Source: Akkermansia muciniphila (GTDB lineage: Bacteria > Verrucomicrobiota > Verrucomicrobiia > Opitutales > UBA953). From it: a DNA stretch of 64,000 nt. The translations under genes and the position numbers were made by a program. Positions 1-64,000 of this stretch are shown here, piece after piece; within the stretch, counting starts at the first letter, position 1; each line of letters opens with the position of its first letter. The notes under the pieces were generated by a model. The model was not told where the DNA came from, did no database searches, and saw only the letters and a list, made by a program, of their open reading frames with translations. The stretch spans positions 62,001 through 126,000 of the forward strand of contig CALQLO010000001.1 of NCBI GenBank assembly GCA_943331445.1. Reading direction: 5' to 3'.

Positions 1-1
1 G

Positions 2-1660
2 GTCCTGACCAATAAAGGTCTATACCTCCTCGCCCTTCTGCGGGACCCGACTGATGGCGAAATCCGTCGGGCGGTCGTGCCGGTACCTCGCGTGCTTGCA
101 CGAGTTCTGGCGGTGGGTCAGGCCGAGCGCCGTTCCTTTACGTTGCTCAGCCACGTGGTCCAGCTTTTCATTCACCGGCTTTTCCCAGGATTAGAGCTTC
201 AGGGTTCATGGGCTTTCCGCATCACTCGGAATAGCGACCTGTACGTCGATGAAGAAGAGGCGGGGAATTTGCTCGAGGCTATCGAGGAGGAGATCCGCAA
301 CCTGCGCAAAGGGGCGCCGGTGCGGCTTGAAATTGAAGCAGATGTGCCTGAAGGAGAGATGCTCTGGCTCTTGAAATCATTGGGGTTATCAGCCGAAAAC
401 GCCTTTCGTATCGATGGGCCAGTCAACTTGCTCCGCCTCGGAAGCCTCATCGATATGATTCCCCGGCCAGATCTCTTATTTCCGACCTTCATTCCTGCCC
501 TTCCCCCTGAATTCGCTGATCCAAGTAAGCTTTACTCCCGAATCGCGCAGCAGGATTTACTGCTGCATCATCCCTACGAATCTTTCACGCCCGTGGTGGA
601 GTTCCTCCGTCAGGCTGCTCGCGACGATGCCGTGGTGGCGATTAAGCTCACCCTTTATCGAACGAGCGGCGACTCTCCGGTCGTGGAGGCATTGAAAGAG
701 GCCGCTCGTAATGGTAAGCAAGTGACGGCGCTGGTTGAGCTGCGTGCGCGCTTTGATGAATTAAATAACATCGAATGGGCACGTCAGTTAGAGGAAGCGG
801 GTGCTCACGTTGTTTACGGCCTCTCTGGCTTGAAGACGCATTGTAAGGCCTGTCTTGTGGTTCGTCAGGAAAAGGGCGTCCTGCGACGCTATGCCCATCT
901 TGGGACCGGCAACTATAACCCCAAGACGGCACGCATTTATACGGACTTCTCTCTGTTCACGGCCGACGAGGAAGTCACCGCCGACGTCGGTTTACTCTTC
1001 AATGTGCTTACGGGAAATTTGAGCCGCCCGAAATTTAAGCAGCTCCTCATCGCGCCGTTCGATCTTTCCCGTCGTATTGTTGATCTAATCGATGCGGAAA
1101 CTTCGGCGGCAGCCTCCGGTCGCAAAGCAGGTATCTTTGCGAAGGTAAACAGCCTGGTCGACCCCGACGTCATCAAGGCGCTTTACCGTGCCTCCTCCGC
1201 GGGCGTGAAAGTCGAGCTAGTGGTGCGGGGTATCTGTTGTCTTAAGCCTGGGGTGCCCGGTAAAAGTGATAATATCCGCGTCCGGAGTTTCTTGGGTCGT
1301 TTCTTGGAACACAGCAGGCTCTTCCGTTTCGAGAACTCTGGGGGTGAACCCATTATCCTTATGGGGAGCGCCGATTGGATGCCGCGCAATTTCCTGCGTC
1401 GCGTTGAGTGCGTCTTCCCCATTCGTTCGAAATCCCTACGTAAGCGCATCGATGCAGAGATCATTTCGATCTATATGGAGCGGACGGGGGATGCCAAGGA
1501 GTTGCAGGGGGATGGTGCTTACCTTCCCTGTCAGCCCAACGGACGGCAGGCAGCTTGCGCCCAGGATGCGTTCTTATCTTTTTCCCGCCGACTTGCTCCT
1601 GAATCGATTATCGCCCCGCCGAAGAAGGCCCGAGGCAGATCCGTTCGACGGCCGCGTTGA
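2..1660 (+). CDS. ppk1: Polyphosphate kinase 1 (5' truncated by window edge)
   Basis: Polyphosphate kinase reversibly transfers the ATP gamma-phosphate to a growing inorganic polyphosphate chain. The frame is open to the left edge, so the N-terminal part is missing. About 552 codons are visible against roughly 700 in typical Ppk1. Counting from the GTG at 77, the two essential histidines lie at 255 (in GLKTHCKA) and 274 (in YAHLGTGNYN). They are 19 residues apart, as are His435 and His454 of the E. coli enzyme, where the first is the autophosphorylated residue. The C-terminal PLD-like domain continues with a PxxKSDNIRVRSF-type segment. The last 53 bases overlap the convergent lpxK gene. A Ppx/GppA phosphatase gene lies at 35461-36384 but is not linked to this gene. 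Family identity is very secure; the true start lies outside the window. Confidence 0.95.
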   Translation, partial: VLTNKGLYLLALLRDPTDGEIRRAVVPVPRVLARVLAVGQAERRSFTLLSHVVQLFIHRLFPGLELQGSWAFRITRNSDLYVDEEEAGNLLEAIEEEIRNLRKGAPVRLEIEADVPEGEMLWLLKSLGLSAENAFRIDGPVNLLRLGSLIDMIPRPDLLFPTFIPALPPEFADPSKLYSRIAQQDLLLHHPYESFTPVVEFLRQAARDDAVVAIKLTLYRTSGDSPVVEALKEAARNGKQVTALVELRARFDELNNIEWARQLEEAGAHVVYGLSGLKTHCKACLVVRQEKGVLRRYAHLGTGNYNPKTARIYTDFSLFTADEEVTADVGLLFNVLTGNLSRPKFKQLLIAPFDLSRRIVDLIDAETSAAASGRKAGIFAKVNSLVDPDVIKALYRASSAGVKVELVVRGICCLKPGVPGKSDNIRVRSFLGRFLEHSRLFRFENSGGEPIILMGSADWMPRNFLRRVECVFPIRSKSLRKRIDAEIISIYMERTGDAKELQGDGAYLPCQPNGRQAACAQDAFLSFSRRLAPESIIAPPKKARGRSVRRPR

Positions 1661-2813
1661 AACCCTCAGCGTCGCCGAGGATTTCCACTTCCAGCCGGAC
1701 ATACATTAGCGGAATGGGCGGACGGAAGCGTGACTGAAGTCGGACGGCATCCTTCTCCGTGGTGATGATCATCTCCGCCTTGGCTCTAATTGCCTGATCC
1801 AAGACCTCATCAAGGTCTTCATCATTGAAAGCGTGGTGATCCAGGAAGCGACGCTTGGAGGCGAGGATGGCACCGTGGGCGATGAGGGTTTCCTCAAAGC
1901 GTTCCGGGGTGGCGATACCGGAGAAAGCCGCCACTCGCTTGCCTTGCAGGGTGGTCATGGGGAAGCGGGTGGTTCCTTCCACTTCGACCAGCTCCTTGGC
2001 ACTATGGGCGCATGCGATAATTTCCGCCTTGGGGTTATGCCGGCGGATGAGGCTCACGAGGGTTGGGTCAGGTTGCCCTACGGATTTCGTTAGGAAAACA
2101 TACGAGGCACGCGAGAGATTGGCGATGGGCTCCCGAAGGATGCCACGGGGCAGCAGTGCTCCATTGCCAAACGGATCGCGACTATCGACCAGGAGCAGAT
2201 TAATCTGTCCGCGTAATGGTAGGTACTGTAGGCCGTCGTCGAGCAGGATGGTGTCCACCCCGAAGCGACGAAGGGCGAAGCGTCCGCCCTCGACGCGATC
2301 TCGGTCAACGATGACGACCACGCCGTCCTTGCAGAGATTCGTTGCGAGCATGAAAGGCTCATCACCCGCTTCGTCGGGTCCAGCTAAGACGGTCTTCCCG
2401 TCCGAGACGACGAGCGGGTCTGGCCGGCTTCCCTGGGTGAGCCATCGCCAAAAACGTTTTACCATCGAATCGCTCGCACCTTTATAGCCGCGAGAAAGAA
2501 TGGCTACCCGGCGGCCGCGTCCTGCCAGGACGTGCGCCATCTTGAGCACGATCGGGGTCTTGCCTGTTCCGCCAACCGTCAGATTCCCCACGACGACCAC
2601 CTTACAGCCCAGTGGGGTGTCCCGAAAGAGCCGATTGCGGTAAAGCCAGAGCCGGAGGCGGACCAGAACCTCAAAAATCCACGAAAGCACCCGGAGCACC
2701 CCCCCGAGAACCTTCGCCCCCACCCCCTTGCGGCGTTCGTAGACTACGTCTACGGCGAAGCCCGCAATGGACTCTCCAAGCGAGGAAAGGAACCCTCTGT
2801 GCTTCGCTGACAT
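1608..2813 (-). CDS. lpxK: Tetraacyldisaccharide 4'-kinase LpxK
   Basis: LpxK phosphorylates the 4' position of the lipid A disaccharide at the cytoplasmic face of the inner membrane, forming lipid IVA. The family signature P-loop [12 protein letters not shown] is at about residues 76-87, after an N-terminal hydrophobic, basic membrane-association stretch. Further family motifs include SRGYKG shortly after the P-loop, DGLQY in the middle, and a C-terminal TTEKDAVRL segment. The length of about 401 residues is somewhat longer than the usual 320-350, mainly at the N-terminus. I chose the ATG at 2813 (MSAKHRG) because an earlier in-frame start at 2891 would run into panD, which starts divergently at 2880. 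The stop lies inside the 3' end of ppk1, giving a 53-base convergent overlap. The gene implies that the organism makes LPS. Confidence 0.93.
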
Positions 2814-2879
2814 AGACGAATTGATGCAAAGTTGTTTGACGCAGGCAAGCATCCCGATTGAGAAGGACGACCCAGCGCC

Positions 2880-3281
2880 ATGCTTGTTCACCTGTTGCGC
2901 ACCAAACTTCTCCGAGCCGAGGTCACCGCGGCTCGTCTCGACTACGAGGGCTCTTTGGCCGTCGATCGCGAGCTTATGGCCCTTGTGGGTATGCTTCCCT
3001 ATGAGAAGATCCTGGTCGGGAATCTGGCTAATGGGGAGCGATTTGAGACCTATGCCATCCCTGCCCCTGCCGGGAGTCGCGAAGTCTGCCTAAACGGCGC
3101 CACCGCCCATCTGGGCAAGCCTGGCGACCTGCTGGTGATCATGACCTTTGCCGAGGTTGACCCTGCCCGTGCCCCTTCCTGGAAGCCGAAGACGGCGACC
3201 CTGGCCGAGGGTAACCGACGGATTGTCCGCCTCGAGAACCCTGAAGTCCCCGTCGACCTCCTTACCACCTTCCAACGATGA
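2880..3281 (+). CDS. panD: Aspartate 1-decarboxylase PanD (pyruvoyl enzyme precursor)
   Basis: PanD decarboxylates L-aspartate to beta-alanine for pantothenate and coenzyme A synthesis. The proenzyme cleaves itself between Gly24 and Ser25, and the serine becomes the pyruvoyl cofactor. Here Gly-Ser sit exactly at residues 24-25 within DYEGSLAVD. The later GATAHLGKPGDLLVIMTF segment matches the conserved NGAAAHL...GD part of the family. The length of 133 residues is close to the usual 120-140. The stop overlaps the start of the next gene in an ATGA motif, so the aminotransferase is probably translationally coupled. The start lies 66 bases from the divergent lpxK start. Identification is confident. 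Confidence 0.95.
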   Translation: MLVHLLRTKLLRAEVTAARLDYEGSLAVDRELMALVGMLPYEKILVGNLANGERFETYAIPAPAGSREVCLNGATAHLGKPGDLLVIMTFAEVDPARAPSWKPKTATLAEGNRRIVRLENPEVPVDLLTTFQR

Positions 3282-4357
3282 GCTATCGTCTCTATATCCC
3301 CGGACCGCTTACTATCTCCGACTCGATCGTCCAAGCCATGGGGAAACCCATGATCGGGCATCGCTCCGGCGATTTCGTCAAACTGTACAACGACATGCAG
3401 CCTCGCTTGCAATCGATGTTCTACACGCAGGACCCCGTTTACCTGGGCACCAGTTCTGCCTGGGGTGTGATGGAAGGTGCTTTGCGTAACGTCTGCCAGA
3501 AGGGTGTGCTTAATTGCATGAACGGCGCTTTCTCCGACAAGTGGAATGATGTCGCCAAGCGCTGCGGAAAATATGCGGAAGCTCTCAAGTTTGAATGGGG
3601 TCAGCCCGTCGACCCTGATGCCGTGCGCAAGGCTCTGGCCACCGGTAAGTTTGACTGCATTACCTTTATCCATTCCGAAACCTCCACGGGTACCCTCTCG
3701 CCCATTGCCGACATCATGGCAGTCGTCCGGGAATTCCCAGAAGTTATTTCCATCGCCGACACGGTGAGTTCATTCTCCACGATCCCGATTAAGAAGGATG
3801 AGTTGGGGATCGATATCTTCCTGACGGGTTCCCAGAAGGCCCTCGCCCTCCCCCCTGGCCTGGCAATCTTCGCCGTGAGCGAACGGGCCCGTGAGCGCGC
3901 CAAGCAGGCGTCCGACCGTGGTTACTATTTCGACCTCATCGAGTTTCATGATAACCACGTCAAGGGCATGACCCCTTCGACCCCGTGCATCTCCCTCTTC
4001 TATGGTCTCCAGCAGCGCTTGATTGAAGTTGAAGCCGAAGGATTGGACAATCGTTACGCCCGGCATATCCGCCTGAATGAGCGGATGCGTGCCTGGGGTC
4101 TCGCCAAGGGCTTCTCGCTGCTGCCGGAAGTGAAGTTTGGCACCCGCGGCCTCAATTGCTTCAAGAATGACCGCAACGCCGATCTGGAGCGCCTTAATAA
4201 GACGCTCAAGTCCCGCCACCAACTGGTCATCGACGGCGGTTATGGTAAACTGAAGGGCAAGACCTTCCGAATTTCCAATATGGGCGACGAATCTGACGCC
4301 ACTATCGCCACTCTTATCGCCGCCCTCGACGACTCCTTCGCCGAGCAGGGGATGTGA
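3278..4357 (+). CDS. Class V aminotransferase (alanine-glyoxylate / serine-pyruvate type)
   Basis: This is a PLP-dependent fold-type I aminotransferase of class V. The opening YIPGPLTISDSI...GHRSGDF is the classic start of alanine-glyoxylate, serine-glyoxylate and purine-catabolic (PucG-like) aminotransferases. The PLP-binding lysine is in FLTGSQKALALPPGLA at about residues 180-195, and an aspartate for the pyridine nitrogen lies in ADTVSSF shortly before it. The length of 359 residues is normal. It is translationally coupled to panD by an ATGA overlap. That context makes amino-acid supply around beta-alanine or glyoxylate plausible, but the sequence does not show the substrate. Annotation as a phosphoserine aminotransferase is less likely from the motif set. 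Confidence 0.82.
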   Translation: MSYRLYIPGPLTISDSIVQAMGKPMIGHRSGDFVKLYNDMQPRLQSMFYTQDPVYLGTSSAWGVMEGALRNVCQKGVLNCMNGAFSDKWNDVAKRCGKYAEALKFEWGQPVDPDAVRKALATGKFDCITFIHSETSTGTLSPIADIMAVVREFPEVISIADTVSSFSTIPIKKDELGIDIFLTGSQKALALPPGLAIFAVSERARERAKQASDRGYYFDLIEFHDNHVKGMTPSTPCISLFYGLQQRLIEVEAEGLDNRYARHIRLNERMRAWGLAKGFSLLPEVKFGTRGLNCFKNDRNADLERLNKTLKSRHQLVIDGGYGKLKGKTFRISNMGDESDATIATLIAALDDSFAEQGM

Positions 4358-4387
4358 CCGGGTTGACATTCGGTTATCATCCTACGC

Positions 4388-7123
4388 ATGCGCAAGAAGC
4401 CTTCCCAGTCTAAGTCCACCGAGTCCGCCCCTACTGGTTCGAAGACCCTCGTCATCGCCGAAAAGCCTTCGGTGGCCGCGGATCTTGCCAAGGTGCTCAA
4501 GGTGGCCAAACAGGGCGAGATCTTCGAGAACGACCAGTGGGTGATTAGTTCTTCCATCGGGCACGTGGTGCGTTTGAAGGACCCGCAGGATATTGATGAG
4601 AAGTTCAAACGCTGGACGCTGAAGGATCTGCCGATTCTTCCTGAGAAGTTTGATGGTTCCGCCAGTTCGGACATCCTTAAGGTCGTCATTAGTGAGCGCA
4701 ATAACGGCGAACGCTTCAAGCTGCTCAAGAAGCTGCTGGGTCGAGAAGACATCGGCACAGTCGTTAATGCCTGTGACGCAGGGCGTGAGGGTGAGTTAAT
4801 CCTGCATTATATTTACCAACTGGCGAAATGCCGTCTGCCGCTCAAGCGCCTTTGGCTCACGAGTATGACCAACAGCGCGATTGCGGAGGGCTTCGAGCAC
4901 TTGCTCGATGAGTCTGCTAAGGCAGGCCTGCTTGGTTCGGCCATCGGCCGTTCGCAGGCGGACTGGCTGGTCGGCATGAATGGTAGTCGTTTCAGTACCA
5001 TTATCATCGGCGGGGCTAAGCGAGATGTCTTTTCAGTCGGCCGGGTCCAGACTCCGACCCTGATGTTGATTGTGAAGCGCGAGCTCGAAATCCGCGGCTT
5101 CGTTCCCAAGACTTTCTGGAAGATTGAAGGAAATTTTGGCGTCACCCTCGGCGGCTATCTAGGTGCCGCCCAAGTTCCTGGCGTCACCGACCGCAAGGAG
5201 GCTGAGCGTTTTTACGACGAAGCCCAGGCCCGCAAGGTAGCCGAAGAGTCGCTCAAGATTGGCACCGGCACGGTTTCCGATGAGCGTAAGCCTAAGAAAG
5301 AAAGCGCTCCGCGCCTGTTCGATCTCACGACTTTGCAGCGCGAGAGTAATCGGCGCTTTGGTTTTTCAGCCCAGACGACTTTGCGCACAGCACAGGCGTT
5401 GTATGAGCGCCATAAGGCACTCACCTACCCTCGTACGGATTCCCAATATCTCCCGGAAGATTATATCCCCAATGCCAAGGCCGCGCTCCAGTCGTTGGAA
5501 GGCGCCCACCCCGCTGGGGTTTTTGCCAAGGAAGCCCTCCAGAAGGGCTGGGTAGATAGCTGCGGTCGACGCGTCTTTGATAACCGTAAGGTCAGCGATC
5601 ACTTCGCGATTATTCCCACGGGTACGGTGCCCCAGGGGTTAGATCCGTTTGAACAGAAGATTTACGATCTGGTGGTTCGACGATTCGTCGGCGTCTTCTT
5701 CCCGATGGCCGAATTCGAGGAGACGGTCCGCACCACGACCGTCGGTGAACACTCTTTCCGGACGACTGGCAAGGTCCTCGTCGTCGCCGGGTGGCGCTCC
5801 GTCTGGGGGCAAGAAGCCGAAGCCGAAGAAGATAAGGATAAGGAAGGCGCTGCGAGCCTGCCCGCACTCTCCGATAAGGACGGTGCGCCTGCCCAAGCCA
5901 AGGTGCACGGGATTGACGTCAAGGAAGACGCGACCAAGCCGCCGGCCCGCTATAATGAAGCTTCTCTACTCGGTGCGATGGAGAATGCCGGCAAGCTCGT
6001 CGATGACGAAGCTCTCGCTGAGGCAATGAAGGAACGTGGCTTGGGTACGCCCGCCACCCGCGCAGCCACGATTGAGGAGCTGCTCACAAAATCATACATC
6101 GAGCGCCAAGGTAAAGAGCTCGTGCCACTGTCCAAGGCTTTCCAGCTTCATCAGTTCCTACATGCCAAGGGAATGGCTTTCCTCACTGAGCCGCAACTGA
6201 CGGGCGAGTGGGAGTACAAGTTGAAGCAGATTGAGCACGGCAAGTTGACCGCCGAAGATTTCATCGCCGAGATTAAAGAACAGGTACGCTCTATGGTGGC
6301 CGCCGGCGCTCAGAAGCTGCCTTCCGCTGCGCTTGAACCTTCTGTCCTCTCTCCGACCGATGGTAAGCCGCTGCTGACTGATGGGGAGAAGTATTTCTCC
6401 CAGGACACAGTGGGAACCACGGATCGTCCGAAGCTGACCATCTACGTGGCCATGAATGGTCATAACATTACTCCGACCGAAGTCGCCGAACTGGTTGAGA
6501 AGCGTCGCATCGGTCCCTTTGCCGATTTCCGCTCGATGAAGTCAGGCAAGAACTTCACGGGATTCATCGACCTTGTCGACCCCGACACGATTAAACCCCG
6601 CGGAGTCGAAGCCAAGGCAGAGACCCCTCCCCCCGTCGTCGAAGGCGCAGATGCCGCCCCCGTCAAGGCACCCCGCAAGACCAAGCCCAAGGCCCCGAGC
6701 GGTAAACTTAAGGCTGTCTTGTTCTTCCCGCCACGCGAAGGTGCCGACGGTAATCCCGATGCTTTCGATACCGACTGGCCTGTGCTGGGCATGTGTCCCG
6801 TGAGCGGACTGCCCGTCCAGCATACGCCGACCGCTGGTTATCGCGTCTGCCCGCATAAAGCCCAAGAGGCCGGAGCAAAGAAGACCTTTAGCCTCAATTC
6901 GGAGATGCTGAAGTGTCCGATCTCAGCAGAGGACGTATCAAAGCTCCTTAATGAGGGTAAGACTGGCCTGAAGAAATTTGTCTCCAACCGTACCCGACGC
7001 GCCTTTGAGGCGTTCCTGGTGGCCGATAAGGACAAAGGCTGGTGGTTCGCCTTCCCTCCGCGCAAGCCGAAGGCGGGCAAGGGCGCCCCGGCTGAGAAGA
7101 AGTCCGACAACGAACCGTTCTGA
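4388..7123 (+). CDS. topB: DNA topoisomerase III (type IA)
   Basis: This type IA topoisomerase cleaves one DNA strand through a 5'-phosphotyrosine and decatenates DNA. The TOPRIM domain begins with LVIAEKPS (Glu25) and contains DAGREGE at about 130-136, which binds magnesium. The catalytic tyrosine is Tyr347 in ALTYPRTDS. The HTH/gate region includes LGTPATRAATIEELL. The C-terminal third carries at least two copies of the short topoisomerase III C-terminal repeat (one around RIGPFADFRS...FTGFIDL, one around GKTGLKKFVS...FEAFLV), separated by a Pro/Ala/Lys-rich linker. The length of 911 residues exceeds E. coli TopB (about 650) because of these C-terminal modules. The final codon abuts the stop of the convergent TPR-like gene at 7124. 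Confidence 0.93.
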   Translation: MRKKPSQSKSTESAPTGSKTLVIAEKPSVAADLAKVLKVAKQGEIFENDQWVISSSIGHVVRLKDPQDIDEKFKRWTLKDLPILPEKFDGSASSDILKVVISERNNGERFKLLKKLLGREDIGTVVNACDAGREGELILHYIYQLAKCRLPLKRLWLTSMTNSAIAEGFEHLLDESAKAGLLGSAIGRSQADWLVGMNGSRFSTIIIGGAKRDVFSVGRVQTPTLMLIVKRELEIRGFVPKTFWKIEGNFGVTLGGYLGAAQVPGVTDRKEAERFYDEAQARKVAEESLKIGTGTVSDERKPKKESAPRLFDLTTLQRESNRRFGFSAQTTLRTAQALYERHKALTYPRTDSQYLPEDYIPNAKAALQSLEGAHPAGVFAKEALQKGWVDSCGRRVFDNRKVSDHFAIIPTGTVPQGLDPFEQKIYDLVVRRFVGVFFPMAEFEETVRTTTVGEHSFRTTGKVLVVAGWRSVWGQEAEAEEDKDKEGAASLPALSDKDGAPAQAKVHGIDVKEDATKPPARYNEASLLGAMENAGKLVDDEALAEAMKERGLGTPATRAATIEELLTKSYIERQGKELVPLSKAFQLHQFLHAKGMAFLTEPQLTGEWEYKLKQIEHGKLTAEDFIAEIKEQVRSMVAAGAQKLPSAALEPSVLSPTDGKPLLTDGEKYFSQDTVGTTDRPKLTIYVAMNGHNITPTEVAELVEKRRIGPFADFRSMKSGKNFTGFIDLVDPDTIKPRGVEAKAETPPPVVEGADAAPVKAPRKTKPKAPSGKLKAVLFFPPREGADGNPDAFDTDWPVLGMCPVSGLPVQHTPTAGYRVCPHKAQEAGAKKTFSLNSEMLKCPISAEDVSKLLNEGKTGLKKFVSNRTRRAFEAFLVADKDKGWWFAFPPRKPKAGKGAPAEKKSDNEPF

Positions 7124-7894
7124 TTACTTTTCCCAGGACTGCCGAGGGATTCGACTGAGCAAGGGGAGCCTGAGTTGGTTCTCCATCTCCCTTAGCTCCA
7201 TCAGGTCGTCTGGTGAACCGTCATCGACGTCTTTCATGCGGACAATCCAGTATTGCCGATACCACGTATAGGCTGCCGGCTTCTTGCCAGCCTCCCATTC
7301 TATCCGAGCGTGGAGACGGGCGGCATACCAAGGTGAGTTTGGTAACTCGGCGGCCTGACGATAGTACTCCGAGGCCAGCTGCTTGTCGCCTAGCTTCATG
7401 TCGGACATCTGGGCGGCACAGAGAAGGAGGGAGACTTTATTTTTAGAATATTTGAGGCCCTCGTCGATCACGTCGAGACCGCGCCGTGCATAGGTACGAA
7501 AGAGCCTATCTTGGGTTTCTTTAGGGACCTTGGCGTACCCTCCCCGCTTGCGGACTTCCCAGTGTGCGAGGTCATAGCCAATGGCGTAACCGGTATTTTC
7601 CCAGAAGTATCGGGAATGGGGGTCAAGCGCACAGGCGGTGCGCATCAATGCTTCGCACCCAGGCCGATCCTTACGTTCCCAGAGGACATAACTCCGAATC
7701 CAGGTAAGATCTGCCACCACGGTGCGTAACCCGCCCATGATCCCGAGTAAGACCCCCTGCCCCAAGGTGGGCTCTAACTCTTTCCGGCCAATTTCTGGAA
7801 TACAGGGGCGAACTTTAATCCAGGAGTACTCGGAGAAAATCCCAGCTCCAATCAACAGCGCCAGTGAGGCCAGCCATGGGGCGATTTTCCGCAC
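7124..7894 (-). CDS. Membrane-anchored TPR-like protein of an ABC operon
   Basis: I do not recognise a named family with certainty. From a GTG at 7894, two bases after the permease stop, the protein is about 256 residues. It opens with basic residues and one hydrophobic segment (PWLASLALLIGAGIF), predicted to anchor it in the inner membrane with the rest outside. The remainder is helical and repeat-like, with segments resembling degenerate tetratricopeptide units: ALMRTACALDPHSRYFWENT, YARRGLDVIDEGLKYS, YYRQAAELPNSPWYAARL. It is the last gene of an operon with an ABC permease, an ABC ATPase and acylphosphatase, so it may be an accessory subunit of that exporter. The longer in-frame start would overlap the permease extensively. 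The function is inferred only from context. Confidence 0.7.
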   Translation of the reverse strand: MRKIAPWLASLALLIGAGIFSEYSWIKVRPCIPEIGRKELEPTLGQGVLLGIMGGLRTVVADLTWIRSYVLWERKDRPGCEALMRTACALDPHSRYFWENTGYAIGYDLAHWEVRKRGGYAKVPKETQDRLFRTYARRGLDVIDEGLKYSKNKVSLLLCAAQMSDMKLGDKQLASEYYRQAAELPNSPWYAARLHARIEWEAGKKPAAYTWYRQYWIVRMKDVDDGSPDDLMELREMENQLRLPLLSRIPRQSWEK

Positions 7895-7896
7895 GA

Positions 7897-8730
7897 TTAG
7901 ATTTCCCGGCGTCGGAAGATGGCGGACGCGAGCACCAGATAGGCTACCATGTAGAAAATCCCGGATACCACGACCCACTGCACAGCATCAGTGGGGACGG
8001 AGGCGGGTTCGAGGACGAGTGCGTCACCGATGTTGAATTGCTGAAGGTTGGGTAGTAGCCGACTGCTGACCCAGAGGAAGCTCTTATAGGCCAGATTGTC
8101 AGCGGGCTTTAGGAGTACGTCCTGAGCAATCCACTGAAGTTGTCCGGCCACAACGGCCAGCGCGCCGACGATGACGGCAAAGAGGAAGGTCCGGGCGATG
8201 GAAGAGATGGTGAGGACAATTGCGATGACGACTCCTAGGCGCAGCCATTGCAGGAGTGCATAGGCGAACATTCCGCTGGCACTGAAAACCCCCGGTAACA
8301 GGCCGCGCTGTTCAGCTTGCACAAGGATTGTCTGCTCCCGCCACCACATTACGCCGCCCAGGAGTAAGGAGAGTACGCCGAGGAAAACAGCCAGTACCGC
8401 CCAGGCACCAAAAAATTTACCAAGGAGGAACTCTGTGCGACTAAGCGGCTTCGCTAGCAAGGTCAGTGCGGTGCGGTTATCCATCTCCGAGAAGAATAAT
8501 TGGGCAGTCATGACGACCCCTAGTACCGATCCGAAGAGAAACATGCCGCCAAAGCCGAAGTCAGCGATGAACTTGAGTTCTCCGTGTCCGAAATCCAAGA
8601 AACGAAAAGATAGGGAGGAGAGTACCATCGCGGCTCCGAGGACGACCAAAAAGGCAAAGAAGCGCTGGCGGACGGCCTCGAGGAAGGTTACCCGAGAGAT
8701 CCAATAAGCACGTTGAAGAGAAGCTTTCAT
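7897..8730 (-). CDS. ABC-2 type transporter permease
   Basis: This 277-residue integral membrane protein has about six predicted hydrophobic segments. It fits the ABC-2 permease family of Nat/CcmB-like exporters. It starts with an amphipathic stretch followed by TFLEAVRQRFFAFLVVLGAAMV, and carries the typical cytoplasmic-loop motif FSEMDNRTALTLLAKPLSRTEFLLGK, in which permeases of this class contact the ATPase. It lies two bases downstream of the ATPase gene and two bases upstream of the TPR-like gene, so the three are clearly one transcription unit. The substrate cannot be told from sequence. Export or membrane remodelling is more likely than uptake because no binding protein is encoded nearby. 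Confidence 0.85.
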   Translation of the reverse strand: MKASLQRAYWISRVTFLEAVRQRFFAFLVVLGAAMVLSSLSFRFLDFGHGELKFIADFGFGGMFLFGSVLGVVMTAQLFFSEMDNRTALTLLAKPLSRTEFLLGKFFGAWAVLAVFLGVLSLLLGGVMWWREQTILVQAEQRGLLPGVFSASGMFAYALLQWLRLGVVIAIVLTISSIARTFLFAVIVGALAVVAGQLQWIAQDVLLKPADNLAYKSFLWVSSRLLPNLQQFNIGDALVLEPASVPTDAVQWVVVSGIFYMVAYLVLASAIFRRREI

Positions 8731-8732
8731 GT

Positions 8733-9584
8733 TTAGGCGTCGCGGCTGCCGGTCACGAGTTCTCGGAAGAGATCCTCGAGGGAGCGGCGTGGATGGGTGA
8801 CGGAGGTAACCTTGGCGCCGTGGGCAGCCAGGGCTGTTTCGGCCGCGTCCTGCGCGGCCGGTGTGAGCGCTTCGATGGTCATGACGTGGCGATCTCGGCG
8901 CGCGAGTACGTCATCGACCTTGCCTTCAAGGACCAGTTTTCCGCGATCCATGATGGCGACACGGTCGCAGACTTGTTCGACCTGGCCGAGTAAATGGGAG
9001 CACAGAACGACGGTCTTTCCCTTATCGCGCATCGCATGGATCATTCTGCCAATCGCGGCAGAGCCGACAGGGTCAACGCCCGCCGTGGGCTCATCGAGGA
9101 TGACCAATTCGGGATCATGGACAATCGCTTGTGCGAAGCCGATGCGTTGGAGCATCCCCTTGGAATAGGTGCCGATGGGTCGGCTGGCGGCTTCGGTCAT
9201 CGCAGCTAGCGCAAGGGCTTCTTCGACGGATTGATCAACGCGCTCGGCGGTGACGCCGCTCAGTTGTGCGCAGTAGCGAACCAGCTCCCGGCCGCTGAGG
9301 AACTTATGGAAGTAAGGTGCCTCCGGCAGAAAGCCAGTGCGCTCACGGGCGGAAGCCGTGGCTGAGGGTTGGCCGAGGATAGTGATTTCACCAGCGGTGG
9401 CAGGAACGAGTCCCAGGATAATCTTGAGCGTCGTACTTTTGCCGCAACCGTTGGGCCCCAGCAGTCCGTAGACTTGCCCGCGCGGGATTTCGAGGGTGAG
9501 GTCGTCGACGGCGCGGAGCTTGAGGCCGCGGATACCGATACGGAAATCCTTGGTGAGGTTGCGGACGGAGATCGCAGAGGTCAT
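8733..9584 (-). CDS. ABC transporter ATP-binding protein
   Basis: This 283-residue nucleotide-binding subunit has Walker A GPNGCGKST, a signature loop YSKGMLQR, Walker B ELVILDEPTAGVDP and the switch histidine in LCSHLLGQVEQVCD. The C-terminal 60 residues follow the pattern of Nat/DrrA-type exporter ATPases. Its start codon overlaps the stop of the acylphosphatase gene (ATGA), and the cognate permease follows after two bases. It should power the ABC-2 permease encoded at 7897-8730. No substrate can be assigned. Confidence 0.92.
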   Translation of the reverse strand: MTSAISVRNLTKDFRIGIRGLKLRAVDDLTLEIPRGQVYGLLGPNGCGKSTTLKIILGLVPATAGEITILGQPSATASARERTGFLPEAPYFHKFLSGRELVRYCAQLSGVTAERVDQSVEEALALAAMTEAASRPIGTYSKGMLQRIGFAQAIVHDPELVILDEPTAGVDPVGSAAIGRMIHAMRDKGKTVVLCSHLLGQVEQVCDRVAIMDRGKLVLEGKVDDVLARRDRHVMTIEALTPAAQDAAETALAAHGAKVTSVTHPRRSLEDLFRELVTGSRDA

Positions 9585-9862
9585 CGCTTAATTGAAAAAT
9601 CTTTGCAGGTGCGGAGGCCGGAGAAATTCTTGATTTCTTCCGATTTAATATGCCCATCGAGCGACTTCACAATCTCATCGGTAAAGCCCTCCACTTCCGC
9701 ACCTTTACCTTCAGCATGGAGGTAAACCCGGCCATCCGGAAGGTTTTGAACATATCCCGTGACATCAAATCCGCGGGCTAAAGCTAGGACTTGGGCTCTG
9801 AAACCGACCCCTTGGACATGTCCAGTATACCAGACATCGCGATGGGAGACATGGGTTGACAT
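9581..9862 (-). CDS. acyP: Acylphosphatase
   Basis: This is a small (93 residues) acylphosphatase that hydrolyses carboxyl-phosphate bonds. The catalytic arginine (Arg22) is in GHVQGVGFR and the catalytic asparagine (Asn40) is in GYVQNLPDGRV. These are the two invariant sites of the family, at the expected spacing. It is the first gene of the minus-strand operon and overlaps the ABC ATPase start by four bases. A functional link to the exporter is not obvious. Its start codon lies about 60 bases from the divergently transcribed tatA. Confidence 0.93.
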   Translation of the reverse strand: MSTHVSHRDVWYTGHVQGVGFRAQVLALARGFDVTGYVQNLPDGRVYLHAEGKGAEVEGFTDEIVKSLDGHIKSEEIKNFSGLRTCKDFSIKR

Positions 9863-9921
9863 AGCCGAAACTTATGGAAATGTTCTCTACTCCAACCAAT
9901 CCCAGCAATCGCAATCTGACC

Positions 9922-10218
9922 ATGCACCTCCCTCTTGCCGTGTTCGACGGTCCCGTTATTTGGGTAGTCCTCTTTGTGGTACTCCTCCTTTTTGGAGGCT
10001 CCAAACTCCCTGAGCTCGCCCGTGGTCTCGGTAAGGCTAAGCGCGAATTCAAGAAGGCTTCGGATGAAGTTGAATCTGAGATTCATTCTGCAGGCGAAGA
10101 AGATGAACGTAAGAAATACCGTCTGAAGCAGGTTGAAGAAGAAGAGCGTGCGGCAATTCGCGCCAAAATTGAGGCCGAAGAGCGCGCCAAGCGTGGCCAG
10201 GACGGCAAACAGAACTAA
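9922..10218 (+). CDS. tatA: Sec-independent protein translocase TatA/TatE
   Basis: TatA forms the pore-like oligomer of the twin-arginine translocase that exports folded proteins. From the ATG at 9922 the protein has 98 residues. It has a short periplasmic N-terminus ([11 protein letters not shown]), one transmembrane helix ([15 protein letters not shown]), the conserved hinge and amphipathic helix [20 protein letters not shown], and a long charged, probably coiled-coil tail. An upstream in-frame start at 9874 would add 16 residues atypical for TatA. No tatB or tatC is adjacent. A strong terminator hairpin follows directly at 10225-10248. Confidence 0.92.
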
Positions 10219-10224
10219 TCCTTC

Positions 10225-10248
10225 GGGGCCTTTTAAAGGCCCCTTTTT
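10225..10248 (+). terminator. Rho-independent terminator after tatA
   Basis: A near-perfect inverted repeat GGGGCCTTT / AAAGGCCCC with a very short loop is followed by a run of five T residues. It starts six bases after the tatA stop and ends just before ribE, insulating the two genes. Confidence 0.85.
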
Positions 10249-10256
10249 ATTTCCAG

Positions 10257-10844
10257 ATGTTTACGGGGCTTGTTCAAGGTGCCGCTCAAGTCGTCAGCCT
10301 GAGCTCCCGGGAAAAGGATGGTGCCCGACTTACCTTGGCGCACCCCCTCCTCGCCTCGGCTAAGCCAGGCGATAGCATCGCCGTCAACGGTTGCTGCCTG
10401 ACGGTCGTCGACCCCCAGGGTGATCATGTGTCCTTCGACCTTCTGGCCGAGACTCTCCGTCTGACCAACCTCGGGGTGCTTACGGCAGGCTCCGTCGTGA
10501 ATATTGAGCCAAGCTTACTGCCGACTGATCGGCTGGGTGGCCACTTTGTCACTGGCCATATTGATGCCAGCGGTCTGATCACACGCTGGGAAAAAGTCGG
10601 GGCTGACTGGCGGCTTGATATTCGTGCTCCTGCCGATTTTTTAAAATATATCGTGGCCAAGGGATGTGTCGCCGTCGACGGCATGTCATTGACGGTCGCC
10701 GCGGTCACAGACGATGTTTTTACGATTTGGATTATCCCGCACACGCTAGAGGTGACTAATCTGGGGTCACGGCAAGCCGGTGACGGGGTGAATCTAGAAT
10801 CCGATTTGCTTGCCAAGTATGCGGAGAAGCTTCTCCGGAAGTAA
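10257..10844 (+). CDS. ribE: Riboflavin synthase, alpha chain
   Basis: Riboflavin synthase dismutates two 6,7-dimethyl-8-ribityllumazine molecules to riboflavin. The 195-residue protein begins with the invariant MFTGLVQG and consists of two tandem lumazine-binding repeats. The first contains GDSIAVNGCCLTV and the second contains VAVDGMSLTV, with GHFVTGHID at the junction. These motifs are diagnostic. The gene follows the tatA terminator immediately and no other rib genes are adjacent, so it appears to be a standalone unit here. It ends six bases before the convergent acyltransferase gene. Confidence 0.95.
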   Translation: MFTGLVQGAAQVVSLSSREKDGARLTLAHPLLASAKPGDSIAVNGCCLTVVDPQGDHVSFDLLAETLRLTNLGVLTAGSVVNIEPSLLPTDRLGGHFVTGHIDASGLITRWEKVGADWRLDIRAPADFLKYIVAKGCVAVDGMSLTVAAVTDDVFTIWIIPHTLEVTNLGSRQAGDGVNLESDLLAKYAEKLLRK

Positions 10845-10849
10845 TCCCT

Positions 10850-11551
10850 TTAGGATACTGCGACGCCGGAGGTCCGATTCAGACTGTTCTCGAGTCGCTG
10901 GGCGATAGCCTCGTCGGCTTCGTCTTGATGCGGGGCAGGCTCTTGGACGAATTCCACATCCACCCGGGAGAATGGCACTGGTAGGGCAAAGTTGTCCCAA
11001 CTACGCAGTCGCCAGCAACGTTGGTAGTGAATGCCCATGACGACGAAGGGACTGCGGGTGAGTCTGGCTAAAGCAATGGCCCCGGTCTTGAACTTATAGA
11101 CGGGGCCTTTCGGGCCATCAGGCGTGATGCCGGCATTGTTTCCTTTGCGCATGCTGCGCGTCAGGGCGATCAAGGCGGCCGCTCCACGCTTGTTGGAAGA
11201 GCCGCGAACTGCGGTCAGGCCCATGACTCTGAAGAATGCCACCAGCCATGCTCCATCCTTACTCGTGCTGATGAGTGCCGTGATGCGTCGGGAAAAATGG
11301 CGATTGGCGATTAATGATGATGTGAAAAGCTTGTCATGCCAAAGCAGAATGACGACTGGACCTGCGGTGTCATCAATGCGCCGAACGTTGGAATGGACGC
11401 GGAGTGTCGCCAGCCAAAGACGTAAGCCCATTGCGGCAGGCACGACCCAAATCCAGTGATACCAGGGCACCTCGGCGGGGCTGTCGGTCGGTTCTTGGGC
11501 GGGGGCGGACACGTGCCTTATATCACACCGCCCAGTAAGGAGTTCAAACAC
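10850..11551 (-). CDS. DUF374-type lysophospholipid acyltransferase family protein
   Basis: This 233-residue protein resembles the DUF374 branch of the LPLAT acyltransferase superfamily, which acts on lipid A or phospholipids at the inner membrane. Features seen are an N-terminal hydrophobic segment, the LLWHDKLF histidine motif, STSKDGAWLV, and the ITPDGPKGPVYKFKTGAIALAR block typical of this group. The start is a GTG directly after the stop of the NUDIX gene; a second GTG about 13 codons later (SAPAQEP) is an alternative. It is the last gene of a minus-strand group with NUDIX, DUF45 peptidase and mazG. A role in lipid A or phospholipid acylation is inferred from the family. Confidence 0.8.
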   Translation of the reverse strand: MFELLTGRCDIRHVSAPAQEPTDSPAEVPWYHWIWVVPAAMGLRLWLATLRVHSNVRRIDDTAGPVVILLWHDKLFTSSLIANRHFSRRITALISTSKDGAWLVAFFRVMGLTAVRGSSNKRGAAALIALTRSMRKGNNAGITPDGPKGPVYKFKTGAIALARLTRSPFVVMGIHYQRCWRLRSWDNFALPVPFSRVDVEFVQEPAPHQDEADEAIAQRLENSLNRTSGVAVS

Positions 11552-12100
11552 TTATGCAGCCAAGCCCAGCGCACGCCGCACCGTAGGCCGACCCAGCAGG
11601 TGTATCAACGGCCGAGCGAAGGCAGTGCTTTGTTCGGCGATCCAGCGCTCCACCTCGCAGGGCGTTCGCCAAAGCACGGTATCCACTTCAAACTGAGCCA
11701 AGACGGTCGGGAAATCTCCCCGGAGAAGGTACGACCGGACGAACTCATTGCCGAGTTCGTGGTGATGCGGGGCGTAGTCGATTTCCTTGAGGAGTGAGGC
11801 CGGAATGTGGATGCCGAGCTCCTCGCCTAACTCACGGACGGCTGCCGTCAGATAGTCTTCGCCGCTATCGACGTGACCCGCACAGGAAGAACTGAGGAGT
11901 CCTGGGCAATTATCCTTGGCGAAAGAACGTCGCTGCAGGCAAAGCATGCCATCGCTCCTAAGCCAGAATATGTGGATGGCCCGGTGGATGAGTCCACGGC
12001 GGTGAATCTCGCCGCGAAAGGCCGCTCCGATGACCTGATCGTGCGCATCGACGATGTCGAAAGTCTCGTCAGGATGCTGGCCGACTTCAGGGTGTTTCAT
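11552..12100 (-). CDS. NUDIX hydrolase
   Basis: The protein has a complete Nudix box, GHVDSGEDYLTAAVRELGEELG, matching the GX5EX7REUXEEXGU consensus. The fold hydrolyses nucleoside diphosphates linked to other moieties. The N-terminal stretch DIVDAHDQVIGAAFRGEIHRRGLIHRAIHI resembles the YfcD / isopentenyl-diphosphate-isomerase-like NUDIX subgroup. I chose the ATG at 12100 (MKHPEVGQ), which forms an ATGA overlap with the upstream peptidase gene and gives 182 residues. The substrate is unknown; real isopentenyl-diphosphate isomerase activity cannot be claimed. Confidence 0.88.
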   Translation of the reverse strand: MKHPEVGQHPDETFDIVDAHDQVIGAAFRGEIHRRGLIHRAIHIFWLRSDGMLCLQRRSFAKDNCPGLLSSSCAGHVDSGEDYLTAAVRELGEELGIHIPASLLKEIDYAPHHHELGNEFVRSYLLRGDFPTVLAQFEVDTVLWRTPCEVERWIAEQSTAFARPLIHLLGRPTVRRALGLAA

Positions 12101-12819
12101 CGGCCTAGGTCCATGATGACATTCCACCGCTTGGTCAGTTCGCGGTCATGCTTTTTCCAGTCAGGATCCCATGCTTCCAGCTGACGCCAGAAGCGCTCGG
12201 AGTGATCCATGTGCTTTCGATGGGAGAGTTCATGCAAGATGACGTGGTCATGCAGCATGGGTGGCAGCAATATCAGGCGCCAGTTCAGGGAGAGGGTGCC
12301 TTCCGTCGAGCAGGAACCCCATCGCGTTGTCTGGTCACGGACGCTGACCTGTTTAACGGTCACGCCTACGCGTTGGCTCAGGCGCTCCACCGCTAGGCTT
12401 AACCCAGTCTCAGCGAGACGCCGGATGACTCTCACGGCGACTGTTTCTCGATTATCGGCGGGGAGAGCGAGGGCGACCGTTTCGTTTGCCTGGGAAATAC
12501 GGGCGGTGCCGCGTGTCCCGACCGTCACCTCAACCTCTAGCAATCGGTCATCCATCGTGATCCAGGGGAATTTCAGAATATGGGAAGTCAGTGAGGGTTG
12601 GACGGTACGCGCCTTCGCGAGGACTTTCTCCAGCCAAGGGAGGTTATCCCTCAGGAAAGCCAAGGCTGAGGCCTGTGAAGTGTGTTCGGGGTAGGTCAGA
12701 ATCACCTTGGGTCCGGGGCGGACGGAGAGGCGGACGCGGGTCGTCCGACTAGAGACTTTGGGCCAGACCTGTAAGGCCCGTCCAGCGGCGTGAATGACGA
12801 TGGGCGTTTCGGCACTCAT
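12097..12819 (-). CDS. DUF45 (YgjP-like) zinc metallopeptidase
   Basis: This 240-residue protein has the zinc-binding HELSHRKHMDHSERFW segment, an HExxH-type motif followed by a downstream histidine. RWGSCSTEGTLSLNWRLILLP precedes it. This arrangement is the hallmark of the YgjP/DUF45 family of cytoplasmic metal-dependent hydrolases. The ATG at 12819 has an AAGG sequence about seven bases upstream. A GTG at 12825 overlapping the mazG stop (GTGA) is an alternative that adds two residues. It lies between mazG and the NUDIX gene with tight overlaps. The biological substrate is not known. Confidence 0.87.
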   Translation of the reverse strand: MSAETPIVIHAAGRALQVWPKVSSRTTRVRLSVRPGPKVILTYPEHTSQASALAFLRDNLPWLEKVLAKARTVQPSLTSHILKFPWITMDDRLLEVEVTVGTRGTARISQANETVALALPADNRETVAVRVIRRLAETGLSLAVERLSQRVGVTVKQVSVRDQTTRWGSCSTEGTLSLNWRLILLPPMLHDHVILHELSHRKHMDHSERFWRQLEAWDPDWKKHDRELTKRWNVIMDLGR

Positions 12820-12821
12820 GG

Positions 12822-13481
12822 TCACGCCTTGGGGGCGCGGGACTCAGCTTCGCCGACAACTTGGGCGGTACGGCGCCGCAGTGCCGAGTCAGGGTCGATG
12901 CCCGCATCCCGGCATGCCGCGATAAGTTCAAACAACTGTCGGCCAGCGGCTTCTTCGGTGAGGCCGGTCGCGAGTTTGTCTACGGTCGGAATATCGACCG
13001 CGAGGTGAGCATCGAGTTGTTTCTTGCGAATCTGTTTCCAGACTTCACGGGCCGTTAGGATTGCGTTCAGGCTCGCCGGCAATTCCTTGAACACTGAAGG
13101 AGGCTTGGCGCCTTTCTCTTTTAATTTAATTTGTTCCCACTGGGTGATGACCGCATCGGAACTCCCGAGTTTGACCCCGTCGCCGAAAACGTGCGGATGG
13201 CGTCGCACCATTTTCTCGTTCACTTCGCGAGCGACGTCATCAAAATTGAACTTACCCGCTTCGCTGGCCATCTGCGCGTGCAGTACGACGTGAAAAAGGA
13301 GATCACCGAGTTCTTCCCGGAGGTTCGCGTCATCATTGCGGTCGATGGCTTGTAGAAGTTCCGCGACTTCTTCAACGAGGCAGTCACAAATGGTGCGATG
13401 GTTCTGTTCGCGATCCCATGGGCAGCCGTCAGGGGCCCGGAGTCGGGCGGTGGTCTCAATCAGAAGGTCGATGCCGGGCAT
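12822..13481 (-). CDS. mazG: Nucleoside triphosphate pyrophosphohydrolase MazG
   Basis: MazG hydrolyses NTPs and dNTPs to monophosphates and pyrophosphate. It is seen as a house-cleaning enzyme. The first domain has LRAPDGCPWDREQNHRT, then LVEEVAELLQAID and LREELGDLLFHVVLHAQMA, which supply the acidic magnesium ligands (ExxE...ExxD). EKMVRRHPHVFGD follows, exactly as in the family. I placed the start at the ATG at 13481 (MPGIDLLIE), giving 219 residues; longer frames would overlap trpC on the other strand. Compared with E. coli MazG (263 residues) the second domain is shorter. Confidence 0.93.
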   Translation of the reverse strand: MPGIDLLIETTARLRAPDGCPWDREQNHRTICDCLVEEVAELLQAIDRNDDANLREELGDLLFHVVLHAQMASEAGKFNFDDVAREVNEKMVRRHPHVFGDGVKLGSSDAVITQWEQIKLKEKGAKPPSVFKELPASLNAILTAREVWKQIRKKQLDAHLAVDIPTVDKLATGLTEEAAGRQLFELIAACRDAGIDPDSALRRRTAQVVGEAESRAPKA

Positions 13482-13557
13482 AACAAGATGCAGGAGGCAG
13501 GCGGCGGTGGAGTCAAAACGATTGCCAGAAGCCCCCGGAGCGTTTCCGTAGGCATCT

Positions 13558-14349
13558 GTGGATAAGCTCACCGAGATTATGGACGCCAAGCGCAGGGAAA
13601 TCGCCCCCTATGTGCGGGATGTCTCCGATGCCGAACTGACGGCTTTCGCTGGCCTACACCTGACCCCTGGGTTTCGCCAATCGCTCCTCAATCCCGGACG
13701 GCTTAGTGTCATTGCGGAGGTCAAAAGAGCCTCACCAAGTGTCGGTCAAATCCGGGATAACGTGGATGCGGTTGCCCAGGCCCGTGCCTATGCCCTCGCC
13801 GGTGCCGACTGCCTGTCCGTGCTCACGGAAACCAAATACTTCAAGGGGGTGCTGGCTGATTTGGCTGATGTCACCCACGACCAGGTGGGCTCTGCCCGTC
13901 CCCTGCCCTGCATTCGCAAGGATTTCATGGTGCACCCATATCAGGTTTTGGAAGCCGCTCAAGCCGGTGCCCGCTGCATTCTGATTATCGTGCGTGGCTT
14001 GACTGATGTGGAAATTGTGCCGATTCATCGGGCCGCTAAGCTCGCGGGCCTCGATACGCTCTTTGAAGTGCACGACGAGGCGGAGCTTGAACGTGCCATG
14101 CATCATTCCCCTGACATTGTGGGCGTTAATAATCGTAATCTTTCGACGATGAACATCGATCTGTCCTTCGCCGAGCGCGTGATGCCACAGATGCCAGCCT
14201 CGGTCTTAAAGGTGGCGGAAAGCGGCCTGAAGACTGCCGCAGACGCCGCCCGGATGCGCCAAGCGGGCGCGCAAGCCTTGCTCGTCGGTGAATCACTCAT
14301 GCGTACCTCTGATGTGAATTCCCTCATGCGGGCCTTCCAAACCGCATGA
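13558..14349 (+). CDS. trpC: Indole-3-glycerol phosphate synthase
   Basis: TrpC closes the indole ring in tryptophan synthesis. The (beta/alpha)8 barrel motifs are all present: LSVIAEVKRASPS (substrate lysine), LTETKYFKG, CIRKDFMVHPYQ (catalytic lysine), FEVHDEAELERA, GVNNRNLSTMNID and AESGLKTAADAARM. The 263 residues match the usual single-domain length. Translation starts at a GTG at 13558. The stop overlaps the rsmA start (ATGA), a coupling with no obvious metabolic logic. No other trp gene is in the window, so the trp genes are dispersed in this genome or lie elsewhere. Confidence 0.95.
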   Translation: MDKLTEIMDAKRREIAPYVRDVSDAELTAFAGLHLTPGFRQSLLNPGRLSVIAEVKRASPSVGQIRDNVDAVAQARAYALAGADCLSVLTETKYFKGVLADLADVTHDQVGSARPLPCIRKDFMVHPYQVLEAAQAGARCILIIVRGLTDVEIVPIHRAAKLAGLDTLFEVHDEAELERAMHHSPDIVGVNNRNLSTMNIDLSFAERVMPQMPASVLKVAESGLKTAADAARMRQAGAQALLVGESLMRTSDVNSLMRAFQTA

Positions 14350-15179
14350 ACGAAGGTCCACTCTCCGCCAATGAGACAAAAGATCTCCTGGCCCGACTCT
14401 CCCATATGCCTAAGAAATGGCTCGGGCAGAATTTCTTGATTGATGGTAATATCGTCCGTAAGTCGCTTGAACTGGGTGAGGTCAAGGCTGGTGACACCGT
14501 GGTGGAAGTCGGACCTGGTCTCGGCACGCTGACCAGAACCTTGCTGGGGGCCGGGGTGAATCTCTACGCCATCGAGGCCGACCGCACGATGCACTTTCAT
14601 CTCACGGAGTCACTGTTGCCGCGTTTCCCTCAGACTTTTCACCTTAAGGAGGGGGACGCCGTCGATTTCCCGCGGGCGGGTCTAGAGAGCCCTCCGGATG
14701 GATCTTTTAAAGTGGTCGCCAATCTTCCCTATGCGATTTCGACCCCATGGATGGATGGCATCTGTGCCGGCCCACACCCTTCGATGATGGTGCTCATGCT
14801 CCAACGCGAAGCCGCCGAACGTCTCACGGCTGAAGTCGGCACGGGTCACTGGTCAGCCGTGACCGCCCAAGTGCACCTCGCTTTCGAGAAGGTCCGGGTT
14901 CACCCCGTCCCGGCCCAGTCTTTCAACCCGCCTCCCAAGGTTGATTCATGCCTCTTGGTACTTCGACGCCGCCCTGATGCTCGGCGTCTGTCGGCCCGGG
15001 CACGCGAAGTCGCCCGGATGTTCTTCACGCAACGTCGTAAGCAGGTCGGATCTTCGGCCAAGAATCTATTTCCAGATGCTCCCGATGTTTCGGCATGGTT
15101 GGCGGATTTGCCCCGCTATGGGCTAACTAGCCTGGCTCGCCCCGAAACCATCCCGGCTGAGGCTTGGTTGACCCTTTAA
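14346..15179 (+). CDS. rsmA: 16S rRNA dimethyladenosine transferase RsmA (KsgA)
   Basis: RsmA dimethylates two adjacent adenines in helix 45 near the 3' end of 16S rRNA, a late step of small-subunit assembly. The opening PKKWLGQNFLID is the family signature. VVEVGPGLGTLTRTLL is the SAM-binding motif I, and VANLPYAIST is the catalytic NLPY motif. The C-terminal domain has FFTQRRKQVGSSAKNLF, typical of KsgA. The 277 residues are standard. It is translationally coupled to trpC. Confidence 0.95.
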   Translation: MNEGPLSANETKDLLARLSHMPKKWLGQNFLIDGNIVRKSLELGEVKAGDTVVEVGPGLGTLTRTLLGAGVNLYAIEADRTMHFHLTESLLPRFPQTFHLKEGDAVDFPRAGLESPPDGSFKVVANLPYAISTPWMDGICAGPHPSMMVLMLQREAAERLTAEVGTGHWSAVTAQVHLAFEKVRVHPVPAQSFNPPPKVDSCLLVLRRRPDARRLSARAREVARMFFTQRRKQVGSSAKNLFPDAPDVSAWLADLPRYGLTSLARPETIPAEAWLTL

Positions 15180-15207
15180 GCCACGCCAAAGGTTGCTTTC
15201 CGGGGGA

Positions 15208-15227
15208 ACTCTGCTCCTTATCCCGCC
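15208..15227 (+). promoter_or_regulatory. Pyrimidine-rich, SD-less leader of rimO
   Basis: The 20 bases before the rimO start are almost entirely C and T and contain no purine-rich Shine-Dalgarno match. The nearest G-rich run (15201-15206) is more than 20 bases from the ATG, too far for standard pairing. The same style recurs at valS, prfB, sucB, lpd and the sugar genes at the right end. Confidence 0.4.
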
Positions 15228-16607
15228 ATGTCCGTCAAAGTAGGCCTCGTTTCCCTTGGCTGTGCCAAGAATCTCATCGATTCCGAGATCATGATCGGCC
15301 ACCTCGCCAAGGCTGGCATGACGATGACCCCGGATGCCTCCGAGGCTGACGTGGTCATCGTTAACACTTGTTCGTTCATTGATGCCTCGAAACATGAGGC
15401 GCTCGAAGCGATTTATGAGATGAGTGATGGTAAGGCCACGGCCCGGAAAAAAGGCCAGAAGCTCATTGTGGCTGGCTGTATGTCGCAACGCTACCAAGGG
15501 ACCATTCCCACGGTCGAAGGCGCTAAAGGCCGGATTGAGTTACCGAAGGTCGATGCGTTCATTGGCTTAGACCAGGTGACCAATATCGTCCCGGTCATAC
15601 ATAAGGTCATGGGCGGAGAGGCTGGCATGACGGAGTTTCTCGCCAAAACGACGACGTTTATTCCGGACTTTGATACCCCTCGGTTCCGCCTCACCCCCAA
15701 GCACTCGGCTTACATCAAGATCGCAGAAGGATGTAACCACCCCTGCACCTTCTGCATTATCCCGCGTATCCGTGGCCGCCATCGTAGTCGCACGGTGGAG
15801 TCCGTCGTCAAGGAGGCCCGCCAGCTCGTCGCCGAAGGCGTGAAGGAAATTAATCTGATCTCTCAGGACACCACCTATTTCGGCATGGATCGCTGGACCG
15901 ACGCCCGTCCGAATCCGCGCAGCAAGGTGGATTCGACGAAGGGCGAATCCTTGGCTTCCCTGCTACGGGAACTTGATAAGATCGAAGGTGATTTCTGGAT
16001 TCGTCTTCTTTACACGCATCCAGCGCACTGGAGCGATGAGCTGATTGAGACCATTGGTCAGTCCCAACACGTGGTCCGTTACGTGGACATCCCTTTGCAG
16101 CATATCTCCGATCGGATGCTCGGGGCTATGCAGCGCGAGACAGATGGCGCATATATCCGTGATCTGATTAAACGCATGCGCGCCGGAATCCCCGAATTGG
16201 TGATTCGCACGACTTTCATCGCCGGCTTCCCTGGTGAGACCGAAGAGGATTTTACGGAACTCTTGGGCTTCCTTTCCGAAACCAAGTTTGATCGCGTGGG
16301 CGTCTTCAAGTACTCGAAGGAAGAAGGTACCCGTGGTGCAAAGATGGAAGGCCATCTCTCCGATGAAGTAAAGACGGAGCGCCACGGCCGGGCGATGCTC
16401 CTTCTGCAGAAACTTTCAAAAGAACGCGGCGAACGCTTTGTCGGCAAGAAGCTCCGCGTGCTCGTCGAGCGTCCGGGCGTAGCCCGCAGTACCGGAGACG
16501 CCATGGAGATTGACGGGGTCGTCCAAGTTCCCAAAAAGCTCTTGGTCGGTGAGTTCGCCGAGGTGACCGTTACGGGTGCTTCGGAGTACGACTTGATCGC
16601 AAAGTAA
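15228..16607 (+). CDS. rimO: Ribosomal protein S12 methylthiotransferase RimO
   Basis: RimO is a radical-SAM enzyme that adds a methylthio group to an aspartate of ribosomal protein S12. The N-terminal UPF0004 domain has the three cluster cysteines in SLGCAKN, NTCSFI and AGCMSQR. The radical-SAM cluster motif is CNHPCTFC, followed by IPRIRGRHRSR as in RimO rather than MiaB. A C-terminal TRAM domain ends the 459-residue protein. The stop codon directly abuts the stop of the convergent SNF2 gene. Confidence 0.94.
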   Translation: MSVKVGLVSLGCAKNLIDSEIMIGHLAKAGMTMTPDASEADVVIVNTCSFIDASKHEALEAIYEMSDGKATARKKGQKLIVAGCMSQRYQGTIPTVEGAKGRIELPKVDAFIGLDQVTNIVPVIHKVMGGEAGMTEFLAKTTTFIPDFDTPRFRLTPKHSAYIKIAEGCNHPCTFCIIPRIRGRHRSRTVESVVKEARQLVAEGVKEINLISQDTTYFGMDRWTDARPNPRSKVDSTKGESLASLLRELDKIEGDFWIRLLYTHPAHWSDELIETIGQSQHVVRYVDIPLQHISDRMLGAMQRETDGAYIRDLIKRMRAGIPELVIRTTFIAGFPGETEEDFTELLGFLSETKFDRVGVFKYSKEEGTRGAKMEGHLSDEVKTERHGRAMLLLQKLSKERGERFVGKKLRVLVERPGVARSTGDAMEIDGVVQVPKKLLVGEFAEVTVTGASEYDLIAK

Positions 16608-19127
16608 CTACCCTTCCTGGTCGCGTTCCTGCGAAGCCTCGGAGGCTGCGGCGGAAGCGGGCGAGTCACTGAGACGAATGAGTGCATCGAGGGAGGAGAA
16701 GTGTCGGGTCCAGTCGGTCATGTCAGGGATATCGCCGACGACGGTGGAGAAGAGTTCGCGCTTCTCCTGCTTCAGTTCTTCGATGCGTTCCTCGACGGTG
16801 CCCGGGGCAATCATGCGGTAAATCAGCACAGGGTTCTTTTGCCCGATTCGATGGACGCGGTCGACCGCCTGCGCTTCGACAGCGGGATTCCACCACGGAT
16901 CCATCAAGAAGACGTATTCCGCGGTATTGAGCGTGATACCCGTGCCCCCAGCCTTGAGTGAGGCGAGGAAGAGGGCCGGACCTTTGGTTTCTTTGAACTG
17001 CTCGACCGGGGCTGAACGATCCTTGGTCTCTCCAGTCAGCTCGTAGATTGGCAGATTGGGCAGGTCCCTCGCGAGTGCCGATTTGACGCGTTCAAGCAGT
17101 GAGACGAATTGCGAGAAAACGACGGCCTTGGAGCCGTTGGCCGCGATTTCCGAAAGCTTTGAAACCAAGAGCGTGACCTTGCCGGAGTGCGATGAAGGAC
17201 AATTGGAGTTGTCAGGCAATAAGCCGGGGTCGCAGCACACTTGGCGTAGACGCATTAAAAGGGTGAGGACCGAGGTCGCATCCTTCGAAAGTAAACTCGC
17301 AAGCTCTCCCGAGAGTCCGCTGCCTTGGGTGAGATGCTGATAGAGGGCGCGTTGTTCGTGCGTCAGTGGGCAGGGCAAGACGACTTCCATCTTGGGCGGA
17401 ATGTCTGAAGCAACATGGCGTTTGAGACGGCGCAGAATAAACGGCGAAACTTGGCGGCGGACCTTACCCAAGGCGATTGAAGCATCCCGCAGCATCATGC
17501 GCTCAAAGTTGGCGCGTTTGCCAAGTAAGCCCGGCATGAGGAAACGGAAAATTGTCCACAGATCCGTTGGACGATTTTCGAGGGGGGTGCCGGTAATGGC
17601 AATTCGGTGGTCGGCTTGGACAGATACGCAAGTCTGAGTTGTTTTGGATTCTGGATTCTTAATCGCCTGTGCTTCGTCCAGAACCGCGTACCCGAATTGG
17701 GTCTTCGGGAGTAGCGAGGCGTGCCGACGGAGTTGAGTGTAGCTAGAAATCCACAGACGCGCCCCAGGGTTCTTGGCGAAGTCGTCTTCGGCGGTGAGCA
17801 CTGCGGTGCCTGCACTCATCTCTGGGTGGAATCGTTTGATTTCTCCGAGCCAGACGGGAATGACGCTGGCGGGGCAGACGATGATCGAGCGTTCGCCTAT
17901 TGGTCGGGAGGCCAGCAAGGCGAGCACCTGGACGGTTTTACCTAAGCCCATTTCATCGGCGAGCAATGGATGCGAGCCGAGGTCGCAAAGCCGTCCGAGC
18001 CAAGCGACGCCTTTGGCCTGATACGGACGAAGGTGGGCGGGGAGATTGTCTGGTGCGGCCGGCTCATGCAGGAGCTGGTCCTTCCACTCCTTGAGGTCAT
18101 CATTAAGTTTCAGTGCTCCGACCGCCGCATGGTCGAACAGGGAGAGTAAGAGGTAGCGAGGTACTTCCCCGTCCTTTGCCCGCCAATCTTCTGAAAAGTC
18201 GGCTACCGCGGCGTTGTAGGCGACGACCCCCTTCCCTGGCAAGATGACCGGTCGCCCGCCCGCCTTGAGTAGAAGTTTCTGTTCTTCGGCAAGCAGCCGG
18301 TGTCCGCCCGCTTTGAGGCGCCAGTTCAGTTTGAAAGATTTACGATCTCCGGCCGATTCGGCCTCGGCATCCACGGCGACTTGTAACTGTTCGTTGCGAA
18401 AAATGTTCAAGGCTTCTTCGCCGATGAGCTTGAAGCGCTTGCGCCATTCAGGTAATTCTTCGCGGACGAACCGCTCGATCCGGCCGATATTGTCCATCGC
18501 CCAGGTGCCCGCGGTCTTGCTGTAGACAAAGCCTGCGCGGTGTGCGACGGTGCTGAACCGAAAAAGGGTCTGCCGCTGCTCATCGGAGAGTTCGTCGCCG
18601 GGGATAGCCCCGGGGCCAAAACAGTTCCAGGAATGACCCCCGCGGCCACCCCAAGCTGCGGCGGTCTTTAATCCGTCTGAAGTAAGATCAAAGGTTACTT
18701 GAAGTTTCAGCGCCGTCCGGGCTCCGCTATCCTTGCGCTCAGGTTCTTTCGGGGCGGACGTTTCCGCGCTCGGAGCGGTGTCGTCGATCGCAGGGATTTC
18801 GTCGGCGAGCAATTCTTCTACTTCGTAAATTGAGGCAACGGCGAACGGAGCGCCGTTCTCTTCCTCGGGTAAGGACGTGCGCCACTCGATTTTCCCGTTA
18901 TTAATTTCAATCACCGCCCGAACCGTCTGCGTTTCCGTTCGGGTGAGTGCCTCGGCATTCTCGACCTTTAACTCAACTTGGCGCACCAAGCCTTCGGTGT
19001 AGAGCCGACGTCCTTCGACTAAATCTGGTTCGGAGAATCCGGCTTCCCACTCCTCAGGTAGGGACGCAAACCACCTCTCCAGCGCTTCCGTGGAGTAGGA
19101 ACGATTAGCCGGTCGCGGGGAAGACAT
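16608..19127 (-). CDS. SNF2-family DEAD/DEAH-like helicase
   Basis: This is an 839-residue Swi2/Snf2-type ATPase that should translocate on double-stranded DNA. The N-terminal 350 residues are poorly conserved and mostly acidic. The ATPase core begins with LADEMGLGKTVQVLALL (Walker A), followed by VLDEAQAIKNP (DEAQ box) and ITGTPLENRPTDLWTIF. The C-terminal RecA domain has SLKAGGTGITLN and DPWWNPAVEAQAVDRVHRIGQ. The start at 19127 (MSSPRPANRS) was chosen because upstream residues are low quality and would run into sucA. It is transcribed divergently from sucA with 132 bases between the starts. No restriction or defence partner genes adjoin it, so a housekeeping role is likely. Confidence 0.9.
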   Translation of the reverse strand: MSSPRPANRSYSTEALERWFASLPEEWEAGFSEPDLVEGRRLYTEGLVRQVELKVENAEALTRTETQTVRAVIEINNGKIEWRTSLPEEENGAPFAVASIYEVEELLADEIPAIDDTAPSAETSAPKEPERKDSGARTALKLQVTFDLTSDGLKTAAAWGGRGGHSWNCFGPGAIPGDELSDEQRQTLFRFSTVAHRAGFVYSKTAGTWAMDNIGRIERFVREELPEWRKRFKLIGEEALNIFRNEQLQVAVDAEAESAGDRKSFKLNWRLKAGGHRLLAEEQKLLLKAGGRPVILPGKGVVAYNAAVADFSEDWRAKDGEVPRYLLLSLFDHAAVGALKLNDDLKEWKDQLLHEPAAPDNLPAHLRPYQAKGVAWLGRLCDLGSHPLLADEMGLGKTVQVLALLASRPIGERSIIVCPASVIPVWLGEIKRFHPEMSAGTAVLTAEDDFAKNPGARLWISSYTQLRRHASLLPKTQFGYAVLDEAQAIKNPESKTTQTCVSVQADHRIAITGTPLENRPTDLWTIFRFLMPGLLGKRANFERMMLRDASIALGKVRRQVSPFILRRLKRHVASDIPPKMEVVLPCPLTHEQRALYQHLTQGSGLSGELASLLSKDATSVLTLLMRLRQVCCDPGLLPDNSNCPSSHSGKVTLLVSKLSEIAANGSKAVVFSQFVSLLERVKSALARDLPNLPIYELTGETKDRSAPVEQFKETKGPALFLASLKAGGTGITLNTAEYVFLMDPWWNPAVEAQAVDRVHRIGQKNPVLIYRMIAPGTVEERIEELKQEKRELFSTVVGDIPDMTDWTRHFSSLDALIRLSDSPASAAASEASQERDQEG

Positions 19128-19259
19128 CGACGGAACCGCATTAAACCTCGGCGTTTTTGTCCTTACAATCCCCAAAGTCTGGCTTTTTTTCGACAGCGTC
19201 TGGGCTTGTGAACAAGCCGCTAATCGTGCAAGGTTTACGTCCCTTTTACAGGCAAAGAA

Positions 19260-21980
19260 ATGAAACATCTTAGTGTCGGAACTCGATGGAATGCGGATCT
19301 GGTCGCCGCCTATCACGAACAGTGGTCCAAGGACCCCTCTTCCGTGGATGCGGAATGGCGTGCTTTCTTCGAGGGCTTTGAGCTAGGCGTGAGCCTTCCG
19401 CCCAAGCCAGCCAAAGGCGCGGCTCCGCTTGCCGGGGTGGATGCGGTTGCCCAGTGGAAGGTACTCGCGGCCATCCAGGCTTATCGTGCCCTCGGTCACC
19501 AGCAGTCGCGCATTAATCCGCTTTTCGACCCCGTCCCCCACTTTGAACTCACGGACAAGGCTCTCGGGTTGGACTCCATCCCGGTCGACCGAGTATTTCA
19601 TACGGGTGATTTTCTCGGCGGCAAGTTGCTCCCCTTGTCGGAAATTATCTCAAAACTGAAGTCGATTTACTGCGGCCCGATTGGCGTTGAGCTTACCCAT
19701 ATCCAGGATGGTGAACGCCGCCGTTGGTTGCAGGAGCGCGTGGAATCCTGCGGGCTTCGCCCGTCGTATGATATCGCCGCTCGGCGTCGTTTCCTGCGTT
19801 CCATTGTTCAGGCCGAGCAGTTTGAGCGCTTCCTGCACAAGACTTTTGTGGGAGCCAAGCGCTTTTCCGTTGAAGGCGGCGAAGTGCTGCTCGCGGCCCT
19901 CGATCAGATTATCGAACGCGCCCCCGCGTCGGGTATTTCTGATATCGTCTTAGGGATGGCCCATCGCGGTCGCCTCAATGTGCTCGTCAACATCTGCGGC
20001 AAAAAAGCCGAAGCCTTGTTCGGGGCCTTTTCTGAGAATCATATTCCTGACACCACCCATGGTGATGGTGACGTCAAATATCACCTTGGTTATGCGGGCG
20101 CCCGCATGGTCGGCGGTAAGGAGGTCAGCATCACGCTCGCTTATAACCCTAGTCACCTCGAGGCGGTTAATCCTGTCGTCTTGGGTCGCACTCGGGCACT
20201 GGTCGATCTTCAAGGGGGCGCGGATCGCTCGAAGGCGCTACCGATTTTGATTCATGGCGACGCGGCTTTTGCCGGCCAGGGCATCGTCATGGAAACCCTT
20301 AACCTCGCCGGCCTGAAGGGCTACGGAGTCGGCGGTACGCTCCACCTAGTCAGTAATAATCAAGTCGGCTTCACGACCAACCCGGACGAGGCACGTACGG
20401 GCCGCCATTGTACGGAAATCGCGAAATTTACGGAATGCCCCATCTTCCACGCCAACGGTGATGACCCCGATGCCGTCATTCTTGCCACAGAGCTCGCCCT
20501 CGAGTTCCGACAGAAGTTCGCCGCCGATGCCGTTGTGGATATCGTGTGCTATCGCCGCTACGGCCACAATGAAACGGATGAGCCCGCGTTCACCCAGCCA
20601 GTTCTTTACCGCAATATCACCGCCCACCCTTCTGTGGCCGAGTTATATGCGTCCCGCTTGACCGAATCTGGCTCCGCTCCTGACGGCGAATTGATTACGC
20701 TGCGGACTGAATTTGAAGTGTTGCTGAATGCGGCGCAGGAACGTGCTCAGGCCGCTCTCGCCGTGGAAGTCGAAAATCACAAAAAGAATCCTCCGGGCGT
20801 CCGTCCGTTCAATGCTCCGTACGATCACTTCGTTGATACGTCCGCTCCGTCCGAACTTCTGACGAAGGTAGCCCCGGTCCTGTGGCAGATGCCGCCGGAT
20901 TTCTCGCCTAACCCGAAGATCAAGCGCTTACTCGATATCAAAGCCGAAGCTTTTAAGTCCGGGGCAAACTTCGATTGGAGCTTGGGTGAAGGGCTCGCCT
21001 TTGCTTCGCTCCTCGCCGAAGGTTATCCTGTACGTATTTCCGGTCAGGATTGTGAGCGCGGAACTTTCTCCCACCGTCATGCGGTCTTGCATGACCCTTC
21101 TAATGATGCCGAATATTGCCCGCTGGGCTCAATCTCCGGGGCCGAAATCGAATTAGTGAATTCGTCGCTGTCGGAGTATGCCGTCCTGGGTTTTGATTAT
21201 GGCTACTCACTGGAAGCGAAGGATTCTCTCGTCATCTGGGAGGCTCAATTCGGCGACTTCGCCAACGGTGCGCAAATCATGATCGACCAGTTTCTGGCCT
21301 CGGCAGAATCCAAGTGGGGTCAGGATAGCGGGCTCGTGTTGTTGCTGCCGCACGGCTACGAAGGACAGGGTCCCGAACACTCCTCTGCTCGGATTGAACG
21401 CTTCCTGCAGCTTTGCGCTGAGAACAATATGCAGGTCGTTCAGCCCTCCACGCCGGCCCAGCTATTTCACGCCCTTCGACGTCAGGTGAAATCGGAACTT
21501 CGCAAGCCACTCGTCGTCATGACGCCTAAGAGTCTGTTGCGTCATAAGTCCTGTGTGAGCACGTTGAACGATTTCACTACTGGTCATTTCCAGGCAATTT
21601 TGCCGGACGCGACCCCTGCGACAAAGACCGAACGCCTGCTACTCTGTTCTGGTAAGGTCTTCTACGAACTCGATGCCGAGCGGGTCGCACGAAAGGATGC
21701 CACCACAACTATCCTGCGTATCGAGCAGTTCTATCCGTTCGATGCCGCGTCGCTTAAGAAACTTCACGCCGCGGTCGGATCGCCTTCCAGGGTTGTCTGG
21801 GTGCAGGATGAAGCCCGCAATATGGGCGGCTGGACTTTTGTCTCTTCGATGATTGAAGACGCTATCGGTATCCGCCCGGTCTATGCTGGTCGGGATGCGG
21901 CTGCCTCCCCGGCGGTGGGTTCGCTTGCCGTCCATAAGATTGAGCAGGCTGATGTCCTCCGGCAGGCTTTTTCAGCCTAA
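19260..21980 (+). CDS. sucA: 2-oxoglutarate dehydrogenase E1 component
   Basis: SucA is the thiamine-diphosphate decarboxylase subunit of the 2-oxoglutarate dehydrogenase complex of the TCA cycle. The N-terminal helix includes a WRAFFEGFE element resembling that used for E2 contact. Active-site blocks include GMAHRGRLNVLVNI, KYHLGY, NPSHLEAVNPVV and HGDAAFAGQGIVMETLNL. The C-terminal transketolase-like domain has SGQDCERGTFSHRH and LPHGYEGQGPEHSSARIERFLQL. At 906 residues it is close to the E. coli enzyme (933). sucB and lpd follow on the same strand. Confidence 0.96.
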   Translation: MKHLSVGTRWNADLVAAYHEQWSKDPSSVDAEWRAFFEGFELGVSLPPKPAKGAAPLAGVDAVAQWKVLAAIQAYRALGHQQSRINPLFDPVPHFELTDKALGLDSIPVDRVFHTGDFLGGKLLPLSEIISKLKSIYCGPIGVELTHIQDGERRRWLQERVESCGLRPSYDIAARRRFLRSIVQAEQFERFLHKTFVGAKRFSVEGGEVLLAALDQIIERAPASGISDIVLGMAHRGRLNVLVNICGKKAEALFGAFSENHIPDTTHGDGDVKYHLGYAGARMVGGKEVSITLAYNPSHLEAVNPVVLGRTRALVDLQGGADRSKALPILIHGDAAFAGQGIVMETLNLAGLKGYGVGGTLHLVSNNQVGFTTNPDEARTGRHCTEIAKFTECPIFHANGDDPDAVILATELALEFRQKFAADAVVDIVCYRRYGHNETDEPAFTQPVLYRNITAHPSVAELYASRLTESGSAPDGELITLRTEFEVLLNAAQERAQAALAVEVENHKKNPPGVRPFNAPYDHFVDTSAPSELLTKVAPVLWQMPPDFSPNPKIKRLLDIKAEAFKSGANFDWSLGEGLAFASLLAEGYPVRISGQDCERGTFSHRHAVLHDPSNDAEYCPLGSISGAEIELVNSSLSEYAVLGFDYGYSLEAKDSLVIWEAQFGDFANGAQIMIDQFLASAESKWGQDSGLVLLLPHGYEGQGPEHSSARIERFLQLCAENNMQVVQPSTPAQLFHALRRQVKSELRKPLVVMTPKSLLRHKSCVSTLNDFTTGHFQAILPDATPATKTERLLLCSGKVFYELDAERVARKDATTTILRIEQFYPFDAASLKKLHAAVGSPSRVVWVQDEARNMGGWTFVSSMIEDAIGIRPVYAGRDAAASPAVGSLAVHKIEQADVLRQAFSA

Positions 21981-22027
21981 TAGGGCCTAGTAGCACAATT
22001 TGTCCCTTAAACGAGGGGGGCTACTAT

Positions 22028-22081
22028 CCCTTGGGTGACCGCTTAAGGTCGATTAAAGGGTTATTTCCCCGTTGAAACGGG
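22028..22081 (+). promoter_or_regulatory. Two stem-loops in the sucA-sucB intergenic region
   Basis: Within the 138-base gap, CCCTT (22028) can pair with AAGGG (22056-22060), enclosing an inner GACC/GGTC stem. A second hairpin, CCCGTT-GA-AACGGG, follows at 22068-22081. Neither is followed by a T-run, so they are not standard terminators. They may be RNA-processing or stabilising structures between the E1 and E2 genes. This is inference from pairing only. Confidence 0.35.
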
Positions 22082-22118
22082 CCGTAAGGGATTCCAAGGT
22101 CTGACCTACCTAATTTTC

Positions 22119-23390
22119 ATGGCCGTCGAAGTCAAAATCCCTCCCATGGGCGAATCCATCACCGGGGGCCTCCTTGCCACTTGGTTGGTCAAAAGCGGTG
22201 ACGCTGTCCGCAAGGGCCAGCCGCTCTTCTCCTACGAAACCGATAAGGTTACCTCTGAAGGCACTGCCGAGGTAGACGGACGGATTACCCTTACGGTGGA
22301 AGCTGGCACTGAAGTGCTCGTCGGTCAGGTTGTCGCTTCCATTGAGGCTGGCGCCGCTGGTACCGCCCCTCCTCCGTCTGCTGTTGCTGCGCCTGCGGTT
22401 AAGTCCGCAGTGACTCCGGTTGCCGCCAAGGCTCCCGCGGCCCCTGTTGCGGCGAAGCTTGGTGCGGCCGCAGAAGTTTCTCCTGCCGTTCGGCGGCTCT
22501 CGGCTGAGACTGGATTGAATCCTGCTGGCATCGAAGGTTCGGGCAAAGCGGGTCGCGTGACCAAGGGCGATATGTTGGCTGCGCTTGCTGGCCAGACGCC
22601 GATCCAGGCTCCCGTTACCGCCGCCCCCGCCCCTTCTGCCGTTGCTCAGGTATCTTCCCCTGCTGCCCCAGTTGTCATTCCTTCCCGCGATGGTCTTACC
22701 TCACGCAAGCGGATGTCTCCTTTGCGCCGCAAAATCGCCGAACGTCTGGTGCAGGCCAAATCCGAAACGGCGATGCTCACGACCTTCAACGAGGTCAATA
22801 TGGCGCCGGTGATGGAACTGCGAAAGCGCCATGGCGAGGAATTCCTCAAGAAATACGGGGTGAAACTCGGTTTCATGTCCTTTTTCGTTAAGGCCGCCGT
22901 CCAGGCTATGAAGGAAGTTACGGCGATTAACGCCCAGCTTGACGGCGAAGATATCGTCGAGAATCACTTCTACGATATCGGTGTGGCCGTGGGCACGGAT
23001 AAAGGCCTGATGGTTCCCGTCGTGCGCGACTGCGATCAGTTGAACTTCGCTGGGATCGAGAAAGCGATTGGCGATTTCGGTAAGCGTGCCCGCGACGGCA
23101 AGATTCAGCTGCCGGAACTTCAAGGCGGCGTCTTCACGATTTCCAACGGCGGTATTTATGGCTCGATGCTTTCGACGCCGATTCTCAACCACCCGCAGGC
23201 CGCGATCATGGGGCTGCACAATATCGTCGAACGTCCCGTTGCCGAAAACGGACAAGTCGTGATTCGGCCGATCATGTATCTGGCTCTGTCGTATGATCAC
23301 CGCATCATCGACGGTAAGGAAGCCGTGACCTTCCTGGTGAAGGTCCGCCAGTTTATCGAAGACCCGCAACGGCTGCTCTTCGGCGTTTAA
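22119..23390 (+). CDS. sucB: 2-oxoglutarate dehydrogenase E2 (dihydrolipoyl succinyltransferase)
   Basis: SucB transfers the succinyl group from lipoamide to coenzyme A and forms the core of the complex. A single lipoyl domain covers about residues 1-78, with the lipoylated lysine in [10 protein letters not shown]. An Ala/Pro-rich linker leads to a peripheral subunit-binding domain ([23 protein letters not shown]...) at about 120-155. A second linker then precedes the catalytic domain (about 190-423), which carries [17 protein letters not shown] and [14 protein letters not shown], with the catalytic His and Asp. These C-terminal motifs are the E2o version rather than pyruvate E2. It sits between sucA and lpd. 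Confidence 0.95.
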
Positions 23391-23414
23391 TTTAACCTCC
23401 TCAACTCTACCGCA

Positions 23415-24815
23415 ATGTCTCAATTCGATCTCGTCGTAATCGGCTCCGGCCCTGGTGGCTATGTCGCCGCCATCAAAGCTGGCCAGCTTGGCCTGAAAGT
23501 AGCCCTTGTGGAGAAGGACAACTCCCTCGGTGGCACCTGTCTCAATGTTGGGTGCATCCCTTCCAAGGCGCTCCTGCACTCTACCGAGGTTTATCAGCAT
23601 GCTTTGCATGGCAAAAAGCATGGTCTGGTCGGCACGGAGAAGCTCACTTTTGACGTGGCGGCGATGCTCGCGAATAAAGACAAGGTTGTCGCCCAGCTGA
23701 ACATGGGCGTCGGCGCCCTGCTTAAGAAGCGTAACGTTGAGATTGTGCGCGGTCTCGGTCGTCTCGCTAAGGCGGGTGAAGTTCTCGTCCGCAGTACGTC
23801 TGGCGATCGTACGCTCGAAACAAAGAACATCCTCATCGCTACGGGTTCCGTGCCGATCGAGCTGCCTTTCATGAAGTTTGACGGCGAGACCGTCATTTCT
23901 TCCGATCACGGTATTTCCCTGAAGGCTGTCCCTGAGAAGATGGTCGTGGTTGGTGCTGGTGCCATCGGCCTCGAGCTTGGCTCCGTCTGGGCCCGCCTTG
24001 GATCCCAAGTCACCGTCGTGGAAATGCTGCCGTCCATCGGAGGCCCGAGTTACGATGCCGACGTTGCCAAGGCCGCCCAATCTGCTTTCGAAAAACAGGG
24101 TATCAAGTTCGAGTTGGGCGCCAAGGTTACGGGCGTCAAGAAGACCTCTGGTCGTTCCGCCCTGACCGCCGAACGCGACGGCAAGCCCCTCGAATTTGCC
24201 GCCGATAAGATTCTCGTCGCCGTGGGCCGCAAGGCTAACACGACCGGCTTGGGTGCCCAGGAAGCGGGCCTGAAGCTCGATGAACGTGGTCGGATCGTCA
24301 TTGATGGCCACTTCCAGACTAACTTGCCTGGTGTCTATGCCATCGGCGATGTCGTCGCCGGTCCAATGCTCGCGCACAAGGCCGAGGAAGAAGGCGTGGC
24401 GGTCGCTGAAAATCTCGCTGGTAAGCATGGCCATGTGAATTACGCCATTATCCCCGGAGTTATTTATACCGACCCTGAGGTGGCTTGCGTCGGTCTCTCT
24501 GAAGCCGACGCTAAGGCGAAGAATATTGAAGTGTTGATTGGTAAGTTTCAGTTGGCAGGCAACGGACGTGCCATTGCCTCCGACGGTACGGCTGGCTTCG
24601 TCAAAGTCATCGCCTGTGCCAAGACGGACAAACTTCTCGGTGTTCAGATGGTCGCCAAGGGTGCCTCAGAAATGATCGCGGCAGCTTGTGCGCACATGGA
24701 ATACGGCGGCAGCGCGGAAGATGTCGCTCGCACCTGCTTCGCCCACCCCACGGTGAGTGAATCCTTCAAGGAAGCCGCGATGGCCGTCAGTAAGACGAGC
24801 ATCCACTCGCTCTAA
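23415..24815 (+). CDS. lpd: Dihydrolipoyl dehydrogenase (E3)
   Basis: Lpd reoxidises dihydrolipoamide with FAD and NAD+. The FAD fingerprint VIGSGPGGYVAAIKAGQLG is near the N-terminus. The redox-active disulfide is in GGTCLNVGCIPSKALL. The NAD-binding motif VVVGAGAIGLELGSVWARLG is at about 176-195. FAHPTVSESFKEA near the C-terminus carries the catalytic His-Glu pair. The 466 residues are standard. It is the last gene of the sucA-sucB-lpd unit and is followed by a terminator. It may also serve pyruvate dehydrogenase and glycine cleavage. Confidence 0.96.
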   Translation: MSQFDLVVIGSGPGGYVAAIKAGQLGLKVALVEKDNSLGGTCLNVGCIPSKALLHSTEVYQHALHGKKHGLVGTEKLTFDVAAMLANKDKVVAQLNMGVGALLKKRNVEIVRGLGRLAKAGEVLVRSTSGDRTLETKNILIATGSVPIELPFMKFDGETVISSDHGISLKAVPEKMVVVGAGAIGLELGSVWARLGSQVTVVEMLPSIGGPSYDADVAKAAQSAFEKQGIKFELGAKVTGVKKTSGRSALTAERDGKPLEFAADKILVAVGRKANTTGLGAQEAGLKLDERGRIVIDGHFQTNLPGVYAIGDVVAGPMLAHKAEEEGVAVAENLAGKHGHVNYAIIPGVIYTDPEVACVGLSEADAKAKNIEVLIGKFQLAGNGRAIASDGTAGFVKVIACAKTDKLLGVQMVAKGASEMIAAACAHMEYGGSAEDVARTCFAHPTVSESFKEAAMAVSKTSIHSL

Positions 24816-24838
24816 ACTTCAGATAAGTTTTTCGAACG

Positions 24839-24864
24839 AAAGGGTGCGAATAGCACCCTTTCTT
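24839..24864 (+). terminator. Rho-independent terminator after lpd
   Basis: AAAGGGTGC pairs with GCACCCTTT around a five-base GAATA loop, followed by a short T-rich tail. It lies 24 bases after the lpd stop and ends the sucA-sucB-lpd unit. Confidence 0.82.
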
Positions 24865-24912
24865 ATGCCTATTCGGAAAGCCAAACGACCGCTTGGCATC
24901 GTGAAAAGATAA

Positions 24913-25009
24913 GGGGCCAGGCTTACCACGGCACACGAGTGAACTGACTGCCGTTGCTTCCTTCCGGACCTGGCGGGGTTCGTCAGTCACCCATTGCATG
25001 GGGCCTGGC
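24913..25009 (-). ncRNA. ffs: Bacterial small SRP RNA (4.5S RNA)
   Basis: Read on the minus strand, this about 97-nt segment starts GCCAGGCCCC and ends with the complementary GGGGCCTGGC in reverse orientation, closing a long hairpin. The apical part holds the hallmark SRP domain IV sequence: CCAGGTCCGGAAGGAAGCA, with the GGAA tetraloop, the symmetric loop and the AAGGAAGCA asymmetric side. This is where Ffh binds. The size matches the short 4.5S type without an Alu domain. It sits between the lpd terminator and valS, on the opposite strand to both. The exact 5' end is estimated from base pairing. Confidence 0.93.
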
Positions 25010-25059
25010 TTACCTATCTTCATGCCTCCCTAATACGCTCTTTTCAATCCCGAACTTAA

Positions 25060-25081
25060 CCCCTAATCATTCACCTTCCCG
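25060..25081 (+). promoter_or_regulatory. Pyrimidine-rich, SD-less leader of valS
   Basis: The 22 bases before the valS ATG are mostly C and T with scattered A, and contain no GGAG/AGGA-type element. The G directly before the ATG is the only G in the stretch. This is another example of the leader style seen across the window. Confidence 0.35.
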
Positions 25082-27805
25082 ATGGCTGAAATACCCAAAT
25101 CTTATGAACCCCAAGGGGTCGAACAACAGTGGTACGACCGCTGGGTCGCCGCGGGATGCTTCAAGGGCAAGGTTGACCCCAGCCGCGAATCTTTCGCGGT
25201 GATGATTCCGCCGCCCAACGTGACTGGGGTGCTCCACATGGGGCACCTGCTCAACAATACCCTTCAGGATATTATGGTGCGGCGGGCGCGGCAGGAAGGT
25301 AAGTCGGCCCTCTGGCTCCCGGGTACCGATCACGCTGGTATCGCCACGCAATCGCGCGTCGAAAAAGAACTTCGCCAGAAGCACGGCCAGACCCGCCATG
25401 ATCTCGGCCGCGATAAGTTCATCGAGGTCGCCTCCGAGTGGCGCGATAAGCACGGCGGTATCATCCTTGGTCAGTTGCGGAAGCTCGGCGCATCTTGCGA
25501 TTGGGATCGTACGGTACACACGCTCGACGCCGGTTACTCGCAGGCGGTGTTGCAGGCTTTCGTCACGCTTTATGAACGCGGCTACGTCTACCGCGGTAAG
25601 CGGATGGTGAATTGGTGCCCAGTATCGCAGACCGGCCTCTCCGACGAGGAAGTGATCATGAAGCCCTCGAAGGGCTCGCTGTACCGGATGCGCTATGAAG
25701 TCGCCGAAATCCCAGGTACTTTCCTCGAGATATCCACGACCCGCCCAGAGACGATTCCCGGCGACGCTGCCGTGGCGGTCCACCCGGAGGATGAGCGTTA
25801 TAAGCACCTCATCGGCAAGCATGTTTGGCGGCCCTTCCCTCGTGCCCAGATTCCGATTGTCGGCGATACGGCCGTCGAAAAAGAATTCGGTACGGGCGTA
25901 CTCAAGGTCACCCCCGCCCATGACCGCACGGACTTTGACATCGGTAAGCGACATCAGCTGCCGGTCGTTGATGTCATGAATCCGGATGGCACGATGAACG
26001 CCGACGCCGGCCCGCTGGCTGGCCTGGAACGTTTTAAAGCCCGTGGGGTAGCCGAGAAATTGCTCGAGGAATTGGGCGCTCTGGTGAAGACCGAGCCCTA
26101 TGAAAATACCGTCGGTTACTCGGAGCGTGCGGATGTGCCCATCGAGCCCCGGCTCAGTGAGCAATGGTTCATTCGTTATCCGAAGATCGACGAGGCTAAG
26201 CGTGCGGTCACTTCGGGGATTATTAAATTCCACCCGGAGCGCTGGACTAAGACCTATTTGCATTGGCTCGAGAACATCCAGGACTGGTGCGTTAGTCGCC
26301 AGTTGTGGTGGGGGCATCGTATCCCCGTCTGGTATCGCAAAGGCGCGGATCGTAACGAGGCCGTTAATCGCCACGTTTCCCTGACCGCCCCAGCCGACCC
26401 GCAGAATTGGGAGCAGGACCCTGACGTGCTTGATACGTGGGCTTCCTCCTGGCTGTGGTGTCTCGCCACTATTGGATGGCGTAAATCGGGTGAGACGACC
26501 GAAGAGTTGAAGCACTGGTATCCCACTGGCGCACTCGCGACGGGCCCAGATATCATTTTCCTCTGGGTTGCCCGGATGATTATCGCTGGGCTGGAGTTAC
26601 ACGGTCCGGAAAAGAAGACCCTCACGGATGAAGAAATCCGTCAGCGCGTTCCCTTTAAACGCGTCTATTTTAATGGGATTATCCGCGATAAACTTGGTCG
26701 CAAGATGTCCAAGTCGTTAGGCAATTCCCCTGAGCCGCTCGATCTGATTGCCAAGTTCGGTGCAGATGGTCTCCGGTTTGGCCTGCTTTCCATCGCCCCT
26801 AAGGGACAAGATATCCTCTTCGATGAAGACCGCGTCTCCCAAGGACGTAACTTCTGCAACAAGCTTTGGAATGCGGCGCGCTTCCGTCAGATGTCCGGCC
26901 CGATGTCGGATAACTCCTCGCTCGTTGCTGTCGCCTCCCGGATTCAAGCTTCGTTGTTGGATGATGACGACTTTGCGATTCTGCAAGGGCTCGCTGAACT
27001 GACGGATAGCACGACGAAGAACCTCGAAGAACACGAATTCACTGCCTACGCCCAAGGGCTCTACGCCTTCTTCTGGGGGGATTTCTGTGACTGGTATGTC
27101 GAAGCGTCCAAGGCCCGTCTGGCCGACCCGGCCCTGCGCGATACTTGTCTCGCTGTCCAGGATCTGGTCCTGCGCCAGTTCCTCCTCCTGCTTCATCCCG
27201 TTGCCCCGTTCATCTCAGAGGAACTCTGGCACTTGCTGGGCTATGGCAATGAGCATGATTTCATCCAGAATCACCACACCGGTTCCGGTGGGGATCTCCT
27301 GCGAGTGCTCCGGGACCACGGCGTGAAACTCAGTGCCGCTAAGGTCGCCGATGTTGCCCTACTTCGGGAACTGGTGGCTTCCGTTCGGGGCCTCAAGTCA
27401 CAGGCGAATCAGGCTACCCGCCGGGATTCCGTGGTCACCATTGTCGTGAAGGACGCCTCCGCGAAACTCCTGGTTGAAAATAACCGCGATAAGCTCAGCC
27501 GCATGGCAGGCTTAGCTGAGATTAACTTCGCTACCGAAGCTGGGGGACGCACGGGTGCGGTGACCCCGATGGGTACGGTGATGCTCGAACTTTCGGGCAA
27601 TATTGATGTTGCCGCCGAGAAGGTACGACTCACGAAGGAACTCGAAAAACTCGAGAAGGGTGTGTCGGCCGGCGAAGCCAAGCTCACCAACGAGGCCTTT
27701 ATCTCCAAGGCCCCCCCCAACATTCTGGAAGGCGCCCGCAAGCAACTCGAAGAGGTCAAAGCGAAGCGTGATGAGATTGCTCGCATGATTGCCACTTTAG
27801 GCTGA
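25082..27805 (+). CDS. valS: Valyl-tRNA synthetase
   Basis: ValS charges tRNA-Val and edits mischarged threonine. The class I signature is NVTGVLHMGHLLNN (HIGH-type) at about residues 43-56, and the second signature is GRKMSKSLGNSPEPLD at about 539-554. The CP1 editing domain lies between them, with ETIPGDAAVAVHPEDERY and GTGVLKVTPAHDRTDFDIG. The C-terminus carries the Val-specific coiled-coil arm (KVRLTKELEKLEKGV...KAPPNILEGARKQLEEVKAK). The 907 residues match the family. nagB begins four bases after the stop, so the amino-sugar operon may be cotranscribed with valS. Confidence 0.96.
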   Translation: MAEIPKSYEPQGVEQQWYDRWVAAGCFKGKVDPSRESFAVMIPPPNVTGVLHMGHLLNNTLQDIMVRRARQEGKSALWLPGTDHAGIATQSRVEKELRQKHGQTRHDLGRDKFIEVASEWRDKHGGIILGQLRKLGASCDWDRTVHTLDAGYSQAVLQAFVTLYERGYVYRGKRMVNWCPVSQTGLSDEEVIMKPSKGSLYRMRYEVAEIPGTFLEISTTRPETIPGDAAVAVHPEDERYKHLIGKHVWRPFPRAQIPIVGDTAVEKEFGTGVLKVTPAHDRTDFDIGKRHQLPVVDVMNPDGTMNADAGPLAGLERFKARGVAEKLLEELGALVKTEPYENTVGYSERADVPIEPRLSEQWFIRYPKIDEAKRAVTSGIIKFHPERWTKTYLHWLENIQDWCVSRQLWWGHRIPVWYRKGADRNEAVNRHVSLTAPADPQNWEQDPDVLDTWASSWLWCLATIGWRKSGETTEELKHWYPTGALATGPDIIFLWVARMIIAGLELHGPEKKTLTDEEIRQRVPFKRVYFNGIIRDKLGRKMSKSLGNSPEPLDLIAKFGADGLRFGLLSIAPKGQDILFDEDRVSQGRNFCNKLWNAARFRQMSGPMSDNSSLVAVASRIQASLLDDDDFAILQGLAELTDSTTKNLEEHEFTAYAQGLYAFFWGDFCDWYVEASKARLADPALRDTCLAVQDLVLRQFLLLLHPVAPFISEELWHLLGYGNEHDFIQNHHTGSGGDLLRVLRDHGVKLSAAKVADVALLRELVASVRGLKSQANQATRRDSVVTIVVKDASAKLLVENNRDKLSRMAGLAEINFATEAGGRTGAVTPMGTVMLELSGNIDVAAEKVRLTKELEKLEKGVSAGEAKLTNEAFISKAPPNILEGARKQLEEVKAKRDEIARMIATLG

Positions 27806-27809
27806 ACCG

Positions 27810-28556
27810 ATGATCGCCCCCCGGCTGCACCCCGATAAACACATCGCCGCTCTGGTGGTTGCCCGGGAGATAGCCGACCTAATCCAGATACGCTCGAAAT
27901 CGGGCAAGTGCACGGTACTCGGACTCGCCACGGGGGCTACGCCACTACCCTTATACGCTGAATTAATTAGACTCCACCGGGAAGCTGGCCTGAGTTTTCA
28001 AACAGTCATCAGCTTTAATCTCGATGAGTATGCCGGCCTGGGCCCAGCGCACCCTCAATCTTACCGCTATTTCATGGCGGAGCATTTCTTCCGGCATATC
28101 GACATCGCCCCGGGAAATATTCATATTCCGGACGGACTCTCGACGAATACGACGCAGACCTGCGCTGATTTCGAAGCCGAGATTCGATCGGCCGGCGGCA
28201 TTGATCTACAGATTCTGGGCATTGGTCGCACGGGTCATATTGGTTTCAATGAGCCGCCCTCTTCTGCTGATTCACGCACCCGTCATGTCCATCTGAATGA
28301 TGTTACGCGTCGGGATAATTCCGTTTTCTTCGGAAATCTAGACGAGGTGCCCACCTCCGCACTCACGATGGGCGTGGCGACCATTCTGGCGGCCCGTCGA
28401 GTCGAGCTTCTCGCTTTTGGGTCAGGTAAGGCCGCTATCGTTCGCCGGGCAATGCGCGAGCAACCGAGTGCGGATTGCCCGGCCACTTGGCTCCAGCGGC
28501 ATGGGGCCTGTACTTTCCATCTCGATCCGGAGGCGGCCGCCCTATTGGGCGACTAA
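27810..28556 (+). CDS. nagB: Glucosamine-6-phosphate deaminase NagB (variant active site)
   Basis: NagB converts glucosamine-6-phosphate to fructose-6-phosphate and ammonia. The phosphate loop LATGATPLPLY is at 39-49, and FNLDEY places the catalytic Asp at residue 72, the E. coli position. The next active-site block is GIGRTGHIGFNEP with His143 and Glu148, again at E. coli numbering. Residues 140-141 are Arg-Thr instead of Asn-Asp, so the E. coli Asp141 equivalent is absent. From memory, the same variant occurs in Bacteroidetes NagB-like proteins. TMGVATIL is also conserved. It is the first gene of a six-gene amino-sugar cluster and is followed after two bases by a ROK-like kinase. Confidence 0.88.
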   Translation: MIAPRLHPDKHIAALVVAREIADLIQIRSKSGKCTVLGLATGATPLPLYAELIRLHREAGLSFQTVISFNLDEYAGLGPAHPQSYRYFMAEHFFRHIDIAPGNIHIPDGLSTNTTQTCADFEAEIRSAGGIDLQILGIGRTGHIGFNEPPSSADSRTRHVHLNDVTRRDNSVFFGNLDEVPTSALTMGVATILAARRVELLAFGSGKAAIVRRAMREQPSADCPATWLQRHGACTFHLDPEAAALLGD

Positions 28557-28558
28557 CC

Positions 28559-29941
28559 GTGCAGAGCACCCCCCGTCATCGGTCAGCCATTGATCCGGAT
28601 TTCGTTCCGGCCTCACTCTGGACCCGTGCGTTCCTCGCTCGTTGCAGTCGGGAGGCTGGCGCTTCCGAAATGATCATCGCCTTGACTCGGCCGGATGGCA
28701 CCGCCTCGGTTCATCGCACCCAATTATTACCGGCAGGCCTGGATGATGCGGCGAATTATCAGCACTTGGAGCGCACCGTTAAGTTCCTCCTTTGGGCCCG
28801 CGGCGGCTCAGTGATTCTGCTCAGTGGGTCGCTTGCCGCTGGGATGTCTGCAAAATTAGGTATTTCCTATGCTCCGGGTGGTGAACGGGCGTTTGATGCT
28901 GACTTCTTTCAGCGCATTTTCGAGGTACCGCTTTCCTTTCGGGCCATCCCCGCTTGTGAGATTCCCACACCTTCCGCTTCGACGCTCCCGCTTGGCCGCC
29001 ATCTCGATGGCTGTCGGATCGGTTTCGACTTGGGTGGATCAGACCGTAAGTGTGCGGCGGTAATCGACGGACGCGTCGTTTTCAGCGAAGAGGTTAAATG
29101 GGATCCTTATTTCCAAGCCGACCCCGGGTATCATTTAGCCGGCATCCGTCATTCCTTGTCGTTGGCCGCGAAGCACCTGCCGCGCATCGACGCCATCGGC
29201 GGCTCAGCTGCGGGAGTTTATATTAACAACAAAGTCCGCATCGGGTCACTCTTCCGCGGAATCACCGACCGGGGGGTTTTTGAACACCAAGTGCGCGGTA
29301 TGTTCTTGGAAATTGCCGCGGAATATAAGGTGCCATTCGAAGTCCTCAATGACGGCGATGTCACCGCCTTGGCAGCCTCGATGTCCCTGGGGCGTAATGC
29401 CGTACTAGGGGTCGCCATGGGGACGAGTGTCGCGGCTGGTTACGTCGACACGGCGGGTAATCTCACCAACTGGCTTTCCGAACTCGCTTTCGTGCCGGTG
29501 GACTATCGTCCCGCCGCCCCGGCCGACGAATGGTCCGGTGATCGTGGCTGCGCGGTACAGTATTTTAGCCAACAAGGTATTGGTCGCTTGATGCCTTTAG
29601 CCGGCATTATTTCCCCACCGGAAATGCGTCTGCCCGAGCGTCTGGAATTCCTGCAACAACTCATGATCAGCGGCGACCCTCGCGCCATGCAGGTCTATGA
29701 GGCGGTGGGGATTGCCTTCGGGTACGCCATCGCCCATTTCGCCCAGTTCTACACCTTCAGCTGCCTACTCATTATGGGGCGAGTCACCTCTGGTCGCGGC
29801 GGCGAGGCGATCCTTGAGCGCGCCCGTGAGGTTCTGGACGATGAATTTCCGGAACTTCGCATCGACCTCGTCGTGCCCGATGAGAAAGATAAGCGCCACG
29901 GCCAGGCTATCGCGGCCGCTTCCCTGCCCTCCCTTCGATGA
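28559..29941 (+). CDS. ROK-family sugar kinase-like protein with N-terminal extension
   Basis: This protein belongs to the ROK (repressor, ORF, kinase) group of actin-fold proteins. The phosphate-1 motif GFDLGGSDRKCAAV begins at about residue 155 from the GTG at 28559. LNDGDVTALA supplies the catalytic Asp region, and VLGVAMGTSVAAGYV is the second nucleotide loop. No helix-turn-helix and no CxCGxxGCxE zinc motif are visible, so it is neither a typical NagC-type repressor nor a typical ROK hexokinase. The first 150 residues form an extra domain of unknown role. It sits two bases after nagB and overlaps the PIG-L deacetylase start (ATGA). Phosphorylation of glucosamine or a related sugar is an inference from context. 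Confidence 0.78.
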   Translation: MQSTPRHRSAIDPDFVPASLWTRAFLARCSREAGASEMIIALTRPDGTASVHRTQLLPAGLDDAANYQHLERTVKFLLWARGGSVILLSGSLAAGMSAKLGISYAPGGERAFDADFFQRIFEVPLSFRAIPACEIPTPSASTLPLGRHLDGCRIGFDLGGSDRKCAAVIDGRVVFSEEVKWDPYFQADPGYHLAGIRHSLSLAAKHLPRIDAIGGSAAGVYINNKVRIGSLFRGITDRGVFEHQVRGMFLEIAAEYKVPFEVLNDGDVTALAASMSLGRNAVLGVAMGTSVAAGYVDTAGNLTNWLSELAFVPVDYRPAAPADEWSGDRGCAVQYFSQQGIGRLMPLAGIISPPEMRLPERLEFLQQLMISGDPRAMQVYEAVGIAFGYAIAHFAQFYTFSCLLIMGRVTSGRGGEAILERAREVLDDEFPELRIDLVVPDEKDKRHGQAIAAASLPSLR

Positions 29942-30789
29942 TGCTTAAACTTAACCCAGCGGCCCGCTTGATGATCCCCGATCGGCTGGATGGTCCGGAG
30001 AGTATTCGCCGGACCACCCACTTGGGTATTGGTGCCCATCAAGATGACTTAGAATTTATGGCGTTCCATGGCATCCTGGAATGTTACGAACGCCCAGACC
30101 GATGGTTCGGCGGAGTGACGGTCACCGACGGCCGGGGAAGTTCCCGCGCCGGCCCCTTTGCCCAATGGTCTGACGATCAAATCGCCGAGGAACGCGTCCG
30201 CGAACAAGAGTCCGCAGCTGTCATCGGTCAATATTCCTTCGTCGCTCAACTCGGCTTCGCGAGTTCCGCGGTCCGCGATGCCTCCCAGGGGGCCGTGCGC
30301 GACGAACTCCGCAAGGTTCTTGAGGCGAGCCGACCAGAAGTGGTTTACCTTCATAATCTCGCGGACAAGCATGATACCCACGTGGGGTGTGCCCTGCGGG
30401 CGCTTGAGGCAATCCGGCTGATGCCGAAAACGGACCGTCCCAAGATGGTCTATGGTTGTGAGGTCTGGCGTGACTTGGATTGGCTTGTCGACATTGAGAA
30501 AACCCCGATGCCTGTGTCTCGTCATCCTGAACTTGCGCAGACCATCAATGCGGTCTTCGCGACCCAGATTGCCGGCGGCAAGCGCTACGATTTGGCGGTA
30601 CTCGGCCGTCGGGCGGCTAATGCGACATTCGGCAACCCGCACGCTACCGATCAGGAGACATCCGTGCAATGGGCGATGGACCTGACGCCCTTGGTGCAAG
30701 ATGAGACTCTGGATCCAGTCGAGTATGCCGCCGGGTTCATTGAACGCCTGAAGCAAGATGTTATCCGCCGGCTGCGCCAATCCCTCTGA
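29938..30789 (+). CDS. PIG-L / LmbE-family deacetylase
   Basis: Members of this zinc-dependent family remove N-acetyl groups from GlcNAc-containing substrates. The metal and catalytic motif is present as GAHQDDLEF (His34, Asp36, Asp37; the family usually has AHPDD). The third ligand region is NLADKHDTHVG with His145 and His148. No signal peptide is seen, so it is cytoplasmic. The 283 residues are typical. It overlaps both neighbours by ATGA-type junctions. In many Bacteroidetes this domain is fused to the C-terminus of a NagB-like protein (from memory); here the two are separate genes in one operon. No NagA is in the window, so it may act as the GlcNAc or GlcNAc-6-P deacetylase. Confidence 0.85.
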   Translation: MMLKLNPAARLMIPDRLDGPESIRRTTHLGIGAHQDDLEFMAFHGILECYERPDRWFGGVTVTDGRGSSRAGPFAQWSDDQIAEERVREQESAAVIGQYSFVAQLGFASSAVRDASQGAVRDELRKVLEASRPEVVYLHNLADKHDTHVGCALRALEAIRLMPKTDRPKMVYGCEVWRDLDWLVDIEKTPMPVSRHPELAQTINAVFATQIAGGKRYDLAVLGRRAANATFGNPHATDQETSVQWAMDLTPLVQDETLDPVEYAAGFIERLKQDVIRRLRQSL

Positions 30790-31697
30790 TGATGAAGCCA
30801 ACTCTTCTCGTTCTCGCTGCTGGTATGGGTAGCCGTTACGGCGGCCTCAAGCAGATTGACCCGATGGGACCATCGGGTGAAACCATCTTGGATTACTCGG
30901 TATACGATGCGATTCGGGCTGGTTTCGGCAAGGTGGTCTTCATCATCCGACCAGACTTCGAAAAGGATTTCCGCGAACGTATCGCCGCTAAATTCGAGGG
31001 GCGGATTGCAGTCGGCTTTGCTTTTCAGACTATCGATCAATTGCCCACAGGCTTCTTGGTGCCGCCTGGCCGGGATAAGCCGTGGGGGACAACCCATGCG
31101 ATTCTCTGCGCCCGCACAGCCGTGGATACACCCTTCGCCGTCATTAACGCCGATGATTTCTATGGACGCGATTCCTACGCCAACCTCGGCAAGTTCCTCA
31201 GCCTAGCTCAAGGTAGCTCAACGGATTATGCGATGGTCGGTTTCACCCTGCGTAATACCCTTTCAGAACATGGCACCGTGGCCCGTGGGGTATGCCAAAC
31301 AGATGCGGCCGGGATGCTGACCGATATTCAGGAGCTGACCAAGATCTCTAAACTCGCCTCCGGAGCTGAAAACCTAGCCGACGACGGTCACGTCACGTCA
31401 CTTAATGGAAGTGAGCCAGTTTCTATGAACATGTGGGGGTTCACCCCCGCAATCTTTCCGCAATTAGCTGACGACTTTCGAAACTTCCTGACCGCTCGTG
31501 GTTCGGAAATGAAGAGTGAGGCATACATCCCGATGTCGGTCGGTAATCTGATTCGCGCGCATGCGGCTACGTGTCGAGTCTTACGGACGGACTCTACTTG
31601 GTTTGGGGTTACCTACCGCGAAGACAAACCTATCGTGCAGGCTAGCATCTTGGAGCAGGTTGCCTCGGGAGATTACCCGGCTCATCTTTGGTCTTAA
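30789..31697 (+). CDS. Sugar nucleotidyltransferase (NTP-transferase family)
   Basis: The protein begins with LLVLAAGMGSRYGGLKQI, the GxGxR...K nucleotide-binding loop of sugar-1-phosphate nucleotidyltransferases. AVINADDFYG is the metal-binding aspartate block. The 302 residues contain one catalytic domain and no left-handed helix, so it is not GlmU. It starts on the A of the previous stop codon and is followed by an N-acetylhexosamine-1-kinase-like gene three bases after its stop. The likely reaction is HexNAc-1-P plus UTP to UDP-HexNAc. The specificity is an inference from the neighbour. Confidence 0.8.
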   Translation: MMKPTLLVLAAGMGSRYGGLKQIDPMGPSGETILDYSVYDAIRAGFGKVVFIIRPDFEKDFRERIAAKFEGRIAVGFAFQTIDQLPTGFLVPPGRDKPWGTTHAILCARTAVDTPFAVINADDFYGRDSYANLGKFLSLAQGSSTDYAMVGFTLRNTLSEHGTVARGVCQTDAAGMLTDIQELTKISKLASGAENLADDGHVTSLNGSEPVSMNMWGFTPAIFPQLADDFRNFLTARGSEMKSEAYIPMSVGNLIRAHAATCRVLRTDSTWFGVTYREDKPIVQASILEQVASGDYPAHLWS

Positions 31698-31700
31698 TTA

Positions 31701-32810
31701 ATGACTCCCACTGCCCCATTTGATCTGGCGAGTATCGCTGGCCGCTTTCAGTTGGGTGGCGACTTCCTCACGGCTTCGCCCTATGGCAGTGGACATATTA
31801 ACGATACCTTTGCGGTGACGGTGCGACTCCCGGTCGGGGAGGCTCGGTATGTCTTACAACGTATCAATCATTTGGTCTTCAAGCGCCCGGATGAACTGAT
31901 GGAAAACGTAGAGCGGGTTTGCGCCCACGCTCAGCGTAAATTGACCGCGAGTGGTCAGCCAGATGCCCATCGCCGAGCGCTACGTTTGATTCCGACGACC
32001 GACGGCAAGTCTTGGTTTATTGATGCCGCTGGTAATCGCTGGCGCTGTTATGATTTTGTCGAAAAAGCCACGGGCTATGATGTCGTTCGAAATACCAATC
32101 AGGCATTTCAAGCGGCCCGGGCATTCGGGGCATTCCAGTCCTTGCTGGCGGACCTGCCTGGGGGCCGCCTGCACGAGACCATCCCTGATTTCCATCACAC
32201 CCCTGCTCGCTTTGCTCGCTTTCAGGCCGCGTTGGCCAAGGACGCCCATGGACGGGCCGACGCGGCCAAGTCGGAAATTGCTTTCGCTCTAGCCCGCGAG
32301 TCCGAAGTTAGCCGCGTGGTTGATGCCCTTCGCACCGGCCAATTGCCAGAACGTGTCACCCATAACGATACCAAGCTGAACAATGTATTGCTGGATGATG
32401 TCACGCAGGAAGGCATCTGTGTGATCGACTTGGACACGGTCATGCCGGGTTCGGTGCTTTATGACTTCGGCGATTTAGTGCGCACTTCGACCTCTCCGGC
32501 CGCGGAGGATGAGACGAATCTATCATTGGTTACGATGCAATTCCCCATGTTCGAAGCCTTGGTCAATGGCTACTTGAGTTCCGCGCATGGCTTCCTGACT
32601 TCCGCTGAGAAACGGCTCCTTCCGTTTGCCGGCAAGCTCATCACCTTTGAAATTGGGTTACGGTTCCTCACGGATTGGCTCGAGGGAGATACTTACTTTA
32701 AAATCAAACGCCCAATGCATAATCTAGATCGGTTGCGTTCTCAATTCAAGCTCGTCGCTTCCATTGAAGCGCAGGCCTCGGCGATGCAGAACTTTGTCGA
32801 CCAAAAATGA
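31701..32810 (+). CDS. nahK: N-acetylhexosamine 1-kinase-like phosphotransferase (APH family)
   Basis: This aminoglycoside-phosphotransferase-fold kinase matches the bifidobacterial NahK pattern closely. Shared elements are an N-terminal PYGSGHINDTF nucleotide loop, YVLQRIN, the catalytic block RVTHNDTKLNNVLLD (Asp223) and the metal block VIDLDTVMPGSVLYDFGDLVR, ending with RFLTDWLEGDTYF. NahK phosphorylates GlcNAc or GalNAc at C1 with ATP. The 369 residues agree with the family. It is flanked by a nucleotidyltransferase and a UDP-sugar epimerase, as expected for salvage of free HexNAc into UDP-HexNAc. The gene symbol reflects strong motif similarity, recalled from memory and not tested by search. 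Confidence 0.83.
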   Translation: MTPTAPFDLASIAGRFQLGGDFLTASPYGSGHINDTFAVTVRLPVGEARYVLQRINHLVFKRPDELMENVERVCAHAQRKLTASGQPDAHRRALRLIPTTDGKSWFIDAAGNRWRCYDFVEKATGYDVVRNTNQAFQAARAFGAFQSLLADLPGGRLHETIPDFHHTPARFARFQAALAKDAHGRADAAKSEIAFALARESEVSRVVDALRTGQLPERVTHNDTKLNNVLLDDVTQEGICVIDLDTVMPGSVLYDFGDLVRTSTSPAAEDETNLSLVTMQFPMFEALVNGYLSSAHGFLTSAEKRLLPFAGKLITFEIGLRFLTDWLEGDTYFKIKRPMHNLDRLRSQFKLVASIEAQASAMQNFVDQK

Positions 32811-33733
32811 AACCCCGCATTCTCATTACGGGCGGGGCCGGCTTCATTGGGTCCCACATCGTTGAACGCTTTCAAGGCCAAGCGGAAATTATCGTCCTCG
32901 ATGATTTGCGTACCGGCTATCGCCGTAACTTAGCAGGATTAGAATGCCGCCTGATTGAAGGATCTATCCTCGATGATCGTGCCCTGGCTGAGGCCATGCA
33001 GGGCGTCGGGCGTGTCTTTCACTTGGCTGCCATGATTTCCGTTCCGGAATCTGTCCAGAAACCCGCCGAATGTGCGGAGCTGAATATCGAGGGAACACGT
33101 CGCGTCCTTGCGGCGGCGTCTCGGGCCGGCGTCAAAAAAGTCCTCCTTGCCTCATCGGCGGCCATCTATGGGGACAATCCGTTAGTCCCTAAACTCGAAT
33201 CCATGCCACCCGAGCCCAAGTCTCCCTATGCCGAGACGAAACTCGCCGGGGAGCACCTGTTAGAGGAATTTCAGAGGGAGCACGGCTTGGCGACCGCCAG
33301 CCTGCGTTTCTTCAATGTCTTCGGGCCGCGCCAGGACCCTCAATCGGCCTATGCGGCAGCGGTCCCAATTTTCATCGCTCGTGCCCTGCGCTCCGAAGAC
33401 ATCACTATCTATGGTGACGGCGAACAGACCCGTGATTTTATTTACGTCAAAGATATCGTCGGGGCACTCGATTTCATGTCGCAATCTCCTGCGTCCGTCG
33501 GGACCTATAACGTGGGTTATGGCCGCCGCCTTTCGATCAAGTCTCTGGCTCAAGAAATCCTAAACCTGACCGCATCGAAGTCCGCGCTCCGTTTTCTCCC
33601 TGGCCGGCCGGGCGACGTGATGCATTCCGTGGCATCGGCAGACAAGCTCAGGCAGACGGGTTGGCTGCCTGCCTATGATGTGCCGGGAGGCCTCGCCGCG
33701 ACCATCCGCTATTTCCAATCACTCAACGGGTGA
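32807..33733 (+). CDS. NAD-dependent UDP-hexose 4-epimerase-like SDR
   Basis: This is an extended short-chain dehydrogenase of the UDP-glucose/UDP-GlcNAc epimerase group. The NAD motif TGGAGFIGSH is at about 8-17, the catalytic serine region is ASSAAIYGD, and SPYAETKLAGE supplies the Tyr-x-x-x-Lys pair. FNVFGPRQDP and GDGEQTRDFIYVKD are substrate-loop motifs shared with WbpP/Gne-type UDP-GlcNAc 4-epimerases. The 308 residues are typical. It overlaps the kinase stop by four bases and ends the amino-sugar operon. In this setting, interconversion of UDP-GlcNAc and UDP-GalNAc is the likely role. UDP-Glc/Gal or another epimer cannot be excluded. Confidence 0.85.
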   Translation: MKPRILITGGAGFIGSHIVERFQGQAEIIVLDDLRTGYRRNLAGLECRLIEGSILDDRALAEAMQGVGRVFHLAAMISVPESVQKPAECAELNIEGTRRVLAAASRAGVKKVLLASSAAIYGDNPLVPKLESMPPEPKSPYAETKLAGEHLLEEFQREHGLATASLRFFNVFGPRQDPQSAYAAAVPIFIARALRSEDITIYGDGEQTRDFIYVKDIVGALDFMSQSPASVGTYNVGYGRRLSIKSLAQEILNLTASKSALRFLPGRPGDVMHSVASADKLRQTGWLPAYDVPGGLAATIRYFQSLNG

Positions 33734-34592
33734 CCGTGAGCGTTGCGTGCAGCGTGTCGGACTTGCCGTCCGAAATATTGAGCCAGAAGTCGTAAACACC
33801 CGGTGCCGGCAGTCGTAATTTGAAAGCCAGGCTGGGCGCTTCGCCGTACTCCCCGCCTTCCAGTGAGGGATGCATGTGTGCGTAGCCCGGTTGCGCCTCC
33901 ATCGGGCCCATCAGGACTGCGTGACCAAGGGAACCCATGATGGGCTGCAATTTGAGTTTCGCACCCGCGGGCCCTGAGAGCTTTACCCGAATAACGGCGG
34001 AGTCGCCGGTGCGTTGAGAGGAGGTTTGCAAACTGACCAACTGATTCCGTGCCGATGGGGTTACGGAGGAGCCGCTCGTGGTTGGTGAGTTCATCTTCGC
34101 CTCTGCCAGTAATACTCGCCCCGAACGTTGATCGGCAAAGTCGACAAAGGCTTGGTAGTTTCCGCCGGTGTTTCCGTTGGAAAAATCCGGTGGAAATTGG
34201 AAATCCCAAGTGCCATCCTCTTGGGCCTCCGGGTGCAGGTGGATGTAAGCAAGGCGGCCGCCGAGTTGACGTAAGTGCAAATGGACTTTCTCGGTGTGGG
34301 TCAGGGCAATCTCATGATTGAGGTAAGCGGTACCATCATCGCGGATGAGTTGGAGCGACCCCTTGTCGCCACTCGGGGCGAGGCGGATATTCAGGCGGAC
34401 GGGAAACTGCAGTGACTTGGGGTGGTAGTAATTTGCTTCCTCATTAATGCCGCAAAACTCAACATCGCCTACCACGACCGGCTGGTGATCGGAGTGTAGA
34501 AAGGCGCACTGGGTGTCCGGTAGCGAGCGTAGCGCGAAATAGCCCAATAAGGCACATCCCGTGATGATCCAGAATTGTCGATTCAAAGTCAT
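33723..34592 (-). CDS. Membrane-anchored His-rich extracytoplasmic protein next to SCO
   Basis: I do not recognise a named family. The 289-residue protein has an N-terminal signal or anchor helix (FWIITGCALLGYFALRSL). It is then entirely beta-like, with two similar halves that each contain a His-rich motif: YIHLHPEAQEDGTW at about 115-128 and YAHMHPSLEGGEYGE at about 238-252. These resemble copper- or metal-handling beta-sandwich (YtkA-like) domains. It overlaps the SCO-like gene stop (ATGA), so both are made together. A role in periplasmic metal delivery is suggested by this pairing only. Its stop lies 11 bases inside the convergent epimerase gene. Confidence 0.68.
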   Translation of the reverse strand: MTLNRQFWIITGCALLGYFALRSLPDTQCAFLHSDHQPVVVGDVEFCGINEEANYYHPKSLQFPVRLNIRLAPSGDKGSLQLIRDDGTAYLNHEIALTHTEKVHLHLRQLGGRLAYIHLHPEAQEDGTWDFQFPPDFSNGNTGGNYQAFVDFADQRSGRVLLAEAKMNSPTTSGSSVTPSARNQLVSLQTSSQRTGDSAVIRVKLSGPAGAKLKLQPIMGSLGHAVLMGPMEAQPGYAHMHPSLEGGEYGEAPSLAFKLRLPAPGVYDFWLNISDGKSDTLHATLTVTR

Positions 34593-35464
34593 TTGTTGGC
34601 GTTAGCCTGAACCAATGCCTTGGCCACATCCTCTGGGTCAAAGGAAGCACCCTCGCGTCGTTGGAGAATGCGCCCTTCGGCGCTGATGAGCAGTAACGCG
34701 GCGTTGTGCACAATGGTACCGTCGTCACGCAAAGTCTGGATGCCATAGTGGCGCATGAGGTCTTTGATTTGCGCCGGATCACCGGTCAGGAACCGATGGC
34801 GTCCATGGTCGATCCCGTACCCATCCGCGTAAGTACGCAGCAAGCCCGGCGAATCGGTTTCGGGATCAAAGGTAATCGTGAGCAGGCGAACCTTCGCGGC
34901 AGCCGGTTGCTTCGCGAGTAAGTCGGCGAGTTGCTTCATGCAGGCGGTCGAGGCGGGGCACATTCGAGCGGAGCGACAACTCGTGAAGATGAAATTGAGT
35001 GCGAGCGGCGAGCCCAGAAAATCTTTTTTCAGGACGAGGTGGCCGTCTTGATCCCAGAGGGCCATATTAGGCATCAAGTCCGCAGGCATGCGGGTTACTA
35101 GCCGACCTTTGTCCAGAGTTTCGCGATGCAGTGAATCGGAGATTTCGGCGATGCGTCGCAAGGATTCCGGTTCGTTCGGGAAGATCGTATCAGCACGTCG
35201 AGGGCCCTCCGCGGTGGTAATAAGCTGCAAGGCGATTTCCCGTCCCGCATAGCCTACCTTGATATCGCCTGTTGAAAAGCGAACGACGATGGGGGTAGGT
35301 TCGACATCGCTCGACACGGGTGCGCCGACCGGCCGCAATTGCAGTGTGGCCATCCCAGTGGCTGGATCGACTTGGGTGACCTTCCCTGTCCGCACGACGG
35401 GCTTATCGGCCGCCTGGGTCACTAAGCATGCCCCGATGAGCAGAATGGCGAACAGATGCTTCAC
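34589..35464 (-). CDS. SCO1/SenC-family protein with CX5CP motif
   Basis: SCO proteins are thioredoxin-fold factors that deliver copper to, or keep reduced, the CuA site of cytochrome oxidase. A signal peptide (MKHLFAILLIGACLVTQAA) is followed by an about 110-residue extra N-terminal beta domain, then the SCO domain. The metal cysteines are in FIFTSCRSARMCP (Cys163 and Cys169), a CX5C spacing in place of the classic CX3C. The conserved histidine is His253 in TIVHNAALLLI, and LTITFDPETD is the usual post-motif strand. It starts with GTG overlapping the ppx stop (GTGA). No oxidase genes are in the window. Confidence 0.87.
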   Translation of the reverse strand: MKHLFAILLIGACLVTQAADKPVVRTGKVTQVDPATGMATLQLRPVGAPVSSDVEPTPIVVRFSTGDIKVGYAGREIALQLITTAEGPRRADTIFPNEPESLRRIAEISDSLHRETLDKGRLVTRMPADLMPNMALWDQDGHLVLKKDFLGSPLALNFIFTSCRSARMCPASTACMKQLADLLAKQPAAAKVRLLTITFDPETDSPGLLRTYADGYGIDHGRHRFLTGDPAQIKDLMRHYGIQTLRDDGTIVHNAALLLISAEGRILQRREGASFDPEDVAKALVQANANK

Positions 35465-36384
35465 AGGAGTTTGCCTGATTGACTGAGCATGAGTTCGACC
35501 ATGCCATGGCGTACGCCTCGATGGCTCAGATGAAATGCTTCCGCACCCGTAAGGTCGGCGAGGACGCAGAGGGTAATGAGTGCGGCTGGCATGATGTCAG
35601 CACGATCAGCAGGAATGCCCGGCACCTTCTTACGTTCGTCCGAAGTTAACGCACAGAGGCGGTCCTTGAGTTCGCGAATCCGCAAGACCGGTAGGCGGCC
35701 ACCGGCAGGAGTTTCCCCGATGGCTTCAAGGTAGAGCGCGATGGCCGCAAAGGCGCCACCTGCCCCGATAATCAAGTAATTCTCGGCGGCCGCGGAGGGG
35801 ATGACGGTGGTCAGAGCACCGAGGAGATGCGTGCGAATTGAGCTTTGGTCCAAGTCATCCACGACGCCTAATCCCCCACGCAGGTAACCGTGCGTCAGGC
35901 GCACTGAGCCGATGCGGAAGCTGCGCGCGAGGATGCAATTTGGGCCGCGGAGGGCGCAGACCTCGAGGCTGCCGCCGCCCAGGTCGAAGGAGAGGATGTT
36001 CGTGTAAGCCTGATAGGCTGGGTCAGTCCGCACCCCGGCAATAGCTAGGCGTGCTTCAACCTCGCCGGAGACAATCGTGAGAGGGATGTCGGTTGCCGTT
36101 TTCACGCGGCGAGCGAAGGCCTGTCGGCTGGCCGATTCGCGGATCGCACTGGTGCCGAGAATGACGATTTGCTCGGCACCTTTACCGCGGGCAAAGGCGA
36201 CTAGTCGGACGATGGCTTCCACGGCTTCATTCTGCACTTCAGCGGGGAAGAGTCCTTCGTCGCCATCGGCTTGTTGGAGTCGGACTGATTCAGTCTGTCG
36301 ACCTAGTTCAGCACGCGAAATGGCATCAACGACCGCTACCTTGATGGAGTTGGAACCGACGTCGATTACGGCGATGGCTGACAT
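35461..36384 (-). CDS. ppx: Exopolyphosphatase / pppGpp phosphatase (Ppx/GppA) family
   Basis: This 307-residue actin-fold phosphatase hydrolyses polyphosphate or pppGpp. The first phosphate loop is AVIDVGSNSIKVAVVD. ILGTSAIRESASR and VSGEVEARLAIAGV are the family motifs that follow. LSFDLGGGSLEVCAL is the second phosphate loop. No C-terminal HD domain is present, so it is the short form (about 300 residues). It lies between the lpxR-like gene and the SCO gene on the minus strand, three bases before the lpxR-like stop codon and overlapping SCO. Whether polyphosphate or pppGpp is the natural substrate is not decided by sequence. Confidence 0.9.
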   Translation of the reverse strand: MSAIAVIDVGSNSIKVAVVDAISRAELGRQTESVRLQQADGDEGLFPAEVQNEAVEAIVRLVAFARGKGAEQIVILGTSAIRESASRQAFARRVKTATDIPLTIVSGEVEARLAIAGVRTDPAYQAYTNILSFDLGGGSLEVCALRGPNCILARSFRIGSVRLTHGYLRGGLGVVDDLDQSSIRTHLLGALTTVIPSAAAENYLIIGAGGAFAAIALYLEAIGETPAGGRLPVLRIRELKDRLCALTSDERKKVPGIPADRADIMPAALITLCVLADLTGAEAFHLSHRGVRHGMVELMLSQSGKLL

Positions 36385-36386
36385 GT

Positions 36387-37346
36387 TCAGAAATTCAACT
36401 GGCCTTTGACCCCGCCAAAGAAATGGACGGCTTCCTGGGTTTCGAAATCTTTCGTGCGCATCGCGATAAAATAGGTGGTGGAAAACTTATGGAACTGGAA
36501 GGTCGTACCCAGTGCGAGTTGCATCACGATGGGCCGGCGGGTGACCGCTCGCGATTCGCGGAAGTTGGTCCCGTCGGTCGCGTAGTTGCGGGCCACCACT
36601 TCGAGTTGGGAATCGGCAAAAGCCCAGTAGGCGAAATTAGGTCGATTATCAGGACTGCTGAGAGCGGTGATCGGGTCATAGCCGGTAGACTGGCGGATGT
36701 AGGAATGGCCCCATGACTTATCTAGATTAAGGCCCCATCGTAATTGGGCGCCGACCAGCACCTCGGTTCGCATGGTGCCTAGTTCCACCATCATGCGGGC
36801 AATAAGGTCACGATAACCTCGGCCGGTTGAATCTAAGTCGAACCGTCGACGGAACTCTGCGTCAAAATTGACGAGGGGTTCATCTGGCAATTGCGTGCCC
36901 CAGCCGGCTGCCGCTGGTGTCCCGATGAGGGTATGGAATTTATTCTGAATGGTCTCGGAGCCGGAGGACGGTCCGATTACCCCGAGTTTGGCTTCAACGG
37001 CGAACATGCAGTCCTTGCGTCCGCCGCGATCCAAGATTCGCCCATAACCCCAACCCAGGTAGAGTGCCCCAGAGTAAGGCATGTCTGTCAAAAGCGGGTT
37101 CGGGGTGGTGGTATCTGAGGGAGTGTTAATTTCCTGTGTCAGCGAAAAGAAGTTATGTTCACTGGTGTTGACGGCTAGCTTGAGGCCTTGGGTGTAATAA
37201 CGGTCTTTATTCTTAGGGCCGAATTTATCGTTCTCTTCACTCAGCGAAACCACCCAAGGCTGTGGCGACACGGCGACAGGCAATGGGTCTCCGGCACGGA
37301 CGACAGCGGTCAGCGAAAGGAAGGCGAATAGGCGCAGCGTGGGCAT
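36387..37346 (-). CDS. LpxR-like lipid A deacylase, outer-membrane beta-barrel (DUF2219)
   Basis: LpxR removes the 3'-acyloxyacyl chain of lipid A at the outer membrane. The 319-residue protein has a signal peptide (first about 18 residues), then SEENDKFGPKNKDRYYTQGLKL, carrying the Asn-Asp pair (39-40) characteristic of the family. GVIGPSSGSETIQNKFHTLIG holds the conserved histidine (His138), followed by GWGTQLPDEP. Alternating hydrophobic strands and a terminal Phe (GQLNF) support an outer-membrane beta-barrel. It is the first gene of a minus-strand group with ppx and SCO. A divergent promoter region of about 90 bases separates it from mlaE. Confidence 0.82.
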   Translation of the reverse strand: MPTLRLFAFLSLTAVVRAGDPLPVAVSPQPWVVSLSEENDKFGPKNKDRYYTQGLKLAVNTSEHNFFSLTQEINTPSDTTTPNPLLTDMPYSGALYLGWGYGRILDRGGRKDCMFAVEAKLGVIGPSSGSETIQNKFHTLIGTPAAAGWGTQLPDEPLVNFDAEFRRRFDLDSTGRGYRDLIARMMVELGTMRTEVLVGAQLRWGLNLDKSWGHSYIRQSTGYDPITALSSPDNRPNFAYWAFADSQLEVVARNYATDGTNFRESRAVTRRPIVMQLALGTTFQFHKFSTTYFIAMRTKDFETQEAVHFFGGVKGQLNF

Positions 37347-37437
37347 CGTCGGAGGGTTAGCAAAGAGGGCTTGTTATGCAGGGACAACGCCTTTCTGACT
37401 TGTGAATAACCCCTTGCCCAAGTATTTGACTGTCAGG

Positions 37438-38532
37438 ATGTCGCAAACTCCCGCCAGCGCACCGATCGTCCGGTCAGAAATGATGACCGACGGCTTGATG
37501 CGGGTCGTGATTGGTGGTGCCTGGCGTCTTGATGACCCTTTGCCGACCATTGCCGTCAAGGGTGACCATGTCCGAATTGAGTCCTTGGACCTAACCTTCT
37601 TCGATTCCTCCCTCCCCGCTTGGATTTTTGGTAACTTTAAGAATGTCCGTCAACTTGACCTAAGTTCCTTGCCGCCGCGGCTTCAGTCGCTGGTGCGGAT
37701 GGCGGAGAAGGCTTCGGTTAATGACCACATGGGGGATGCCCCGGGCGTCCTCGCCCAATTTGGCTCATGGGGGGTTGAGAGCGCGGGTTCCTGGGGGCGT
37801 TCGTTTAATCATATTGGCAATACCTTCATGGGCTTTGCCCGTGCCATCGTCGGTCGGGCAAAGGTTAACTGGATGGACTTCGCCCTTCAGCTCCAGACGG
37901 CGGGCGTAGATGCCCTGCCCATCGTGGCGCTCCTCGGATTCTTGACTGGCCTTATCATGGCTTACGTGGGGCTAATCCAGCTTCGCCAAGTTGGGGCGAC
38001 CGTTTACGTAGCCAATCTCGTCTCGCTGGCCATGACTCGCGAAATGGGTGCGTTGATGACCGGCGTGATCGCCTGCGGCCGCACTTCCACGGCTTTTGCC
38101 TCTCAGCTTGGAAGTATGAACGTCAGCCAGGAGACGGATGCACTCCGGGCGCTCGGCATCAATCCCATCGAATACCTTGCCGTGCCGCGGATTTTGGCGG
38201 TGACCTTGATGGTCCCCCTGCTGGCGACCTTTGCGACGTTTATCGGTGTCTTTGGTGGTATGATCGTCGCATGCGCCGGAGACCTCAGTATCGAGCAATA
38301 CCTGACCCAGGCTGTCCGCGCGATTACCTTCAAGAGCTTCTTGGTCGGCTTTATTAAATCCATCGCCTTTGGCTTCATCGCGGCATGGGCTGGTTGTTAT
38401 CGTGGTTCGGTTGCCAAGCGCTCCGCCCTTGGCGTTGGCGAGGCGGCTACTTCCGCCGCGGTGCTGGGTATCACCTTGATCGTGGTGTCCGACGCCCTCT
38501 TTGCCGTCATCTTCAACCTATTTAATCTATGA
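37438..38532 (+). CDS. mlaE: Phospholipid-transport ABC permease (MlaE/YrbE family)
   Basis: This 364-residue protein has an N-terminal STAS-like cytoplasmic domain of about 110 residues (DLTFFDSSLPAWIF...LDLSSLPPRL). The MlaE permease domain follows, with FLTGLIMAYVGLIQLRQVGATVYVANLVSLAMTREMGALMTGVIACGRTSTAF split over the first helices and elbow loop. The family motif ETDALRALGINPIEYLAVPRI is also present. MlaE works with MlaF and MlaD to move phospholipids between the inner and outer membranes. I preferred the ATG at 37438 (MSQTPAS) over a GTG 12 codons upstream. The ATPase gene overlaps the stop (ATGA). Confidence 0.9.
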   Translation: MSQTPASAPIVRSEMMTDGLMRVVIGGAWRLDDPLPTIAVKGDHVRIESLDLTFFDSSLPAWIFGNFKNVRQLDLSSLPPRLQSLVRMAEKASVNDHMGDAPGVLAQFGSWGVESAGSWGRSFNHIGNTFMGFARAIVGRAKVNWMDFALQLQTAGVDALPIVALLGFLTGLIMAYVGLIQLRQVGATVYVANLVSLAMTREMGALMTGVIACGRTSTAFASQLGSMNVSQETDALRALGINPIEYLAVPRILAVTLMVPLLATFATFIGVFGGMIVACAGDLSIEQYLTQAVRAITFKSFLVGFIKSIAFGFIAAWAGCYRGSVAKRSALGVGEAATSAAVLGITLIVVSDALFAVIFNLFNL

Positions 38533-39284
38533 GCGCGGATTCGGCTGACATTCTGACCTGCGAAGCGATGGCCATCGGCCATGGCAATAAGGTGATTATG
38601 GATCGACTTACTTTCGGATTGGCTCCGGGCAAAATCTTGGCGGTCGTCGGTCCCAGCGGCTGCGGCAAGAGCACGCTCATGCGAGCCTTGGGCGGTTTAG
38701 ACGAACCGCTAGCCGGCACGTCTACCCTCTTCGGGATTAATCTGGTGACGGCTTCGTCGAAAGATCGGGCTGCCCTCCTGCGTCGCACGGGCTTTCTCTT
38801 TCAGGGTTCCGCCCTGTTCTCCTCTCTTACCCTGCTGGAGAATGTCGAAATGCCCATGCGGGAGTTTTTGAAAGCACCCAAGCGTGAGATTAGGCAACTG
38901 GCGGAATATAAATTAGCTTTAGTGGGTCTAGCTGATGCGATGGATAAACTCCCCTCCGAAATTAGTGGCGGCATGGCCAAGCGGGCCGGTATCGCCCGGG
39001 CGATCGCCTTAGACCCGGAGGTCATCTTCCTCGACGAACCGAATGCGGGACTCGACCCGATGAGCTCTGGCCGCCTCGACGAGCTTATTCTGCGCATCCG
39101 TGAATCCTTTGGTACCACGGTTGTTCTAGTCAGCCATGAGGTGTCCAGTATCCTGCGGATTGCCGACTTATGCGTCTATCTGGACCCCGATGTCGGCACG
39201 ATGGGTGCCTATGCGGCACCTAAAACATTTCTTCAGGCTGGCAATCACGCCAAAGCCCACGCCTTCTTTACCCAGACCGTTTAG
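38529..39284 (+). CDS. mlaF: ABC ATPase MlaF-like (phospholipid transport)
   Basis: This 251-residue ATPase has Walker A GPSGCGKST, the Mla-type signature ISGGMAKRAGIARAIALDPE, and Walker B VIFLDEPNAGLDP. The A-x-R-A-G-I-ARA context is typical of MlaF. The D-loop and switch VLVSHEVSSILRIAD follow. It is coupled to mlaE by an ATGA overlap and lies seven bases before the MCE protein gene. It energises lipid transport through the MlaE permease. Confidence 0.92.
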   Translation: MSADSADILTCEAMAIGHGNKVIMDRLTFGLAPGKILAVVGPSGCGKSTLMRALGGLDEPLAGTSTLFGINLVTASSKDRAALLRRTGFLFQGSALFSSLTLLENVEMPMREFLKAPKREIRQLAEYKLALVGLADAMDKLPSEISGGMAKRAGIARAIALDPEVIFLDEPNAGLDPMSSGRLDELILRIRESFGTTVVLVSHEVSSILRIADLCVYLDPDVGTMGAYAAPKTFLQAGNHAKAHAFFTQTV

Positions 39285-39291
39285 ACTGACC

Positions 39292-40323
39292 ATGCGTAGA
39301 TCCGCCAACATGACCCTCATCGGTGCTTTCGTCGTCGGAGGCATCTTGCTGATTATCGCGGCCGTCGTGCTCCTCGGCGCAGGCTCGTTCACGGGAGCTA
39401 AGCCTACCGCCATCGCCTATTTTGACGACTCTGTCAGTGGGCTCGATATCGGTGCTCCCGTGAAATTCCGCGGGGTGAGTATCGGTAAGGTTGCCCAAGT
39501 CCTCTTACGAACGGCTAACCAGGCCCCGACCGATTACTCGGTGCCGGTGGTGTTGGAGTTCGCTCCGGACCTGCTGACTCGCCGTGGCTTGGATGAGGCT
39601 TTGCTTCAGAAACAAGGTTTGCGCGGCTCGGTCGAGCGCGGCTTGCGTGCCAAACTTCAGCAGCAATCCGTCGTCACGGGCGTCCTGTACGTCGAACTCG
39701 ATTACTTCCCGGATACGGCTTTCAAACTCCACGAAGTCAAAGGCGAGATGGCCGAGATTCCCACGCAGCCTTCGAACCTTGGAACACTTACCCGGGCGGT
39801 CTCGCAGACGCTTGACCAGTTGAGCCGTATCGACTTCGTCGCGATCACCAAGAAGGTGGATTCGATTCTGGGTCGGATTGATAAAGGTGCTTCTGAAATC
39901 GAGTTCGCCAAAATCAACGGTAACCTCGTCCAAGCCTCCGCGAATATCTCCAAAATCACCGGCGACCCCGCGATCACTAAAGCGGTGACCGATTTTTCAA
40001 CGGCGATGCAAGGTATCGATGGCCTGGTGAAGCGTCTGAGTGGCAAAGTTGATCCGGTTGCCCAAGACATCCAGGGGATGGCTGCCGCCGGGCGTAAGGC
40101 GCTGGAACGCCTCAACGAAACCTCGGAAAATCTCCGGACGCTGACCAAGCCCGGCTCGCCGGCTCGTCGTGACCTTGACCAAGCGCTCGTGGATGTTTCC
40201 GAAGCCGCTCAGGCGATCCGTTCCCTCGCTGATTTCATCGAACGTAATCCCGAGACTATCATTCAGGGTCGAAGTAAGAATCAGACCAAGGAAGCTAAGC
40301 CGAAGGAGGAGTCCGCTAAATGA
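39292..40323 (+). CDS. mlaD: MlaD-like MCE-domain protein
   Basis: From the ATG at 39292 (MRRSANM) the protein has 343 residues. It has one N-terminal transmembrane helix (LIGAFVVGGILLIIAAVVLLG) and a single MCE domain starting at about residue 35 (IAYFDDSVSGLDIGAPVKFRGVSIGKV). About 200 residues of helical sequence follow, which may form a periplasmic barrel or needle as in longer MCE proteins. E. coli MlaD is only 183 residues, so the C-terminal extension is substantial. It should bind lipids and hand them across the periplasm. The stop overlaps the lipoprotein gene start (ATGA). Confidence 0.88.
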   Translation: MRRSANMTLIGAFVVGGILLIIAAVVLLGAGSFTGAKPTAIAYFDDSVSGLDIGAPVKFRGVSIGKVAQVLLRTANQAPTDYSVPVVLEFAPDLLTRRGLDEALLQKQGLRGSVERGLRAKLQQQSVVTGVLYVELDYFPDTAFKLHEVKGEMAEIPTQPSNLGTLTRAVSQTLDQLSRIDFVAITKKVDSILGRIDKGASEIEFAKINGNLVQASANISKITGDPAITKAVTDFSTAMQGIDGLVKRLSGKVDPVAQDIQGMAAAGRKALERLNETSENLRTLTKPGSPARRDLDQALVDVSEAAQAIRSLADFIERNPETIIQGRSKNQTKEAKPKEESAK

Positions 40324-40898
40324 GAAAGATTATCTTGGCAGGTTTGCTGACCGCATTTCTTACGGGCTGCATTATTTTTGATAAGAAGAGTGAAGCGGTC
40401 GCTTTCCATCAGTTGAGTGCCCCTCAGATCGCTCCGACTCGGATTGGTCCGGTGATTTTTGTCCCGCGGGCGATTATCCCGTCATCATTACGCCGTGCTA
40501 ATGTCGTGATGCTCGATGAAGCTGGGTGGGTCCGCGTGGAGGATGCCCACCGCTGGATCAATCCGCTCGACCGGGCGATCGCGGAAACCATCGGGCACCA
40601 TCTCACCAAGTTGACGGGTTTACCGTCGGCCGTGCAGTCCCCGGCTGGTGCCCATCTCACACTGCTGGTGGATGTGAATCACATGAGCGTGACCGCGAAC
40701 AAGCAGGCAGTCTTGGAGATTCGTTTCCGCCTGGAAAGTGCGGAGGGTACCCTTTTGCTAGAGAAGGCGATTATCCAGAGCTCCGCCATGGGGGAGACTA
40801 CCCCTGAGCAATACGTACGCGCTCAATCGGCGAACCTTGCTGCCGCGACCGCGACCTTCTCTCAGCTGCTGCCCGCGGAACTTAAACTTGCCCGATGA
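40320..40898 (+). CDS. ABC-type transport auxiliary lipoprotein (PqiC-like)
   Basis: This 192-residue lipoprotein has a signal peptide with lipobox LTGC (Cys at about residue 19). The mature part shows the pattern of the PF03886-type auxiliary lipoprotein family, as in PqiC/YmbA: VAFHQLSAP near the start, IGPVIFVPRAIIPSSLRRANVV, and ALDRAIAETIGHHLTKLTGLP-like helices. It is coupled to mlaD. Its place after an Mla-type ATPase, permease and MCE protein suggests an outer-membrane anchor for the lipid bridge, taking the position occupied by mlaC in enterobacteria. The family call is from pattern memory. Confidence 0.75.
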   Translation: MRKIILAGLLTAFLTGCIIFDKKSEAVAFHQLSAPQIAPTRIGPVIFVPRAIIPSSLRRANVVMLDEAGWVRVEDAHRWINPLDRAIAETIGHHLTKLTGLPSAVQSPAGAHLTLLVDVNHMSVTANKQAVLEIRFRLESAEGTLLLEKAIIQSSAMGETTPEQYVRAQSANLAAATATFSQLLPAELKLAR

Positions 40899-41368
40899 CC
40901 TCCCCTTCCGACCCTAAACCCAATGGCTTCTCTGAAGTCACGGGAGAAATCTGCTACGATTTACCTTCAGCCTACGTCCCTCACCCCGCCACGGGCTTGT
41001 TGCACCTGCCCCGCTTTCTGGCCAAGATTCGCAAGCATCTGAAGGGCGAGCTGCCCAAATCCTACCAGCGCAACTTCACCAAGGGGTTCGATCGGTTCCT
41101 CTGCTTGCATCTCGGTGTCAATCCCGAGCAGGTGGTGGAGTGCGTCCGGGCGGCCACGGACGACCGCGACCTCGATGCCCGCCTGCTGGCAATTTTTCCT
41201 CCCGACCTCCGGGTCCATGTCTGGAATCGCGAACTTGTCCAAAAAGGCATGAGCGAAATGGGCCGCGGGGTCCTCAATGAAGCCAAACACAAGATGGGCG
41301 CCGATGCGCGCACCGATGTGATTTCCTTCGCTGACATGATCGACTTCGATGAGGGACGCCTTCTGTGA
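40895..41368 (+). CDS. DUF5069 family protein
   Basis: This is a small soluble protein of 157 residues. The LPRFLAKIRKHLKGELPKSYQRN segment, the GFDRFLCLHLGV segment and the acidic C-terminus match the DUF5069 pattern that I associate with Verrucomicrobiota and Planctomycetes. No signal peptide or catalytic motif is obvious. It overlaps the lipoprotein gene upstream (ATGA) and the methyltransferase downstream (GTGA), so it is embedded in the operon that begins with mlaE. The function is unknown. Confidence 0.75.
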   Translation: MTSPSDPKPNGFSEVTGEICYDLPSAYVPHPATGLLHLPRFLAKIRKHLKGELPKSYQRNFTKGFDRFLCLHLGVNPEQVVECVRAATDDRDLDARLLAIFPPDLRVHVWNRELVQKGMSEMGRGVLNEAKHKMGADARTDVISFADMIDFDEGRLL

Positions 41369-42192
41369 ACACTCCTGACCCCCATCCTAATCGCCTCGTC
41401 ATCCGAGGCATCCACGCCGTGCTAGCTTGCCTCCGGCATCACCCGAAGGCACTCCGTGAAGTCGTCGCAACGGCGGCCTTTGCGCCTAATCTAGCAGAGC
41501 ATGATGCGGCTTTCGCTGAGCTGGGTGTTCAGACGCGCATTGTCGGTCCCATCGAGCTCGCCAATACCGCGGAAGGCCCTTGCGAAGATGTCTGCGCCCT
41601 GACCATGCGGCCAGATTTCGGCCTAGCCAGGGTCTCTGATTTCTCCGAATGGCGAGAGTCGCGCGAGAGTATCGTCATTGCGGACGGCATTCAGGATCCC
41701 GCGGCCCTGGCCTCCATCGCTCGCTCGATGGCCGCCTTTGGCTTGAAGCGCCTCCTGCTCTCCGGCGGCACGGAGAAGATCGCCTTTCACCCCGAAGCGT
41801 GGAATCTTTCGCGCGGAGCGATGGAGCAACTCCGACTCATGCGGGCAGCTGCCCTCGGTGGCCTGCTGAAGCTCGTCGAGGATCGTTGCTGTGTGGTGGC
41901 CCTCTCTCCTGACATCGGTCGGAAGATCGACCTTGGCACCCCTGTGCGCGTGCCTGCCCGGCATCTGGCTTTGTTGATTCCTGGCGGTAAGTTGGACCCC
42001 GATATCCAGCCGCGCGTCGAACACTGCTATCGCTTTCCAGGACAGATGGGCGAGACGCCCCTCACCCTTTCGGAAGTGGCCCCGATGGCAGTCGCTTGGT
42101 TTGCCTCGACGCCCATGCCCCGTGCGGATGGCTTCCTGGCCCGTAAAAGGGCTCGCCATGTGAAGGGTAAGGATTCCAATTCCCCTAGTTAA
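41365..42192 (+). CDS. SpoU/TrmH-family RNA 2'-O-methyltransferase-like protein
   Basis: This 275-residue protein has the SpoU two-domain layout. The N-terminal substrate-binding domain (RGIHAVLACLRHHPKALREVV) is followed by the knotted SPOUT domain. Motif 1 appears as VIADGIQDPAALASIARSMAAFGLKRLLLSG, motif 2 as LLIPGGKLDPDI, and motif 3 as FPGQMGETPLTLSEVAPMAVAWF. These motifs diverge from the usual (N-x-G-A-I-x-R, GxExxG, SLNVSxA): the NxG step is replaced by ALA, and the SLNVS serine region is LTLSE. The fold is likely, but the RNA target, and whether it is active, are uncertain. It starts with GTG inside the DUF5069 stop. Confidence 0.75.
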   Translation: MNTPDPHPNRLVIRGIHAVLACLRHHPKALREVVATAAFAPNLAEHDAAFAELGVQTRIVGPIELANTAEGPCEDVCALTMRPDFGLARVSDFSEWRESRESIVIADGIQDPAALASIARSMAAFGLKRLLLSGGTEKIAFHPEAWNLSRGAMEQLRLMRAAALGGLLKLVEDRCCVVALSPDIGRKIDLGTPVRVPARHLALLIPGGKLDPDIQPRVEHCYRFPGQMGETPLTLSEVAPMAVAWFASTPMPRADGFLARKRARHVKGKDSNSPS

Positions 42193-42198
42193 TTCCCC

Positions 42199-43044
42199 AT
42201 GTCCCAGCCCCAGCCCGGCCCAGGCGAGAACGTCATCTCGCTCCAGAATATCAGCCGTAATTTCTTCACGGCCCTCCAGCGTCAACATGACATGCTGGCC
42301 TTCAGCATCGCCGGTTTACATACCGCTGATCCGAAGGCCTACGACCACTTCTCCACGCTCACCCGGGTGATGCCCGTGCCGCAGGCTCACTTGCCGGCGG
42401 ACCAGATGCTGGCGTATGCGCGAGGCTTGATGCTGCGCACGACCATCAATGATCTGCTCACGCTGTCGGCTGAATGCATGGTGCAATGCCACCTGCTTTG
42501 CCTTTTTATCCGCGAGCAAGGCCATCAACGTGAGCGCAACCCGATTATTGAAAAGAATATCGGCGACAAACAGCAGGCCTTCATTCGGATGACCCTGCAG
42601 GATCGCTTCACTGAGCTGGAGGAATCCTTTGGTATTGTTTGCGAACTCGAGGACGGCGTCTTCAGCCTCGCCGCCGCTCTTCGCGTTATCGCTCGCGGCG
42701 GCCTCGTTACGAATGATGATATTACCCCGGATGGTGCACTGACTTTGGAATTTAAAGCCATGAAGGACTTCGAACTCTCGGCTGAAGAGCTTGCGGCGGC
42801 AGCGGCTCAAGCTGGTCCGGGTGAGGCGGTTGAAGGTGTCGTCAAAAATGACGCCCTGGGTGATACCAAGCCGAAGACGGTGGCTCGCCTAACCGACACG
42901 CAGCGGACCTTCCGTCCCGGCGAAATGCTCGATTTGTCTGACAATGAATTACTGGGACTGAATATCACCGTCGCCAAATTCGTCGATGGTCTCCTTCGCT
43001 CGGTTGATCACTTCGGCCGCGCTCAGCTCGGCGAAGGCTCCTAA
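42199..43044 (+). CDS. Conserved-looking hypothetical protein
   Basis: I do not recognise this 281-residue protein. It has no signal peptide or long hydrophobic segment and appears cytoplasmic and helical. Visible features are an N-terminal helix (ISRNFFTALQRQHDMLAFSIAGLH), a central Cys/His-containing stretch (SAECMVQCHLLCLFIREQGHQRERN), an acidic Ala/Glu-rich linker (SAEELAAAAAQAGPGEAVEG) and a C-terminal LGLNITVAKFVDGLLRSVDHFGRA helix. It begins six bases after the methyltransferase stop and ends three bases before the MFS gene, so it is part of the same unit. Codon use resembles the neighbours, which argues for a real gene. Confidence 0.65.
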   Translation: MSQPQPGPGENVISLQNISRNFFTALQRQHDMLAFSIAGLHTADPKAYDHFSTLTRVMPVPQAHLPADQMLAYARGLMLRTTINDLLTLSAECMVQCHLLCLFIREQGHQRERNPIIEKNIGDKQQAFIRMTLQDRFTELEESFGIVCELEDGVFSLAAALRVIARGGLVTNDDITPDGALTLEFKAMKDFELSAEELAAAAAQAGPGEAVEGVVKNDALGDTKPKTVARLTDTQRTFRPGEMLDLSDNELLGLNITVAKFVDGLLRSVDHFGRAQLGEGS

Positions 43045-43047
43045 GTA

Positions 43048-44313
43048 ATGAACGAGGCGGCGGCACCCCCACGTCGGGCGTGGCTCTGGGTCACTGCGGC
43101 TTATTTTTTTCAGGCCATTCCAGCTGCGGTCCGCGATGAGGCCTTGCCGGTCGCATTAAAAAATACGGGTTATGCCGACAAGGATATCACTCGGGTTGTC
43201 GCGTGGCTCGGTTTAATCTTTGGCTTTAAAATTCTATTGGCACCGTTGGTCGCAGCCTTCCGGCCGCGCCACTTTATCCTGTGTGCGGAGTTGGCCGTTT
43301 CGCTTCTCCTCGGCGTCCTTGCCCTGCAGGTCGCTGCTGAACACCCATCATCCCCCATGATTATCGGGAGTCTGATTCTGCTGTCTTTTGTGGCTGCCGC
43401 GCATGACTTCGCCCTCGACGGGTATTTTGTTTCGGCACTCCCGGATCAGATGCGTGCTACCCATGCAGGCTTCCTTAACTTTGCTTCTAAATTAGGCATG
43501 GTGTTCGCTGGCCCCGGTCTGATCTGGCTGGCCGGACGCATCATGGATTACGGGCCACAAGCCGCCCAAGCTTGGTCGTGGGCATTAGCCGCCGCTGCCC
43601 TTCTCGCCTTGCTGGCCATGATGGCCAATGGTTTGGGCTTACGAAATGAATCAATATTATCGAAGGATGCTGGGACGGTGCGCGAGCGCTTTAGGGAGAT
43701 GGGCGAGGGGCTGAGCAAGCTCTTTACCGACCCAAGGTTATGGGCGGTATGTGGACTCATTTTATTTTACCGTGCCAGCGAAATTCATATGGCCAAAATC
43801 CTTCCGCTTTTTGCGACTTCGACCACGCAGGGCGGACTGGCTTTGACCAATGAGACCTACGCCCTGATGCGTATTGCCACGGCGGTATGTGGCCTCGCCC
43901 TTGGCGGAATTATCGGTTCGCAGGTTGTGGCCCGTTTAGGCTTAGGGCGCTCCTTGATTCCGCTCGGTATCGCCATGCATGTACCTTTGGCGGCCATCGC
44001 TTGGTTGGCCTCGACGGGCTCGCATGACCTTCGGTTTATTGGAGCCGTCTTTTTCGTCGAATACTTAGCCTATGGCGCCGGATTATGCGCGCTACTGCTC
44101 GCCATGATGAAGCTGGCTTCGGGTCCAGGCGCGGCCGTGCGCTACGCAGCACTTTCGACCTTTGCCCTCCTGGCTAACTATCTCCCGGGTCTTTGGGCGG
44201 GTTCCCTTTCCGATCAGCTTGGCTACGCCCAATACTTCATGTTTGCGCTGAGCCTTGCGATCCCGGGCATCGTTTCGGCCTGGGTCGCGAAGCGGCACTT
44301 CCCAGAGGCCTAA
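43048..44313 (+). CDS. MFS transporter, AmpG-like
   Basis: This 421-residue membrane protein has about 12 predicted helices. The N-terminal layout (VTAAYFFQAIPAAVRDEALPVALKNTGYADKDI) and the loop AAAHDFALDGYFVSALP match the AmpG / PAT branch of the major facilitator family. AmpG imports anhydromuropeptides for cell-wall recycling; other PAT members move acetyl-CoA or siderophores. No ampD or nagZ gene is adjacent, so the substrate is open. It ends directly at the stop of the convergent M16 protease. Confidence 0.78.
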   Translation: MNEAAAPPRRAWLWVTAAYFFQAIPAAVRDEALPVALKNTGYADKDITRVVAWLGLIFGFKILLAPLVAAFRPRHFILCAELAVSLLLGVLALQVAAEHPSSPMIIGSLILLSFVAAAHDFALDGYFVSALPDQMRATHAGFLNFASKLGMVFAGPGLIWLAGRIMDYGPQAAQAWSWALAAAALLALLAMMANGLGLRNESILSKDAGTVRERFREMGEGLSKLFTDPRLWAVCGLILFYRASEIHMAKILPLFATSTTQGGLALTNETYALMRIATAVCGLALGGIIGSQVVARLGLGRSLIPLGIAMHVPLAAIAWLASTGSHDLRFIGAVFFVEYLAYGAGLCALLLAMMKLASGPGAAVRYAALSTFALLANYLPGLWAGSLSDQLGYAQYFMFALSLAIPGIVSAWVAKRHFPEA

Positions 44314-46866
44314 TTACTCTTTCGGTACGACGATCAGTTCCTGTTCAAGCTTGGCGTCGAGGTAGCGCTTGGCAAATGCCTGCACCGCCGCTGCGTCTGT
44401 CAGGTTCATGCGGCGTTCCCACTCGGCGTCAAAATTAGCGCCCAGGCCGGCGACTTCACGAATGAGTGCACCTTGCATGCGGGCCCCGGCGGACTGTCGT
44501 CCTTGGCGGCGGGACACGCGCATGCGGCGCTTGGCATCCTCAATCTCATCCTTGCCGAATTGACCTTTGCGCAGGCGGTCGAGTTCCAGTCGCATCTCTT
44601 TGACGACTTCCTGGGCTGAGGCGGGGGCGGTGCCGGCGAAAAGGTAGAACATGCCTTGATCGACAACCTCCACGCGGGAGGCCCCGACAAAATAAGCCAT
44701 CCCCTTCTCCTCGCGGACACGTCGGAAAAGGCCGCTGGCCATGCCGCTGAGTAGTTCTTCGGTGACATTGGCAGCGACCACGGAGTCCGGACCGAAGCCA
44801 CAATGCGGAAAGGCAATGGCCACGACCGCTTGCTCGCCCTTGGCATGCTCGAGGAGGCGGCTGGCACCCTGGGGCAGGTGCCGCGGTAGGCCTTTGCGTT
44901 GCAAGAGGACTTTAGGCAGGCTGCCGAAGCGTTCCTTGATGAAATCTATGGCCGCTTGTCGGTCAAAGGCGCCACTGATTCCGACAACGAGATTGTCAGC
45001 CACCACCAAGGTGCGATGCAGCTCGCTGAGGTGGGCCGGCTGGATGCGGGCGAGGGTTTCGGGGGTGCCGCAGGCATCGACGCCCAATGGGTGCTCGCCG
45101 AAGAATTGACGCTGTAAACGGAGGCGAGCCTTCTCGACGATATCATCTTCAGCTTCGCGACAGGCATTGATTGTCGCAGCACGCTCAAGAGCGACGGTTT
45201 CCGGCAGGATGCTTGGGCAAAGCACCCCGTCGGCTACGAGCTCAGCGATTCGATTGAAGTCTGAACTGAGCGCCTCGCCCCAGAGCCCGCAGGAGACCTG
45301 CGATCCGTGGTCCGCAAAGGTGGCCCCCATGCTATCCACTGCTTGCGCAATTTCCTCTTTACTTCGCTTGGCGGTATCGCGGGCGAAAAGCGTGGAAAGG
45401 AGTCCCGTTGTCCCCCGGAAGTCGGCGGCTTCATAGGCCGCGCCTGCTGACAGGAAAACCCCGATGCCAGCCTTCGGAATGGTAGCGTCATGCTGAAGGA
45501 CGACCCGGACACCGTTATCCAGTACGAGGGTCTCGAACTTATCGGGAGTGTTGGCCGAGGGTGGGGCTGAGACCCCGGCTTCCGTGCGGGCACCCTTCAT
45601 CGTGCCGTAAGTAACCGCCTCGGGCTTGAACCATCGACGCGCTTCCCTGGTCAGGTCATCCGCGGAAAGTCGGGCTAGGTGTTCCACCCCTCGTTGCGGC
45701 CAGTTGATGTCGTGACCAATCGCCGCGGCGTAGGCGTTGCGCGAGGTGATGCCATGGATGTTTTTCTGGCCATTCACCATGCTGACTACGGATTGGCGGC
45801 GGACTTTATCAAACTGTGCCGGGGTGACGCCTTTCTGCAGGAGCGAGTCAATGACCTCACCGATGGCTTTTTCAATCGCACTGGCCGACGCGGCCGCCTC
45901 TGCCGACCAGCTGCACCAAGCGAGCCCGAACTCGCGAACTCCAAAAGCGGAAGCGTCGATCGACAATACCAGTTTCCGTTTCTCACGAATCTCATCCCAA
46001 AGGAGCGAGCTATTACCGGCGCCGAGAACGCCAAGGAAAAGGTCGACGGCGGTGCGACCTTCGTCGAAGAGGCCGGGCACCCGCCAGCACGCCACCCCTT
46101 TGGAGGTATTAATCTCGCGGGCTAAATCAGTGCGGCGGATGCCCCCTTGCGGGGGTTCGATCGCCGCCGGGGTTTCAATGAGGGGCTTGCGACCGAAGCG
46201 ACCAAACCAACGTTCCGCCGCCTCAAAGACCAATTCCGGCTCCATGGATCCACCAATGGAGAGCACGACATTGCTCGGGACGTAGCGTTGAGCGTGGTAA
46301 CTACGTAAGTCTTCCGGGCTGATGCGCACGAACAAGTCGCGATGTCCGATGACGGGTTGGCGGAAGGCATGTGCGCGTACCGCCTCCTGGAGGACATTCT
46401 TGGCGAGAACTTGATCGTGCTCATCATCGCACATGGCAATCTCCCGGAGAATCACTTCCCGTTCCATCTTGGCATCGGCATCGGTGATGAGTGGATCGAA
46501 GACCATGTCAGCGATGGCTTCCATGGCGGTCTCGAAGCCCTCTTGCGGTGCATCGATATAATAAACCGTCCGGTCAAAGGTCGTGTAGGCGTTGGAATTG
46601 CCTCCGCAGCGATGCACGGCATCGGTCAATTCGCGATTCGTGAAGCGGCCCGTGCCCTTGAAGACCATGTGTTCGAGGTAATGGGAGATGCCGGAGCCCT
46701 CCCATCTTCCCTCATGCATACTCCCCGTGCGCACCCAGGCTTGGACGGTGCACAGGCCGATACCCGGACGATGCGAATAAATGACTTCGAGCCCATTATC
46801 GAGGACGCGACGCACCGGAAGTGGGCCAGCGATCTCATGGAAACTCAGGCCTTCAAGATGAGACAT
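44314..46866 (-). CDS. M16-family zinc metallopeptidase (fused two-unit form)
   Basis: This 850-residue protein contains two M16 (pitrilysin/insulinase) units. The first has the inverted zinc motif HYLEH (His62, Glu65, His66), with the third ligand region in EREVILREIAM about 75 residues later, so it is the catalytic half. The second unit begins at about residue 425 (VLDNGVRVVLQHDATIPKAG) and lacks HxxEH, as in non-catalytic partners. REEKGMAYFVGAS near the end is the conserved R..Y-type substrate pocket. No signal peptide is visible, so it is probably cytoplasmic. It is a single gene on the minus strand with a 238-base gap to the divergent prfB. Confidence 0.9.
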   Translation of the reverse strand: MSHLEGLSFHEIAGPLPVRRVLDNGLEVIYSHRPGIGLCTVQAWVRTGSMHEGRWEGSGISHYLEHMVFKGTGRFTNRELTDAVHRCGGNSNAYTTFDRTVYYIDAPQEGFETAMEAIADMVFDPLITDADAKMEREVILREIAMCDDEHDQVLAKNVLQEAVRAHAFRQPVIGHRDLFVRISPEDLRSYHAQRYVPSNVVLSIGGSMEPELVFEAAERWFGRFGRKPLIETPAAIEPPQGGIRRTDLAREINTSKGVACWRVPGLFDEGRTAVDLFLGVLGAGNSSLLWDEIREKRKLVLSIDASAFGVREFGLAWCSWSAEAAASASAIEKAIGEVIDSLLQKGVTPAQFDKVRRQSVVSMVNGQKNIHGITSRNAYAAAIGHDINWPQRGVEHLARLSADDLTREARRWFKPEAVTYGTMKGARTEAGVSAPPSANTPDKFETLVLDNGVRVVLQHDATIPKAGIGVFLSAGAAYEAADFRGTTGLLSTLFARDTAKRSKEEIAQAVDSMGATFADHGSQVSCGLWGEALSSDFNRIAELVADGVLCPSILPETVALERAATINACREAEDDIVEKARLRLQRQFFGEHPLGVDACGTPETLARIQPAHLSELHRTLVVADNLVVGISGAFDRQAAIDFIKERFGSLPKVLLQRKGLPRHLPQGASRLLEHAKGEQAVVAIAFPHCGFGPDSVVAANVTEELLSGMASGLFRRVREEKGMAYFVGASRVEVVDQGMFYLFAGTAPASAQEVVKEMRLELDRLRKGQFGKDEIEDAKRRMRVSRRQGRQSAGARMQGALIREVAGLGANFDAEWERRMNLTDAAAVQAFAKRYLDAKLEQELIVVPKE

Positions 46867-47080
46867 GGTGCTGGTATGCCACGCTCCCGGCCGGGTGCAA
46901 GTGCGAGTGGGTTCAGGCTCGCCGTGGTGAGCGGACTCCTGGCGGCTTTAATCCTGAGGAAAGACTGCCCATCTGGTCGGTGCCCCTCCCTTCGTCGCGC
47001 CCAGGGGGCATGGCTTAATCTGACATTGAAAACGGCTTATCGGCACCGTATGTCCAACGCTCGCTTCGGGCTAAACCGAC

Positions 47081-47104
47081 CGCTCACCCTTCCCCTTCCG
47101 CTCC
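47081..47104 (+). promoter_or_regulatory. Pyrimidine-rich, SD-less leader of prfB
   Basis: Of the 24 bases before the prfB ATG, 21 are C or T; the exceptions are two G and one A. No Shine-Dalgarno-like purine run occurs within 20 bases. This is one of the clearest examples of the unusual leader style seen at several genes in the window. Confidence 0.45.
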
Positions 47105-48250
47105 ATGTACATCCCTCCCGAAATCCGTGCCGACCTCGAGGAAGTCGAACGTCGTGCCGGCTATCTCTGGAAGTTCCTCGATGTCGCGGGGAAGCAGGTC
47201 ATGATTGCTAAGCTGGAAGAGCAGATGGGAGCCCAGAGTTTCTGGGATAGCCAGAAGGCCGCCCAGAAAGTCATTTCAGAATGTAACGGCTATAAAACTG
47301 TAGTCGCCCCACAGGTGGCTTTTCGCCGCCAGATCGAGGACGCCAAAACCCTCGCCGAATTGATTACGGAATCCCCCGATGGTACGGCCGATGCCGAAGT
47401 CGAAGAACTCCGCAAGCTGGGCACCGATCTTTTGGCCGCAGTCTCCGAGTTGGAAATCGCCTCCTTCCTCTCTGGCCTGCACGATAAGTCCAATGCCATC
47501 GTGACCGTCAAGGCGGGCGCTGGCGGCACGGAGTCCAACGACTGGGCCGATCTGCTTTTCCGAATGTACACCCGCTGGGCTGAGCGTCGCGGGTTCAAGG
47601 TTGAGGTCGAAGATATCGCCGAAGGTGAAGGTGCCGGTATCAGCCAAGCCACCTTCCGCCTCGAGGGTCCCAATGCCTACGGCTACGTAAAGGCTGAACG
47701 CGGTGTCCACCGCCTCGTCCGTATTTCCCCGTTTGATGCCAATGCCCGGCGGCACACTTCCTTTGCTTCCGTCGACGTAGTCGCGGAAATTGACGACGAT
47801 ATCGACATCGAAATCAATGAAGCCGACCTCCGCGTGGACGTCTACCGTTCCAGTGGCAAGGGTGGCCAGCACGTCAATAAGACGGAGTCCGCCGTCCGCC
47901 TTACGCATATTCCGACCGGGCTGGTCGTGGCGTGTCAGCGCGAGCGTTCTCAGGTGAAAAACCGTGCCCTCGCGATGAAGATTCTGCGTGCCCGTATTTA
48001 CGAAAAGACGCTCGATGATAAGCGAGCGGAGATGGAGAAATACTACGGTGAAAAAGGTGACATCGGCTGGGGTAACCAGATTCGTTCTTACGTCTTCCAG
48101 CCTTATCAGATGGTGAAGGATCTCCGGACGGGGGTCGAAACCGGCAACATCCAGGCAGTCATGGACGGCGATATTGACGCGTTCATTAACGGCTGGCTCC
48201 GGGCTGGCGGGCCACGCACCCGCAATAAGGATATCAAGATCGACGACTAA
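47105..48250 (+). CDS. prfB: Peptide chain release factor 2 (no programmed frameshift)
   Basis: RF2 terminates translation at UGA and UAA. The stop-codon recognition tripeptide Ser-Pro-Phe is at residues 208-210 ([15 protein letters not shown]), which is RF2-specific. The catalytic GGQ is at 253-255 ([12 protein letters not shown]). The frame is continuous from MYIPPEIR: where E. coli prfB has the CUU UGA C frameshift site around codon 25, this gene reads KFLDV in frame. The autoregulatory +1 frameshift is therefore absent. The 381 residues are slightly longer than the 365 of E. coli. The next gene starts 15 bases downstream. Confidence 0.95.
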
Positions 48251-48265
48251 TCGTCGCCCCGTGCC

Positions 48266-49654
48266 ATGCCTTCGCGGGACACCCTTCGTCACAAGCTTCT
48301 CGATACTCCTCTGTTCGCAGAGAAAATCTGGAAGCTTTCGCCGGAGCCCTGGCCCATTACCGAGGCGCAGCTCCGTGACATCAAGCGCATCGGTGCCGCC
48401 TGCCTGAGTTATCATCGCGCCCTTGAGCGGCTCTACGTCCGTTCTTTCACCGGCAAAAAGATTCTCCGCAATCGGGAAGTCTATGCCCCGTGGGTCGCCG
48501 AATACCTTGATCGGTATAAGCCCGCAGGGCTCATTGCCCATGGTCGTCACCGAGCCGTGAAAGGCCAGTGCCCCGTCGTCTTGCGTCCTGATCTGTTGAT
48601 CACCGAGCAGGGTTTCACGATGACCGAGTTGGATAGCGTGCCCGGCGGCGTCGGGCTGACGGCTTACCTTAACGAGGTCTACGCCGAGGATTTTTCCCGC
48701 GTCATCGGATCATCGGCCATGCCAGATCGGTTCATGGCTTCCCTTGCTCGCCTGACCCCGCAGGAGAAATTCCCGCTCGTGGCTATCGTCGTCAGTGACG
48801 AGGCCGCCACCTACCGGCCGGAGTTCGAATGGCTCGGCGAGAAACTTCGCTCGCTCGGTCACGATGTCCATATTATCGCCCCCGCCCAGATCATGCAGAT
48901 GGGTGACGGTTCGTATATCCCCGTCGATGGGGCACCTCGACGTGTCGATATTCTCTACCGTTTCTTCGAGCTCTTCGATTTGGCCAACGTCAAGGGCGCA
49001 GACGGTATTTTCAACGCCGTCGAGGCTGGCACGCTGACCCTCACGCCGCCGATGAAGGCGTTTCAGGAAGAGAAACTCGGGCTCGCCCTCCTCCATCATC
49101 CTCAGCTTGCCGAATTCTGGAAAGAAAACTTACCCGAAGACCATCACGAGGCGCTTTTCCGCATCGTCCCGCAGACTTGGATCATGGAGAAGACCGTGTT
49201 GCCGCCGACCGCCGTCTTGCATGCCCCGGGAATCGCCGGTCGGCCAATCCGCGAATGGACCGAGCTGGCGGAGGCTTCCCAGAAGGAGAGGAATCTTATT
49301 ATCAAAGCCAGTGGCTTTCATGAAACCGCCTGGGGTGCCCGCAGCGTGACGCTCGGTAGTGACGTCTCCCGCGAAGAATGGCTCGAAGCAATCGAGAACG
49401 CCTTAAACCCCGAGAACGAGACTTTCCATGTGATGCAAGAGTATCACAAGCCGTCACGGTTAACCCACCCGGTCTACGCGGATGACGGGTCGATTGTCCC
49501 CGCGGAAGGGCGCGTGCGCCTTTGCCCTTATTTCTTTGTTAACGGCGATAGCGTCGAGATTTCAGGTATCCTTTCGACGTTCTGTCCGGCGGATAAGAAG
49601 ATTATCCACGGGATGAGCGATGCGGCCTTGCTTCCCTGCCATCTGGTTCCTTGA
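48266..49654 (+). CDS. Unknown protein with ATP-grasp-like features
   Basis: This 462-residue soluble protein is not assigned to a family with confidence. The middle and C-terminal parts show ATP-grasp-like features: VVLRPDLLITEQGFTMTELDSVPGGVGLTAYL resembles the acidic substrate/metal region of circularly permuted ATP-grasp or glutathionylspermidine-synthase-like proteins, and RNLIIKASGFHETAWGARSV resembles an ATP-binding lysine strand and loop. FFELFDLANVKG and TLTPPMKAFQEEKLGLALL lie between them. It follows prfB by 15 bases and precedes the DsbD-like gene by 48 bases. A carboxylate-amine ligase activity is a hypothesis only. Confidence 0.6.
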   Translation: MPSRDTLRHKLLDTPLFAEKIWKLSPEPWPITEAQLRDIKRIGAACLSYHRALERLYVRSFTGKKILRNREVYAPWVAEYLDRYKPAGLIAHGRHRAVKGQCPVVLRPDLLITEQGFTMTELDSVPGGVGLTAYLNEVYAEDFSRVIGSSAMPDRFMASLARLTPQEKFPLVAIVVSDEAATYRPEFEWLGEKLRSLGHDVHIIAPAQIMQMGDGSYIPVDGAPRRVDILYRFFELFDLANVKGADGIFNAVEAGTLTLTPPMKAFQEEKLGLALLHHPQLAEFWKENLPEDHHEALFRIVPQTWIMEKTVLPPTAVLHAPGIAGRPIREWTELAEASQKERNLIIKASGFHETAWGARSVTLGSDVSREEWLEAIENALNPENETFHVMQEYHKPSRLTHPVYADDGSIVPAEGRVRLCPYFFVNGDSVEISGILSTFCPADKKIIHGMSDAALLPCHLVP

Positions 49655-49702
49655 GGCGTTCCCCGCCTTGCTTCCGGTCGGCTTAATGTCCAAGGTTGGT
49701 TC

Positions 49703-51742
49703 ATGCGACTCCTTGCCCTCGGATTGCTCACGCTCACGACCTTGGTCGTCGATCTGGCTGCCGCCGTGCGCACCAAGGTTGACCTCGTCAACCTCACCCC
49801 CGAAATCCGCGCGGGCGAGAAAGCCCTGCTCGCCCTGCGTTACCGTTGTGACCCCCATTTCCATATCTATTGGAAGAATCCCGGCGATGCCGGCGCCTCC
49901 CCGACCGTCGAATGGTCTGAGAAGTCCGGCACGGCGATCAGCGATTTCATCTGGCCCGGCCCAAAGTTTCTAGATCAATCGGGCGTCTATAATTTTGTCT
50001 ATGAAGCCGAGACTTTGATTCTACTCGAAGTGGCGATACCTGCAGGCAAGACGGGGCAGGTCACGCTTAAGGGGAAGGCTGAATGGTTAGAGTGCGACGA
50101 CAAGGGCTGCTGGCCGCATGACTCCTTGGTGGAGCTGACGGTTAACGTTGGGGCGGGGAACGCTGCCCAGAAGTACGACCCCAAGCTTTACCCAACCCTG
50201 CGTCCCTCCTTGGCCGTGAATGGCAACAGTGACGGAAAGTTTCTCACGGTGGACCTTCCCTCTGGACGCAAACTGTCGGACATCTGGTTTCCAGACCGAA
50301 ACTTCGTCACCCCTAACGCCGCGATTAAACAGAAGGTCGTCGACGGAAAATTAACCTTTGAACTTAAGGAAGCGACCGAGACATTGGCCGCCGGCCCCGT
50401 GATTTTCACGACTCGCTCCGAAGATGGTGGGTTCGTTGACATTCACGTCAAATTAGACGGTTCGGCTTCGAAAGGGGCTGCCCCGACTGGGTCCGATACT
50501 CACAAGGGGTCGAGCGGTGATTGGCTGGCGTGGACGCCAGAAGCCCAGGCTGCCGCTTTGGCTGAGGGCAAGATCGTCTACATCGATTTCACGGCCCGCT
50601 GGTGCGCCACCTGTCAGGTTAACAAACGTGTCTATACTCAGGATGACGTAAACAAGGCCTTTGCCGCCAAGGGCATCGTCCGCCTCAAAGCCGATTGGAC
50701 CAAGAAGGACGATGTCATCGCGACTGAGCTACAGAAGTACGGACGCACGGGTATTCCGCTCAATGTCATTCTGCGCACGGGGCAGCCTCCGGCGATTCTT
50801 TCGGAAGCCCTCACCGGCACAGAAATCATTGCAGCCCTGAATGCTGTCTCAGCGGGTAAGCCCTACCAAGCTGTAGCTACCAGCCACACGTTCTTCACCT
50901 GGCTCCTGCTCGCTTTTGGCGGTGGAGTCTTGCTCAACTTGATGCCCTGTGTGTTCCCGATGATCGGCTTGAAGGTTCTGGGGTTTGCCCGGGAAGCTGG
51001 TTCGACCCGTCGGACGATTGTACTGCACGGCGTGCTCTATTCGCTTGGGGTGATTGTGAGTTTCCTCGCGTTGGCGGGCTTGATTATCGCGTTAAAATCT
51101 GGCGGGAGTTCCGTTGGCTGGGGTTTCCAAATGCAATCTCCGGGCTTCGTCCTGGGCACCTGTATCCTGATGATTGTCCTTGGCCTTAGTCTGGCTGGGA
51201 TTTTTGAAATTGGCACTGGCCTCGCGGGCACGGCCGCCGAGGCGGATGGTAAGGGTGGTTCGTGGGGGGCGTTCTTCTCGGGAGTGCTCGCAACGGCGGT
51301 GGCGACCCCTTGTACGGCCCCAGGGCTCGGTGCGGCGCTTGGCTTCGCCTTGGACAAGGATCGGTCCACCGCGGAGACACTCCTATTCTTCACGGTCATC
51401 GGCCTGGGGATGGCTCTACCATACCTCTTTCTCTCAATCTTCCCCCGCCTCGCGGCTTTGTTGCCTAAGCCTGGCGAATGGATGGAGACTTTAAAGCAAG
51501 CGATGGCTTTCCCCTTATTTGCCTATGCGCTGTATCTGCTCTGGGTGCTCAATGCTCTCGTCGATGACGCGGCGTGGGTGCGCGACGCTTCACTTGGCAT
51601 GGCTGTCTTGGCTTCGGCTTGCTGGATCTGGGGACGCTGGGGCGCCCCGCATCGCACGGATCGCGAGCGCCTCTATGGTAAAGGCCTCGCGGCCTTATTG
51701 TTCGTTGGTACGCTCGGATATCTCTACGCTGGATTGAACTAA
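49703..51742 (+). CDS. DsbD-family thiol:disulfide interchange protein with internal thioredoxin domain
   Basis: This 679-residue protein has a signal peptide (about 1-21). An N-terminal beta domain carries a Cys pair (WLECDDKGCWPHD, Cys131 and Cys136). A thioredoxin-like domain with active site WCATC (301-304) covers about 275-385. A DsbD/CcdA membrane domain then starts near 398, with its two conserved cysteines in LNLMPCVFPMIGLK (Cys416) and VATPCTAPGLGAALGFALD. In E. coli DsbD the thioredoxin domain follows the membrane domain; here it lies before it. The protein should carry electrons from cytoplasmic thioredoxin to periplasmic thiols. A bidirectional terminator follows. Confidence 0.88.
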   Translation: MRLLALGLLTLTTLVVDLAAAVRTKVDLVNLTPEIRAGEKALLALRYRCDPHFHIYWKNPGDAGASPTVEWSEKSGTAISDFIWPGPKFLDQSGVYNFVYEAETLILLEVAIPAGKTGQVTLKGKAEWLECDDKGCWPHDSLVELTVNVGAGNAAQKYDPKLYPTLRPSLAVNGNSDGKFLTVDLPSGRKLSDIWFPDRNFVTPNAAIKQKVVDGKLTFELKEATETLAAGPVIFTTRSEDGGFVDIHVKLDGSASKGAAPTGSDTHKGSSGDWLAWTPEAQAAALAEGKIVYIDFTARWCATCQVNKRVYTQDDVNKAFAAKGIVRLKADWTKKDDVIATELQKYGRTGIPLNVILRTGQPPAILSEALTGTEIIAALNAVSAGKPYQAVATSHTFFTWLLLAFGGGVLLNLMPCVFPMIGLKVLGFAREAGSTRRTIVLHGVLYSLGVIVSFLALAGLIIALKSGGSSVGWGFQMQSPGFVLGTCILMIVLGLSLAGIFEIGTGLAGTAAEADGKGGSWGAFFSGVLATAVATPCTAPGLGAALGFALDKDRSTAETLLFFTVIGLGMALPYLFLSIFPRLAALLPKPGEWMETLKQAMAFPLFAYALYLLWVLNALVDDAAWVRDASLGMAVLASACWIWGRWGAPHRTDRERLYGKGLAALLFVGTLGYLYAGLN

Positions 51743-51762
51743 GGCGCGTACCGTCGGTGCAC

Positions 51763-51791
51763 AAAAAAGGCCCGCATTGCGGGCCTTTTTA
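51763..51791. terminator. Bidirectional Rho-independent terminator
   Basis: AAAAAGGCCCGC and GCGGGCCTTTTT form a perfect stem around a three-base ATT loop, with A-runs on one side and T-runs on the other. It lies between the 3' ends of the DsbD-like gene (plus) and the Pal-like gene (minus) and can terminate both. Confidence 0.9.
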
Positions 51792-51810
51792 TTTTCTAAA
51801 GCGAAACGCT

Positions 51811-52428
51811 TCAGAGTGCGGACTTCGGGGCGGGGGCGTCCGAGCTAGCGGCAGGCGCCGCACGAGACGCGCCAGCCTTGGGGGCGGCCGCCTTGCTGGC
51901 ACCCGAGGTGATCGGGCCGGCGTAGTTCACATCGACGATGATCGCCTTACGATCCTTGGCACCGGACTGGCGGCCAGCGGCAGCCTTATCAGCTTGCTGG
52001 GAACCAAGGGCCATCACTTCAGAGTTAGCCTGATTGCAACCCAACTTCACGAGGTAGTCGCGAGCAGATTGGGCACGACGATCAGAGAGGCCGAGGTTGT
52101 ATTCATCGGTGCCGAAGTGGTCAGTGTAGCCAGCGATGATGATTTTGGTGCCTTTGGCCTTCGGGGCGACACCATCAAGCTTAGCACGCTCTTTGGATTC
52201 GACGGTGTATTTATCGAAGTCGAAGTAGATGGTGGCCAGAATGGCTTCAGGAGGGATGTTGCCCGAGCGAATAGCGTCGGCCATGCGGTCGAAGCCCGAA
52301 GGACGACCATCGAGGGAATCCGTGCCGTTGCCGGGTCCGCTATTGGTTGAGAAATCGGAAGGCAGGCGGGAAGGTCCGCAACCGACAAGGAGGGCGGACA
52401 GGGCAAGGAGAAGAGAGAGGCGCTTCAT
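51811..52428 (-). CDS. pal: Peptidoglycan-associated OmpA-like lipoprotein (Pal-like)
   Basis: This is a 205-residue lipoprotein with signal peptide and lipobox LVGC (Cys17). A Ser/Gly-rich linker leads to an OmpA-like domain from about residue 66. TIYFDFDKYTV is the first strand, and GYTDHFGTDEYNLGLSDRRAQSARDYLVKLG contains the diaminopimelate-binding Asp and Arg. The C-terminal 35 residues form an unusual Ala/Lys/Pro-rich tail (KAAAPKAGASRAAPAASSD) not found in E. coli Pal. It tethers the outer membrane to peptidoglycan. No tolA or tolB is adjacent, so the exact Pal versus OmpA-lipoprotein label is provisional. Confidence 0.87.
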   Translation of the reverse strand: MKRLSLLLALSALLVGCGPSRLPSDFSTNSGPGNGTDSLDGRPSGFDRMADAIRSGNIPPEAILATIYFDFDKYTVESKERAKLDGVAPKAKGTKIIIAGYTDHFGTDEYNLGLSDRRAQSARDYLVKLGCNQANSEVMALGSQQADKAAAGRQSGAKDRKAIIVDVNYAGPITSGASKAAAPKAGASRAAPAASSDAPAPKSAL

Positions 52429-52483
52429 GGCTGGTAGGAATTAATTAAGAAGGGGGTCGAGGAGTCGGCAAGCCTTGTCTCGT

Positions 52484-53626
52484 TCAGTAGCGAGGCACCT
52501 TGGGGTCGACTTTAAGCGACCAGGCGTCGATACCACCCTTCACGTTGCTGACCTGGGTATACCCTTTGGACCGGAGGAAATGCGTGACTTTCATGCTCCG
52601 CCCGCCGTGGTGGCAATGGATGAGCACGGGGACGTCCTGGGGGAGTTCGGCCAAGCGGGTGGGGATACTGTTCATGGGGATTAACCTGGCTCCCTCGATG
52701 TGGCAGAGGGCGAATTCATCGGCCTCCCGGACGTCAATCAGGAGGGGGGGTGTGGCCGTGGCCAGCTGGCGGCTGGCCTCCTCGACGGTGACTTCAATAG
52801 GGTGTTCGCTCATGGAAGGGGTTGCGCAGGTGGTGGCGGTGTAGCGGGCGGGAATAAGATCCTTAATGACTGCGGCCGCACCACAGGCCGGGCAAGCCGA
52901 GTCGGCGGCCAGTTTCAAGACTCGGGAAGTTCCTGCCTGGGCATCGATGACCAGCATCTTGGATTCTGTCCGCTGCCCGAGAATGACGGCAATGGATTCC
53001 GCGGCCATCCATGATCCGACTATCCCGCAGGTGGCGCCAAAGACGCCGGCCTCTGCGCACGTCGGCACGGAGGCCGCATCTGGCATGACCGGGTAGATGC
53101 ACCGATAGCAGCCTCGGCCGGGAAGAAAGACCCCGACTTGTCCTTCGCCACGGAGGACGCTGCCATGGATTAAAGGCCGACCTGCGAGGACGCAGGCATC
53201 AGCCGCCAGGAAGCGCGTGGCAAAATTATCTGTGCAGTCTAGCACGAGGTCATAACGCGAAATGAGCTCGGCGGCATTCTCGGGCTTAAGCCCTTCCGGG
53301 TGGAGTGCGATGCGGGCACCTGGATTGATTTCCGAGAGGGCCTCGGCGGCCGAAACGGTCTTGGGGAGGCCAAGCGTATCAAACCCGTGGATAATCTGAC
53401 GGTGAAGATTAGAGATTTCCACTTTATCGGGGTCGGCGATGCCGAGCTGACTAATGCCCGCCGCAGCGAGGTACAGTCCAGCAGGTGAACCAAGGCCACC
53501 CGCGCCAAGAATCAGCACCTTGGCGTCCCTCAGCCTGATTTGACCAGCCTCCCCTACTCCGGGCAGACGCATTTGGCGGGCATAGAGAGCTCGCTCGTGG
53601 TCGCTGAGGTGAGGATTCGCCGGCAT
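52484..53626 (-). CDS. MoeB/ThiF-type adenylyltransferase fused to rhodanese domain
   Basis: This 380-residue E1-like enzyme activates the C-terminal glycine of a sulfur-carrier protein (MoaD or ThiS type). The ATP-binding loop is GAGGLGSPAG (41-50), with ISNLHRQ further on. A zinc site is formed by Cys173/Cys176 (CYRC) and Cys245/Cys248 (CPAC), and Cys190 in VPTCAEAG matches the thioester-type cysteine. The C-terminal rhodanese domain (about 275-380) has its active-site Cys338 in LIHCHHGGRSM. The fusion resembles eukaryotic MOCS3 and some bacterial MoeBR proteins, and can combine adenylation with sulfur transfer. Its start codon shares a CATG palindrome with an upstream ATG of ruvX on the other strand. 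Confidence 0.92.
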   Translation of the reverse strand: MPANPHLSDHERALYARQMRLPGVGEAGQIRLRDAKVLILGAGGLGSPAGLYLAAAGISQLGIADPDKVEISNLHRQIIHGFDTLGLPKTVSAAEALSEINPGARIALHPEGLKPENAAELISRYDLVLDCTDNFATRFLAADACVLAGRPLIHGSVLRGEGQVGVFLPGRGCYRCIYPVMPDAASVPTCAEAGVFGATCGIVGSWMAAESIAVILGQRTESKMLVIDAQAGTSRVLKLAADSACPACGAAAVIKDLIPARYTATTCATPSMSEHPIEVTVEEASRQLATATPPLLIDVREADEFALCHIEGARLIPMNSIPTRLAELPQDVPVLIHCHHGGRSMKVTHFLRSKGYTQVSNVKGGIDAWSLKVDPKVPRY

Positions 53627-53717
53627 GGCTCATAGGAAGACCACAAACAAACCCTGTCAAACCTGCCCGCCGACGTGTCGGGTTGAATTCTGCCCCAAGG
53701 TCTACCAACTTGAGTCC

Positions 53718-54155
53718 GTGGCAAAGGTCTTCCTCGGCATCGACTATGGCTCCCGTAGGGTCGGGCTGAGTCATGCCGATGAGCTGGGGTTCGCCTTTCC
53801 GCTGCCCGCCGCGGTGGCCGAGGATCCCGAAATGCGTTTCGCCCAGATTGGTAAAGAGATTACACGTTTGAAGGTTACGCAACTGGTGCTCGGCTACCCT
53901 CTCTCCGTGGAAGGCGAGCGGACTAAGCGGTGCGATGAAGTCGATGTCTTTGCGGCCGAATTGAACCGGCGCTTCCACTTGCCGATCGAAAAAGTTGATG
54001 AAGCCCTGACGAGCCAGGCGGCCGACGATATCGGTGGGCGTAAGCCCCGCTCGGCGAAAGAACGTCAGGAACAAGCCCGTTCAGGCGAGCGCGACTCCCG
54101 TGCGGCCGCGGTCCTACTCCAGGATTATCTCAATAGTCGCGGTATCGGTGCCTGA
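53718..54155 (+). CDS. ruvX: Putative Holliday junction resolvase RuvX (YqgF)
   Basis: This RNase H-fold nuclease family acts in pre-16S rRNA processing or Holliday junction resolution. The first catalytic Asp is in VFLGIDYGSRRVGLS. LVLGYPLSVEGERTKRC and PIEKVDEALTSQAA provide the next motifs, and the last Asp is in GERDSRAAAVLLQDYL. From the GTG at 53718 the protein has 145 residues, the usual size. The frame is also open to an ATG at 53625, which would add 31 residues containing four cysteines (CQTCPPTC, then C). That ATG overlaps the divergent MoeB start, leaving no promoter space, so I prefer the GTG. The truA gene follows after two bases. Confidence 0.88.
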   Translation: MAKVFLGIDYGSRRVGLSHADELGFAFPLPAAVAEDPEMRFAQIGKEITRLKVTQLVLGYPLSVEGERTKRCDEVDVFAAELNRRFHLPIEKVDEALTSQAADDIGGRKPRSAKERQEQARSGERDSRAAAVLLQDYLNSRGIGA

Positions 54156-54157
54156 GT

Positions 54158-54988
54158 ATGCCTCCGTCTAAGCCCAAGAAACCTTTTAAGCCGAAGCTGG
54201 AACGCTTCCTGGCGACGATCGCCTATGACGGCACGGATCACATCGGCTGGCAGGTGCAGAGCGGCCGCGTCTCCATCGAGGGTGAAATTGAAGCGCGCCT
54301 TTCCCGGATTCTGAAGACTCCGATTGATATCCATGGTAGCGGTCGCACGGATTCCGGGGTTCATAGTGTGGGCCAGCGCTTCCACTTCGACGCCTTCTGG
54401 CCGCATCCCTGCAGTTACCTTGTCCACGCAATTAATGCCTGCGAGCAGAACGGCTTGTTGGTCACCACGCTGCGCCGCGTTTCGCCTGACTTCCACTGTC
54501 GATGGCACGCCACCGGCAAGCGGTACCGCTATGAGATCTGTGATGGCTACCCGCCGCCTTGGGAGGCTCGTTTCTGCCTGGGATTAGGGACCAAATCTGT
54601 AGATGTGAAGTTGATGCGCAAAGCCGCGAAGATGCTCCTCGGTAAGCATGACTTCTACGCTTTCGGTGCCAATCATGGTCAGGGGATGGAGCAGGAGAAT
54701 CCGGTGAAAAACCTCCGTCGCCTCGAGGTTCGCCGTCGGGGTAAGCGGATCACTGTCATCGCCGAAGGGAGCGGTTTTCTTTATAAGATGGTCCGCCGGC
54801 TGGTAGGCGGCCTGCTTCGCGTCGGAGAAGGCAAGATGACGCCAGCTCGCCTCATCGAGTACCGCAAGGAGCGGGTCATCACTTCTGAAGTTCCGACCGC
54901 CCCGGCGCGCGGATTGTTTATGGAGAAGGTGCTCTATAACGCGGGTGATTTCACGCACCCCAAGCTGCGGAGTGAGCGCGAATCTTAA
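54158..54988 (+). CDS. truA: tRNA pseudouridine(38-40) synthase TruA
   Basis: TruA isomerises uridines 38-40 in the anticodon arm. After a short basic N-terminal extension (PPSKPKKPFKPK), the first motif is ATIAYDGTDHIGWQ. The catalytic Asp65 lies in GSGRTDSGVHS. The next motifs are YRYEICDG, KHDFYAFGANHGQ and FLYKMVRRLVGGLLRVGEGK. All of these are typical for the family. The 276 residues are standard. It is cotranscribed with ruvX, with two bases between them. Confidence 0.94.
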   Translation: MPPSKPKKPFKPKLERFLATIAYDGTDHIGWQVQSGRVSIEGEIEARLSRILKTPIDIHGSGRTDSGVHSVGQRFHFDAFWPHPCSYLVHAINACEQNGLLVTTLRRVSPDFHCRWHATGKRYRYEICDGYPPPWEARFCLGLGTKSVDVKLMRKAAKMLLGKHDFYAFGANHGQGMEQENPVKNLRRLEVRRRGKRITVIAEGSGFLYKMVRRLVGGLLRVGEGKMTPARLIEYRKERVITSEVPTAPARGLFMEKVLYNAGDFTHPKLRSERES

Positions 54989-55053
54989 GCCTATTATTAT
55001 TGCGAAAGGTGGCCGCCGCCTTGTTGGGCTGTGGCTGGTAACCTATTAAGACC

Positions 55054-55086
55054 TTAACCTTCGCTTAAGGCGCACTCTGTTATAAT
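55054..55086 (+). promoter_or_regulatory. Possible sigma-70-type promoter of the PEBP-like gene
   Basis: A perfect TATAAT (55081-55086) lies 12 bases before the start of the gene at 55099, in a 110-base gap after truA. No good -35 hexamer is found at 16-18 bases; TTAACC at 55054 has a 21-base spacing. If it is used, the 5' leader is extremely short. Confidence 0.35.
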
Positions 55087-55098
55087 TAGCTCACTTCG

Positions 55099-55806
55099 AT
55101 GAATACCCGTTACCGACGACTACTCCCATTAGCGCATGTCGCTTTGCTTTCAGCATCCCTGCTCTCCGCCGCACCCGAAGACGGCAAGGGCAAGGGCGGT
55201 AAGGGCGGCAAAGGGGGCGAGCCGCCCAAGGGCTCGATCGATCTAGTGGCCGCTGCGAAGCCCGTGCCGAATGCTACTCCGAACTTCGCGTTGACTAGTC
55301 CGGCAGTGAAAGACGGTGGTAATCTGCCGCTGGAGTATACCGGCGACGGTGATAGCGCTAGCCCGCCCCTCGCTTGGAACAACCTCCCCAAGGGCACGCA
55401 GTCGCTCGCCCTCGTGATGCATCACCTCGACCCGGAAGGTAAAACAAAGATTTATTGGCTGATGTACGACATCGACCCGAAGACCACGAGTGTGGCCAAG
55501 AATGCGACCGATTTCGGCAAGATTGGTATGAGTACTGTCCACAATCGGGTGGAGTATGCCCCGCCGCATTCAAAAGGGCCTGGGGCCAAGAAATATGTCC
55601 TCACCCTCTTTGCCCTTTCCGCGAAGCCTGACTTGAAGAATGCGGCCGCACCAATCACGGCAGATTTATTGTTGGCCGCGATCAAGGGGAAGGTCCTTGG
55701 CGCCGCCGACTTGAACGTGATTTATACGCGTTCAGCTGGCAGTTCGGATGAGGAAGAAAAGCGCCCTGCCCGTAAAGGGCCGCCGCCCGCCCCCAAGGGC
55801 GAGTGA
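55099..55806 (+). CDS. Secreted PEBP (YbhB/YbcL, Raf-kinase-inhibitor-like) protein
   Basis: This 235-residue protein has a signal peptide ending near Ala25. A low-complexity Gly/Lys stretch (GKGKGGKGGKGGEPPKG) follows. The PEBP domain then begins with FALTSPAVKDGGNLPLEYTGDGDSASPPLAWNNLP split over the canonical first strands. The family CR1 motif DGDSASPPLAW and the HNRVEYAPPHSKGPG region are recognisable. The C-terminus ends in a basic Pro-rich tail (RKGPPPAPKGE). Bacterial members bind small ligands, but their role is poorly known. It is separated from the HupE-like gene by about 60 bases. Confidence 0.85.
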   Translation: MNTRYRRLLPLAHVALLSASLLSAAPEDGKGKGGKGGKGGEPPKGSIDLVAAAKPVPNATPNFALTSPAVKDGGNLPLEYTGDGDSASPPLAWNNLPKGTQSLALVMHHLDPEGKTKIYWLMYDIDPKTTSVAKNATDFGKIGMSTVHNRVEYAPPHSKGPGAKKYVLTLFALSAKPDLKNAAAPITADLLLAAIKGKVLGAADLNVIYTRSAGSSDEEEKRPARKGPPPAPKGE

Positions 55807-55868
55807 GTTTTCATCGCGGTTGCGAATTGCCTGCAACCTCACATCGGGGGTAGGTCTTGGGCGTGCCG

Positions 55869-57023
55869 ATGGTTCGCCTCATTATTCTCTGCCTATCCTT
55901 GCTCTGCGGCATCGCGGCCCAGGCCCACCCGGAATGGAAGGAAGCGAACTGTATCGGGGTCATTGATGATCAGGGAGACTTCCGCTTCACCGTTAAATTC
56001 GACATCCCTTCTTACCTCATCGGCAAGTTGCCCAAGGAGGCGCCCGTCAAGGAACTGGACGCCTTGATGTTCGGTCAGGGCTCTTTGGCTCCGGCAGTGG
56101 AATCAGGCCGAATCCGTTTTGCTCAAGCGGTCAGCGTCTTGGCTGATGGTAAGCCGCTGATGCTTAAACTAGAAAGTTTCCCGTCGTCTGACGATATCCT
56201 CCTGACCTCCAAGCGGCAGGGAGAGGCCGATCGCTACCCCGTGCTCCTGAATGGTAAGTTCAGTGCCCGGGTGCCCGCTGGTACGCGCCAGATTGTCATT
56301 CGTTTTCCGGAGGAACTGGGGACGGTTTTTACTAATCTCCGCAAAGGAATGGAATTCCAGACCGTGATGGCGGTGACGAAAATGGATCCTGGTGAGTTCG
56401 TGATCAGTGACGAGCCCGCGCACCCTGAGGATGGGCGTTGGTGGCAGTCTGCGCTGCGTTACGTGGCGACCCTCTTCGGTGATGGCTTCACCCACGTGAT
56501 TCCGGAGGGGTGGGATCACTTACTCTTCATGGCGATGATGTTCGCCGGCGCGGCTTCGCTCCGGCAGGCGCTTTACCGCTCACTCATTTTCACGGTGGGT
56601 CATAGCATCACCTTAACCGTCGTGGCTTTGGGGTTGGTCGGAAATGTGGGGACGTGGATTGAACCGATGATCGCCCTAACCATCGGGGTCGCTGGGATCA
56701 TGGCCTACCGCCAAAACTCCACCGAACGCCAGATGCTCATGATTCCCTGTGCCTTTGGCCTCGTCCACGGACTGGGTTTTGCGGCCGCGGTCAGTGATCG
56801 ACTCGGTAATTGGGATCGCGCCCGCATCGTTCAGCTCCTGATCGGCTTCAATCTGGGCGTGGAGTTGGCGCAGGCGTTGTCTATTTGCCTGCTGGCTGGG
56901 CTGCTGTGGGCCTTAGTGCGTCTTGGCCTGAATGAGTCCCGGCTCCGTCGGACCACGTGTCTCCTGGGCGCCGGTGCAGGCTTCGCCCTCATGTTCTACC
57001 GGCTGATTGTCTTGAGCCGTTAA
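55869..57023 (+). CDS. HupE/UreJ-like membrane protein with extracytoplasmic domain
   Basis: From the ATG at 55869 the protein has 384 residues. A signal peptide (MVRLIILCLSLLCGIAAQA) is followed by an extracytoplasmic domain of about 200 residues and a membrane domain of about six helices. The membrane part opens with DGFTHVIPEGWDHLLFMAMMF and contains VGHSITLTVVALGLV and PCAFGLVHGLGFAAAVSD. These conserved His residues are typical of the HupE/UreJ family of metal (Ni/Co or Cu) related permeases. A TTG or GTG a few codons upstream is a possible alternative start. The long N-terminal domain is like that of the HupE_2 group. The transported metal is unknown. Confidence 0.8.
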   Translation: MVRLIILCLSLLCGIAAQAHPEWKEANCIGVIDDQGDFRFTVKFDIPSYLIGKLPKEAPVKELDALMFGQGSLAPAVESGRIRFAQAVSVLADGKPLMLKLESFPSSDDILLTSKRQGEADRYPVLLNGKFSARVPAGTRQIVIRFPEELGTVFTNLRKGMEFQTVMAVTKMDPGEFVISDEPAHPEDGRWWQSALRYVATLFGDGFTHVIPEGWDHLLFMAMMFAGAASLRQALYRSLIFTVGHSITLTVVALGLVGNVGTWIEPMIALTIGVAGIMAYRQNSTERQMLMIPCAFGLVHGLGFAAAVSDRLGNWDRARIVQLLIGFNLGVELAQALSICLLAGLLWALVRLGLNESRLRRTTCLLGAGAGFALMFYRLIVLSR

Positions 57024-57028
57024 GCGAC

Positions 57029-58423
57029 TCAGAGCCGGCCGACGGGACGTTTGCCCGCATCCAGGGCCTTGCGCTCCGCTTCGGCCAATGCCTTTAGTTC
57101 CTGGACGATTTCCGGGTGGGCCTCGCGAACATTGGTCACCTCGCCGGGGTCGGTCTGCAGGTCGTAGAGGGAGAGGCCAATCTGACGCTGGTGCGTGGTG
57201 GCGGGCAGGCCGTCTTTCGCCGCTGGCACCATGTCGACATAGCTCCGATAGCCATGGGGCAGGTGAAGCTTCCAGCGACCTTTACGGACGGCTTCCAGTC
57301 GATCGCCGTAATAATAGGTGAACGTTTCGCGGGCGGAGTCTTTTTCACCTTTGAGCAACGGGACGAAGGACTGCCCATCGATGGGGTTCTTCGGCTTCGG
57401 GGCGCTGCATGCTTCGAGCAGCGTCGGGACGAAATCAATATTGGCGGCGAGGGCTTCCGTGGTGGAGCCTGGCTTAGTCACGCCGGGCCAGCGAATGATG
57501 CATGGCACGCGCACGCCGCCCTCAAAGGTGGTTCCTTTGCCTTCGCGGAAAGGTCCGGCGGAGCCAGCATGGCGTCCGAAGTTTAACCACGGGCCGTTGT
57601 CGCTGGTGAAAATAACGATGGTATCTTTTTCCACATCCCTATCCCGAAGGGTTTTTAGAACCGCCCCGACCGCCCGATCGATGTCGGCCATGGTGTCAGC
57701 GAAGGGCGTGGCGTGTTTGCCTTTGAAGTCCGCCGACGAACCCAGCGGCGTGTGGGGCATCGACGTCGCTAAGTAGAGGAAGAACGGCTTACCCTTGCCT
57801 GCATTGTCTTGGATGAACTTCACCGCCCGCAGACCTTGAGCTGAAGTGAGCGCATCCATGTCGACCCAATCTTTAATGGTGCCCAGCTGATGTCCGTTCA
57901 CATACCGCGGAAGTTCGGGATACATTTTCCGGCGCGTCTCATCGCCGAGCACATAGCCGAGCGGCCACATGTCGTTCGAGTAAGGCAGAATCATCGACTC
58001 ATCGAAGCCGTGGGCAGGTGGCAGGAATTTCTCCGTGTCGCCCAGGTGCCACTTGCCGATGACACCGGTGTGGTAGCCAGCGTTACGCAACAGCGTGCCC
58101 ATCGTTTGCTCTTCGTTGCTGAGGCCAATCTTGGAAGCCGGACCGAGCGCCATTCCGCCGAGTCCGAGGCGATTGGGATAGCAGCCAGTCATCAAGGCGG
58201 CGCGCGACGAGGTGCAAACAGCCTGGGTGGCGTAGAAACTATTAAAGCGAAGGCCTTCGGAGGCCAAGCGGTCAATATTGGGGGTCGGGTTTTGTTTCGA
58301 CCCATAGCAACCCGGATCCGCCCAACCCATGTCATCGCACATAATGAGCACGACGTTGGGCTGTGCGGCAAAGAGGCAGCCGCACACGAATAGACACAAG
58401 GTTGGGGTGAACCTCACCCACAC
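57029..58423 (-). CDS. Secreted sulfatase (arylsulfatase family S1)
   Basis: This 464-residue sulfatase starts at a GTG and has a signal peptide ending near AAQPN. The metal site is NVVLIMCDDMGWAD. The formylglycine precursor is in AVCTSSRAALMTGCYPNR, with Cys-Thr-Ser-Ser-Arg in place of the canonical C-x-P-x-R. IGKWHLG and TIVIFTSDNGPW complete the active site. The protein should remove sulfate esters from carbohydrates outside the cytoplasm. It needs a maturase (FGE or anSME), which is not in the window. It faces the sugar-metabolism genes at 58872-63575 and may act upstream of them. Confidence 0.93.
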   Translation of the reverse strand: MWVRFTPTLCLFVCGCLFAAQPNVVLIMCDDMGWADPGCYGSKQNPTPNIDRLASEGLRFNSFYATQAVCTSSRAALMTGCYPNRLGLGGMALGPASKIGLSNEEQTMGTLLRNAGYHTGVIGKWHLGDTEKFLPPAHGFDESMILPYSNDMWPLGYVLGDETRRKMYPELPRYVNGHQLGTIKDWVDMDALTSAQGLRAVKFIQDNAGKGKPFFLYLATSMPHTPLGSSADFKGKHATPFADTMADIDRAVGAVLKTLRDRDVEKDTIVIFTSDNGPWLNFGRHAGSAGPFREGKGTTFEGGVRVPCIIRWPGVTKPGSTTEALAANIDFVPTLLEACSAPKPKNPIDGQSFVPLLKGEKDSARETFTYYYGDRLEAVRKGRWKLHLPHGYRSYVDMVPAAKDGLPATTHQRQIGLSLYDLQTDPGEVTNVREAHPEIVQELKALAEAERKALDAGKRPVGRL

Positions 58424-58486
58424 ACACTAGGGGGTTTACCCTATACCCCAAGCGCAAACTTTAGGGTTAAAGCGACAATTCGCGGA

Positions 58487-58762
58487 TTAAACCTTCAAAC
58501 CTAGATCAGCGCAAACGGCGGGGTGCTTGCGGGCCTTATTGATGAACTCATCCACGCCGAAGTCGGCGACGATGAAATCGCCGTAGCGGAAAGACGGGCA
58601 TTTGGACTGGCCAGTGATGGCCACCATTTGGCGCATCTGGTGCATGTCGGCGATGACGTCCTTGACGTCGAGCTTCACTCCTTGGGTGGCGAAGAACTCA
58701 AGGGCCTGAACGCACCAAGGGCATCCAGGTTTGATGTAAAGAATCGGCAAAGGTTGCGGCAT
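58487..58762 (-). CDS. Glutaredoxin-like protein
   Basis: This small thioredoxin-fold protein has 91 residues from the ATG at 58762 (MPQPLPILYIKPGCPWC). The redox motif is CPWC at 14-17, and the cis-proline is in SKCPSFRYGDFIV, where the usual T-x-P becomes K-C-P. It likely reduces disulfides with glutathione or another thiol. The longer upstream frame is atypical and would approach the divergent gene at 58872. It is a single gene between the sulfatase and the sugar cluster. Confidence 0.85.
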   Translation of the reverse strand: MPQPLPILYIKPGCPWCVQALEFFATQGVKLDVKDVIADMHQMRQMVAITGQSKCPSFRYGDFIVADFGVDEFINKARKHPAVCADLGLKV

Positions 58763-58871
58763 GACGGCATCGAACCTCACTCGCACGCGCAAGGCAAGCG
58801 GAGACCCATTGCCGCCCTCGTGGCATTGACAGCCGAGGTGGGCTCGCCGCAAATCACCCTCCCCTACCACC

Positions 58872-59975
58872 ATGGAAACCATCCACGGAGCCCCGAGTTA
58901 TATTTTGCGTACGCCGGAGGTGGCATTGGCTGTCACCCAGACCGCCGGTCACCTCTCTCCGGTCTCCTTTAACTTGAACGGACTCAAGGCCTCCCCTTTC
59001 TCGCTCTCCCCGTGGACTCCGACGCAGATTGATCAGTCGCTCCCGAACCTGCTCACCTACCTCCGGGGTGACTTCATGTGTCTGCCCTTCGGCGGGCAAG
59101 CGAAGGGTCCGCCCCACGGCGATACCGCCAACGCCCCTTGGCAACTTGTCTCCGCTTCCGCTATGACACTTAAGTTGACGCAGACTGGCACCGACACCGG
59201 TGCTACCGTGACCAAACAATTCACGCTTATTCCCGGACACCATGCAATCTATGGCGAACACCTGATTGAGAATCTCGAGGGCCGTTGGAACTATGGCAAC
59301 CACCCGGTGCTCGACCTTTCCGCTGTGCCCGCTGGATCCGCCCGCATCGCAACCAGCCCTTTTCGCTTCGGCTCCGTCTATGCCGGTGAGTTCTCAAACC
59401 CCGCGTCTGGTGAATCCGGCGCACTCCAACCGTTCGCCGAATTCTCGACGCTGAAGTCCGTCCCGATGAAGGACGGCACGAACACGGATCTCACGCGCTA
59501 CCCAGCTCGTCCAGGCAACGACGATCTCATCATGCTGGTCAACGCACCTGCCACGGAGGCGCAGCCCTTCGCCTGGACCGCCGTGACCTTCCCGGGCTAC
59601 GTTTGGTTCTCGCTCAAAAACGTCGCTGACTTCCCTGCTACCCTGTTCTGGCTCTCCAACGGCGGCCGGCCCGGCCATCCCTGGGAAAAGCGCCACCTTG
59701 GCCGCCTCGGCCTCGAGGAAGTCTGCTCCCATTTCTGCGACGGCGTGGATGTCGCCCGCGAAGACCGTCTCGCGGCCAAAGGTATCCCGACGAGCCGAGT
59801 TTTTCGTCAGGACCAGCGCGTCCGCCTTCCGTTGATTCAAGCCGCTGCCGCAGTGTCTGCCGATTTCGGCCAAGTCCAGAGCATCGTCCCCGCTGGCCCC
59901 GAGGCCGTCCGGATTACGGGCGAAAACGGCCAGGGGGTTACCTGCCCCATTAATTGGCAGTTTTTGAAGTCGTAA
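58872..59975 (+). CDS. Putative galactose-mutarotase-like protein
   Basis: This 367-residue cytoplasmic protein is probably a beta-sandwich of the galactose mutarotase-like fold. The opening (EVALAVTQTAGHLSPVSF), the HGDTANAPWQLVSASA stretch and the GHHAIYGEHLIENLEGR segment resemble DUF4432-like or aldose-1-epimerase-like proteins. No full mutarotase catalytic set can be confirmed by eye. It is the first gene of the plus-strand cluster with a cupin/PMI-like protein, a TIM-barrel isomerase and an oxidoreductase. That context suggests a role in sugar anomer or epimer handling. It starts after a pyrimidine-rich leader (58846-58871). Confidence 0.62.
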   Translation: METIHGAPSYILRTPEVALAVTQTAGHLSPVSFNLNGLKASPFSLSPWTPTQIDQSLPNLLTYLRGDFMCLPFGGQAKGPPHGDTANAPWQLVSASAMTLKLTQTGTDTGATVTKQFTLIPGHHAIYGEHLIENLEGRWNYGNHPVLDLSAVPAGSARIATSPFRFGSVYAGEFSNPASGESGALQPFAEFSTLKSVPMKDGTNTDLTRYPARPGNDDLIMLVNAPATEAQPFAWTAVTFPGYVWFSLKNVADFPATLFWLSNGGRPGHPWEKRHLGRLGLEEVCSHFCDGVDVAREDRLAAKGIPTSRVFRQDQRVRLPLIQAAAAVSADFGQVQSIVPAGPEAVRITGENGQGVTCPINWQFLKS

Positions 59976-60025
59976 GTCGGCATACTCAATTCTTGTCCCT
60001 GCCCAAGGAGTCGCCTAAATCCGAA

Positions 60026-60053
60026 CTCCCTGTCCCTCTTTCCTCCCCCTACC
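60026..60053 (+). promoter_or_regulatory. Pyrimidine-rich, SD-less leader of the gene at 60054
   Basis: The 28 bases before the start contain only two purines (one G and one A). An AAGGAG at 60005-60010 is about 44 bases from the ATG and cannot serve as a normal ribosome-binding site. Confidence 0.45.
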
Positions 60054-61322
60054 ATGTCCTCCCCTAAGATTGTCCAAGATCTCTCCACCAAGAAGAGCGG
60101 CGTCGCCTCTCTCGTGGAAAAGGAACTCGCCAAGACCGGCGGGCTCCTGCGCCTCGCTCCGTGCTGGGTGCCGCGCTCCTTCCTGCAGCCGGGTAAGCGC
60201 CTTAAGCTCCATCCGGATGATCTCTATGCTTTCGGCCTGAGCCGCGGCGGGATCGATGAACGCTGGTTCGCTTCCACGACCGAGGCCGCCAACGACAACC
60301 GCACCCCCGACGAAGGCCTCTCCTACGTCGTGATCGGCAACACCCGTTTCACGCTCAAGCAGGCCGTCAAGGAATGTGGCGCTGCGCTCATCGGTTCTAA
60401 GATTTGGAGCAAGTACCAGAAGTGGCCCGTCTACTCCAAGTTCTTCGACAACATGGGTCCGATTCCGCACCACATGCACCAGAACGCCAAGCAGGCCAAA
60501 CTGCTCGGTCTCGAAGGCAAGCCGGAGTCCTACTACTTCCCTCCGCAGCATAACAACGTCGGCAACAATTTCCCTTACACGTTCATGGGCTTCGAACCCG
60601 GCACGACGAAGGCTCAGGTTCGCGAGTGCATCGCCAACTGGGATAAGGGAGACAATAAGATCCTCGCCCTCTCCAAGGCCTACAAACTCGAGCCCGGAAC
60701 TGGCTGGCTGATTGACCCGTGCATCCTGCACGCTCCAGGTTCGCTTTGCACCTACGAGCCGCAGTGGGGTTCCGACGTATTCGGGATGTACCAGAATCTC
60801 GTTGAAGGCCGCGAAGTGCCTTGGGCCTTACTCGTTAAGGATATGCCGAAGTCCAAGCACAAGGACGTCGACTTCATCGTCGACCAGCTCGATTGGGACA
60901 AGAACGTCGACCCGAACTTTAAGGACAACCATTACCTCGAGCCGGTCGTCTCCGTCGAGGGTAAGGGCTACTCTGACAAGTGGATCGTCTACGGTAAGGT
61001 CGATAAGTTCCAGTACTTCACCGCGAAGGAACTCACCGTTGAGCCGGGCGCCGAGTGCACCATCACCGACAACGGTGCTTACGGCCTCATCTGCGTCCAG
61101 GGTTCCGGTTCGATCAACGGACAGGTCCTCAACAGCCCGAAGCTTATTCGCTTCAATGAACTGACCGAAGACGAATACTTCTGCACCGAAGCCGGCGCCA
61201 AGAAGGGCGTCACGTTCCGCAACACCTCCACCACCGAGCCGCTCGTTTGCCTGCGTTACTTCGGCCCAGAAGTGAATCCCTCCGCTCCCGCGATGGGCGC
61301 CTACAAGAAGGCTAAGAAGTAA
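60054..61322 (+). CDS. Cupin / mannose-6-phosphate-isomerase-like protein
   Basis: This is a 422-residue soluble protein. Its central ESYYFPPQHNN and GPIPHHMHQNAKQA segments look like metal-binding cupin motifs of the type I phosphomannose-isomerase-like group. Further elements are GWLIDPCILHAPGSLCTYEP and a C-terminal cupin-like domain (TVEPGAECTITDNGAYGLICVQGSG). It lacks the full classic PMI signature, so the precise reaction is uncertain. The codons are strongly biased to C in third position, as in the next two genes, hinting at high expression. It is followed after 39 bases by a TIM-barrel isomerase gene. Confidence 0.68.
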   Translation: MSSPKIVQDLSTKKSGVASLVEKELAKTGGLLRLAPCWVPRSFLQPGKRLKLHPDDLYAFGLSRGGIDERWFASTTEAANDNRTPDEGLSYVVIGNTRFTLKQAVKECGAALIGSKIWSKYQKWPVYSKFFDNMGPIPHHMHQNAKQAKLLGLEGKPESYYFPPQHNNVGNNFPYTFMGFEPGTTKAQVRECIANWDKGDNKILALSKAYKLEPGTGWLIDPCILHAPGSLCTYEPQWGSDVFGMYQNLVEGREVPWALLVKDMPKSKHKDVDFIVDQLDWDKNVDPNFKDNHYLEPVVSVEGKGYSDKWIVYGKVDKFQYFTAKELTVEPGAECTITDNGAYGLICVQGSGSINGQVLNSPKLIRFNELTEDEYFCTEAGAKKGVTFRNTSTTEPLVCLRYFGPEVNPSAPAMGAYKKAKK

Positions 61323-61323
61323 G

Positions 61324-61361
61324 CCCAGCCCCCCACTACCCCTAACCCCACCCCAATCATC
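61324..61361 (+). promoter_or_regulatory. C-rich, SD-less leader of the gene at 61362
   Basis: The 38 bases between the two genes are almost free of G (one G at 61328) and made of C, A and T, with runs of CCCC. No Shine-Dalgarno sequence is possible here, yet the downstream gene is clearly intact. Confidence 0.45.
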
Positions 61362-62366
61362 ATGAAACTGCACAACGCGATGTGGCCCGGCCTCGTCGGC
61401 AAGGAGCCCAACACCGATCACCCCCCGATCGCCCTCGAGCGCATGCTCGAGCTCACGGTCGCCGCTAATGTCGATGGCCATAAGTTCGATGGCGTCGATC
61501 TCTTCCTGTTCCATCCTCACACCGACCCGGATATCAGCTCGGATGCACTGAAGAAGATGGCCGACCAGATTGCTGGTCATGGTCTCAACGTCGGCTCCCT
61601 CGTGGCGCCGGTTTGGGGTGGCACCGTCGGTGATTCGGCGATGGGTACCGATGAGCAGCAGCAGAAGTTCCTCCTCGCGATTGAGAAGGCCTGCCGCATC
61701 GCGCAGCAGTTGAATCAGCACGGCGTCCGTAAGTACGGCGTGATCCGCGTCGACTCCGCCGAGTTCGGCGTCGCTAAGTGGCGTGAAAACCCGAAGGCCA
61801 ACACGGCCCGCATCGTCGACACCTTTAAGAAGGCTGCGAAGATTGCCGCCGACCACGGCGAGCGCATTGCCGCCGAAGGTGAAATCTGCTGGGCCGGGAT
61901 GCACTCCTGGAAGGCGATGCTTGATACCCTCGAAGGCGTCGGCCAGCCGAAGACCTTCGGTTTCCAGGCCGACCTCGCCCATACCTACCTCTACCTGATG
62001 GGTTATAATGAACCCGAAGCCTCGCTGCTGCAGGAAGGCTACACCCAAGAACAGTTCTGGCCCGCCTATCGTGAGATGGTCGGCAAGCTCCGTCCTTGGA
62101 CCCTCGATTTCCACGTGGCCCAGAACGATGGCACCGTGCACGGCACGGGCTCGCACGAAAAGACCGGTCGTCACTGCCAGGCGGATGACGTCAACGGTAA
62201 GCTCGATATCGCGGCCTGCTCCAAAGTCTGGCTCGAAGGCGCAGCTGATCGCGGCATGAAGCACATCTGCTGGGATGGTTGCATGTTCCCGAACGCCACC
62301 CTCGAGAGCCCCAAGACCTGGAACACCATCCTCTCTGCGATGGTCAAGGTGAAGAAGGTCCTCTGA
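61362..62366 (+). CDS. Xylose-isomerase-like TIM-barrel protein (sugar isomerase/epimerase)
   Basis: This 334-residue protein belongs to the AP-endonuclease-2 / xylose-isomerase-like TIM barrel family. Metal-ligand motifs are visible as [13 protein letters not shown] (Glu), [13 protein letters not shown] (Asp/His), [22 protein letters not shown] (His) and an upstream Glu region RVDSAEFGV. Members isomerise or epimerise sugars and inositols or act in related steps. It sits between the cupin-like protein and a Gfo/Idh/MocA oxidoreductase, a combination common in sugar-oxidation routes through keto intermediates. The substrate is not determined by sequence. Confidence 0.82.
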
Positions 62367-62411
62367 GGTTTTGACCTAACCGCTATCCGCCAACCGCTTA
62401 CTCCTAATAAC

Positions 62412-63575
62412 ATGTCTAAAGCCATTCGCATCGGTCTCATTGGTTACGGCTTTATGGGCCGTACCCACTCTAACGCCTACTCACAGGTCGGCCACTTCTT
62501 CCCGAAGGACAAGCTGACCGCCGGTCACCACATCGTCCGCCAGGCCGTCTGCGGTCGCGACGAAGCCAAGGTCAAGGACTTCGCTGAAAAGTGGGGCTAC
62601 GCCTCGCATGAAACCGATTGGCGCAAGCTCGTTGCCCGCGCGGACATCGACGCCATCGATATTTGCACGCCAAACGACTCGCACGCCGAGATCGCGCTAG
62701 AGTGCATCAAGCACGGCAAGATGATCCTCTGCGAAAAGCCCCTCGCCCTCAACGGTGCCCAGGGTGAAAAGATGGTGGAGGCCGTCGAGAAATCCGGGCT
62801 TCCGAATCTGGTTTGGTATAACTACCGCTTCCTCCCTGCCGTGACGCTCGCGAAGAATATCGTGGCGGCTGGCGAACTCGGACGCGTCTTCCACTACCGC
62901 GCCAACTTCCTCCAGGATTGGACTATCTCCACAGAGCTACCACAGGGCGGCGCTGGCCTCTGGCGCCTCGACGCGGCGGCCGCTGGTTCCGGCGTAACGG
63001 GCGACTTGCTCGCGCATTGCATCGATACCGCCCGCTGGATCAACGGTGACATCACCGAAGTTTCCGCGATGACCGAGACGTTCATCAAGGAACGCGTGCA
63101 CACCGCCACCGGCAAGGTTCACCCCGTCACCATCGACGACGCTTGTATCTTCCTCTGCCGCTTCGAAAACGGTTCGCTCGCTCAGTTCGAATCGACCCGC
63201 TACGCCCGCGGCCACAAGGCACTCTACACGTTTGAGATCAACGGCGAGAAGAAGTCCCTGCAGTGGGATCTCCATGACCTCAATCGCTTGAACTACTTCG
63301 ACCACGCCGTCCCCGGCGACCGCCGTGGTTGGGCCAGTATCCATACCTCCGACGGCGATCATCCGTACTCGGGTAACTGGTGGGTCCCCGGCCTTTGCCT
63401 CGGCTACGAACACTCCTTCACCCATGCTCTCGCGGAGTTCCTCAAGAGCCTCGACGATCCAAAGGCCCCTAAGGCCTACCCGGATTTCCGCCACGCCCTC
63501 GGTACTCAGTACGTCTGCGACGCCGTCCTGGAGTCCGCCAAGACCAAGCAGTGGGTTAAGGTGAAGAAGGCCTAA
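62412..63575 (+). CDS. Gfo/Idh/MocA-family oxidoreductase
   Basis: This 387-residue NAD(P)-dependent dehydrogenase opens with the Rossmann motif [19 protein letters not shown]. The family motif [11 protein letters not shown] carries the catalytic lysine at about 110. [18 protein letters not shown] is the typical conserved Asp/His helix of the C-terminal domain. Members oxidise sugars or inositols, often at C3. It is the last gene of the 58872-63575 cluster and is followed by a very strong terminator. Codon use is strongly biased to C-ending codons as in the two preceding genes. Together with the TIM-barrel gene it suggests an oxidation-isomerisation sequence. Confidence 0.92.
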
Positions 63576-63597
63576 TCAGACCTCCAGAAGCCTTCCA

Positions 63598-63630
63598 GAG
63601 GCCCCGGATCACACGATCCGGGGCCTCTTT
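63598..63630 (+). terminator. Rho-independent terminator after the oxidoreductase gene
   Basis: A 13-base perfect stem (GAGGCCCCGGATC / GATCCGGGGCCTC) with an ACAC loop and a TTT tail lies 22 bases after the stop. It closes the sugar cluster. Confidence 0.9.
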
Positions 63631-63802
63631 GCTTCCCGTGCACCGAGAGGCGCCCTAATGGCCTCCCGCGATGGATACACCCCATCGTTTTTATCGATAT
63701 ACGCAGTTTTCGTTCTTCTGGTATGATGCCTCCCGTCCCCCGCGATTCCCTTTGCACCTAGATCTCGTCCAATTGCCCACGAAACTGACCTTCAGCACAT
63801 CG

Positions 63803-63831
63803 TTGACAGTAGGATGTCTGCTTTTAAATTA
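63803..63831 (+). promoter_or_regulatory. Possible promoter of the gene at the right edge
   Basis: A perfect TTGACA (63803-63808) is followed after 16 bases by TAAATT (63825-63830), matching four of six -10 positions. Transcription would start near 63837, about 20 bases before the ATG at 63856. The 180 bases upstream, after the terminator, contain no recognised feature. Confidence 0.4.
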
Positions 63832-63855
63832 AACCCTAATACTAACAGTCCTCTT

Positions 63856-64000
63856 ATGGCTCTTAACTCACCCAATCGCACCATGGTCTGTACTTACCAG
63901 CTCTATGTGCTCCAGCGGCACCTCTTTATCGACCTGCCCGAGGGTCGCACGCTCATTGATACGGGGGCTCCTTGGAGTGCCTCGGTCACGGGCCGGATGA
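63856..64000 (+). CDS. Partial gene: possible aspartyl-protease-like protein (cut by window edge)
   Basis: The frame from the ATG at 63856 is open to the right edge (48 codons). It contains FIDLPEGRTLIDTGAPWSAS. The D-T-G-A core preceded by hydrophobic residues resembles the catalytic Asp motif of retropepsin-like aspartyl proteases. No signal peptide is seen. An in-frame ATG at 63814 would extend it by 14 residues but lies inside the putative promoter. Too little is visible to be sure of the family. Confidence 0.5.
   Translation, partial: MALNSPNRTMVCTYQLYVLQRHLFIDLPEGRTLIDTGAPWSASVTGRM

Follow-up and report, generated by a model that had tools for sequence, protein, structure and literature searches.

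A SCO-family protein and a two-lobed membrane partner as a probable copper-loading pair for cytochrome c oxidase in the Opitutales

Two overlapping genes of an Opitutales genome, one for a SCO-family protein and one for a membrane-anchored partner with two H-x-H-P motifs, probably form a module that loads copper into the CuA centre of the caa3-type cytochrome c oxidase. How copper is loaded into cytochrome c oxidase in bacteria without PCuAC and Cox11 is poorly known, and the partner is a concrete candidate, co-occurring near-perfectly with the CuA-bearing subunit II across 43 genomes of one order. The SCO protein with its CusF-like domain is the ordinary part of the pair. The partner belongs to a family that is unnamed in the libraries searched, has a well-supported link to the oxidase and turns up as well in copper-resistance loci of both bacterial and archaeal origin; if the proposed role is true, one family would serve both resistance and oxidase assembly.

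The gene pair and the partner protein

The window (the whole stretch of DNA analysed, 64 kb) is part of contig 1; the genome measures 2.4 Mb, is split into 83 contigs and is 94.8% complete. The first-pass annotation was correct in the coordinates, strand, residue numbers and ATGA overlap of the pair (Table 1), and likewise in describing a SCO protein with a CX5C motif and a membrane-anchored partner with two similar lobes, each carrying H-x-H-P. It had also proposed a search for synteny, and the pairing is indeed conserved: SCO adjoins the partner in 32 of the 35 partner-bearing Opitutales genomes (not adjacent in 3), and the pair is kept in 26 of 27 relative loci, the 27th being a contig that ends within the SCO gene. 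The named relatives of the locus are nearly all metagenome-assembled genomes (Opitutae, Opitutus or Verrucomicrobia). The gene order lpxR-ppx-SCO-partner is repeated in close relatives; no lpxR or ppx matches were seen beside the pair in regions from other Opitutales families.

Table 1. Features of the locus, in window coordinates
Feature	Position	Strand	Basis or remark
LpxR-like outer membrane protein gene	37346-36387	-	upstream of the Ppx/GppA-type gene
Ppx/GppA-family phosphatase gene	36384-35461	-	directly upstream of the SCO gene, 4-base overlap
SCO-family protein, 291 aa, N-terminal export helix	34589..35464, GTG start at 35464	-	PF02630, E=1.9e-21; fold match 1xzo
Degenerate CusF-like domain, about residues 22-97 of SCO	35174..35401	-	hhalign through relatives
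C163-x5-C169 motif (CRSARMC, C-RSARM-C), including invariant M168	34958..34978	-	alignment
H253, candidate third ligand	34706-34708	-	invariant in alignment
ATGA overlap, SCO stop / partner start	34589..34592	-	sequence
Partner, 289 aa, membrane-anchored, two-lobed	33723..34592, ATG start at 34592	-	AlphaFold2 model, mean pLDDT 88.4
Partner membrane helix, N-terminal, residues 3-23	34524..34586	-	model and hydrophobic sequence
Partner lobe 1, residues 62-172, candidate site H99, H104, H118, H120	34077..34409	-	alignment
First H-x-H-P motif (HLHP; H118-x-H-P)	34230..34241	-	sequence and alignment
Partner lobe 2, residues 180-289, candidate site M219, H224, H239, H241	33726..34055	-	alignment
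Second H-x-H-P motif (HMHP; H239-x-H-P)	33867..33878	-	sequence and alignment

The partner is modelled as one N-terminal helix followed by a body of two beta-strand lobes; the two lobes are homologues by hhalign (probability 96.5, E=8e-10; reversed control 0.5). Both H-x-H-P motifs are present in 37 of 37 Opitutales partners (alignment A1), as are all eight candidate ligands listed in Table 1, so that the pattern (H/M)-x4-H ... H-x-H-P is found in both lobes. A chance origin for H-x-H-P was considered and rejected, as the motif is kept in all 37 Opitutales partners and its histidines are invariant in 54 proteins. The motifs have the look of metal sites in a family tied to copper, and together with the conserved pairing they favour the earlier suggestion of metal delivery. 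The histidines are there, although "His-rich" overstates a content that is mild (13 in the 292-residue open frame).

Searches with the partner gave no match to any Pfam or NCBIfam family and no credible match among PDB sequences. The fold search returned only common Ig-like or fibronectin-like sandwiches: TM by query length was 0.25 or less among the Foldseek matches listed, and VIA gave Z up to 8.7, rated by the tool itself as a common arrangement. PCuAC, CopC and YtkA folds were absent from the matches listed.

Co-occurrence with the CuA oxidase

The first-pass annotation had stressed that no oxidase is nearby and had thought the pair different from classical CuA assembly. The absence is true of the 64-kb window, in which tblastn found no match to ctaA, ctaB, coxA, coxB or coxC, but the weight put on it was not warranted, since genes of a caa3-type oxidase lie on contig 14 of the same genome: coxB, whose product keeps the CuA motif intact and carries a cytochrome c domain, together with coxA, coxC and Caa3_CtaG. 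The genome also has a DUF420 (CtaM) gene, on contig 5. Separateness from CuA assembly found no support either, given a CuA link by neighbourhood and by presence and absence, and a CX5C motif that is not special to the pair; what stands of the original proposal is the observation itself and a metal-delivery pair. The location of the pair and the oxidase genes on different contigs in the window's genome does count against a CuA module.

The link was followed in 43 genomes, the members of the window's order (Opitutales) in the phylum sample. The partner and CuA subunit II (COX2, PF00116) are both present in 35 of them and both missing from 7, with COX2 alone in 1 and the partner alone in 0 (Fisher p=2.5e-7, uncorrected for the relatedness of the 43 genomes). 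The seven genomes without COX2 fall into four lineages, and two of them (G128, G228) share a genus with G163, which has both. The single discordant genome, G223, encodes SCO and a COX2 of a different type (269-aa open frame that matches coxB weakly) but lacks the partner. SCO taken by itself marks the oxidase less well: G001, G128 and G228 have it and are without both COX2 and the partner.

As to the suggested check for a link to cytochrome oxidase operons, COX2 is no more than 8 kb from the partner in 20 of 35 genomes and DUF420/CtaM in 25 of 35; in 9 of 35, the window's genome among them, neither is inside that distance. SCO and partner are close to ctaA and ctaB in 13 of the 20 regions opened, 11 of which also have coxB, and the partner in Opitutales often sits beside ctaA-ctaB-coxBAC.

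These distributions also bear on an alternative in which the target of the module is CuB or another oxidase (e.g. of the cbb3 type) and not CuA. The 36 of 43 genomes with DUF420 (CtaM) are exactly those with COX2, so co-occurrence cannot separate a CuA from a CuB role; Cox11 is found in none of the 43, which leaves room for a role in CuB insertion, and SCO proteins occur also in genomes without CuA subunit II. As to other oxidases, four genomes (G001, G146, G128, G228) have no COX2 and only lower-scoring COX1 types, assumed from score and length to be of the cbb3 or NO-reductase type, and all four are without the partner, which therefore does not follow those oxidases. We consider service to CuB or another oxidase quite unlikely. 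Among the genomes of the phylum sample that are not Opitutales, 56 have COX2; 3 of these have a match to the partner and 53 have none, so the partner is not a general requirement.

The reading as a CuA-loading pair also suits the complement of known copper chaperones. PCuAC (PF04314) and Cox11/CtaG (PF04442) were each found in 0 of 43 Opitutales genomes, and the YtkA domain (the CtaK type, PF13115) in 3 of 43 and not in the window's genome; control genomes were matched by all three profiles. Pfam scans of the partner and its relatives matched neither PF04314 nor PF04442. PF13115 matches 3 of 37 partners weakly (best E=3.5e-4, below the curated cut-off), and its best score against the outside relatives is 24.7 bits, against a cut-off of 25.9. 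With matches this weak and below the cut-off, the partner is read as CtaK-like in its working and not as a YtkA member. CtaK has one YtkA domain; the partner has two lobes, is anchored by a helix and is not a lipoprotein, and reached the PF13115 cut-off in no scan. The likeness to CtaK/YtkA of Bacillus subtilis lies in the proposed role beside Sco in CuA assembly, in the membrane anchor and in His/Met residues (PMC9145763, PMC13344008). According to those two papers, B. subtilis has no PCuAC, and its CtaK mutants, which are similar to Sco mutants, can be rescued with copper; PMC13344008 also supports the action of YtkA domains with Sco. The main text of PMC9145763 contains no mention of Verrucomicrobi or Opitut. 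With PCuAC the partner would share the role of a periplasmic copper donor in CuA assembly and His/Met ligands (PMC6696091); it differs in its motif, and the PCuAC profile has no match in the 43 genomes.

A working scheme can be drawn from sequence and models. Both proteins begin with a hydrophobic helix that fits export, and the outer part of the partner consists of two homologous Ig-like lobes, each with a conserved set of four possible ligands. The partner might collect periplasmic copper, using one lobe or both, and hand it to SCO (at C163, C169, H253 and perhaps M168) or straight to apo-subunit II, and SCO would reduce the cysteines of subunit II, place copper, or do both. The partner would thus fill the position held by PCuAC in many bacteria and by CtaK in Bacillus. 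CuB would have factors of its own, CtaM (DUF420) and Caa3_CtaG, both encoded in the window's genome. Copper binding and transfer, the identity of the metal, the direction of transfer and the redox role of SCO are what we infer here.

The partner family in copper resistance

In the phylum sample of 288 genomes, a single sequence as query detected homologues of the partner in 37 and a profile detected them in 38, 35 of these being in Opitutales. Plasmids searched by tblastn with the partner from L021 yielded 222 records. Among the matches listed, the plasmid relatives belong to Bacillota, Actinomycetota, Bacteroidota, Cyanobacteriota, Pseudomonadota and Halobacteria, and most are annotated "hypothetical protein" or "heavy metal-binding". 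In 15 regions hand-picked from the 222 records to spread over phyla, a metal (heavy-metal or copper) exporter or multicopper oxidase is near the relative in 13, and a P-type metal ATPase is present in 10, several with CopZ-like proteins and metal-sensing regulators. The other 2 regions (Priestia L135, Planococcus L211) have no clear metal transporter or multicopper oxidase nearby, and none of the 15 has an annotated SCO or oxidase neighbour.

The copper-resistance relatives, such as those beside copZ in Staphylococcus epidermidis plasmids and those with P-type ATPases in Rhodococcus and Rothia, have the two-lobed layout and the histidines in common with the partner, at about 23-34% identity over the tblastn matches. 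With both lobes and the histidines present, the partner belongs with the two-lobed H-x-H-P proteins of copper operons. Six of the seven candidate ligand histidines (H104, H118, H120, H224, H239, H241) are invariant in 54 of 54 aligned proteins (37 from Opitutales and 17 from outside), and H99 is found in 52 of 54. The relatives differ from the partner in lacking an annotated SCO or oxidase neighbour, as in the plasmid regions, and usually in the residue at 219: Met is found there in 37 of 37 Opitutales partners and in 3 of 17 outside proteins, Leu in 14 of 17. The three outside proteins with Met are the one from Legionella and two from other orders of the class, and one of these (G178) adjoins a CusF-SCO fusion with a CX5C motif.

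Such relatives suggest that the fold serves plain detoxification, and the partner itself could be a general periplasmic copper buffer or sponge, its oxidase link reflecting only the need of oxidase makers to control copper. This explanation draws on the plasmid relatives beside copZ, P-type metal ATPases, metal-sensing regulators, CueP and multicopper oxidases. It accounts less well for an Opitutales partner that sits with SCO, often in the company of ctaA-ctaB-coxBAC, that is absent from 7 of 7 genomes without CuA subunit II, and that is set apart by M219 from the 14 outside relatives with Leu. We hold the buffer role to be unlikely. A more ambitious version of the CuA-loading proposal, which we find doubtful, is that the family is an undescribed one of two-Ig-lobed periplasmic copper carriers, its Opitutales member recruited from copper resistance to replace PCuAC and CtaK, with the change from Leu to Met in lobe 2 as its mark and two loaded lobes supplying both coppers of CuA. 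Loading of two coppers by two lobes is speculative, and the two-lobed relatives in copper resistance speak against a CuA-specific reason for the layout.

Two-lobed H-x-H-P proteins were seen in copper or heavy-metal operons at eight loci (L134, L136, L139, L140, L212, L213, L215, L217) of Staphylococcus, Rhodococcus, Rothia, Micrococcus, Streptomyces, Mycolicibacterium, Exiguobacterium and a haloarchaeon, where they are annotated "hypothetical" or "heavy-metal-associated". Pfam scans over the lobes of 8 outside relatives gave no family above its cut-off. A small Cys-rich protein near one partner relative (L115, 7357-7713) has no Pfam match and appears by eye to be of the four-helix copper-storage type. 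In the open-access literature no paper matched HXHP with copper, nor CXXXXXC with SCO1 and copper.

The SCO protein and its CX5C motif

The SCO protein matches PF02630 (SCO1/SenC) over residues 135-265 at 76.9 bits, against a cut-off of 22.8, and is the only PF02630 protein in the window's genome. Its model (mean pLDDT 92) finds solved SCO structures best, with 1xzo at the head (E=9e-13, TM 0.82 by target length). It is like SCO1/SenC proteins, e.g. Sco/YpmQ of B. subtilis, in profile score, in fold and in having two cysteines and a downstream histidine, and it differs in a spacing of 5 rather than 3, an invariant Met before the second Cys and a CusF-like domain in front. C163, M168, C169, P170 and H253 are invariant among 34 aligned SCO proteins. 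The canonical SCO cysteine spacing is C-x3-C; the window's protein has C163-x5-C169, and is for that reason described as one of a CX5C subgroup of PF02630 and not as a canonical SCO.

The extra N-terminal region noted earlier is present, about 110 residues preceding the SCO domain, and sequence comparison indicates that it contains a degenerate CusF-like domain. PF11604 (CusF) matches 15 of 34 SCO relatives and not the window's protein itself at E up to 1. The N-terminal domains of the window's group align with those of the 15 PF11604-matching relatives (hhalign probability 95.5, E=1.6e-8; reversed control 0.4), which supports homology to CusF-type domains, although the methionine-rich residues of these relatives (A-M-T-M type) are lost in the window's protein.

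The thioredoxin-like fold of SCO and a weak match to AhpC-TSA would also fit a thiol-redox pair, in which SCO reduces exported proteins and the partner is a membrane docking protein that carries no copper. The partner does have one invariant Cys in Opitutales (C47, 37 rows), which could serve such a pair, but this residue is missing from the 17 outside relatives, whereas the H-x4-H and H-x-H-P sites are kept across 54 proteins from many phyla, largely in copper contexts. A redox pair of this kind is very improbable.

The CX5C motif has a wider distribution than the pair. A spacing of 5 is found in all 55 relative loci with a SCO match (some being overlapping copies of one place), and a CX5C SCO in another order of the class (L116) adjoins a partner relative. 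Uniqueness of CX5C to this pair was considered and rejected: it is also found in Opitutales SCO proteins that are unpaired or extra copies (L087, L097, L111, L180) and in a second clade. By sequence, CX5C is common in Opitutales. Extra SCO copies with a spacing of 3 also occur in the order (L166, L172, L173, L175, L177-L179, L181), and SCO proteins sampled outside it have a spacing of 3, or of 2 in four cases. A SCO tree of 87 rows, made after 17 duplicate or repeat loci had been set aside, leaves several forks open and has very long branches, so it is taken to show only that the CX5C rows cluster; 3 rows are in no motif group (1 unmatched and 2 mis-measured by the pattern). The second Opitutales SCO clade (L167-L171, L174, L176) has a CX5C motif of another kind, mostly C-P-V-P-E-Y/F-C-P. 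In a metal-resistance region of the Bacillaceae plasmid pGIAK1 (L143), a SCO gene has a gene for a FixH-family protein directly upstream, which may be a one-lobed counterpart of the SCO-partner pair.
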